Below, one piece after another: positions 1 to 40,887 of a stretch of 40,887 bases of DNA. Location of the stretch: the NCBI GenBank assembly GCA_903900935.1, contig CAIUOX010000041.1, forward strand, positions 1 through 40,887, read 5' to 3'. Both the position numbers and the translations under genes were made by a program. The DNA is from an uncultured bacterium. GTDB lineage: Bacteria; Patescibacteriota; Minisyncoccia; Phycocordibacterales; PALSA-1337. The notes under the pieces are model-generated. The model saw only the letters and a list, made by a program, of their open reading frames with translations, did not search any database and was not told where the DNA came from. Each line of letters begins with the position of its first letter. Position 1 is the stretch's first letter.

Positions 1-49
1 AGGATTGCCATATCCTAGCAGATTATTCTCTTTTTGAAAATCAAAATAC

Positions 50-517
50 TTATTTCTTCACTTCCCCACCATCACCTTGGTGGTGATGGACGACATGCTC
101 ATGCTCAACAACTTCTTTGATCTCATCAACTTCTTTTTTCATTTCTCTAATAGTTGAACGGATTTGACCCAATTCGATCTCTTCTTCACTCACCTCTTTT
201 GCTGTTTTGTCAGCTTGTTTCTTTTGCCCTTTGAGACCACTGACAAGAATCGCATCACCAATGAAGTATGAGACAAACAAACCCGTCATAAGCAATACGA
301 TAATAGTAAACACCAAGTTGACCGGCTCATAAAAGAACCAGCCAAGGAAACCTCCCTGCTGTTGTAATATATCAGCCGTGTGCCACACCCCGCGCCAGAA
401 CAAAACAACAGCAACACCTCCAATAATCGTATACAGGATCGGATAACGACTAAGATGTCCGCGTACCTTGTCTTCAAACTTATCAAAAAATAAAATTATT
501 TTTCTGATTGTATTCAT
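50..517 (-). CDS. hypothetical membrane protein with C-terminal coiled coil and His-rich tail
   Basis: 155-aa ORF with two hydrophobic segments and a charged helical C-terminus; no recognisable family. Confidence 0.7.
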   Translation of the reverse strand: MNTIRKIILFFDKFEDKVRGHLSRYPILYTIIGGVAVVLFWRGVWHTADILQQQGGFLGWFFYEPVNLVFTIIVLLMTGLFVSYFIGDAILVSGLKGQKKQADKTAKEVSEEEIELGQIRSTIREMKKEVDEIKEVVEHEHVVHHHQGDGGEVKK

Positions 518-554
518 ATAGTATTACATTATTCCCTACCACCTGCTTACCTGC

Positions 555-630
555 TGGTCGGAGCGCCGGGATTCGAACCCGGAGTCTTCTGTTCCCAAAA
601 CAGAAATGTTAGCCGTTACACCACGCTCCG
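555..630 (-). tRNA. tRNA-Pro(UGG), CCA encoded
   Basis: Minus strand CGGAGCG...CGCTCCG-A-CCA; anticodon stem TCTGT/ACAGA with loop TTTGGGA; T-loop GGTTCGAATCC. Confidence 0.93.
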
Positions 631-671
631 TGATTGAACTATCCTAGCACACTATATGATTTACACAAAAA

Positions 672-1082
672 TTAGAGTATCAAATCTTGTAACCATTGAA
701 CCTTCCCTGTTTTTTCAGCCATATTCAAAAATACACACAATACATGAAATTTGAATGAAACATCTGTCCTACCAAACTTCTCCTCAAGATACGTCTCAAT
801 AATCCTTCTCAAATGCCTGACTTTGAGTCCATGAACATTGTCTTCGGGTTTATGATCCTCGAGATTGGCCAAAGAATCAATCGAAACGCTTTTGACTTCA
901 AAGAAGTGAATCATCCCTCCTTTGACAGCAACAATATCGAGTTCACCCCATGCACGTAGATAATTACGATCCGTAACGAGAAAACCCCTATTTTCAAGGA
1001 ATCTCGTCGCAACACCTTCTCCAATATCGCCTTTTGCTCTTTTATGCATAAAATTACACGTGAAATGTTTCTTGTGAAACAT
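672..1082 (-). CDS. YraN/UPF0102 family endonuclease-like protein
   Basis: KGDIGEGVATRFLENRGF...RNYLRAWGELDIVAVKGGMIHFFEVKSV matches the UPF0102 pattern (GELDIIa...FVEVK). Confidence 0.85.
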   Translation of the reverse strand: MFHKKHFTCNFMHKRAKGDIGEGVATRFLENRGFLVTDRNYLRAWGELDIVAVKGGMIHFFEVKSVSIDSLANLEDHKPEDNVHGLKVRHLRRIIETYLEEKFGRTDVSFKFHVLCVFLNMAEKTGKVQWLQDLIL

Positions 1083-1238
1083 GATATTGATTTTTAACCA
1101 TATTTATCATGACTTTTAAATGACTTATTCTATTAAATGGCTCAAAATAAGGGTTTAGTCAGAAAATACCTATTAAAGACCATCAAAATGACGAAAGTAA
1201 GCCGTATAAGTCGTCTTTGATGAACACAATGCACAGGG

Positions 1239-1247
1239 TTATCCACA
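1239..1247 (+). promoter_or_regulatory. perfect DnaA box TTATCCACA (followed by TTATGAACA at 1249-1257)
   Basis: Exact match to the consensus DnaA box in intergenic DNA. Confidence 0.5.
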
Positions 1248-1434
1248 GTTATGAACACTGACCAACGATTTTAAGCCATTTATTCACGGTCATACCCACT
1301 TACAGAAAAGACAGGCAAATATGTCTGTTTGAATACCAAAATAACATCTATGGCTTCTTAAATAAGGCTAGAATGAAAATAGCAGAAGATTATTCCTGTA
1401 TCGTATTGTCTTTAATTGTTTTTTACCAAACCTG

Positions 1435-1505
1435 TGCGGGTAGGGAGAATCGAACTCCCGACACGACATTGGCAATGTCGCGTTTTACCACTAAACTACA
1501 CCCGC
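1435..1505 (-). tRNA. tRNA-Gly(GCC), CCA not encoded
   Basis: Minus strand GCGGGTG...TACCCGC-A; anticodon arm CGACA-TTGCCAA-TGTCG; T-arm GGGAGTTCGATTCTCCC. Confidence 0.92.
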
Positions 1506-1591
1506 TTTAAATTAAATGAACGTTAAGAGTATACAGTATGTTTATTATTTTATCAAAAGTATTTTCATTAACTAATGATTATTTAACCTTG

Positions 1592-1663
1592 TGCGCCCGG
1601 AGGGATTCGAACCCCCAATATTAGTTCCGAAGACTAGTGTGATATCCATTTCACTACGGGCGC
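1592..1663 (-). tRNA. tRNA-Arg(UCG), CCA not encoded
   Basis: Minus strand GCGCCCG...CGGGCGC-A; D-arm GTGA/TCAC; anticodon loop CTTCGGA; T-loop GGTTCGAATCC. Confidence 0.92.
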
Positions 1664-1686
1664 GAATTTCGGCTTTGCGAAATTCG
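1663..1686. repeat. 9-bp perfect hairpin (cgaatttcg/cgaaattcg) next to tRNA-Arg
   Basis: Inverted repeat 1663-1671 / 1678-1686 with 6-nt loop. Confidence 0.5.
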
Positions 1687-1839
1687 GATCAAACAATTTC
1701 TTTTTCCTAAAAAAAGTCGAATTGAGACCAGAATTTCCTCCCATCCCAAGAAAAATCGTGGTGACCCAGATTACTTCTTGCCACTGAATACTACCTCAAT
1801 TAGTAAAAAAGCCCAAATTATACTACAATTACTAGTATT

Positions 1840-3333
1840 ATGACTTCTAATTCAGTCAAACATACAACTATACCGAAAGAAGTACGTGAAATCGTCACAA
1901 CCATAGAAAAGGCAGGTTTTAAGCCATATTTGGTTGGTGGTTGTGTTCGCGACTTTTTTCTTGGCCGAAATCCAAAAGACTGGGATATAACGAGTAATGC
2001 AAAACCAGAAGATATTCAAAGTCTATTCATCAAAACTGTCTATGAGAACGTATATGGCACTGTAGCAATCATAAATGAGATTACTGATGATCCAACACTC
2101 AAAAATGTAGAGGTGACACCATATAGACTAGAATCATCATATTCTGATCGCCGACATCCAGACAATGTAACATTTAGCGACAAGATCGAAGACGACCTCA
2201 AACGCCGAGACTTTACGGTCAATGCAATTGCAGTCAATCTCTCTGGCGAAGCCATAAAAGACATTATAGACCTATATGATGGGATTAGTGATATAAAGGA
2301 CAAAATTATTAGAACAGTAGGGAATCCAGATGATCGTTTTACTGAAGATGCTCTGCGAATGATGCGTGCAATCAGATTGTCAGTTGAACTTGATTTCACG
2401 ATTGAAAAAGCTACTTTTACTTCAATAACAAAGCAAAATAAGCTCATAAAAGATATATCTATAGAGAGAATACGGGATGAATTTACTAAAATCATCTTAT
2501 CTTCACAACCAAAAAAGGGAATAGAGCTTCTCCATGAAACAGGACTATTAAAGCATGTAGTGCCTGAACTCGAGGTTGGTATAGGTGTTACACAGAATCA
2601 AGCTCATACCTTTGATGTGTGGGAACATCTTCTAAGAAGCCTGCAGACAGCTGCTGACAAGAATTGGGGGCTAGATATAAGGCTTATAGCACTATTTCAT
2701 GATATAGCAAAGCCAAAAACAAAGGGTTTTTCACATGAAACAAAAGTAATAACATTCTATGGCCATGAAGTAGTTGGTTCACGTGAAACACGCAAAATAC
2801 TAGAGAGAATGAGGTTTTCACGTGTAATCATTGAGAAAGTTGTAAAACTAGTACGTTGGCATATGTTTTTCTCAGATACAGAACAAATAAGCCTATCCGC
2901 TGTTCGCAGAATGATTGTTAACGTAGGTAAAGAAAATATATGGGATCTTATGAATGTACGCATATGCGACCGTATAGGGACAGGAAGACCCAAAGAAGAC
3001 CCATACCGCCTAAGAAAGTATCATGCAATGATAGAAGAGGCTCTCCGAGATCCAATATCAGTGGGAATGCTCAGGATTGATGGTAAAGACCTAATGGAAA
3101 TGATTCACGTGAAACCTGGACCAAGAATAGGAAATATACTTCATGCATTATTCAATGAAGTTCTTGATACCCCAGAATTAAATACTCTAGACTACCTAGA
3201 AAAAAGAGCTATTGAGCTCAATAAATTACCAGACAAAGAACTTGATATACTCGGTGAAGCTGGTAAAGAAAAAAGGGAAGACGTTGAAGACGAACAAGTA
3301 AAGGAAATAAGAAAAAAACATAAAGTTGTCTAG
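1840..3333 (+). CDS. cca: CCA-adding tRNA nucleotidyltransferase / poly(A) polymerase family with HD domain
   Basis: LVGGCVRDFFLGRNPKDWDI, RRDFTVNAIAVN, DALRMMRAIRLSVELDF, and HD motif ALFHDIAKPKT. Confidence 0.93.
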   Translation: MTSNSVKHTTIPKEVREIVTTIEKAGFKPYLVGGCVRDFFLGRNPKDWDITSNAKPEDIQSLFIKTVYENVYGTVAIINEITDDPTLKNVEVTPYRLESSYSDRRHPDNVTFSDKIEDDLKRRDFTVNAIAVNLSGEAIKDIIDLYDGISDIKDKIIRTVGNPDDRFTEDALRMMRAIRLSVELDFTIEKATFTSITKQNKLIKDISIERIRDEFTKIILSSQPKKGIELLHETGLLKHVVPELEVGIGVTQNQAHTFDVWEHLLRSLQTAADKNWGLDIRLIALFHDIAKPKTKGFSHETKVITFYGHEVVGSRETRKILERMRFSRVIIEKVVKLVRWHMFFSDTEQISLSAVRRMIVNVGKENIWDLMNVRICDRIGTGRPKEDPYRLRKYHAMIEEALRDPISVGMLRIDGKDLMEMIHVKPGPRIGNILHALFNEVLDTPELNTLDYLEKRAIELNKLPDKELDILGEAGKEKREDVEDEQVKEIRKKHKVV

Positions 3334-3336
3334 TAA

Positions 3337-3380
3337 ATACGTAAAGGACATAGTTATCCACAGCTATGTCCTTTACGTAT
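3337..3380. repeat. 17-bp perfect hairpin with DnaA box TTATCCACA in the loop
   Basis: atacgtaaaggacatag (3337-3353) / ctatgtcctttacgtat (3364-3380); loop ttatccacag. Confidence 0.85.
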
Positions 3381-3956
3381 ATTAGTATAGGACATACAAT
3401 TACCTCAGATTCAGTTTGTTGTCCGAGGAGATCTTCAGAAACATGTAACTAAAAATATTGGTTTTATGTTCCTGAAGATCAAGCAAACATTGTTCTTTCA
3501 AAAATCTGGGTAGGCTTCTAAGTTGTTCGTGAAATCAATAAGGGGCATCTTTTATGCAACCTTCGATTGCTTTTACTTGTTTAGCATCTTTCTTCAATAT
3601 ACAATCATACGTCTCCCCACGGAGAACGAAACATTCATTTTTGAAAGTGCTGCGAAAACTCTAATAGGAATCGTCTGGCGAGCAATCGGGTACGCCATTT
3701 GTACTCGCACACAGGTCTGTGGACCTTAGTTCTTTCGTCCCAAATCGATTTCAAAATCGCGTTATGCTCTTCCTTCTGGAATCGCCACTGACGCGATTTT
3801 TCTTTCCCTAGAAAAATCAGAGCAAAACCAGATTTTATAGTGTAATAAATCGGCAAACCAAAAGGTAAAAATTATTACACCACACAAAAAATACCCTTTA
3901 AATGGGGTGCAAAAAATACCTATTTTTATATAATATGTTGATGTAGAGCCATTTAA

Positions 3957-4754
3957 CTATCCAATAAAAATATCAATAGGACAATGGTCTGAACCAATTA
4001 TTTCATCAAGGATTCTGGTTTTTGTCACTAGCTTCAAGGCTCCTTTGGAAGCAAAAAAGTAATCAAGTCTCCATCCTACATTGCGTTCTCTAGCAAATGT
4101 TTTCATATCCCAATAGGTGTACTTACCTAACTCATTCTTGTGAAAAAATCTAAACACATCTATGTAGCCGGAGTCAATAACTTTGTCGAACCATGCACGC
4201 TCAATAGGAAGAAAGCCCGTATTCTCAGAATTCTCTTTTGGGCGCGCCAAATCGATCTCTGTATGTGCAGTATTTATATCTCCGGTAAATATAACCTCGT
4301 ATCCCTTCTTTTTCTGAGTATTTATGTATTTCAGAAAATGATCGTAGAAACGCAACTTAAAATCAAGACGCTCTGGGCCACCAGCGCCATTGGGTATATA
4401 AGTGTTGATAACAACAAATTTTGTCTTTGATTCTTTTGTACTAAAGTCTTTATCAAAAAAGAGAGCAATAAAACGACCTTCTTGATCTAATTCATGGAAA
4501 CCAAAGCCAAAATCAACTTTATCTGGTTTTATTTTTGAATATACAGCAACACCACTGTAGCCTTTACGACCTTTTGAATGATCGAAGTATGAAAAATAAC
4601 CATTTGGGTTACGGACGCCTTCTTCGAGCTGTTCAGCCTCAGCTTTTACTTCTTGAATACAATAAATATCTGGAGATTCATTCAAGAACCAATCAAAAGC
4701 ACCTTTTTTCACATTTGCACGAAGGCCATTCACATTCCATGAGATGATTCGCAT
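3957..4754 (-). CDS. xth: exodeoxyribonuclease III (AP endonuclease, EEP family)
   Basis: MRIISWNVNGLRA...YCIQEVKA...GRKGYSGVAVYSK...TGDINTAH...WRLDYFFAS...GSDHCPI. Confidence 0.94.
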   Translation of the reverse strand: MRIISWNVNGLRANVKKGAFDWFLNESPDIYCIQEVKAEAEQLEEGVRNPNGYFSYFDHSKGRKGYSGVAVYSKIKPDKVDFGFGFHELDQEGRFIALFFDKDFSTKESKTKFVVINTYIPNGAGGPERLDFKLRFYDHFLKYINTQKKKGYEVIFTGDINTAHTEIDLARPKENSENTGFLPIERAWFDKVIDSGYIDVFRFFHKNELGKYTYWDMKTFARERNVGWRLDYFFASKGALKLVTKTRILDEIIGSDHCPIDIFIG

Positions 4755-4796
4755 GAAAACAGTATGAATGAAAAAAGAGAAAATGAAAAGAGGCTA

Positions 4797-5720
4797 CTAC
4801 TTTCTTTTATTATGAAACTGTTTGTGTACTCTCTTGAGCTCACTATCTGTTACGTGAGTATATATCTGCGTTGTACTGATATTGGCATGACCGAGAAGCA
4901 TCTGGACCGAACGAAGATCGGCACCATTACCGAGAAGATCTGTAGCAAAACAGTGACGAATCACGTGTGGGGTTACTTTTTTTGAAATACCAGCCTTGAT
5001 AGCGTAATATTTCACAATTCTCTCAATAGAACGCTTTGTGAGCCCAGTTTCTTTTGTTTTATTTGATTCTGCACTCCCAACTTTTATAAATAAAGGATCA
5101 TCTGGGTCAATACGCTTGGCGAGATATGCTTTGATTGATTCACGAGCCATATCAGAAATAAATACAACACGAACCTTGTCACCCTTACCACGAACAGCAA
5201 ATTCATCGGCTTTCAAATCCATATCTCTCGAAAGGGAACAAAGCTCTGACACACGCAAACCTGTCGAAAATAAAAGCTCTAATATGGCTCTATCACGAAG
5301 TGATTTCAGATCAGTACCATTTGGAGCTTCGAGCAATCTTTTTAATTCATCAGAAGAAATAAGATCAATTTGACGATCACCAACCTTTGCCAACTCTATA
5401 TATTCTGGTGAAAGAGTTTTTATATTACGGCGAGCCAAAAATTTTAGAAATGCTCGTAGAGAAATCAAATAATAATTTTGTGTCTTTTTCTTCAGTGTTT
5501 GGTTTGAAGCATTTTTCAAACCAGTTGGTTGACGGTTTAACCAAAGACGGTACTCTCGTATCAGTTCTGGTGTGATATCTTTTGGGTCTTTTATCTTTGC
5601 AAATTCAATAAACCTAGCGAGATAATGATTGTAATTCTCAACAGTCTTCACAGAACGGCCTCTTTCAATCTCGATATATTCAAGAAACTGTTGTTTTAGG
5701 TCATGAATATTGTGCGACAT
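4797..5720 (-). CDS. xerC: tyrosine recombinase, XerC/XerD-like
   Basis: N-terminal SAM-like core-binding domain; catalytic LLFSTGLRVSEL, TPHVIRHCFATDLL, LGHANISTTQIYTHV. Confidence 0.9.
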   Translation of the reverse strand: MSHNIHDLKQQFLEYIEIERGRSVKTVENYNHYLARFIEFAKIKDPKDITPELIREYRLWLNRQPTGLKNASNQTLKKKTQNYYLISLRAFLKFLARRNIKTLSPEYIELAKVGDRQIDLISSDELKRLLEAPNGTDLKSLRDRAILELLFSTGLRVSELCSLSRDMDLKADEFAVRGKGDKVRVVFISDMARESIKAYLAKRIDPDDPLFIKVGSAESNKTKETGLTKRSIERIVKYYAIKAGISKKVTPHVIRHCFATDLLGNGADLRSVQMLLGHANISTTQIYTHVTDSELKRVHKQFHNKRK

Positions 5721-5807
5721 GAATATATTCTAGCATATGAGCCAAAATAAGAGGTAATATCGTACAAACTTGCGGGCACCACTCATTCATGCTACTATAT
5801 TTCGACT

Positions 5808-6074
5808 ATGTTAACGACACGTCAAAAGACAAAGATAATCAAGGAAACAGGCATTCACGACAAGGATACTGGCTCACCAGAGATTCAAGTCGCACTTTTA
5901 AGCAAGAAGATTGCCGAACTGACTGATCACCTCAAAAAACACAAAAAAGACAACCATTCACGCCGTGGCCTCCTAGGTATGGTCGCTGATCGTCAGACAC
6001 ATCTCGTTTATCTCAAGAAGAAATACCCAAAGCGCTACACAACTATCATCAAGAAATTGGACCTCAAGAAATAA
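5808..6074 (+). CDS. rpsO: 30S ribosomal protein S15
   Basis: DTGSPEIQVALLSKKIAELTDHLKKHKKDNHSRRGLLGMVADRQTHLVYLKKK. Confidence 0.97.
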   Translation: MLTTRQKTKIIKETGIHDKDTGSPEIQVALLSKKIAELTDHLKKHKKDNHSRRGLLGMVADRQTHLVYLKKKYPKRYTTIIKKLDLKK

Positions 6075-6077
6075 TCT

Positions 6078-6104
6078 GAAAAATTGGCGCAAGGCCAATT
6101 TTTC
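6078..6104 (+). terminator. intrinsic terminator-like hairpin after rpsO
   Basis: gaaaaattggc-gcaag-gccaatttttc, 11-bp perfect stem with T-rich 3' arm. Confidence 0.8.
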
Positions 6105-6229
6105 TTTGAGGCACATAAGGTGTACACTTAACATAGTGAGGAACTTTTACAAATAAATAATCATTTTTAATACAAATATCGGCATACGTATTTTTTACTT
6201 TTGCCTTTTTACTTTTAACTTTAATTTAC

Positions 6230-6748
6230 ATGTCAATAATCAAACACAAAGAACAACGCGTTGGTATATTTATCGATGCACAAAATCTCTATCATAGTGG
6301 CAAAAATCTATATCACTCAAAGGTCAATTTTGGAACTATTGTCAAAGACGCACTTGATGGTCGCAAACTCGTCCGCGCTGTCGCATATGTCATCGCCACA
6401 GAAGCAGGCGATGAAAACGCTTTCTTCGATGCACTCACAAAAATGGGCATAGAAACAAAAGTCAAAGACCTTCAAATCTTTAGCTCTGGTGCCAAGAAGG
6501 CAGACTGGGATGTTGGATTGGCTATCGATGCAGTCAAACTTTCACCAAAGCTTGACTCAGTCATTCTGCTTACTGGTGATGGTGATTTCTGTCCGCTAGT
6601 TGAATATCTCCAAATGAATCAGGGTTGCCAAGTCGAAGTCGTCTCATTCGGCAAATCTACTTCAGCAAAACTTATTGAAGTTACAGATCACTTTATGGAC
6701 TTGGACGAGAATCCAAATAAGTATTTGATAAGGTCTGGGAAGAAATAA
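6230..6748 (+). CDS. NYN domain (LabA/DUF88-like) putative nuclease
   Basis: VGIFIDAQNLYHS...KADWDVGLAIDAVKL...VILLTGDGDFCPLVEYL. Confidence 0.85.
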   Translation: MSIIKHKEQRVGIFIDAQNLYHSGKNLYHSKVNFGTIVKDALDGRKLVRAVAYVIATEAGDENAFFDALTKMGIETKVKDLQIFSSGAKKADWDVGLAIDAVKLSPKLDSVILLTGDGDFCPLVEYLQMNQGCQVEVVSFGKSTSAKLIEVTDHFMDLDENPNKYLIRSGKK

Positions 6749-6753
6749 TTGGA

Positions 6754-6872
6754 TTGACAAGGCCTACCCTTGTCATAGTTTTTTTGCTACATTGTGTAGG
6801 CAAAGTAGCATTACCAACTAACCGCCTCCAGATAGGCAGGTTTGAAGATATGACAAGGGTAGGCCTTGTCAA
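6754..6872. repeat. 24-bp perfect inverted repeat with 71-nt spacer upstream of pnp
   Basis: ttgacaaggcctacccttgtcata (6754-6777) and its exact reverse complement (6849-6872); each arm is itself a 7-bp hairpin, the first followed by TAGTTTTTTT. Confidence 0.9.
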
Positions 6873-6908
6873 CACCATTCAAGTCTGAAATCTGAAGGCG
6901 AAACTACA

Positions 6909-9050
6909 ATGACAAAGAAACAATATTCGATCGAAATCGGTGGCAAGATATTATCAGCCGAATTCAATGACCTCGCAGAAAACGCTGATGGATCAGTTAC
7001 TATTCGCTATGGAAATACAGCGGTACTCGCAACTGCCGTTATGGGTGATTTGAAAGATGGAGATTTCTTTCCACTCACTGTTGATTTTGAGGAACGCTTC
7101 TATGCAGCAGGAAGAATTCTTGGTTCACGATTCGTACGTCGAGAAGGAAAGCCGTCAACAGAAGCTATTCTTTCTGGACGTATAATTGACCGAACTATCC
7201 GCCCACTCTTCAATCAGCGAATGCGCAATGAGGTGCAAGTGATCGTAACTACCCTTGCGATAGACCAAGATGACCCAGATGTAATATCTGTTATTGCGGC
7301 ATCTCTCGCACTTGGAACATCATGTATTCCATGGAATGGACCAGCGTCAGCAGTACGCATCGCCAAAGACCATAACTGGTTCACTAACCCTGATTATGCA
7401 ATGCGTGATGAAGCAAAGATTGATATTGAATTGGTTGCATGTGGAAAAGATGGAATGATCAATATGATCGAGGTAGCTAGTAGGGAGGTAAGTGAAGATC
7501 TTATGAATGAAGCGCTCATTCGTGCAAGTGAAGAAATAGAAAAAATCCAGACATGGCAGAAACAAATCATTGCAGAGATTGGTAAACCAAAAACTAAGAT
7601 CATGTTACCAGAGCCAACACCAGGAACAAAAGAGTTGTTCAAGGTAGAAATTACACCAAAGCTCAAAAAGTACATCATGAGCAATACACCAGGGCATGGT
7701 CGTATTGATGAAATAAATGGTATCTGGTCAAAAGTATTTATAGAAAAGTTCCCAGATGGTAATGTTGCGATGGCACAAGAAGTATTTGAAGAAGCTGTCA
7801 ATGAACTACTCCATGAAGAAGCTATCAAAAATGGCAAACGTGCTGATGGTCGTACACTTGATCAGGTTCGTCCACTATTCGCACAAGCTGGTGGTGTTTC
7901 ACCGATGCTTCATGGCTCAGGAATCTTCTACCGTGGTGGAACTCATATACTTTCAGCTCTTACGCTTGGAAGCCCTGGAGATGCTCAGGTACTCGATGGT
8001 CTCATGGAACAACCAGATAAGCGCTTTATGCACCATTACAATTTTCCACCATTCTCAACCGGAGAAACAGGGCGTGTTGGTGGTACAAATCGACGAATGA
8101 TCGGACATGGCGCACTCGCAGAAAAAGCATTGATTCCTGTTATTCCAGCAAAAGAGATATTTCCATATGTTATTCGTATCGTCTCTGAAGCAATGGCGTC
8201 AAATGGCTCAACTTCTATGGGTTCTGTTTGTGGATCAACATTGGCGCTCATGGATGGGGGTGTTCCTATCAAAGCTCCAGTTGCAGGAATCGCTTCGGGC
8301 CTCATGATGAAGAGTGCTACTGAATATAAAGTACTCACCGACATACAAGGTCCAGAAGATCACCATGGTGATATGGATTTTAAGGTCGCTGGCACTCGAA
8401 CAGGCATTACTGCAGTACAAATGGATGTAAAGGTTGGAGGAATTCCACTTAAAATCCTTGCTGAAGCTTTTGAAAAGGCTAAAATAGCTCGCTTTACTAT
8501 TCTTGATGTAATCGAAAAAGAAATTGCTACACCAAGAGCAAAGATATCTCCTCATGCACCTGAGATTATTGTTATGAAGATCAAACCTGATCAGATTGGA
8601 CTAATTATCGGTTCAGGAGGAAAAACTATCAATGAAATCAGAGATACTACTCTTGTAGAGGACATCACAATAGAAGATGATGGAACAATATTCATTACTG
8701 GCAAGAATGAAACTGCACAAAAAGCAAAAGATATCATCTACGGAATGACAAGAGAATACAAAACAGGAGAAAGATTTGATGGGGAAGTAACTCGTCTTAT
8801 GGATTTTGGTGCTTTTGTAAAGATTGGTCCAAATTCAGAAGGATTGGTTCATGTCTCTGAAATAGCTTCTTTCAGAGTTGAGCGTGTAGAGACATACATC
8901 AAAGAGGGTGATAAAGTTCCTGTTGTTGTTAAAGAAGTTGATGAAAAAGGTAGAATAAACCTCTCTATCAAGGCCGCAAATCCAAACTTCTTCACAAAGA
9001 AAGAAGAACAACCTCGTCCACCGCGCACCGATTTCAAAAAAAGATACTAA
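6909..9050 (+). CDS. pnp: polyribonucleotide nucleotidyltransferase (PNPase) with KH and S1 domains
   Basis: Two RNase PH domains (FFPLTVDFEERFYAAGRI...), KH (IGLIIGSGGKTINEI) and S1 (GEVTRLMDFGAFVKIGPNSEGLVHVSEIA). Confidence 0.97.
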   Translation: MTKKQYSIEIGGKILSAEFNDLAENADGSVTIRYGNTAVLATAVMGDLKDGDFFPLTVDFEERFYAAGRILGSRFVRREGKPSTEAILSGRIIDRTIRPLFNQRMRNEVQVIVTTLAIDQDDPDVISVIAASLALGTSCIPWNGPASAVRIAKDHNWFTNPDYAMRDEAKIDIELVACGKDGMINMIEVASREVSEDLMNEALIRASEEIEKIQTWQKQIIAEIGKPKTKIMLPEPTPGTKELFKVEITPKLKKYIMSNTPGHGRIDEINGIWSKVFIEKFPDGNVAMAQEVFEEAVNELLHEEAIKNGKRADGRTLDQVRPLFAQAGGVSPMLHGSGIFYRGGTHILSALTLGSPGDAQVLDGLMEQPDKRFMHHYNFPPFSTGETGRVGGTNRRMIGHGALAEKALIPVIPAKEIFPYVIRIVSEAMASNGSTSMGSVCGSTLALMDGGVPIKAPVAGIASGLMMKSATEYKVLTDIQGPEDHHGDMDFKVAGTRTGITAVQMDVKVGGIPLKILAEAFEKAKIARFTILDVIEKEIATPRAKISPHAPEIIVMKIKPDQIGLIIGSGGKTINEIRDTTLVEDITIEDDGTIFITGKNETAQKAKDIIYGMTREYKTGERFDGEVTRLMDFGAFVKIGPNSEGLVHVSEIASFRVERVETYIKEGDKVPVVVKEVDEKGRINLSIKAANPNFFTKKEEQPRPPRTDFKKRY

Positions 9051-9111
9051 AAAGGACTTAGAACCTACTGAGTATTTCTGTTTTATCCCACACGCGCTAT
9101 AATAACCTGAC

Positions 9112-10551
9112 ATGGATGATACTCAAGACCAACAAAATGATATAACAAGTTCTGACAATTCAGAAAATACAGAAAGTAGTGAACCAGAAATAAAATCTGG
9201 TCAAGTATTTGATATATCTGACGACAATATATCCCCAGCTTCAAATACAGAAGAAGATGAATCAATACCAATTGTTAGCACACCTGTGCACAATATGGTT
9301 CCACAAAAGATATCCAGCACACCGATCAAAAATATTACGCCACCACAAGTGATACCAAAAGTTATTCCAATAACTCAACCCATACCAACGCCTACACCAG
9401 CAATACAAACACCGCCACCTATCCGACCATTTACAGGCTCGATGTCCAATCTTGAAATGGAAATAGGTTCATTGATCCCAAAAAGTCTCAAATCAAAAGA
9501 AAACCCATTTGTATACACACCACCTACACCTACAGAAAAAACGGAAACAAAACCGAGTTATAACCAAAAAAATATCCGAACCTATGAGGGAGATGTTGCA
9601 AATGTACTTGCCCATACAAAAACTTCAACAACTTCTATAGCCATAGCAGAAAGCCAAAAAGCACAAGGTTCAGACATGATAGGGTCCGTGGCACCGAACC
9701 ATAGCATAGGAAAATTGATCATAATACTTCTCAGTCTTATCCTTATTGGTGGCGGAGTATTTGGGGCGTATTATTTCTATAGTAAAAGTCCTTTTGCTCA
9801 GACCGCACCTATAATTCAAGAAGAAAAGATCATCAGCTTAATACCTGCAGATATACATACGAGTATTGCGATAGATAATCTGGGTCAAGCGGGGATTCTT
9901 TCGCGCATAAAACAAGAAATATCAAAACCTATACCAGCTGATAGTATCAAAAATATAGTCCTCATACGTACTGATAGTTCGACTATTTCAAGCTTATCTG
10001 CACTAGATATACTTGGTGTATTAAATATAGACCCACCCGATATTCTGACTCGTACACTAACTCCGCAATGGATGCTTGGAGTATACTCAAATGACAACAG
10101 CGAAAAAGGCATCTTTGTAGTCGTAACAACAAATTATTTCCAAAATGCATTCTCAGGAATGCTCCAGTGGGAAAAAGTAATGCCAGATGACTTGAAGCAA
10201 TACCTATTCACGGCGCCACCAGAAGGTATAGCAAATAATGAAGGGCAATTATCAACTTCTACCAAAATTATATCCGAAGATATAAAAGCAACAGCCACAT
10301 CTACATCTACAGCTACAACTACAACCAAAATAATTCCTTCCGAGATAATGCTCAATCCATACACCACAATCCAAGGGCAGTTTGAAGATCGCATCATCAA
10401 AAACAAGGACGTTCGCGCATTCAAAATATCAAATGGTGATACACTCTTCTTGTATTCATTTATAGACAATAGCAAGCTAGTTATAACTGATAAAGAAGAG
10501 ACTCTGACTGATATATTGGGTCGTCTTGAAAAACAAACATTTATGCGCTAG
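9112..10551 (+). CDS. hypothetical single-pass membrane protein with Pro/Thr-rich N-terminus
   Basis: 479-aa ORF; low-complexity PIPTPTPAIQTPPP region; TM segment LIIILLSLILIGGGVFGAYYFY; low-complexity ATATSTSTATTTT. Confidence 0.8.
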   Translation: MDDTQDQQNDITSSDNSENTESSEPEIKSGQVFDISDDNISPASNTEEDESIPIVSTPVHNMVPQKISSTPIKNITPPQVIPKVIPITQPIPTPTPAIQTPPPIRPFTGSMSNLEMEIGSLIPKSLKSKENPFVYTPPTPTEKTETKPSYNQKNIRTYEGDVANVLAHTKTSTTSIAIAESQKAQGSDMIGSVAPNHSIGKLIIILLSLILIGGGVFGAYYFYSKSPFAQTAPIIQEEKIISLIPADIHTSIAIDNLGQAGILSRIKQEISKPIPADSIKNIVLIRTDSSTISSLSALDILGVLNIDPPDILTRTLTPQWMLGVYSNDNSEKGIFVVVTTNYFQNAFSGMLQWEKVMPDDLKQYLFTAPPEGIANNEGQLSTSTKIISEDIKATATSTSTATTTTKIIPSEIMLNPYTTIQGQFEDRIIKNKDVRAFKISNGDTLFLYSFIDNSKLVITDKEETLTDILGRLEKQTFMR

Positions 10552-10560
10552 ACTAGGCCC

Positions 10561-10926
10561 ATGAATAAAAAAGAAACTGAACAATTCAAGAAAAAGCTCA
10601 TTGCCGAAAAGGCCGAACTTGAAGCTGAACTAAGCTCAGTTGGTCAACGTAATTCCAACAATCCAAATGTCTGGGAAGCCAACACTGGTGGCATGGAGGT
10701 AGACGCTGCTGACGAAAATGAAGTAGCGGACAAACTTGAAGAATACGAGGGTAATTCAGGCATCGTAACTCAACTTGAAAATCAACTTATAGAAGTAGAC
10801 GCCGCCCTTACACGCATTGAAAAGGGAACCTATGGAATCTGTGAAAAATGTGGCAAACCTATAGAGAAAGACCGACTCGAAGCAAGCCCGTCAGCGCGAT
10901 TTGCTATCAAGCACCCACACAAATAA
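10561..10926 (+). CDS. DksA/TraR-like protein with incomplete zinc finger
   Basis: YGICEKCGKPIEKDRLEASPSARFAIKHPHK matches the DksA C-terminal motif; coiled-coil N-terminus. Confidence 0.85.
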   Translation: MNKKETEQFKKKLIAEKAELEAELSSVGQRNSNNPNVWEANTGGMEVDAADENEVADKLEEYEGNSGIVTQLENQLIEVDAALTRIEKGTYGICEKCGKPIEKDRLEASPSARFAIKHPHK

Positions 10927-10965
10927 TAAAAAGTGGACCTCGAAAGTGGTCCTTTTTTATTATAT
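10926..10965 (+). terminator. intrinsic terminator after dksA-like gene
   Basis: aataaaaagtggacc tcgaaagt ggtccttttttatt. Confidence 0.8.
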
Positions 10966-11041
10966 TACGTATACAATTTCTTCATTCAAAATTGATTCTT
11001 TTTTTATCATATCTTCATCAGTAGTGGTGTATGCTTCATGC

Positions 11042-12568
11042 ATGGCAATTGCAAAAACATATACTGCGCAATTACATGGCCTTGAAACCGAGATTATTAC
11101 TGTTGAAGTAGATATATCCAATGGCTTACATGCATTTTCAGTTGTTGGTATGGGAGATAGATCAGTCACAGAAGCGAAAGATCGCATATCAGCAGCTATA
11201 AAAAATAGTAATTACACTTCTCCCAAACAAAAGAATCAAAAAGTCGTTATCTCGCTGGCTCCGGCTGACATAAAAAAGGAGGGGGCCAATTTTGATCTGG
11301 CAATGGCTATAGCATATCTCTCTGCGGTAGATGAAATAAACTTTAATCCTGAACATATACTCATCCTAGGAGAACTGTCCCTTGAAGGTGAAGTGGGCAA
11401 AATCCACGGAGTATTACCTATGATTTGTAGAGCTCCAAAATATGGATTCACGTCCGTATTTATACCAGAAAAAAATGGTAAAGAAGCTTCGCTCGCTCGA
11501 AATATAAAAATATATCCGATTAATTCATTACGAGAAATTATAGACCATATAACTGGGGCGCATAAGATAGAACCACTGAAACATACACTATGCGATGATT
11601 ATGTACACGATATTTCACTCATAGATATGAAGACCATCCGAGGAAATGAGGTCGCCAAAAGAGGGCTAGAAATAGCCGCTGCCGGTGGACACAATGTCAT
11701 TATGTATGGACCACCTGGCACAGGAAAGACCATGCTAGCACATAGTTTTGCTTCAATATTGCCAGCACTTTCATATGAACATGCAGTTGAAGTTACAGGA
11801 ATACATTCAGCGGCTCGTGCATTACAAGATAATCTTATATATAAGCCACCATTTCGTGCACCTCACCACACGGCTTCATATCCATCGATTGTTGGTGGCG
11901 GAGCATTTCCAAAACCAGGAGAGATAACACTGGCTCATCGTGGCATTCTATTTATTGATGAATTTCCTGAATTCGACCGGAAAGTCATAGAGGCTCTACG
12001 ACAACCACTTGAAAATGGAACAATAACTATATCTAGAGCTCGTGGAGTCATAACATTCCCAGCACAATGTATATTTCTTGCCTCAATGAACCCTTGTCCA
12101 TGTGGAAAAAATGGAACTGTACATTGTACATGCTCACCACATATCGTAGAAAATTATCGGCGTAAAATCTCTGGACCAATAGCTGACCGCATCGACATCT
12201 GGCTCAATGTTGAAAAAGTTGATTATGAAAAATTGGCAGCAAAAGAACATATGTGTGAGTCATCAGAGACAATAAAAAAGAGAGTAGTGGCATGTAGGTC
12301 TCTCCAAATCAAGAGGTTCAAAAAATATAATATTCATAAAACCTATGCTAGCGAACTTACGGCGAGTGATATAGAAACATGCATAACTATGGAAGATTCA
12401 GCTAGAAATGCTTTGGCCCTATCAGCAGAAAAATTTGAACTTTCTGGCAGGGCATTCCATAGAATCATCAAAGTTGCGCAGACGATCGCCAATCTCGAAG
12501 AAAAAGAGATCATCACCAAAACACATATCCTTGAGGCACTACAATATAGAAGAAAAATAACAAATTAG
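11042..12568 (+). CDS. comM: ComM/YifB family Mg-chelatase-like AAA+ ATPase
   Basis: MAIAKTYTAQLHGLETEIITVEVDISNGLHAFSVVGMGD, GPPGTGKTMLA, RAPHHTAS, FIDEFPEF, MNPCPCG. Start reassigned from 10901 to 11042 because the longer ORF overlaps the upstream terminator. Confidence 0.94.
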   Translation: MAIAKTYTAQLHGLETEIITVEVDISNGLHAFSVVGMGDRSVTEAKDRISAAIKNSNYTSPKQKNQKVVISLAPADIKKEGANFDLAMAIAYLSAVDEINFNPEHILILGELSLEGEVGKIHGVLPMICRAPKYGFTSVFIPEKNGKEASLARNIKIYPINSLREIIDHITGAHKIEPLKHTLCDDYVHDISLIDMKTIRGNEVAKRGLEIAAAGGHNVIMYGPPGTGKTMLAHSFASILPALSYEHAVEVTGIHSAARALQDNLIYKPPFRAPHHTASYPSIVGGGAFPKPGEITLAHRGILFIDEFPEFDRKVIEALRQPLENGTITISRARGVITFPAQCIFLASMNPCPCGKNGTVHCTCSPHIVENYRRKISGPIADRIDIWLNVEKVDYEKLAAKEHMCESSETIKKRVVACRSLQIKRFKKYNIHKTYASELTASDIETCITMEDSARNALALSAEKFELSGRAFHRIIKVAQTIANLEEKEIITKTHILEALQYRRKITN

Positions 12569-13656
12569 AATGGATTTCGAGCACCTCTGATCTCAAAGTG
12601 AACATGCGAACCAGTAGAATTTCCAGTAGACCCCATAAGAGCAATTTCCTGACCCTGACGTACATAATCACCAGCACGAGCTATATTCTTGGAAAGATGG
12701 GCATACACGGTCTGAGTTCCATTTGGATGCGCAATAATAATGAAATTTCCATATCCACCATGCCAACCAGAATTAAATGCGCTTACAATGACGGTTCCTT
12801 CTGCGGCCGCATATATAGGAGTACCAAGTGGCGCTGCGAGATCAATACCATTATATCCATGCAAACCTTGTGTCTTCCTACCACCAAGAACTGGACGAAT
12901 ATAATATCCTAAATATGATGGGACATTTGTACCACGAGCAATATTGCTTGAAGATGTGATATTCGAAGAAGATGGTTGAGTTTGAAGTTCAGCATCTGGA
13001 ATAATAATAGTCTGTCCAACCGCAAGGGGAGCTGTGATGGTCAAATCGTTATACTGAAGAACTTCAGTAAGATCTGCCTTATAACTAGATACGATACCCT
13101 TGATGGTATCACCCTTCTTTACTGTATAACTGATTCCTGACACTGGCAAAATAATAAGTGTTTGGCCAGTCTTGAGTGGAGAAGATCGTGAAATACCCAA
13201 ATCAGAGTTTGACCATACGATAGTATTTATCGAAACATCAAACATCTTCGCAATAGTAGATAAAGTATCACCATCACGAACTATATATATACTGATCTGT
13301 GTATTTACAGTATCTACACCAAGTATAGAATCGGCTATTGCCATATCTGCTATCAATGTTTGTTTATCATCTACAGGAATAATATCAGCAGAATTATTGG
13401 GATATTGATCGTGGTTTATTGCGGTTGCTTGAAGAAGGGCAATGGTTTGAGAATTGGGGCTAACTGGTATAGGTTGAACTTTTGCTGATGCTTCTTGTCC
13501 CTGAAATACCGAAGAAATAAAAGAAAAAAGACCAGCATGCGCGGTCATTGGGTATATAAAAGGAATAATTACTGGAATAATAAAAAGCACAGTTCCTGTC
13601 ATGGAACGCTTCAAAAAACGACTATATTTAATTGAGAGAGGGGTCTTATATTTCAT
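12565..13656 (-). CDS. LysM-repeat M23 family metallopeptidase
   Basis: Two LysM repeats (YIVRDGDTLSTIAKMFDVS, YTVKKGDTIKGIVSSYKAD); C-terminal M23 domain (GIDLAAPLGTPIYAAAEGTV...HVHFEIR). Confidence 0.93.
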   Translation of the reverse strand: MKYKTPLSIKYSRFLKRSMTGTVLFIIPVIIPFIYPMTAHAGLFSFISSVFQGQEASAKVQPIPVSPNSQTIALLQATAINHDQYPNNSADIIPVDDKQTLIADMAIADSILGVDTVNTQISIYIVRDGDTLSTIAKMFDVSINTIVWSNSDLGISRSSPLKTGQTLIILPVSGISYTVKKGDTIKGIVSSYKADLTEVLQYNDLTITAPLAVGQTIIIPDAELQTQPSSSNITSSSNIARGTNVPSYLGYYIRPVLGGRKTQGLHGYNGIDLAAPLGTPIYAAAEGTVIVSAFNSGWHGGYGNFIIIAHPNGTQTVYAHLSKNIARAGDYVRQGQEIALMGSTGNSTGSHVHFEIRGARNPF

Positions 13657-13880
13657 AACAAAACTAGAGTTTTTTCAAGTCAGTAACAAGCGATTTTCTG
13701 ATACTCTAGGTAGGGCTTCCCATAAATTAAATGGCTCTGTAAAGCCATTATAATGGGTGCATCCAAAAGGGTGCTTTATTAGCCTATCAGGCTGACAAAC
13801 ATTGTCAATCAATGCTATACACAGACACAAATAATGACTTACTGTCAATTTTTGTCGTAATAAATTTAATCTCATAACAA

Positions 13881-14013
13881 ACCACAACAGACCCTTACTT
13901 CTGTCGGACGAAACAATTCCCGGCGGGATATCATCTCATTATATTATCCTTTAGGCACTTACTTAATATCGTCACTGATGTTTCGTCCGACAGAAGTAAG
14001 GGTCTGTTGTGGT
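13881..14013. repeat. 35-bp perfect inverted repeat with 63-nt spacer upstream of uvrD
   Basis: accacaacagacccttacttctgtcggacgaaaca (13881-13915) and exact reverse complement (13979-14013). Confidence 0.92.
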
Positions 14014-14075
14014 ACACGCATAATCAGATTGATATTTATTACTCCGTGTACCTTTTGCATGGTAAGATATTGCTC

Positions 14076-16013
14076 ATGTCTATCCTCAATTCTGAACAAC
14101 AACGAGCTATTGAAACGATCAATGGCCCAGTCCTCATCATAGCCGGAGCTGGATCAGGCAAAACCCGCGTCATTACTCACAGAATTCAAAACCTAATCAG
14201 GAAAGGAGTGGCGCCACACACCATTCTTGCTATAACTTTTACCAATAAAGCAGCCAAAGAGATGCGTGAGCGCGTGCACACACTACTGGCTGAAGACGGT
14301 GCTCTTAATAGACCAGTTTCAATGAATGATCGCCCATTTGTAAGCACATTTCATGCATTGGGGGTGCATATCATTCGTGAAAACGCTACTCTGCTTGGGC
14401 TCACAAGACATTTCACAATATATGACCGATCTGATTCGCGTCGCGCCATCAAAGATGCCATGGCAAAATGCTCAGTTGATCCAAAACAATTTGAGCCGGG
14501 CATGATATTGAACTTAATCTCGCGAGCCAAAGGTGATGGTAAAACATTTCTTGAATACAAAGACTTTGCAAAAGGCTACACCGAAGAAATAGTTGCTCAA
14601 ATATGGGAAAAATATGATGCAATATTGGCAAAAGAGAAGTCTTTGGACTTTGATGACCTTCTTTTGAAAACAGCCAAACTTCTTTCTGAGAACAAAACTT
14701 TGCGCGAGCACTATCACAGTGTATGGAAATATGTGCATATAGATGAATATCAAGATACCAACCATGTCCAATACCAAATTGCAAAATATCTTATTGGCGA
14801 AGAAAAAAATATCTGCGTAGTTGGAGATGCTGATCAAAATATCTACAGCTGGCGTGGTGCGACAATTGAAAATATACTCAATTTTGAAAAAGATTATCCT
14901 CACACAACAATCATCACCCTAGAAAAAAACTATCGATCAACAAAAACTATTCTTACAGCAGCAAATAATGTCATTGAATTGAATACTCTACGCAAAAAGA
15001 AGACTCTTTACACAGACAATGACAAAGGCGACAAGATAACTATGATTGCCTCATATACAGAGCTTGATGAGGCGCGATCAATCGCAGATACCGCACGAGA
15101 CATAATAGAAAAAGGTACATCAGCAAGACAAATCGCCATACTCTATCGAGCAAACTTCCAATCACGCGCAATAGAAGAGGCATTCATCAAAAAAAATATT
15201 CCTTATCAACTTGTCGGTATTCGATTCTTTGAAAGAAAAGAAATCAAAGACATACTTTCATATATACGTGCTGCATTGAACCCCGAAAGTACCACTGATA
15301 TGACACGAATAATCAATATGCCTGCGCGTGGAATAGGAAAGGTGACTATAGCAAAGATAGTAGCAGGACAAGAGTCAACATTACCGAGTGCTACTCGTGA
15401 AAAAGTGGCTCAATTTAGGCGTATATTATCAGATATCCACGCTGAATTAATTAGCAAAAAACCATCAGAGTCAATGCGTTTTGTCATCCAAGAAACTGGA
15501 ATAGAAAAACTTCTGCGAAATGGTGACGCAGAAGATGAGGAGCGTCTCCTAAATATCCAAGAATTGGTCTCTGTAGCTGCTCAGTATGACCACCTTGCAC
15601 CAGAAGAAGGAATTGAATCACTTCTCTCTAATGCAGCGCTTGCAAGTGACCAAGATGATCTTCAGAAAGATGAGGATGCGGTAAAACTTATGACAGTACA
15701 TGCATCAAAAGGGCTTGAATTTGAATACGTATTCATCGCTGGACTTGAACAGGACCTATTTCCATTCAAGCATATAGATGAAGCGGAGATGAGCCAAGCT
15801 GAAGAAGAGGAAGAACGAAGACTTTTTTATGTTGCACTAACGCGTGCAAAGAAAAAAGTATATCTAAGCCACACTATTATTCGTACAGTATATGGATCAC
15901 AACGTGTTAATAACCCATCAGAATTTATTGGGAATATTCACAAAGATTTAATCGAAGAAACGTCGGCACAACAAAAACCAAGTGGTGCAAAAGCATTATT
16001 TATTGATTTTTAG
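14076..16013 (+). CDS. uvrD: UvrD/PcrA-type superfamily 1 DNA helicase
   Basis: LNSEQQRAIETINGPVLIIAGAGSGKTRVITHRI, VHIDEYQDTNHVQY, VVGDADQNIYSWRGA, LMTVHASKGLEFEYVFIAGLE, RRLFYVALTRAKK. Start moved from 14007 to 14076. Confidence 0.95.
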   Translation: MSILNSEQQRAIETINGPVLIIAGAGSGKTRVITHRIQNLIRKGVAPHTILAITFTNKAAKEMRERVHTLLAEDGALNRPVSMNDRPFVSTFHALGVHIIRENATLLGLTRHFTIYDRSDSRRAIKDAMAKCSVDPKQFEPGMILNLISRAKGDGKTFLEYKDFAKGYTEEIVAQIWEKYDAILAKEKSLDFDDLLLKTAKLLSENKTLREHYHSVWKYVHIDEYQDTNHVQYQIAKYLIGEEKNICVVGDADQNIYSWRGATIENILNFEKDYPHTTIITLEKNYRSTKTILTAANNVIELNTLRKKKTLYTDNDKGDKITMIASYTELDEARSIADTARDIIEKGTSARQIAILYRANFQSRAIEEAFIKKNIPYQLVGIRFFERKEIKDILSYIRAALNPESTTDMTRIINMPARGIGKVTIAKIVAGQESTLPSATREKVAQFRRILSDIHAELISKKPSESMRFVIQETGIEKLLRNGDAEDEERLLNIQELVSVAAQYDHLAPEEGIESLLSNAALASDQDDLQKDEDAVKLMTVHASKGLEFEYVFIAGLEQDLFPFKHIDEAEMSQAEEEEERRLFYVALTRAKKKVYLSHTIIRTVYGSQRVNNPSEFIGNIHKDLIEETSAQQKPSGAKALFIDF

Positions 16014-16020
16014 TTGATCC

Positions 16021-16139
16021 AAGCAAGTCGTACCACATAAAGAAAAAGGGACATTGCAAGCCTGACTGAGGCGAGCACTAGGAATTTTTCAGCAGAAAAA
16101 TATTCGTGTCCCTTTTTCTTTATGTGGTACGACTTGCTT
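16021..16139. repeat. 33-bp perfect inverted repeat with 53-nt spacer between uvrD and rsmA
   Basis: aagcaagtcgtaccacataaagaaaaagggaca (16021-16053) and exact reverse complement (16107-16139). Confidence 0.92.
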
Positions 16140-16164
16140 TCCACCAACTAATACGTAATCATCA

Positions 16165-16983
16165 ATGGTATCAATGGAATTATTTGCAAAAAAATCTCTA
16201 GGGCAACATTTCCTGAATTCAACACATGTATTGGATCAGATTATTGAGGCGGCACATATTCAAAAAGGGGAGGTGATTCTCGAAATTGGCCCTGGAACTG
16301 GAATCCTTACAAAAAGACTACTTGGAACTGGATCAAAAGTTATAGCAATCGAAAAAGACGTGCGTGCAGAGGATGTATTACGAGTAAAATTTGAGCAAGA
16401 ATTAAAAAGTGGGCAACTTACACTCATTCAAGGGGATGTTTTGAATGATGTGACACTAAATTCATTTTTGAATACAGACAAAGCAAAAAAATACGCATTA
16501 ATTGCAAATATCCCGTATTATATTACTGGTGCTATTCTAGAAAAATTCCTCGAGCATGAACCTAGACCAGATCGTATGGTACTTCTTGTCCAAAAAGAGG
16601 TCGCTGAGAGAATAGTGGCACGCGACGGCAAAGAAAGTATCCTCTCAATATCAGTTAAAGCATTTGGGACACCAAAAATTATTGCAAAAGTACCACGCGG
16701 AGCTTTTACACCACCACCAACGGTAGACTCTGCGATTCTTTCAATAGAAAATATCAATGATACGCTCTTCCAACAGAAAAACGTTGTAATATCAAGGTTT
16801 TTTGATATTGTGCGAGCAGGATTCGCTCATAAAAGAAAGTATGTAATCAGAAACATGGAGACGGTAGCTACGCAAGAATCGCTTACAACTACATGGAAAC
16901 ATAGCGATCTTGATATTAAGATACGTGCAGAAGACATAAAACCATCACAATGGATCAAAATAGCTCATTATCTAAGCAAATAA
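16165..16983 (+). CDS. rsmA: 16S rRNA (adenine1518-N6/adenine1519-N6)-dimethyltransferase
   Basis: AKKSLGQHFLN, VILEIGPGTGILTKRLL, LIANIPYYITGAIL, PTVDSAIL; could start at 16174. Confidence 0.93.
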   Translation: MVSMELFAKKSLGQHFLNSTHVLDQIIEAAHIQKGEVILEIGPGTGILTKRLLGTGSKVIAIEKDVRAEDVLRVKFEQELKSGQLTLIQGDVLNDVTLNSFLNTDKAKKYALIANIPYYITGAILEKFLEHEPRPDRMVLLVQKEVAERIVARDGKESILSISVKAFGTPKIIAKVPRGAFTPPPTVDSAILSIENINDTLFQQKNVVISRFFDIVRAGFAHKRKYVIRNMETVATQESLTTTWKHSDLDIKIRAEDIKPSQWIKIAHYLSK

Positions 16984-17002
16984 ATAATACAAAAAAGATA
17001 TT

Positions 17003-18049
17003 TTATGACGAACCGAGGAATGGAGTTATCCATCCTTCTGTTGGGTATACTGTGCAAGCCGTTCCTGCATACATATAACACATCTGTGTACCAATACTAT
17101 ATTTCCCCAACAATTGAGTAGCACCGATTGCAGTATAGTTCATAAACATCTGAGTACCCATAGTATATGAAAGTAAAACTGGGAATGTTGGTGGGAGTGG
17201 ACTCATATAAATCAACCATATATTTCCACTACATGTACATGGCATGACAGAAGTAATCATATTTGTACCAAAATCAGTACCAACTTGAGCTCTGGCCTTA
17301 TTTGGAGAGAGAAAAGCTATAAGTTTTGAAAATGAATCCTGCATAATTCCAACAACGCCAGCTGGTCTGGCTCCAGATTGAGATATACTCTTTCTTGCAA
17401 GTTCCACGAACTTCTCTCGTAGGTTTGTAGTAGTTGATAGATCCTTGCGTATTTGATCTTTCATCTGAAAAGTAAGGGTTGGTAATCCTTGTTTTATAGC
17501 TATAGAATCTGTCACTGCAAACATATCATCTATATGCTCTAAATTTGGATTTACTGGTGTGCTAATAGGGGTGGTCGGCTGTGTGGGGGTACTTGTAGCA
17601 CCTGTATTACTAGACATGGGCTTGACCAATCCCTGCTGAGCAAGACTTGGTGCTAGCGAGGAATTGCTTTGTGTAATAGTTGCTATTTTATCACTCTGAT
17701 TAAGCATTTTTATAGTGGCTGGGCCAACAAATCCAGTACCAGAAGACAATCCAATCGGTGTCAAAATATCATTTTTATACATTTCTTGAAAACGAATAAC
17801 GGCCTGACGAGTGAGCTGACCGAAATAAAGGCTTTCTTGACCACTAGACCCTATACCAAAGGCATTAACCTGCGTTATTGGATTGCTATTTAGAATTTTT
17901 TGTAATTCTTGGACATCATCACCAGTCATACCCACTTGAAGCGACCGTGTAAACTGAAAAGCTGAAGCTTGGACGTTTTTCGTATAGAAACAGGTGAAAC
18001 CTAAAACAAGAACAAATAAACAAATAAACGTACGATTAGATGTATTCAT
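17003..18049 (-). CDS. secreted protein with peptidoglycan-binding domain
   Basis: Signal-like N-terminus; LQVGMTGDDVQELQKILNSN...YFGQLTRQAVIRFQEMY...GFVGPATIKMLN is a PG_binding_1-type repeat; Cys-containing C-terminus. Confidence 0.82.
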   Translation of the reverse strand: MNTSNRTFICLFVLVLGFTCFYTKNVQASAFQFTRSLQVGMTGDDVQELQKILNSNPITQVNAFGIGSSGQESLYFGQLTRQAVIRFQEMYKNDILTPIGLSSGTGFVGPATIKMLNQSDKIATITQSNSSLAPSLAQQGLVKPMSSNTGATSTPTQPTTPISTPVNPNLEHIDDMFAVTDSIAIKQGLPTLTFQMKDQIRKDLSTTTNLREKFVELARKSISQSGARPAGVVGIMQDSFSKLIAFLSPNKARAQVGTDFGTNMITSVMPCTCSGNIWLIYMSPLPPTFPVLLSYTMGTQMFMNYTAIGATQLLGKYSIGTQMCYMYAGTACTVYPTEGWITPFLGSS

Positions 18050-18148
18050 GCATGAATTGTATCATGACCTATTTCAAAATAGCCCAAAGAATTGTCCCCA
18101 GATTAAATATGATTATATCCTTTGATTTTCTGATATAATTGCGAGAGC

Positions 18149-19018
18149 ATGGTATCAAACTACCCACACAAACAAACAATTATCATTGCAGTAATATGTC
18201 TCATAGCAATCACGTGTGTTGCCGTCTACACACAACGACAAAAAACCAGCACAAATGATGTGCTCAATATCGCTTCTCCAGTACAAGAGGACCTACAAGG
18301 AGACACAAAACTCGCTAGCACAACAAATTGGCAAAAAGATTTCTTTGCTCTTTCTACGAGCACAAAAAAAATCTCAGGGACTGGACAAGAAATATCCCCA
18401 ACAACACTAACTGATCAAATAAGCAAAGATTTCTTTACTCGTTACATGATACTTAGACAGACTGAGCAAACTGGCAATTCAGATTCAGTAAAAAGTGCAA
18501 TGGACCAGACCATCACCAATGCCACTATGGCCGCGCCGAAGCCAAAAACATATTTTTTAAATGATATCAATATTTCATCTGATAATAGCCCGATAGCAAT
18601 ACACACATATGCAAATACCACAGCATCTTTATTACTTACCTATATATCAAAATCAGACCCAACAATGATTGCCGCTGATGCACTAGACAATTCCAATATG
18701 GACGGGCTCAAAGATATAGACCCTATCATTGCAGGATATCAAAAAACAATATCTGAATTGCTCAAAACTATAGTGCCATCGGATCTACAAGATAGCCATA
18801 TAAACACAATCAATAGTCTTAGTATATTGCTCTATGTGTCAGAAGGATTGCGCCATATCAATGAAGATTCAATGCAATCCATGGTTGCTCTAGGCTTCTA
18901 TACGACTGGGCAAGATGCTCTTAGGGGGGCGCTTCTTGATACAAGGGATTATATTTCAGTGCGTAAAATACCAATCACTTCAACAGAGCCTGGATATTTG
19001 TATTTCCAAATAAATTAA
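18149..19018 (+). CDS. hypothetical membrane-anchored protein preceding T4SS-like genes
   Basis: N-terminal TM helix; 289 aa; no family recognised. Confidence 0.75.
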   Translation: MVSNYPHKQTIIIAVICLIAITCVAVYTQRQKTSTNDVLNIASPVQEDLQGDTKLASTTNWQKDFFALSTSTKKISGTGQEISPTTLTDQISKDFFTRYMILRQTEQTGNSDSVKSAMDQTITNATMAAPKPKTYFLNDINISSDNSPIAIHTYANTTASLLLTYISKSDPTMIAADALDNSNMDGLKDIDPIIAGYQKTISELLKTIVPSDLQDSHINTINSLSILLYVSEGLRHINEDSMQSMVALGFYTTGQDALRGALLDTRDYISVRKIPITSTEPGYLYFQIN

Positions 19019-19031
19019 TAACTTTATTATT

Positions 19032-20678
19032 ATGAAAAACTACTTCACAAAAACAATTGCAATCGTCTGCATGATTGGACTCCTAACTCCATCAGTAGCT
19101 TTTCTTTCATATCCGAAGCATGCACAAGCAGTAGTAGGAACCGTCCAGATTGGTACGAGTTGGGACTTCAACAACATAATGGCTCATTTGGAGAAGTTTA
19201 CTCTTAGCCGACTGGCCAATATTATTGCAAAACAAATTCTCCACCAGCTCACTGCTAGTATTATTGATTGGATTAATAGTGGTTTCCAAGGAAACCCATC
19301 ATTCCTAGATAACCCCCAAGCCTTCTTTCTTGATGCTGCTGACCAAATTACTGGCGTATTCTTGGACCCAAATACAAGTCCTCTCAAATTTCTCTGCGGA
19401 AATATGAACCTAGACCTAAGCCTCGCATTGGCATTTGGTCAGGGATCTTTTATAAATAAACGCTATACCTGTACTCTTGGTAGTATATTCACAAAGTTAA
19501 CAAATCTTCCAAATACAGTATCAATCCAAGGCAGAAGCCTCTCTGGATTCATGAGGGGAGATTTCTCACAGGGTGGGTGGAAAGGATTCTTGTCAGTAAG
19601 TCAACAGCCAAAAAATAATGCGACCGGAGCTTATCTGCAAGCGCATGGGGACTTATTGCATTCTATCGGTATAAAGAAAAATGCTTTGAAAAGCCAACTA
19701 ACCCAAGGAAGTGGTCTTCTCTCTTGGGATTCATGTACTGATACAACTGCTGGTGCTGTTAACACAAGTCTTTCAGGTTCTGGTTCTAATTCTCTGATTG
19801 CAGGAATGATGGCAGACTCCAAAAGCCACAAAGATGCGGCCGGACAAGCATCTATTGATACTGGCAATGGTTCAAGCATTCACGCTTCAATTGACTCAAC
19901 TGGCCTTGTTAAATACCAAAATTGTCGCACACAAACTCCAGGATCTCTCATTTCTAGTCAACTAAATAAGGCAATTGGCTCGCCCGTTCTTGAGCTTGAA
20001 CTCGCAAATGATATAAATGCGATCATTAGCGCACTTGTTACCCAAATGGTTAGCCAAGTTATGAGCGCTGGATTGGGTGGAATTAGTAGGAGTCCATCTG
20101 GTGGGGGCCAATCAGCAACACAAGCTATTATCACAGATATACAAAATAGACAAGCTGCTATGTCCAGTACCATAACACTCACAGGAAATGGTGATACATC
20201 TATATCATCAATTAAGGGAAATTATGATTCGGCAGTAAGAATCCTGACAACAAGTAAGTCAAATTATCAGATTGCACGCAATTGTTTTGCAAATAAAGCT
20301 GGATTATCATCTGCTCAGCAAGCATATGCGCTGAACCAGATTGGTCTCATTGATATAGCAGTAAATACTCGTCTTGATCCTCTACTCAATCATATGCTCG
20401 GAAAACAATCAGAGATCGCTGCATCTATGCCACAAATAAACGTAGCTAGTACAACAGATGCGCAAACTCTTGATACTCTCGTTAGTCAAATAGACACACT
20501 GCAACAATCAATCGCCACAAACAATGTAAATGGATCAGCAATAACACAAGGACCTACTACGGTTGCATCAACCACCACGGCCGGAATAGCAATCAGCGAC
20601 CTCGGCAGTGCACAAACAAGTGCAACACAATTCAATGCGGAAGCGGCACAGTACTCCAACCTATGTAATGGACTCTAG
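19032..20678 (+). CDS. hypothetical exported protein, T4SS-locus associated
   Basis: 548 aa with signal peptide ending SYPKHAQA; position directly upstream of VirB6-like gene. Confidence 0.75.
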   Translation: MKNYFTKTIAIVCMIGLLTPSVAFLSYPKHAQAVVGTVQIGTSWDFNNIMAHLEKFTLSRLANIIAKQILHQLTASIIDWINSGFQGNPSFLDNPQAFFLDAADQITGVFLDPNTSPLKFLCGNMNLDLSLALAFGQGSFINKRYTCTLGSIFTKLTNLPNTVSIQGRSLSGFMRGDFSQGGWKGFLSVSQQPKNNATGAYLQAHGDLLHSIGIKKNALKSQLTQGSGLLSWDSCTDTTAGAVNTSLSGSGSNSLIAGMMADSKSHKDAAGQASIDTGNGSSIHASIDSTGLVKYQNCRTQTPGSLISSQLNKAIGSPVLELELANDINAIISALVTQMVSQVMSAGLGGISRSPSGGGQSATQAIITDIQNRQAAMSSTITLTGNGDTSISSIKGNYDSAVRILTTSKSNYQIARNCFANKAGLSSAQQAYALNQIGLIDIAVNTRLDPLLNHMLGKQSEIAASMPQINVASTTDAQTLDTLVSQIDTLQQSIATNNVNGSAITQGPTTVASTTTAGIAISDLGSAQTSATQFNAEAAQYSNLCNGL

Positions 20679-20693
20679 TACATACTTATAACA

Positions 20694-23123
20694 ATGAAAC
20701 GTTTTAACCGATACATAATACTGATAAGCGCCTTCCTCCTCATACTGGTGGTGTTTTCAGTACACACCACATTTGCTGCAGATGGTAAAAGTGCAAACTT
20801 AGGTGACAGTGGTGGTGGTCTTTTGACAGACTTCCTTGGAATGCCAAGCTTGACTCAACTAGTTGCCCAATCCTTGGCAAACCTCTTCTCTACTCTGCAA
20901 ACTATTGCAGCTTGGCTCATTGCTGTCGCAGGATCATTGCTCAACTATTCCATCAATCTTACTCTCAATATGAAAACGTTCGTAGACAATACGCCAGCGA
21001 TATTCACTATTTGGAAAGCGATTCGTGATATCTCAGGAATGATCATTATTTTCTCTCTTATCTTTGCGGCACTTCGCCTAATACTTGGTTTTGACGCAAA
21101 ATTCGGAGATCTAATCAAAAATATTGTTATTGCTGGTATTCTCATAAACTTTAGCTTCTTTGCTACTGGATTAGGTATTGATGCCTCAAATATCATATCA
21201 ATGCAACTCTACAATACAATAGCGCCAGCAAATACTCTTGATACATCTGGTACCAGTCCAGCCAGTAGTAAGATGAATACAAGTAAGATAGAACAGTTGC
21301 TAAGTGATGGTGGACTCTCAGATTTATTCATGAAATCGCTAAATACGACTACTCTTTATAACAACAGTGCTAGTTTAAGTAATGCTGGTAAGAATGACGG
21401 TGGTGGATTGAACCTCCCGATCAAGATTGTCATTCAGGGAGTTACTGCGATTCTTATCATGGTTACGGCGGCATTCAGCTTCTTCTTTGCTGCATTAGCA
21501 TTTATGGTTAGATTCGTCATATTGTTGATATTGCTCGCATTCTCGCCGATATGGTTCGCATCACATGTGCTTCCAGAACTCCAAGAGTATGCAAAAAAAT
21601 GGACAGGTCTATATACAGGACAACTCTTATTCATGCCTGTGTATCTGCTATTAATGTATTTTGCATTGAGTGTGATGACTGCAAATCCATACTTAAGTAA
21701 TTTGGGGGCTTCTGTATCAGGAACAAGCGTATCAGATGATGCAAAACTAATCGCTCTCATAATCAATGCGGCTCTTGTACTCATCATGATGAATATACCT
21801 TTATTGGCAGCAATTAAGCTCGGTGGGTCAGCGACTGGATGGATTGAAAAGGGTGGTTATTCAAAGACATTTGGTACTGGTATATCAAAGTGGGTGGGCT
21901 CACGAACAGCTAGAGATACAGTTGGGAAAGTAGCCTATGGCTTGAATGATAGTAGGGCTGTCAAGAAGTTTGCTGCTGTTTTGCCTGGTGTAGGAGGTGC
22001 TATTTCAAAAGGATTGGGCAAGGTGGGTAATGCTGGTTTTGGTATGAAGAAGGGTGGATATGAAGATGCACTCAAAGAAAAGAAAAAAAACCAGACTGCT
22101 CTGTTCAAGAAAATTGGTACAGTTGATCGTGCTAAATATGACACGGAAGAAGAGTATCAGAAAGCAATAGCTAAGGCTGAAGAATCTCAAAAGGCATATG
22201 CAAAGAAACTTACATCAAATCTTTCAACTCCAATCAAAAATTGGGGATCAGACAAGGGTAGAGACGCTAGGATTGCTGAAGTTGATGCGAAGGGAATTGC
22301 CCACTATGGTTCAGAGGAAGAATACCAGAATGCACGCGCCGATGCTGCAAAAACTCCATTTATGTCTAAAGCATTCAATGGAAGAGTTGGAAAATTGCTT
22401 AGCTTCATGTTTGACAGTAGAGCAGGCAAGGAAAGTGGCTTTGTTTTGACGGAAGAGGCCAATATAAAAAATACGAGGAAGGCAAAAGAGGCGAACGATG
22501 CTGCTATTGCCGCTATTGTTGCAACAAGAGAAAGTAGAAACGCAGACATAATAGCGGCTGCGAAGAAAGAAGATGCGGAGTCTGGTAAAGGACTAGAAGA
22601 ACTATCAGCAAAGAGAATCCGTGATATCGACCAAAGAATAAAAAACTCTGAAGAGTCGGTGATAACGGAAGAAAAACAAATGGCAAAAAGAATGAAGGAG
22701 ATTCTCCCTAATGACAATGAACTGGCCCGAATGACTCTTACTGATGTAGAAAAGGCAGAACTAGCCCAGATGGATGTGCACAAAAAAGAAATACTAGACA
22801 ACGATAGAAAATTAAAAGAAAGCCTCACCAAAGAAAAGGCTGACATACTTGACACCAAGGTAACCGTTCTTCAGTTGCTCGCCAAAAAAGACCATAGTGA
22901 TCTACTCACTGATTTTACTCCTGGAGAAAAAGATCAGGTTCAGAGACTTAAAGAAAAGAACGAAAATCTAAAAGCAACAATTGCACGTATCGATAAGAAA
23001 AAACAAAAAGAAGACCGAGGTGCTCTCATCGTTGACATCGCAAAAGAAGCCAAGGAGCTCAGTGAAGATAACGACAAAGGAAAAGGGGATAAACCTAAAG
23101 AAGACAAACCAAAGACAGCCTAA
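20694..23123 (+). CDS. VirB6/TrbL-like polytopic membrane protein with long charged C-terminal tail
   Basis: About six hydrophobic segments within roughly the first 400 aa, then a Lys/Glu-rich coiled-coil tail; linked to PrgI and VirB4. Confidence 0.72.
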   Translation: MKRFNRYIILISAFLLILVVFSVHTTFAADGKSANLGDSGGGLLTDFLGMPSLTQLVAQSLANLFSTLQTIAAWLIAVAGSLLNYSINLTLNMKTFVDNTPAIFTIWKAIRDISGMIIIFSLIFAALRLILGFDAKFGDLIKNIVIAGILINFSFFATGLGIDASNIISMQLYNTIAPANTLDTSGTSPASSKMNTSKIEQLLSDGGLSDLFMKSLNTTTLYNNSASLSNAGKNDGGGLNLPIKIVIQGVTAILIMVTAAFSFFFAALAFMVRFVILLILLAFSPIWFASHVLPELQEYAKKWTGLYTGQLLFMPVYLLLMYFALSVMTANPYLSNLGASVSGTSVSDDAKLIALIINAALVLIMMNIPLLAAIKLGGSATGWIEKGGYSKTFGTGISKWVGSRTARDTVGKVAYGLNDSRAVKKFAAVLPGVGGAISKGLGKVGNAGFGMKKGGYEDALKEKKKNQTALFKKIGTVDRAKYDTEEEYQKAIAKAEESQKAYAKKLTSNLSTPIKNWGSDKGRDARIAEVDAKGIAHYGSEEEYQNARADAAKTPFMSKAFNGRVGKLLSFMFDSRAGKESGFVLTEEANIKNTRKAKEANDAAIAAIVATRESRNADIIAAAKKEDAESGKGLEELSAKRIRDIDQRIKNSEESVITEEKQMAKRMKEILPNDNELARMTLTDVEKAELAQMDVHKKEILDNDRKLKESLTKEKADILDTKVTVLQLLAKKDHSDLLTDFTPGEKDQVQRLKEKNENLKATIARIDKKKQKEDRGALIVDIAKEAKELSEDNDKGKGDKPKEDKPKTA

Positions 23124-23129
23124 AAACAT

Positions 23130-23789
23130 ATGAGACAATTCACCCAACAAGAAATCCAAGACCAATTTGATAGACTTCCTACAGAAATACAGGATGCCAT
23201 CAATGCAAGTGACTTGCCTGATAAAATCAATATTATTGGAAAAAAATACTTGCTTCGAGTTGATCAACTCGGCGAGCTTGTTGATGAGATAGGTCTTGTT
23301 ATATTGGGGCTTCGACGATCTTCTGATTTTATTACCGACATAATTGAAAGAACATCTATAAGTTCAAAAGACGCTGACGCTCTTGCACAGGATGTTAATA
23401 CCACTATATTCTCAACAATAAAAATGCACTTACAGAACGTTGAGAGACGAATTACTGATGATGCGGACATGAATCAAGCCGTATCAGACATATCAGCCCT
23501 TGAACGAGCAGGGAACTTCACTGTAGAAAAGGTAGTTCCTGAAGTAAAAAATGACGTAACTCCAGCAGATAGGCCAGAAATACTACACAATGTAGAATAC
23601 CCAAAGCCAACAGCTCCAACGCCATACAAGCCGATAGATCCACTCATAGACCATTTGTTAGCAAATCCTATGTCATCAGTTGCAAAAACAATAAAAACCA
23701 CAGAGACAACTATCAAATCAATACCAGCAACACCAGCAAAGTCAATAACACCAATAGCAAAAACCGACACATATCGCGAACCAATATAA
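23130..23789 (+). CDS. hypothetical soluble protein in T4SS-like operon
   Basis: 219-aa ORF; helical N-terminus and Pro/Thr-rich C-terminus. Confidence 0.7.
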   Translation: MRQFTQQEIQDQFDRLPTEIQDAINASDLPDKINIIGKKYLLRVDQLGELVDEIGLVILGLRRSSDFITDIIERTSISSKDADALAQDVNTTIFSTIKMHLQNVERRITDDADMNQAVSDISALERAGNFTVEKVVPEVKNDVTPADRPEILHNVEYPKPTAPTPYKPIDPLIDHLLANPMSSVAKTIKTTETTIKSIPATPAKSITPIAKTDTYREPI

Positions 23790-23841
23790 TACAGAGTTGT
23801 ACTCTTAGCTCCTACGACGTACCTCTGATATAATAGAGTCA

Positions 23842-24276
23842 ATGCGCTTCCAAGTTCCCCAATTTATTGAAGTTGAAGATAAAATCTTCGGATCGCTTAC
23901 TCTTAAGCAGTTTATTTATCTTGCAGGTGGAGGTGGCTTGTCATTCTTGGTATATATATTTGTAAATAGCCTCTTTCTTGCACTTCTACCTATCGTTATC
24001 ATCATGGGCATATCTGCATCATTGGCTTTTTATAAAATCAATAAAAAGCCATTTGTCGTGGTACTTGAGGCTGCATTCAAGTATTATTTTGGCACAAAGC
24101 TATATATATGGAAGAAAGCAGAAAAGGTCCAACCAAAAGACATACAAACAGCAATCAAAGGCGTAAAAAACTATGCTTCTGTTATGGTACCAAAAATCTC
24201 TGACAGCAAATTGAAAGATCTTACATGGAGCCTGGACATAAAGGAAAGTCTCTACTCAAATAATAATCAAAAATAG
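23842..24276 (+). CDS. PrgI family (VirB3-like) protein
   Basis: MRFQVPQFIEVEDKIFGSLTLKQFIYLAGGGGLSFLVYIFVNSLF is typical of PrgI family. Confidence 0.88.
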   Translation: MRFQVPQFIEVEDKIFGSLTLKQFIYLAGGGGLSFLVYIFVNSLFLALLPIVIIMGISASLAFYKINKKPFVVVLEAAFKYYFGTKLYIWKKAEKVQPKDIQTAIKGVKNYASVMVPKISDSKLKDLTWSLDIKESLYSNNNQK

Positions 24277-24277
24277 T

Positions 24278-24922
24278 ATGGCCAGCAAATCTCAAACAAC
24301 TCAAGATTTCGTACCGGTGCAAGAAGTGCGCGATGGTGTCGTTGTGCTCAAAAATGGTGGAATGAGAACGATAATACTGGCATCATCCCTAAACTTCGCA
24401 CTCAAATCAGAAGACGAGCAAGGATCTATTCTGATGCAATTCCAAAACTTCTTAAATTCATTGGATTTCTCAATACAGATATTCATCCAATCAAAAAAAT
24501 TAGACATACGGCCCTACATGGCCCTTCTAGAAGACCGCTACAAAGACCAAGTAAGTGAGCTCATGAAAATACAGGTGCGAGAATATGTAGAATTTATCCG
24601 TACTTTCGTAGAAAGCACCAGCATCATGTCAAAGAGTTTCTTTGTAGTTATTCCTTATGATCCTCCGATACTTAACACTAGCAATGGAGTACTAGCGTCG
24701 ATAATGCCAAGCAAAAAAAACAAGTCAGATAGTGCAAAGCAAACCGCTGATGCACAATTCCAGGAATATCGAAGTCAACTCGAGCAACGTGTTGCGGTAG
24801 TTGAACAAGGTCTTGTACGATGTGGAGTCCGCACTGCTGAGCTTGGCACTGAAGAAGTGGTAGAATTGTTCTACAAACTCTTCAATCCAGGAGAAACAGA
24901 AAAACCAATACAAATAACATGA
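24278..24922 (+). CDS. VirB4/TraC N-terminal-domain-like protein
   Basis: VPVQEVRDGVVVLKNGGMRTIILASSLNFALKSEDEQGSILMQFQNFLNSLDFSIQIFIQSKKLD; overlaps next gene by 4 nt (ATGA). Confidence 0.78.
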   Translation: MASKSQTTQDFVPVQEVRDGVVVLKNGGMRTIILASSLNFALKSEDEQGSILMQFQNFLNSLDFSIQIFIQSKKLDIRPYMALLEDRYKDQVSELMKIQVREYVEFIRTFVESTSIMSKSFFVVIPYDPPILNTSNGVLASIMPSKKNKSDSAKQTADAQFQEYRSQLEQRVAVVEQGLVRCGVRTAELGTEEVVELFYKLFNPGETEKPIQIT

Positions 24923-26730
24923 GTATATTTTCCAATTTATTCAAAAAGAAAGATTCTCCTATTGTCTCTATACTGCCAGAAGAGATATATCAGGCTGGCG
25001 TACTAGAACTCAAAGATGTTATCGCTCCATCTGCACTCAAGGTAACACCAAAAGAAATAAATCTTGGTGAAAAGGTTGGTCGCACCTTATTCGTCATATC
25101 ATACCCACGCTTCCTCGATGAAAGTTGGTTCGCACCAATCATAAACCTAGACAAAGTATTCAATGTTTCTATTTTCATACACCCAGTTGATACTGCGCGC
25201 GTGCTTCGCCATTTCCAGAAGAAAGTTGCTGAGGTACAAAGCCAGATTGCTCGCCGAGAAGAGAAGGGTCTTGTCCGCGACCCATCCCTTGATACTGCAT
25301 ATCAAGACCTCGAAATGCTCCGTGATCAGCTGATGCAAGCACAAGAACACCTTTTTGACGTTGGTGTATATATTACGCTTTACGCTGACAATGATAGTGA
25401 ACTAGACAAACTCGAATCAGAAATAAAATCAATCCTTGAATCCAAGCTTGTATACGTAAAGCCAGCATTATTCCAACAAGAACAAGGATTCAAAAGTGTC
25501 ATTCCAATCGCTGATGACCAGCTGGCAGTACACTCAAAACTCAACTCTTCACCACTTTCAAGCCTATTCCCATTCGTGTCATTTGACCTAACATCAGACA
25601 AAGGAATACTCTATGGTATCAATCGCCACAACTCTTCACTTGTTCTCTTCGATCGTTATAGCTTGGAAAACTACAATTCAGTAACATTCGCTACAGCTGG
25701 TGCTGGAAAATCTTACTGCACCAAGCTTGAAATACTCCGTACACTGATGTTTGATGTTGATGTGCTTGTGATCGACCCAGAAAAAGAATACGAATACATG
25801 TCTGAGGCAACTGGTGGAAAATATTTCAATATATCTCTCAACTCCGAACACCATATCAATCCTTTTGACTTGCCTATAGCTCATGAAGGAGAGTCCGCAT
25901 CTGATATCCTGCGTTCAAACACAATCAACCTCGTCGGCCTATTCCGTATTATGCTAGGAGGTCTAACACAAGAAGAAGATGCTATTATTGATCGCGCCAT
26001 ATCCGAGACGTATGCCTTGAAAGACATAACACCTGAATCTGACTTCCGAAATATCGAACCTCCACTTCTTTCGGACTTTGAACTTGTATTGGCGGGAATG
26101 GAAGGTGGCGACTCGCTTGTTCAGCGTTTATCAAAATATACCAAAGGAACATGGGCAGGATTCATCAATCGCCCATCAAATGTAGACATCAACAACAAAT
26201 TTGTTGTCTTTTCATTGCGTGATATGGAAGATGAGCTCAAGCCAGTCGCCATGTATATCGTCACACACTATATCTGGAATGCTATCCGCAAAAACCTCAA
26301 GAAACGCCTACTTGTTATCGATGAGGCATGGTGGATGATGAAATCTGAAGACACGGCTTCATTCTTATTTGGTTTGGCAAAACGTGGACGCAAATATTTC
26401 CTCGGACTTTCGACAATAACCCAAGACGTAGATGACTTCTTGAAATCTCCTTATGGTATGCCTATAGTATCAAACTCATCTATGCAAATCCTCCTAAAGC
26501 AGTCACCAACTGTTATTGACCATATTCAACAAACATTCAATCTGACTGATGAAGAAAAATACTTACTTCTCGAATCAGATGTTGGAGAGGGTATATTCTT
26601 CGTAGGCTTGAAGCACGTAGCTATCAAAATCATCGGTTCATACACAGAAGACCAAATCATCACCACAAACCCTGCTCAAGTCATGCAAATACGACAAGCA
26701 AAGAAAGATCTCGAGAATGCAGGACAATAA
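24919..26730 (+). CDS. virB4: VirB4-family type IV secretion ATPase
   Basis: Walker A ATAGAGKSYCTKLEI; VLVIDPEKEYEYM; Walker B KRLLVIDEAWWMMKSED; LGLSTITQDVDDFL. Confidence 0.93.
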   Translation: MSIFSNLFKKKDSPIVSILPEEIYQAGVLELKDVIAPSALKVTPKEINLGEKVGRTLFVISYPRFLDESWFAPIINLDKVFNVSIFIHPVDTARVLRHFQKKVAEVQSQIARREEKGLVRDPSLDTAYQDLEMLRDQLMQAQEHLFDVGVYITLYADNDSELDKLESEIKSILESKLVYVKPALFQQEQGFKSVIPIADDQLAVHSKLNSSPLSSLFPFVSFDLTSDKGILYGINRHNSSLVLFDRYSLENYNSVTFATAGAGKSYCTKLEILRTLMFDVDVLVIDPEKEYEYMSEATGGKYFNISLNSEHHINPFDLPIAHEGESASDILRSNTINLVGLFRIMLGGLTQEEDAIIDRAISETYALKDITPESDFRNIEPPLLSDFELVLAGMEGGDSLVQRLSKYTKGTWAGFINRPSNVDINNKFVVFSLRDMEDELKPVAMYIVTHYIWNAIRKNLKKRLLVIDEAWWMMKSEDTASFLFGLAKRGRKYFLGLSTITQDVDDFLKSPYGMPIVSNSSMQILLKQSPTVIDHIQQTFNLTDEEKYLLLESDVGEGIFFVGLKHVAIKIIGSYTEDQIITTNPAQVMQIRQAKKDLENAGQ

Positions 26731-26753
26731 AGTTTGGGTGATATAATGAATCT

Positions 26754-27485
26754 ATGGCTGAACAAATAGGAAAACCAAAATATAGAATAGGAATTTCAGC
26801 AGGTATTTTTTGGCTTGTGCTAGCATTCTTTTTTGATCTATTTAGTTTGGTACCGTTTGTTGGAGGTGTTGTTGGCCCATTTTTTTGGATATGTTTCAGT
26901 ATTTATCTCTGGAAAATTGGCTGTGGATTCTTGAGTGCACGACGTTTGGCAATTGAGGTGGTTTCCGCTGTAGGTGAAATGATACCGGTGGTTCAGGAAC
27001 TTCCTCTTATTCTTGCTGGAGTATTGGTAGTTATACTTATGATTGTTTTTGAAGACAAAACTGGCATAAAGATCATGCCCACAAAAGGAAAATTTGGTGT
27101 AGCCCAAAAGGGAAAGGATGGCAATTATCTAAATCGAAATAAAACTCGAGAATTATTCAAGGCAAATGGATATAATGAGCCTCTCAATGAAAATGGGGCG
27201 AGAATACCACCTACAAGTACAGAGAACACATTTAGACCAAATCAGATAGGAAAAAAACTAACTACAAGTAGTACCGTAAATGCACAAATGTTAAATGTTG
27301 GAGTGGTACGACAACCTTCACAACAACCGAGAGTTTCTGTGGCTCAACCTTCAAATACTGGAACATCATATGCAAGAACAGGCGGTGGAACTTCAACTGG
27401 TTCAACAGGAGGTGGCACTTCTTCTGGATCATCTGCAGGAGGGGGTAGTGGTGGTGGTAGTAGTGGCGGAGGTGGCGGAAAATAG
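26754..27485 (+). CDS. hypothetical membrane protein with Gly/Ser-rich tail
   Basis: Hydrophobic segments near the N-terminus; C-terminal GGGTSTGSTGGGTSSGSSAGGGSGGGSSGGGGGK. Confidence 0.78.
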   Translation: MAEQIGKPKYRIGISAGIFWLVLAFFFDLFSLVPFVGGVVGPFFWICFSIYLWKIGCGFLSARRLAIEVVSAVGEMIPVVQELPLILAGVLVVILMIVFEDKTGIKIMPTKGKFGVAQKGKDGNYLNRNKTRELFKANGYNEPLNENGARIPPTSTENTFRPNQIGKKLTTSSTVNAQMLNVGVVRQPSQQPRVSVAQPSNTGTSYARTGGGTSTGSTGGGTSSGSSAGGGSGGGSSGGGGGK

Positions 27486-27562
27486 TAATAGAATTACGTA
27501 TACACGTCAAAACTGGTGATAACTCCTTATCAACAATTCAATATTCATGATAAAATAGTCAC

Positions 27563-28591
27563 ATGAATCGTCGTTTCATCTCTCTTTTCATACTTTTATT
27601 TATACTTTTCACATGTATTACTCATGCCCAGATGCCAACATTATCAAGCACAGGCCTTGATCTGACAGTCTCAAGCAATAATCCAATACCGGGACAAGAC
27701 GTTACCATAACTGCAGGTAGTTTTAATGCTGATGTAAATACGTCTCAAATAACCTGGGTTGTAAATGGAAAACTCAATCAAAGTGGTATCGGAATGAAGG
27801 AACTTATTATTAAAGCGCCTGCTCTTGGAAAAAAGCTTAGTGTTGATGTGAGTGCGGTAACAACAAATGGAAGAAAGATGGTATCAAATATCGTTATAGG
27901 CTCAGGCTATATCGATATGATCATTGAGACAGACGGATATGTTCCTCCTTTATTTCTAGGGAAAGTTGCACCCGTATATCAAAATTACGTTACTATCATA
28001 GCTATGCCACATGTTGCAGATTCTTCAGGAAACGAATATAACCCCAAGGACCTAGTCTACAAATGGGCAAAAAATGACAGTGTACTTGCAGATCAATCGG
28101 GTTATGGGAAACAGTCAATTTCAATAAAAGGCACGGTATTGCCACGACCATACACCTTGTCTCTTTTTGTATCATCCAAAGACAATGAGGCACAAGCCGT
28201 TGGTTCTGTTGATATAGACTATCAGAGCCCATTTGCCAAGTTTTATGTAGATGATTCTCTGTATGGCGTACTTTTTAATCGCACAATCAAAAGTAATCTA
28301 AATATCGGAACAAATAGAGAGGTTGGGGTGCATATAACTCCCTATGGTTTCAATGGGCCATCAAATGATGTAAACAATCTTACATACACATGGTCAATAA
28401 ATGGCACAGAACATCCTGAATTGTCCACAAATAGCTCAATAACACTACGAGCCCCAGACAACTCTGATGGTTCATCGAATGTGGCTATAGATATAAACAA
28501 TAGCAAAGAGGTTCTTCAGGGGATTAGTGCAGATTTTTCAACAAAGTTCAAAAAAAATACCGACTCAACAAAAGCACCAGTAACTTTTTAA
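27563..28591 (+). CDS. hypothetical secreted protein with Ig-like/beta-sandwich-like segments
   Basis: Signal peptide; VSSNNPIPGQDVTITAGSFNADVNTSQITWVVNGK resembles bacterial Ig-like repeats. Confidence 0.72.
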   Translation: MNRRFISLFILLFILFTCITHAQMPTLSSTGLDLTVSSNNPIPGQDVTITAGSFNADVNTSQITWVVNGKLNQSGIGMKELIIKAPALGKKLSVDVSAVTTNGRKMVSNIVIGSGYIDMIIETDGYVPPLFLGKVAPVYQNYVTIIAMPHVADSSGNEYNPKDLVYKWAKNDSVLADQSGYGKQSISIKGTVLPRPYTLSLFVSSKDNEAQAVGSVDIDYQSPFAKFYVDDSLYGVLFNRTIKSNLNIGTNREVGVHITPYGFNGPSNDVNNLTYTWSINGTEHPELSTNSSITLRAPDNSDGSSNVAIDINNSKEVLQGISADFSTKFKKNTDSTKAPVTF

Positions 28592-28594
28592 ATT

Positions 28595-29857
28595 ATGAAT
28601 TCATTCTATAAAAAAATACATATTGGCATACTGATTTTTATTGTAATTATCTCTTTTATATCATCAGCACCAATAACACAAGCACAAACCGGAAATATGG
28701 GTGGTGGATATACGCCACTTGAACCACTTCCTAATTTTACAAGCAGTGGAATAAATGGCTTGAATAACAATCCTGTACAATTTAGTGGATACGTAAGTGA
28801 CGCCTTCAAGGTTGCTATCGCATTTGCAGCATTCGCGTCCGTCTTCATGATCGTCTGGGGTGGACTCCAATATATGAGTACTGATGCCTGGGAAGGTAAG
28901 TCTGCGGGTATTAGCAAATTAAAAAATGCCGTATTTGGCTTATTGCTTGTACTTTGTTCATATTTGATACTCGAGACTATAGATCCGAGATTGGTAGCTA
29001 TACCGGCGACATTGGTACCACCCCTTAAAGGACTTGATTATACACCACAAATAAACGAATTTCTTGGTGCAATAAATACACAGATTAGTAGTCTAAGGGG
29101 TCAAAATACACAACTCAAGAGTGACATAGCAGCAGGCCAACAAAGAGTAACCGAATTAAATAATCAGATACAACAAATTACCACAGCAGAAGGTCTTAGT
29201 AGTGATGATGTGGCCGACTGTTGGATGGATAAGGATACATATCCACCTTGTGCTCGAATACTTCAACTACAAGACACACTAAGAGAAACTCAAGGTGATA
29301 TGTCTCTCAAGACCGGCATGGCTCTGATGAATGAATCAGTAATGGCTTGTCAAGCATTGGCAGGAAATGGTCCATCAAGTACGGTGATACCGGGCACAAT
29401 GTCAAATAATCAGTTTTGTGGTGCGCAAATCATGCGTTACCGAGATGAAAACGTCGCACAACTCAGATCTCTAGGACAGAACACGGCAGCAGATACTCTC
29501 GCGAATTATGCTGTTTATTCAACTGCAATGCAAAACATAAATGAAGTAGTTACACAAAATATGGCAGCAAGTCCATACAAAACAGCGGTACAAAATACTG
29601 TTCAACTGGGCCTAATTGTTGCTGGAGTAGCTTCTGGTGGTGTTGTGGGTGGTATGGCAGTAGCCGCCGCTACTGAACTACTTATAAATGCTGGAAACGC
29701 CAATGATAATGTCGCAGCAAGAACAAAAACAATAAACGAAGTTGATGCTATAATTCTAAGAAATCTTGCCATAACAACAGACCCGGTCACAATAGCAAAC
29801 CTAAAAACACAAGGAAACAATATAAGGCGTTCTCTCGGAGCAACATCAAAATACTAA
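28595..29857 (+). CDS. VirB2/TrbC-like pilin domain fused to coiled-coil extension
   Basis: Signal peptide, then VSDAFKVAIAFAAFASVFMIVWGGLQYMSTDAW...KNAVFGLLLVLCSYLILETIDPRL (two-TM pilin-like module); long C-terminal coiled coil. Confidence 0.7.
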   Translation: MNSFYKKIHIGILIFIVIISFISSAPITQAQTGNMGGGYTPLEPLPNFTSSGINGLNNNPVQFSGYVSDAFKVAIAFAAFASVFMIVWGGLQYMSTDAWEGKSAGISKLKNAVFGLLLVLCSYLILETIDPRLVAIPATLVPPLKGLDYTPQINEFLGAINTQISSLRGQNTQLKSDIAAGQQRVTELNNQIQQITTAEGLSSDDVADCWMDKDTYPPCARILQLQDTLRETQGDMSLKTGMALMNESVMACQALAGNGPSSTVIPGTMSNNQFCGAQIMRYRDENVAQLRSLGQNTAADTLANYAVYSTAMQNINEVVTQNMAASPYKTAVQNTVQLGLIVAGVASGGVVGGMAVAAATELLINAGNANDNVAARTKTINEVDAIILRNLAITTDPVTIANLKTQGNNIRRSLGATSKY

Positions 29858-29862
29858 ACTAC

Positions 29863-31131
29863 ATGAAAAATAGAAATACCAAAATAATCATCGCTTTCAT
29901 AATCATTCTACTACTGGCGACAGTTGCATTCTGGTTTTTCTTCCTAAGAATAACAAATCCAACAATCCCTATAGACGAAAATAATCCCCAAAACTTCTCA
30001 CCTTTTGGCACTAGTACCAGAAGAACAAATAATGGACAAAATAATGGACAGAGCAACGGAACAAGCACCTCGTCCAATATTCCAATACCAATCCTGCGTC
30101 TTTTGAGTAGCACTCCAGTCGGAGGATATGGGGCGAGCACTACAGCAAGCACAACAATTATCCGCTGGGTTGACCGTGGACGAGGTAGTATACTCCAAGC
30201 AACTGAAGATTCTTTGGATATAATAAAGCTCTCAAACACTCTAGCTCCACGAATATACCAAAGCGCATGGAATAAAAGCCTGAACGCATTCATCTCTACT
30301 ACATTGGTTACAAACAGCACAAGAATCCAAACTACATACATAGAAATAACACCAGTGGCAAATATGAACGCCTCGAGTACAAACTCGATGAGTATCACAC
30401 CTTTTGAATTAAAAGGAAAAAACCTTCCAAATGAAATCGTTACATACGCATTGTCACCAAAAAAAGACAAAATTTTCTTTTTTAGCGTACAAAATAACAG
30501 AGGAATAGGGTATATATCAGATATAACTGGTGGTGCGCTTACCCAAATATTTGATACTCCAGTAACACAAGTGACGATTGATTGGCCAGAAGAGAATACA
30601 ATAGCTATAACCACCAAAGGAACAGCTTCTCAAGATGGATTTTTGTATTTTGTAAATCCAAAAACTGGAGTTTGGAAAAATATCATTGGTTCTATTGGAG
30701 GACTGAGTGCAATAGTCAGTCATGATGCAAAATATGTGCTTATATCCATGCGTGGTCCAAATGAAGATATGCAAACTGCTATATATAAAGTAGCAAGCAG
30801 TACAGGAATCAGTGCGGTGGTTCGAACATTGGCAGATAAGTGCGCTTGGGGAAATTTTTATAAAAATCTTGTGTATTGCGCAGTGCCTAGTATGCCTATA
30901 AATGGAACATATCCAGATGATTGGTATACTGGCACAATCCAATTCTCAGACAAGATCTGGCAAATAAACGCTTCAACTGGCGAGGTAAAGTTAATTTCAA
31001 ATCTTTTTATTGAAAGTGATCGTCTTATTGATGGATTCAATCTAAGCACAGATTCAAAAGACAACTATCTCATGTTTATGAGCAAAAATGACTTGTCTCT
31101 ATGGTCGCTCAATCTTATTGATAGTAAGTAA
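29863..31131 (+). CDS. hypothetical membrane-anchored protein, possible beta-propeller
   Basis: N-terminal TM helix; Ser/Thr-rich linker; repeated strand-like segments. Confidence 0.72.
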   Translation: MKNRNTKIIIAFIIILLLATVAFWFFFLRITNPTIPIDENNPQNFSPFGTSTRRTNNGQNNGQSNGTSTSSNIPIPILRLLSSTPVGGYGASTTASTTIIRWVDRGRGSILQATEDSLDIIKLSNTLAPRIYQSAWNKSLNAFISTTLVTNSTRIQTTYIEITPVANMNASSTNSMSITPFELKGKNLPNEIVTYALSPKKDKIFFFSVQNNRGIGYISDITGGALTQIFDTPVTQVTIDWPEENTIAITTKGTASQDGFLYFVNPKTGVWKNIIGSIGGLSAIVSHDAKYVLISMRGPNEDMQTAIYKVASSTGISAVVRTLADKCAWGNFYKNLVYCAVPSMPINGTYPDDWYTGTIQFSDKIWQINASTGEVKLISNLFIESDRLIDGFNLSTDSKDNYLMFMSKNDLSLWSLNLIDSK

Positions 31132-31869
31132 ATATTTCTTTCTAATATAAAGCTCTTGGGCTAACGTAAATAAAGAGCTAACTGACCAATATATAGCAAT
31201 GATTGATGCTGCTTGTGGAAACTGTGCTGGAATGAGCCAGTATGTTGAAGCAAAGGCGAGAACTGGTAGCATAAATTTCATCTGAGTAGTCATGGATCCA
31301 GATAATTTTGAAGCAAAGTCAGTTGGTTGTACTGCCCCATTCTTTGCAACAAGTGCATTGTGTTGGTGAGCTGCCAAAGAAAAGTGCATTTGGAAAAACT
31401 GTATAACTGCTGTTATTAATGATAAAACAAAGCTTTTTCCACTGATACTTAATCCAAGAAGAGTCAAAGATGGTTTTGGATCATGAATAAAACTATAGAG
31501 TAAGTTGGAATCAATGCTTGGGCTGATCTTATAAAAGACCGAGATCAACGCAATAAGTATTGGTAATTGAATAAAAAGCAATAAAACACCTGAAAAAGGT
31601 TTAATATTTTTTGCTTTATAGAGTTCCATAACCTTTGTGGCTTGGACTTGGCGATCAGCACTATATTGTAACTTGATTTTATTTGCTTCAGGCTCAACCT
31701 CTTTCATGCGCACCTGCGTAAGTAGGGCACTCTTTGAGAGGGGAAATAATATGAGCCTGATGAGAATAGTAAAAATAATAACAGCAACACCAACATCAAC
31801 CCACGGTAGTACATCCATAATACCAACGAGTATATTATATAGAGGGCGAAAAATAATTTCATTATACAT
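31099..31869 (-). CDS. yidC: YidC/Oxa1 family membrane insertase
   Basis: YNILVGIMDVLPWVDVGVAVIIFTILIRLILFPLSKSALLTQVRMKEVEPEANKIK; adjacent to rnpA and rpmH. Confidence 0.93.
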   Translation of the reverse strand: MYNEIIFRPLYNILVGIMDVLPWVDVGVAVIIFTILIRLILFPLSKSALLTQVRMKEVEPEANKIKLQYSADRQVQATKVMELYKAKNIKPFSGVLLLFIQLPILIALISVFYKISPSIDSNLLYSFIHDPKPSLTLLGLSISGKSFVLSLITAVIQFFQMHFSLAAHQHNALVAKNGAVQPTDFASKLSGSMTTQMKFMLPVLAFASTYWLIPAQFPQAASIIAIYWSVSSLFTLAQELYIRKKYLLTINKIERP

Positions 31870-31880
31870 AAGGTTTAATG

Positions 31881-32216
31881 TTACCTCAAAAGCTTTGCTT
31901 TCACAAAGGCGTCTCGTACTTCCATTTCAATTACCTTTTGATCGCTTTGGAGTAGTTGTGGCTTTGCAATTATCGCTATATGAGTATTAAAAACAATGTT
32001 TGAGACTATTAGACGCACAGCTTCATATAATTTTCTTCTAAATTTATTTCGCTGTACTGCTGTTTTTGCAATCTTTACAGGAACAGTCGTTGAAACTCTC
32101 ATATCAGCTGACCCAGACAAGGCTCGCAACATAAAAAGGGGGGAGTGAGAAACTCTCCCATTTTTCATAACTAATGCAAATTGTTCAGCAGACAACCTCT
32201 GAGAACGTGGCAACAT
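31881..32216 (-). CDS. rnpA: ribonuclease P protein component
   Basis: MLPRSQRLSAEQFALVMKNGR...VPVKIAKTAVQRNKFRRKLYEAVR; position between rpmH and yidC. Confidence 0.92.
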   Translation of the reverse strand: MLPRSQRLSAEQFALVMKNGRVSHSPLFMLRALSGSADMRVSTTVPVKIAKTAVQRNKFRRKLYEAVRLIVSNIVFNTHIAIIAKPQLLQSDQKVIEMEVRDAFVKAKLLR

Positions 32217-32217
32217 A

Positions 32218-32352
32218 TTATACAGCTACGCGCTTGCGACCTTTGGCTCGGCGACGTGCCAATACCTTGCGACCTGGAGCAGTTTTCATGCGTACACGAA
32301 ATCCGTGTGACTTGGCGCGCTTTCTTTTGTTTGGATTATACGTAAATGACAT
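32218..32352 (-). CDS. rpmH: 50S ribosomal protein L34
   Basis: Translated by hand, absent from the ORF track: [44 protein letters not shown]. Confidence 0.97.
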
Positions 32353-32491
32353 GGAGACACTATAGTGTAAAAAGCCAACATATGCAAGTTGAAAGGCAAT
32401 TTTACTATCCCCAACTTATCAACATATTTTATCGCTCTCCACAAGTTTGCATATTTATAAACAGGTATATACTTAGAGACACCAAAACCTT

Positions 32492-33838
32492 ATGAATCCT
32501 CACTCAAAAATGTGGCAAACTGCTTTAATAGAAATAGAGGGTGCGGTGTCGCAAGCAAATTTTTCTACTTGGTTCAAAGAGACTCGTATACTCAAAGAGG
32601 AAGAGGGGGTTATATTTCTTGGAGTTCCAAACTCATTTACTCAAGAATGGCTCTATAAGAAGTTTCATAACTCTATCTTGCGTATTTTGAGACAGATGAA
32701 TGATCGTGTGCGAGCCCTTGAATACGTTGTAATTAAAGACGAAGAAAGGCGTGGTACCGAATCAAAGAAGGGTGGTTTTATTGCACCAACACTTTCCATG
32801 CCTTTACAAGATTTCTATATAAACAAAGAGGACAATCTCAATCCACGCTATACATTCGACAATTTTGTGGTTGGACCATTCAATGAGCTGGCTCATGCCG
32901 CATCACAAACAGTAATAAAAAATCCTGGGCATGCATACAACCCACTATTTATATATGGTGATACTGGTCGTGGTAAAACACACCTTATGCAGGCAGTTGG
33001 AAACCAGATCAAGAAGCTGTATCCTGAAAAAAAATTATTCTACATGACATCAGAGCGTTTTGGTTCTGAACTTTTTACTGCTATACAAGAAAATAAGGTT
33101 CAACAATTCAAAGATAGGTACAGAAAATACGACGTTGTAATCATGGACGATATCCAATTCTTCGCAAATAAAGAAAAATTCCAAGAAGAGCTCTTCCATT
33201 TCTTCAACACATTCAAAGATAGTGGACGCCAACTCATCTTTTCTTCTGATAAACACCCAAATATTATCACGGGGCTCGAAGATCGTCTTCGTGGACGCTT
33301 CAGTGCTGGAATGGTTGTAGACATACCTGAACCAGACCTAGAGTCTCGTATGGTCATCGTGCGCGCAAAATGTACTACACATAATATAACCCTCCCAGAC
33401 GATGTAGTTGAACACCTTGCATCGTCTATTGAAGACAATATCCGTGAAATAGAGGGTATTATCAACATTATTTCATGTCAGACCCAACTCAAAAATAAAC
33501 AATTATCTTTGAATGAAATAAAAAATATTCTCAAGAACAATACAAAACCAAAGAAAACCCTTTCTGTTAAAGAGGTAGTAAAGATTGTTTCTGACTTTTA
33601 TAATATTGATGAGGAAAGCATAAACAACAAAACACGCCGCAAAGAGGTCGTGCGCCCACGCCAAGTTGTTATGTATCTCCTTAGAGAAGACTTTAGTATG
33701 TCATTTCCTTCAATAGGAGAGAAACTTGGAGGAAGAGACCATACAACAGTCATCCATTCATATGAAAAGGTTAAAGAAGAAATAAAAACCGACACATTAC
33801 TATCACAGGAGATTGGGCAAGTGCGTTCTATGTTATAA
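32492..33838 (+). CDS. dnaA: chromosomal replication initiator protein DnaA
   Basis: YNPLFIYGDTGRGKTHLMQAVGN, VVIMDDIQFFANKEKFQEELFHFFN, and C-terminal GGRDHTTVIHSYEKV. Confidence 0.97.
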   Translation: MNPHSKMWQTALIEIEGAVSQANFSTWFKETRILKEEEGVIFLGVPNSFTQEWLYKKFHNSILRILRQMNDRVRALEYVVIKDEERRGTESKKGGFIAPTLSMPLQDFYINKEDNLNPRYTFDNFVVGPFNELAHAASQTVIKNPGHAYNPLFIYGDTGRGKTHLMQAVGNQIKKLYPEKKLFYMTSERFGSELFTAIQENKVQQFKDRYRKYDVVIMDDIQFFANKEKFQEELFHFFNTFKDSGRQLIFSSDKHPNIITGLEDRLRGRFSAGMVVDIPEPDLESRMVIVRAKCTTHNITLPDDVVEHLASSIEDNIREIEGIINIISCQTQLKNKQLSLNEIKNILKNNTKPKKTLSVKEVVKIVSDFYNIDEESINNKTRRKEVVRPRQVVMYLLREDFSMSFPSIGEKLGGRDHTTVIHSYEKVKEEIKTDTLLSQEIGQVRSML

Positions 33839-34038
33839 AGCTGTGGATAGTATGTTGGTATCTGAGAGTATTAAGGTGAATAACTTCTAATAAAAACAAA
33901 AAGAATTAAATAAATAAAAGTTATTTAAAATTTTCCACAATCATAAAAATATATTATCTATATAATAAACTTATTTAGAGCCATATAAAAAATTATCAAC
34001 ATATACACACCCATAATAGATCTAAAATTAAAATATAT
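33839..34038. promoter_or_regulatory. oriC: candidate oriC: AT-rich dnaA-dnaN intergenic region with DnaA-box-like sites
   Basis: TGTGGATAG (33842-33850), TTTTCCACA (33931-33939), TTATCAACA (33993-34001) in strongly AT-rich DNA. Confidence 0.6.
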
Positions 34039-35145
34039 ATGAAATTTGAAACAAACCTACAAAAACTAAAAGAATCTGTTGCTCTTGTTGAGCGTGTTGC
34101 AGGAAAACATATTACTCTTCCAGTTTTATCTTGCATTCTTATAGAAGTTAAAAAGAATATCGCTATACTGAGAGCAACAAATCTAGACGTTGGTATGGAA
34201 ATTTCTTTACCAATAAAATCTCAAAACGAAGGGATTGTGGCAATTCCAGCAAAAACACTATTCTCTTTTTTATCTCAAATATCAGATCAAAATCATGTTG
34301 TACAACTAGAGCTTGTTTCTGGAAATATACAAATAACCTCAGCAAAAACACGAGGAGTTATAAAAACAATGCCAATTGAAGATTTTCCATCAATTCCATC
34401 AATACTTGAAGCTGAACAGTTTACACTTTCAAGCGAGCTTTTTATTAAAGGACTAAAGTCGGTTTATTATAGCGCCTCAGTTTCAAGCGTAAAACCAGAA
34501 CTTTCTAGTGTATATGTATACAAAGATACCGGGGGACTTGCTTTTGTAGCAACCGATTCCTTCCGTTTGGCTGAAAAGAAGTTAAAAATATCAATACCAT
34601 CACAATTCAATGATATTTTAATTCCTTTCAAAAATGTTTCTGAAATCATTCGAGCCCTTGAATATATAAAGTCAGACGTAGAGGTATCATCAAATAAAAA
34701 TCTTATTTCATTCAGGGCTGGGGATGTATATGTTGTATCTAGAGTTATTGATGGTGTGTTTCCTGATTATAGACAAATTATACCAAAAAGCTTCACCACA
34801 GAAGCCATTGTACTTAAGCAAGACTTTATTAATGCCTTGAAGGTTTCAAATATTTTTTCTGATAAATTTAATCAAGTGCATATTGTTGTAGATCCAAAAA
34901 CAAAGGTATTTGAAATACAGACAAAAAATGTTGATATAGGGGAGAATAAGACACTTGTTGATGCGGCCCTTACTGGTGAAAGAGTTGAAATAAACTTCAA
35001 TTATAAATATATTGCAGATAGCTTTCAGTCTATTGATTCTGATAGTATTTCTCTCCAATTTAGTGGTCTAAATAGACCAATGGTAATTAGGCCAGTATCA
35101 GGAGAACAGTCATTTATGTATTTGGCAATGCCTATGAATAGATAG
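34039..35145 (+). CDS. dnaN: DNA polymerase III subunit beta (sliding clamp)
   Basis: MKFETNLQKLKESVALVERVAGKHITLPVLSCILIEV...C-terminal FSGLNRPMVIRPVSGEQSFMYLAMPMNR. Confidence 0.96.
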   Translation: MKFETNLQKLKESVALVERVAGKHITLPVLSCILIEVKKNIAILRATNLDVGMEISLPIKSQNEGIVAIPAKTLFSFLSQISDQNHVVQLELVSGNIQITSAKTRGVIKTMPIEDFPSIPSILEAEQFTLSSELFIKGLKSVYYSASVSSVKPELSSVYVYKDTGGLAFVATDSFRLAEKKLKISIPSQFNDILIPFKNVSEIIRALEYIKSDVEVSSNKNLISFRAGDVYVVSRVIDGVFPDYRQIIPKSFTTEAIVLKQDFINALKVSNIFSDKFNQVHIVVDPKTKVFEIQTKNVDIGENKTLVDAALTGERVEINFNYKYIADSFQSIDSDSISLQFSGLNRPMVIRPVSGEQSFMYLAMPMNR

Positions 35146-35153
35146 TATTCTTT

Positions 35154-35414
35154 ATGTTCAATATTGGACAGTTTTTTAAGAATATACAAAATCGCCATAT
35201 CAAAGAACTTTTTATTCGTTCTATTATTCAAGCATCGATCACTCAGGGTACTGGTGTGAGTATACCAATTGAAGATATAACCATTTCTTCTGGCGTTATA
35301 ATACTAAAAAACATAAGTTCTGGACTAAGATCGGTTATCTTTATAAAGAAACAAAAGATACTTGATTCTGTAAATAAGAATCAAACGATTCATGTAGTAA
35401 CTAATATAAGATAA
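35154..35414 (+). CDS. small DciA/DUF721-like protein (tentative)
   Basis: 86 aa directly downstream of dnaN; IEDITISSGVIILKNISSGLRSVIFIKKQKILDSVNK resembles the DUF721 core by eye. Confidence 0.5.
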   Translation: MFNIGQFFKNIQNRHIKELFIRSIIQASITQGTGVSIPIEDITISSGVIILKNISSGLRSVIFIKKQKILDSVNKNQTIHVVTNIR

Positions 35415-35415
35415 A

Positions 35416-37953
35416 TTATTCTTGAACAGCAAAATCAGTAGAAACTTCTGTTTTGTTAAATATATTGTCATACACCACGACAGAAAGAGTATTTATTGAA
35501 GATAGATTGCTCACATCTGCTGGTATGAATGATATGTTAAGAGGGTCATTTTCTTTTGTGAGTATATATTTTCCATTAAGGTATATTTCTGTCTTTTGTA
35601 TAGGATATGTACCAGTCACTTGTAATTGAACTGTGAGGAGAGAATTTTTATTAATTGTTGAGTTTGTGGCAGGGGATATAATGGTCATACGTGGAGCATT
35701 GTTTGGGGTGTGTACATCGTCTTTTTGTGTAGGAACTGAGAAAGTCATACCCTCTTTGAATTCTGGGTGGTTTATTTTCCATGTATCAAACCATTTTCTC
35801 ACACCATATTCCCAATATGGATATTGAGAGTCTTTTGTTGGGTCGGCTGGTGCTGGGCCACGAGGATTTGAAGGGTCAATCCACTGGAGAATTGTGTGCA
35901 CATTTGGAACAACTAGATCTTTTTGTGTTTCAATTGGGGTATATTCTGTCGCTAGTTTTCCAGATATTGAATCTATTTTATATGAGATTCCACCCTGCCA
36001 AATACCACGAAGTGGAGATGGACCGTCAGTTATTGGTGGTGGAGGACCTTGAAAATTTTCAGGAGGAAAATTCTTTGCTACTTGTGACATAAATGCTCCC
36101 CATAGAGGAGATATTATCAAACCAGCCACATTTTTTGACATTGGTGTATTATCATTTTTTCCTGCCCATGCACCAATAACAAGGTTTGGTGTATATCCAA
36201 GGATCCACACATCTCGGAAGTCATTTGTTGTACCTGTTTTTATGGCAACTTGTCTCCCAATACTATCGGCTATTTGTACTAGGCTTTGCATGCGAACTGC
36301 CGGATCAGAAAGTATGTCAGATATTTGTCGAGAGATCTCGGGAGAGAGCACCTGTGATGGGTTTGTTTTTGCTTCCTCAAGCACGGCACCATTATTGTCA
36401 GTTACTTTTAATATTGAACGATATGGATTTCTCACTCCATCATTTGCGAAAACTCCATATGCGCTTGTCATATCAAGCAAGCTCACCTCTCCTCCACCAA
36501 GGGTTAGACTAAGCCCATATCTGTCGGGATCATTTAAACTAGTAATACCCATATCATGAGCCGTTTGTATGGAATCTTTGATTCCTGCGAGGTATAAAGC
36601 CTTCACTGCAGGTATATTTCTTGATTCAGCTAGCGCCTGTTTGATGGTGAGTGGCCCCTCAAATTTTAAGTCATAATCATTTGGGGAATAGCAGACTTTT
36701 GTTGGATCGTCATTTGGATTGTTTGGTTTTCCTTCGACAGAACATTGTGTTGAGAATTGTGTTTCTACATCGAATAGTACTGTTTGTGGTGTATATCCTT
36801 TTTTGAATAGTGTTGAGTAGACAAAAGGTTTGATTGTTGATCCTGGTTGTCTTTGTGCTATGGCAATATTGTAGTTTCCGTCGATAGAAGCATCAAAATA
36901 GTCTCGTGAGCCTACCATACTCAATATATCTCCTGTTTTTGGATCAATTGCGACCATTGCTGTATTACTTGCATTGAAGTTACTTGCCATTGATGGAGCA
37001 AATTTTTTCACTGAGTCATCGGCTTTTTGTTGCATTTCATAATCAAGTGTTGTTGTTATCTTCAAACCCCCCTTGCTCGCCAAATCTTCTCCATATTTTT
37101 GTGTTATATAGTCGCGAACAAACATAACAAAATGTGGAGCCCGAATATTTCCAGAAGTCTTTGTAAGAAATTCAACTTTTTGTTTTATTGATGAATCATA
37201 ATCTGATTGGGTGATCATTCCAATGTCTTTCATTCGCTGTAATACAAGTCTGTGCCTACTATCTAGCTCTGCTCGATGTGTGCCGTATGGTGAATAATAT
37301 GTTGGTGCTTGTGGTATTGCCGCCAGATATGATGCTTCTGCTAAAGTAATATCTTTTGCGGGATGGCCAAAGAATTGTTGGCTTGCTTCTTCAACACCAA
37401 ACGTTGTTCCTCCATATGAAGTCTCGTTCAGATATGTTTCAAGTATCTTATCCTTCGTCATGATTTGGTTGAGTTTTATTGCGAGTACCCACTCTTTTAT
37501 CTTTCTTGATATAGTCTTGTCTTGTGTTAGTAATGAGTTTTTGACTACTTGTTGTGTGATTGTTGAAGCGCCTTGACCATAACCGCCAGAAGCAATGTTT
37601 GCTAAGATTGCGCGTATGATTGAGGTTGGCTCTATACCGATGTTGTTGTAGAAGTTTGAGTCTTCGATGGCTATTGTTGCTCGTTGCACAAGTGGGGATA
37701 TTTGAGACAGCGATAATGTTGTTCTTTTTGCATCTGTTCCAGTGTCATAGAGTAGTACGGTTCCTGTGCGGTCGTATATTTTTGTTGAGTCTGACACTTT
37801 TCTATTCTCAAATGAGCTTAAATCTGGTATTTCAAGAGTTGCCACCCATAGAGAAGTGAGACCAATGCCTATAAATAATAAAGAGATGAGTATAAGAATG
37901 ATTGAATGAACAAATTTTCTTTTTTGAGAGTGGTGTTTTGTTCTATGCTTCAT
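35416..37953 (-). CDS. class A penicillin-binding protein (transglycosylase/transpeptidase, PBP1a family)
   Basis: GT51 region AIEDSNFYNNIGIEPTSIIRAILANIASGGYGQGASTITQQVVKN; transpeptidase motifs QPGSTIKPFVY, SRN, KTGTTNDFRD. Confidence 0.95.
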   Translation of the reverse strand: MKHRTKHHSQKRKFVHSIILILISLLFIGIGLTSLWVATLEIPDLSSFENRKVSDSTKIYDRTGTVLLYDTGTDAKRTTLSLSQISPLVQRATIAIEDSNFYNNIGIEPTSIIRAILANIASGGYGQGASTITQQVVKNSLLTQDKTISRKIKEWVLAIKLNQIMTKDKILETYLNETSYGGTTFGVEEASQQFFGHPAKDITLAEASYLAAIPQAPTYYSPYGTHRAELDSRHRLVLQRMKDIGMITQSDYDSSIKQKVEFLTKTSGNIRAPHFVMFVRDYITQKYGEDLASKGGLKITTTLDYEMQQKADDSVKKFAPSMASNFNASNTAMVAIDPKTGDILSMVGSRDYFDASIDGNYNIAIAQRQPGSTIKPFVYSTLFKKGYTPQTVLFDVETQFSTQCSVEGKPNNPNDDPTKVCYSPNDYDLKFEGPLTIKQALAESRNIPAVKALYLAGIKDSIQTAHDMGITSLNDPDRYGLSLTLGGGEVSLLDMTSAYGVFANDGVRNPYRSILKVTDNNGAVLEEAKTNPSQVLSPEISRQISDILSDPAVRMQSLVQIADSIGRQVAIKTGTTNDFRDVWILGYTPNLVIGAWAGKNDNTPMSKNVAGLIISPLWGAFMSQVAKNFPPENFQGPPPPITDGPSPLRGIWQGGISYKIDSISGKLATEYTPIETQKDLVVPNVHTILQWIDPSNPRGPAPADPTKDSQYPYWEYGVRKWFDTWKINHPEFKEGMTFSVPTQKDDVHTPNNAPRMTIISPATNSTINKNSLLTVQLQVTGTYPIQKTEIYLNGKYILTKENDPLNISFIPADVSNLSSINTLSVVVYDNIFNKTEVSTDFAVQE

Positions 37954-37982
37954 ATGGTCATCATTATATCACTAACGATATC

Positions 37983-38013
37983 AAAAATGCCCCTAGTAAA
38001 GTGGGGCATTTTT
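37983..38013. terminator. bidirectional intrinsic terminator
   Basis: aaaaatgcccc (37983-37993) / ggggcattttt (38003-38013). Confidence 0.88.
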
Positions 38014-38019
38014 GTTTAT

Positions 38020-38289
38020 TTATGTCTCATATTTATCTCCAAATGGATCTACTTCGTCATCATCTAATCCTGTCTCATCAGACAAACTCTCATCATCCTC
38101 AACTACTATAGGTATATCGTCTTCAACCTTTTCTTCAATAACCCCAACGACAGGCTCTGGCTCATCTATCTCAATAATTTTCTTTATATTGGGAGAAAGC
38201 CCAACATCATCATGTTCTTCGGTTTCAATCTCTTTCTTCTTTTCTATAGGTTTGACCCTTTGTTTATTTTTTTCGCGAATATGTGGCAT
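38020..38289 (-). CDS. small acidic hypothetical protein
   Basis: 89 aa; acidic tail EDDESLSDETGLDDDEVDPFGDKYET; SD-like aaggag just before ATG; terminator downstream. Confidence 0.7.
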   Translation of the reverse strand: MPHIREKNKQRVKPIEKKKEIETEEHDDVGLSPNIKKIIEIDEPEPVVGVIEEKVEDDIPIVVEDDESLSDETGLDDDEVDPFGDKYET

Positions 38290-38423
38290 GCTCCTTATAT
38301 TAAGCTCTTAATTTTGTATGTGGATAGTTGTAACAAAGCTTACGATTTTTTGCAATAAAATAGACCTGTGGATAATGTAAGTCGTATTATCGTACGGCAT
38401 AACTCTTTAAAAATAACCTTAGA

Positions 38424-38900
38424 CTAATTTTTTACGTGAGCTGAATGAGTAAGGGCTACTGCAATTGCATCATATTCATCGTCAAGAGCTTTTTTTGATG
38501 GCAATGTGATAAGTAGTCCAAGCATTTTGAATATACGATCCTTGCTACTTGTGCCATCGCTTGTTATAGCCATTTTTATTTGCATTGGTGCATATTCAAA
38601 TATCGGTATATTTTTTTGGGTTGCCTCATAAATTATGATGCCACGAGCTTCGGCGACCCGCATCGCAGTTTTTTGATTTTTTGTTATAAATAGTGTTTCA
38701 ATTGCTATTGCATCAGGCTTGAATTGATCAAGTATCTTTGCTGTTTCTACACCAACCTGATTTAGTCTTGTATAAATAGAGTTTTTTGAGTTTGTTTGTA
38801 AACAATCAGAATATAGCAGGACTTCCTTGCCTTTTTTTATTTTTTCTATGATGGCTATACCGAGACGGTCGTAGCCAGGGTCAATTCCAAGAATTTTCAT
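38424..38900 (-). CDS. ruvC: crossover junction endodeoxyribonuclease RuvC
   Basis: MKILGIDPGYDRLGIAIIE...IAIETLFITKNQKTAMRVAEARGIII...DDEYDAIAVALTH. Confidence 0.95.
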   Translation of the reverse strand: MKILGIDPGYDRLGIAIIEKIKKGKEVLLYSDCLQTNSKNSIYTRLNQVGVETAKILDQFKPDAIAIETLFITKNQKTAMRVAEARGIIIYEATQKNIPIFEYAPMQIKMAITSDGTSSKDRIFKMLGLLITLPSKKALDDEYDAIAVALTHSAHVKN

Positions 38901-38902
38901 TG

Positions 38903-39433
38903 TTACTCGGCATTTGTATACACATTTTGAACCTCATCATTTCCTTCAAGTTCTTCAACGAGCCTGGTGAGTACTTCAATGTCGGCATCTTCAAGTGACA
39001 TCGTGGATGTTGCATCCCATACATTATTTTTTTTATGGAATGCCCATGAAGCACTACCTGGTGAGGCAAGCTCAAAGCCACTTTTGCTTAAAATATGCTT
39101 TATTTCTTGTGCAGCCTTATTTCTATTGTCAGTAAGAGCATCAATCAAGATTGCTACGCCACCCGGGCCATAACTTTCGTAGACGATTGATTCCATGTCC
39201 GCAGAGTTGTCAGTTGTTGCTTTTTTGACTGCTCGATCAATTGTATCGTTTGGCATATTTTCGGCACGAGCCTTTTCAATAGCTACTGCAAGGCCGGGAG
39301 AGGAGAGAACACCCTTCGCCTTTTTTGCTTCAACAGTGATGAGACGGACAAGTTTGCCAAAATTCTTGCTCTTTTGGGCATCATTCTTGGCTTTAATATG
39401 CTTTATTTTTGAATATTTATTATGACCTGACAT
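38903..39433 (-). CDS. yebC: YebC/PmpR family protein, short form
   Basis: MSGHNKYSKIKHIKAKNDAQKSKNFGKLVRLI...MESIVYESYGPGGVAILIDALTDNRNKAAQEIKHILSKSG...EVQNVYTNAE; 176 aa. Confidence 0.9.
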   Translation of the reverse strand: MSGHNKYSKIKHIKAKNDAQKSKNFGKLVRLITVEAKKAKGVLSSPGLAVAIEKARAENMPNDTIDRAVKKATTDNSADMESIVYESYGPGGVAILIDALTDNRNKAAQEIKHILSKSGFELASPGSASWAFHKKNNVWDATSTMSLEDADIEVLTRLVEELEGNDEVQNVYTNAE

Positions 39434-39542
39434 TGTGGTGATAATTATTGTATATACGAATTGTACTCAGATTGGCGAGAAAGGCAAAGGTTGTTCTTAA
39501 ACCTCGACCCTTAAACAGGGATTAAATGATATCAGGCTTCAA

Positions 39543-39586
39543 CCCCTTCCAACCAGTCATGCGACTCTGGAGGGGTTTTATTTATA
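39543..39586 (+). terminator. orphan terminator-like hairpin
   Basis: aaccccttcc...ggaggggtttta with nested stem; T-tract on plus strand. Confidence 0.5.
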
Positions 39587-40592
39587 ATAATTTTCCAGAT
39601 TCCTTCACTCCTAGGTGATTGTAAGCTTTATCAGTTGTAATTCTTCCACGCGGAGTCCTTTCAAGAAGTCCTAACTGAATCAAATATGGTTCATACACTT
39701 CTTCAATGGTTGCTTGCTCTTCAGAAAGGGCAGCCGCAACTGTATTCAAGCCAACGGGCCCACCACCAAATTTATTGATGATGACATTGAGTATTTCGCG
39801 ATCAGCGCTTGTAAGACCGATCTTGTCGACACCAAGCATAGACAGAGCCTTTTCTACTATTTCTTTGGTGAGTGTGGTTTTGTTGATCTGTGCATAGTCA
39901 CGACAGCGTTTGAGATGATAATTTGCTGTGCGTGGTGTAAATCTGGAACGGATAGCGATCTCCTTGACTGCTTCTGGATGTATTTCTATATCAAGAATCT
40001 TTGCAGATCTCTTGATGATTTCTGCTATTTCATCATCTGAATAAAATTCTAATTTGAAGACTCCTCCAGAAAATCTGGATCGAAGTGGAGCAGAAATCAT
40101 TGCTACGCGGGTTGTTGCGGCAATTAGTGTGAATTGTGGTAAGTCGAGCTGTATGGTTCGTGCTGAAGGACCTTTTCCAATAATAATATCGAGCACACCT
40201 GATTCCATAGCGGGGTATAGAACCTCCTCAATAGCCTTATTGAGGCGATGTATTTCGTCGATAAATAATATATCTCCCGCCGATAGATTTGTAAGAATAG
40301 ATGCAAGATCTCCAATTTTCAAAATCGCTGGGCCAGAAGTAACTTTCATTTGGGTTTTTGTCTCTTTTGCAATAAGGTGTGCGAGAGTGGTTTTGCCAAG
40401 CCCAGGAGGACCGTAAAAAAGGATGTGCTCTGGGGGATGATTGCGCTCTTTTGCGGCAGTGAGAAGAATATGCAGGTTATCTTTGATGTTCTTTTGACCA
40501 ATATAATCAGCCCACTTTGAAGGTCGGAGTGTTTGGTCCAAAAAACCAACATCTTTTTCGTCCGTAGAGTTGTGGGTAGAAGTACTTGACAT
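39582..40592 (-). CDS. ruvB: Holliday junction branch migration helicase RuvB
   Basis: LRPSKWADYIGQKNIKDNL, FYGPPGLGKTTLAHLIAKE, ILFIDEIHRLNKAIEEVLYPAMES, TLIAATTRVAMISAPLRSRF. Confidence 0.97.
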   Translation of the reverse strand: MSSTSTHNSTDEKDVGFLDQTLRPSKWADYIGQKNIKDNLHILLTAAKERNHPPEHILFYGPPGLGKTTLAHLIAKETKTQMKVTSGPAILKIGDLASILTNLSAGDILFIDEIHRLNKAIEEVLYPAMESGVLDIIIGKGPSARTIQLDLPQFTLIAATTRVAMISAPLRSRFSGGVFKLEFYSDDEIAEIIKRSAKILDIEIHPEAVKEIAIRSRFTPRTANYHLKRCRDYAQINKTTLTKEIVEKALSMLGVDKIGLTSADREILNVIINKFGGGPVGLNTVAAALSEEQATIEEVYEPYLIQLGLLERTPRGRITTDKAYNHLGVKESGKLL

Positions 40593-40629
40593 TTATATTA
40601 GTGTATGCTAGGATTCTTTTGAAGAAGCA

Positions 40630-40697
40630 GGATTCACGATCCAAGATTCAAGAATAGTCGCAATGCCATATTGTGTCTATTCTTGAATTTTGAATCC
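40630..40697. repeat. long imperfect hairpin upstream of ruvB
   Basis: attcaagaatag (40646-40657) / ctattcttgaat (40677-40688) plus inner cgcaat/attgtg and outer ggattc/gaatcc. Confidence 0.7.
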
Positions 40698-40723
40698 CAA
40701 ATCATGTTTTTTAATGCGCACGT

Positions 40724-40887
40724 TTCGAACTTATGAACCTCTAAGCAGTGGCCTTCCCAGGTTTGGGTGTAATGCTAAGGACATGTTGGTTGTTATGCTT
40801 GCATAACGTACTGAAATTATCCTCGGGATTCCACCTCGCTTGACGCATCACGCGACAAGATATTGCTTAGAGATTCCTGTGTTCGAA
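40724..40887. ncRNA. candidate rod-shaped structured RNA (6S-like), possibly continuing past window edge
   Basis: Nested complementarity: TTCGAAC/GTTCGAA, CTCTAAGCA/TGCTTAGAG, GGGTGTAAT/ATTCCACCT, AGGA/TCCT, and apical GTTATG-CTTG-CATAAC. Confidence 0.35.

Follow-up and report, generated by a model that had tools for sequence, protein, structure and literature searches.

The pnp locus and its inverted repeat

The window, that is, the whole analysed stretch of 40,887 nucleotides, carries a short run of genes in the order rpsO (5808-6074), a gene for a NYN-domain protein (6230-6748, plus strand) and pnp encoding polynucleotide phosphorylase (PNPase; 6909-9050, plus strand; RNase_PH, KH, and S1 domains), and Pfam agrees with this order as given in the initial annotation. 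Directly after rpsO, and thus before the NYN gene and pnp, lies a terminator-like palindrome of 11 bp that is T-rich on its 3' side (6078-6104). Upstream of rpsO, the minus strand at 4797-5720 holds a tyrosine recombinase (Phage_integrase) gene that is probably of the ordinary Xer type.

The stretch between the NYN gene and pnp contains the 24-nt sequence TTGACAAGGCCTACCCTTGTCATA twice in inverted orientation, at 6754-6777 on the plus strand (arm 1) and at 6849-6872 on the minus strand (arm 2). Both copies are exact, 71 nt of spacer separate them, and 36 nt lie between the end of arm 2 and the pnp ATG at 6909, just as the initial annotation described. The inverted repeat reaches 31 nt at 90% identity, and shuffled sequence gave no match at up to 3 mismatches. 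Each arm also folds singly, as first suggested, into a hairpin with 8 bp in the stem and 5 nt in the loop, and the region folds strongly as RNA (-68.9 kcal/mol, z = -8.3). Arm 1 and the T7 tract that follows it, TAGTTTTTTT, make up a terminator-like hairpin after the NYN gene (6755-6784, plus strand) that is the sole terminator-like site found in 6200-7000. The early reading of arm 1 as terminator of the NYN gene is therefore plausible, and in several relatives NYN is followed by other hairpins.

A putative extended -10 element of the pnp promoter, TGCTACATT (6785-6793, plus strand), lies between the arms. A loose version of this pattern, TGNTANNNT, is found upstream of the leader helix P1 described below in 37 of 44 leaders, with chance matches likely among them. 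From the conserved -10 we infer that pnp transcription starts near 6800, so that an mRNA started at this promoter should contain arm 2 only and no arm 1.

Copies of a dispersed REP-like palindrome

The two arms are single copies of a REP-like palindrome, GACAAGGYCTACCCTTGTC, that is dispersed in the genome: arm 1, with the core GACAAGGCCTACCCTTGTC, lies upstream of the putative pnp promoter, and arm 2 is a copy in opposite orientation. The core ACAAGGNCTACCCTTGT recurs at 0 to 2 mismatches elsewhere in the window's genome on contigs C11, C13, C34, C1, C12, and C24. Five sites in this genome have 0 or 1 mismatch, well above chance, and about eight have up to 2, though at 2 to 3 mismatches the reversed control matches too and the weakest sites may be chance. 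Among 33 genomes of the same genus, three (G011, G020, and G028) have GACAAGGYCTACCCTTGTC-type sites at up to 2 mismatches (control 0), with eight such sites in G020 and none in 26 more distant genomes. An exact-motif scan of GTDB contigs found the palindrome in three related metagenome-assembled genomes (MAGs) and two stray ones, and nowhere else. Across its sites the palindrome is mostly single rather than paired, and its flanks are not conserved from copy to copy, which sets the repeat unit at about 19 nt.

Each of the four palindrome-bearing genomes has one RAYT-like Y1_Tnp gene (PF01797), and such genes are also present in congeners without the palindrome. The RAYT-like gene of G020 lies within a type IV pilin cluster with five palindrome copies around it. 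One of these five, an exact copy of the core, sits inside its reading frame just 5' of the HUH motif (L043:5433-5449), and a related palindrome, CCGAGGTCAGACCTCGTC, occupies the same place in the counterpart gene of the window's genome. This counterpart (L054; G000:C42:23255-24779), the only RAYT-like gene of its genome, is 64% identical to the G020 gene and shares its type IV pilin context, but it is ringed by a second, different palindrome, CGAGGTCWGACCTCG, of which seven copies lie around it, inverted doublets included; a genome-wide search with the wider pattern CGAGGTNNNACCTCG gives 34 sites versus 1 for the control. Because the genome's own RAYT-like gene carries this other palindrome, the family found at pnp is best linked to the RAYT-like gene of the sister species and is rare here. 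On the strength of the G020 arrangement, the palindrome was probably spread within the genus by a RAYT-type Y1 transposase.

Similar to the REP/RAYT systems described previously (PMC2817692, PMC3733652), these are short palindromes dispersed in both orientations that cluster, in G020, at a single-copy Y1 transposase gene, and their length of 19 to 24 nt and presence at several loci agree with the usual description of REPs as intergenic, dispersed elements of about 20 to 40 bp. They differ in that copies are few (about eight sites here and eight in G020, where REPs usually exceed 100) and in that no unpaired GTAG-type tag stands beside the stem, GTAG being found within the reverse-strand hairpin loop only. 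The flanking of a cognate transposase gene is likewise seen in G020, while the corresponding gene of the window's genome has the other palindrome on its flanks. Since the GTAG tag and the abundance of classical REPs are lacking, we call the repeats REP-like. Literature searches on Patescibacteria together with RAYT returned microbiome papers alone, of no evident bearing, and nothing was found for REP in candidate phyla, for pnp riboswitches there, or for structured RNA in Patescibacteria.

A conserved leader RNA upstream of pnp

A covariance-model match at 6815-6905 (plus strand) defines a pnp leader RNA built of two helices. The 5' strand of the outer helix P1, CGCCTCCAGAT (6823-6833), is followed by the AGG side of an asymmetric internal loop (6834-6836) and by the 5' strand of the inner helix P2 (6837-6846); the chain returns through the P2 3' strand (6878-6887), the AA side of the loop (6888-6889), and the P1 3' strand, ATCTGAAGGCG (6890-6900), which leaves 8 nt to the pnp ATG. 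Arm 2 occupies the apical loop of this hairpin. When RNA 6800-6920 is folded alone, P1, P2, and the arm-2 hairpin all form (z -4.1).

The same architecture of P1, an asymmetric loop (mostly AGG/AA), P2, and a variable apex is shared by 18 of 24 pnp leaders of the genus; their apices have very different lengths and their distance to the ATG ranges from 8 to 56 nt. Without being given the structure, RNAalifold predicted P1 and most of P2, and in a MAFFT alignment of the same-genus leaders 93.5% of the cells are paired. Double-sided changes affect 11 of the 20 pairs in that alignment, compared to 3.2 in shuffles (none of 500 reached 11), and slid controls do not exceed 5. In a larger set of 44 sequences they affect 15 of 20 pairs, with a covariation of 0.460 versus 0.214 when shuffled and at most 0.110 when slid, although this alignment was fitted to the model and thus leans towards the proposed structure. 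Covariation in P1 and P2 is strong. Comparative evidence of this kind shows that the leader exists at this position and pairs in this way, and the leader is probably a conserved cis-regulatory element of pnp.

Upstream regions of pnp from relatives yielded a first covariance model, and the 44 sequences a second one. Of 397 genomes of the order, 46 have one match each to the first model, covering 32 of 179 genera. The second model matches in 29 of 384 genomes sampled from the class, and 23 of these 29 do not belong to the order; the leader thus occurs in scattered families of the class. These counts are lower bounds, since strict filters drop weak matches and pnp went undetected in many relatives. 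At all 30 checked loci of the order-level search pnp follows the match on the same strand, and at the class level pnp lies downstream at 26 of 27 checked loci, so that 56 of 57 checked matches lie upstream of pnp. The leader is retained before pnp even in relatives where NYN or rpsO does not adjoin.

In 6 of 24 genomes of the genus the leader is absent before pnp, and in some species it must therefore be dispensable. Five genomes without it (G001, G021, G027, G031, and G034) have a close match to the -10 element 15 to 18 nt before the ATG, as would suit near-leaderless mRNAs. The pnp genes of five relatives (L119, L120, L128, L134, and L143), with TGNTACANT 15 to 18 nt before the ATG, appear to be near-leaderless, and leaderless mRNAs may be common in this lineage.

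No family among the Rfam covariance models matches the leader of the window or of ten related loci, and at E values up to 10 the window's leader drew only models of microRNA, snoRNA, and PreQ1 type, with scores well short of the gathering thresholds. The closest known kind is the Actino-pnp motif of Actinomycetales (RF01688, PMC2864571), which is likewise a conserved structured RNA upstream of pnp and was judged cis-regulatory by its authors, yet its model matches neither the window nor the ten related loci. The leader RNA is apparently new relative to Rfam 15, although the 2017 Weinberg survey of 224 RNAs may already include it. A literature search on the regulation of RNA decay in CPR/Patescibacteria, the lineage to which genome size and gene content probably assign the window's genome, found nothing.

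Folding alternatives and the proposed control of pnp

We propose, with a probability of roughly 0.7, that two REP-like copies enclose the promoter of pnp together with the 5' half of an already existing leader whose folding controls pnp. Arm 2 would lie in the tolerant apical loop of that leader, and an mRNA started from the -10 element would fold the leader hairpin with the P1 3' strand ending close to the AUG. In 27 of the 44 leaders this strand stops 8 to 20 nt short of the AUG, and only 3 of the 44 have an SD-like motif among the 20 nt that precede the AUG, which naturally suggests that translation initiation or mRNA decay is the step controlled. Leader folding would then probably govern the translation or decay of pnp mRNA, and the exclusive association with pnp favors autocontrol by PNPase as the most likely form. 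Arm 1 with its T-run would probably terminate NYN transcripts, and upon read-through it would pair with arm 2 and exclude the leader fold. In RNA with both arms, folding indeed favors the 24-bp duplex over the leader fold by about 9 kcal/mol. Since the duplex crosses P1 and P2, the two folds are mutually exclusive, and since arm 1 should lie outside the promoter-started mRNA, the duplex could form in read-through RNA only.

A possible but clearly less probable alternative is that the leader senses a ligand or another protein, such as a metabolite, a ribosomal protein, or a stress factor, instead of serving PNPase autocontrol. The highly conserved asymmetric loop between the two helices could be a binding site, and no Rfam match is at hand to indicate a ligand. 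However, the leader occurs once per genome and at nearly every checked locus before pnp, whereas a metabolite switch would often govern other genes also.

Far more speculative is an extended version of our proposal, in which a new class of regulatory RNA would control PNPase across a deep CPR-type lineage and the repeats would have been co-opted, the choice of promoter switching the RNA between the leader fold and a leader-destroying 24-bp duplex of the RNase III type.

The initial annotation had suggested the 24-bp duplex itself as the autoregulatory element of pnp, cut by RNase III in a transcript spanning both arms, in analogy to E. coli. RNA that contains both arms is most stable when folded into the duplex, the pnp copies are the best-preserved members of the palindrome family in this genome, and RNase III is encoded there; RNase III is found both with and without the leader, so its presence does not discriminate. 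We nevertheless consider this reading improbable, since relatives retain the leader without such a duplex, the arms are dispersed repeats, the first of them is terminator-like, and a putative promoter lies between them. Of the two observations that the initial annotation would have counted, taken together, against its own proposal, the repeat does appear at unrelated loci as a mobile element, while homologous leaders devoid of any hairpin were not what we found. What stands is that pnp is preceded by a structured, conserved leader; what finds no support is its identification with the duplex, so that the hypothesis points to the right kind of element but to the wrong helix.

PNPase autocontrol in E. 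coli is a textbook case, and the E. coli pnp leader with its RNase III/PNPase autocontrol was reportedly described by Jarrige, Mathy, and Portier in 2001, a paper cited in PMC2864571. Common to both systems are a hairpin in the 5' leader close to the start codon and the presence of genes for RNase III and PNPase, but the E. coli structure differs from the P1/P2 leader. Furthermore, E. coli pnp directly follows rpsO and is co-transcribed with it, whereas here NYN and a terminator-like palindrome intervene and pnp has its own putative promoter. The operon analogy is therefore weak, given the palindrome after rpsO and the persistence of the leader in relatives whose pnp is not beside NYN or rpsO.

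How the two copies came to lie here is indicated by G020, whose pnp leader aligns with the spacer between the arms from the -10 element through P1 and P2 but is not preceded by an arm 1 within 230 nt. At the position of arm 2, G020 carries a small hairpin (ACAA..CTTGTC), perhaps a decayed arm-2 copy, and this partial likeness of the apex leaves the time of insertion uncertain. As the arms bracket ancestral DNA, they were acquired separately or through rearrangement. In a REPIN (PMC3116915), two inverted REP copies likewise lie about 70 nt apart, and it is very unlikely that the pair arrived as one doublet of this type. Its layout is typical of REPINs and BIMEs (PMC2817692, PMC3733652) and a comparable pair adjoins the Y1_Tnp gene of G020, but the two REPs of a REPIN move together with their spacer, whereas here the spacer is orthologous to the promoter and leader DNA of G020, and on this comparison we rejected the REPIN as a unit. 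It is less credible still that the arms are sites at which recombination would invert the promoter as a switch: a promoter-like site is enclosed by perfect inverted repeats, yet inversion would break the leader helices, the spacer has the same orientation in all relatives, the palindrome usually occurs singly, and we rejected a tyrosine-recombinase switch with the neighboring Phage_integrase-family gene (4797-5720) as its sole support. A transcription-factor operator (palindrome near TTGACA) was rejected as well, the promoter-like match that uses an arm being on the minus strand, in the wrong direction for pnp, and the loop being asymmetric.

Palindromes also lie between the leader and the ATG in G011, G012, and G013 and in the apex in G004, which indicates that this stretch tolerates such insertions; at five of 18 cases, the window included, insertion at the pnp leader is a tendency rather than a proven hot spot.

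The main gain of this analysis is a conserved pnp leader RNA that is absent from Rfam 15. With its covarying helices, it offers a concrete, testable regulatory RNA for tiny-genome, mostly unculturable organisms and is open to in vitro study with the cognate PNPase, while the exclusive folds make promoter-started and read-through RNA testably different. The REP-like repeats and RAYT-like genes suggest that this mobile-repeat system extends into the lineage, and the pnp locus illustrates that a functional RNA can harbor REP-like repeats in a loop that tolerates them.
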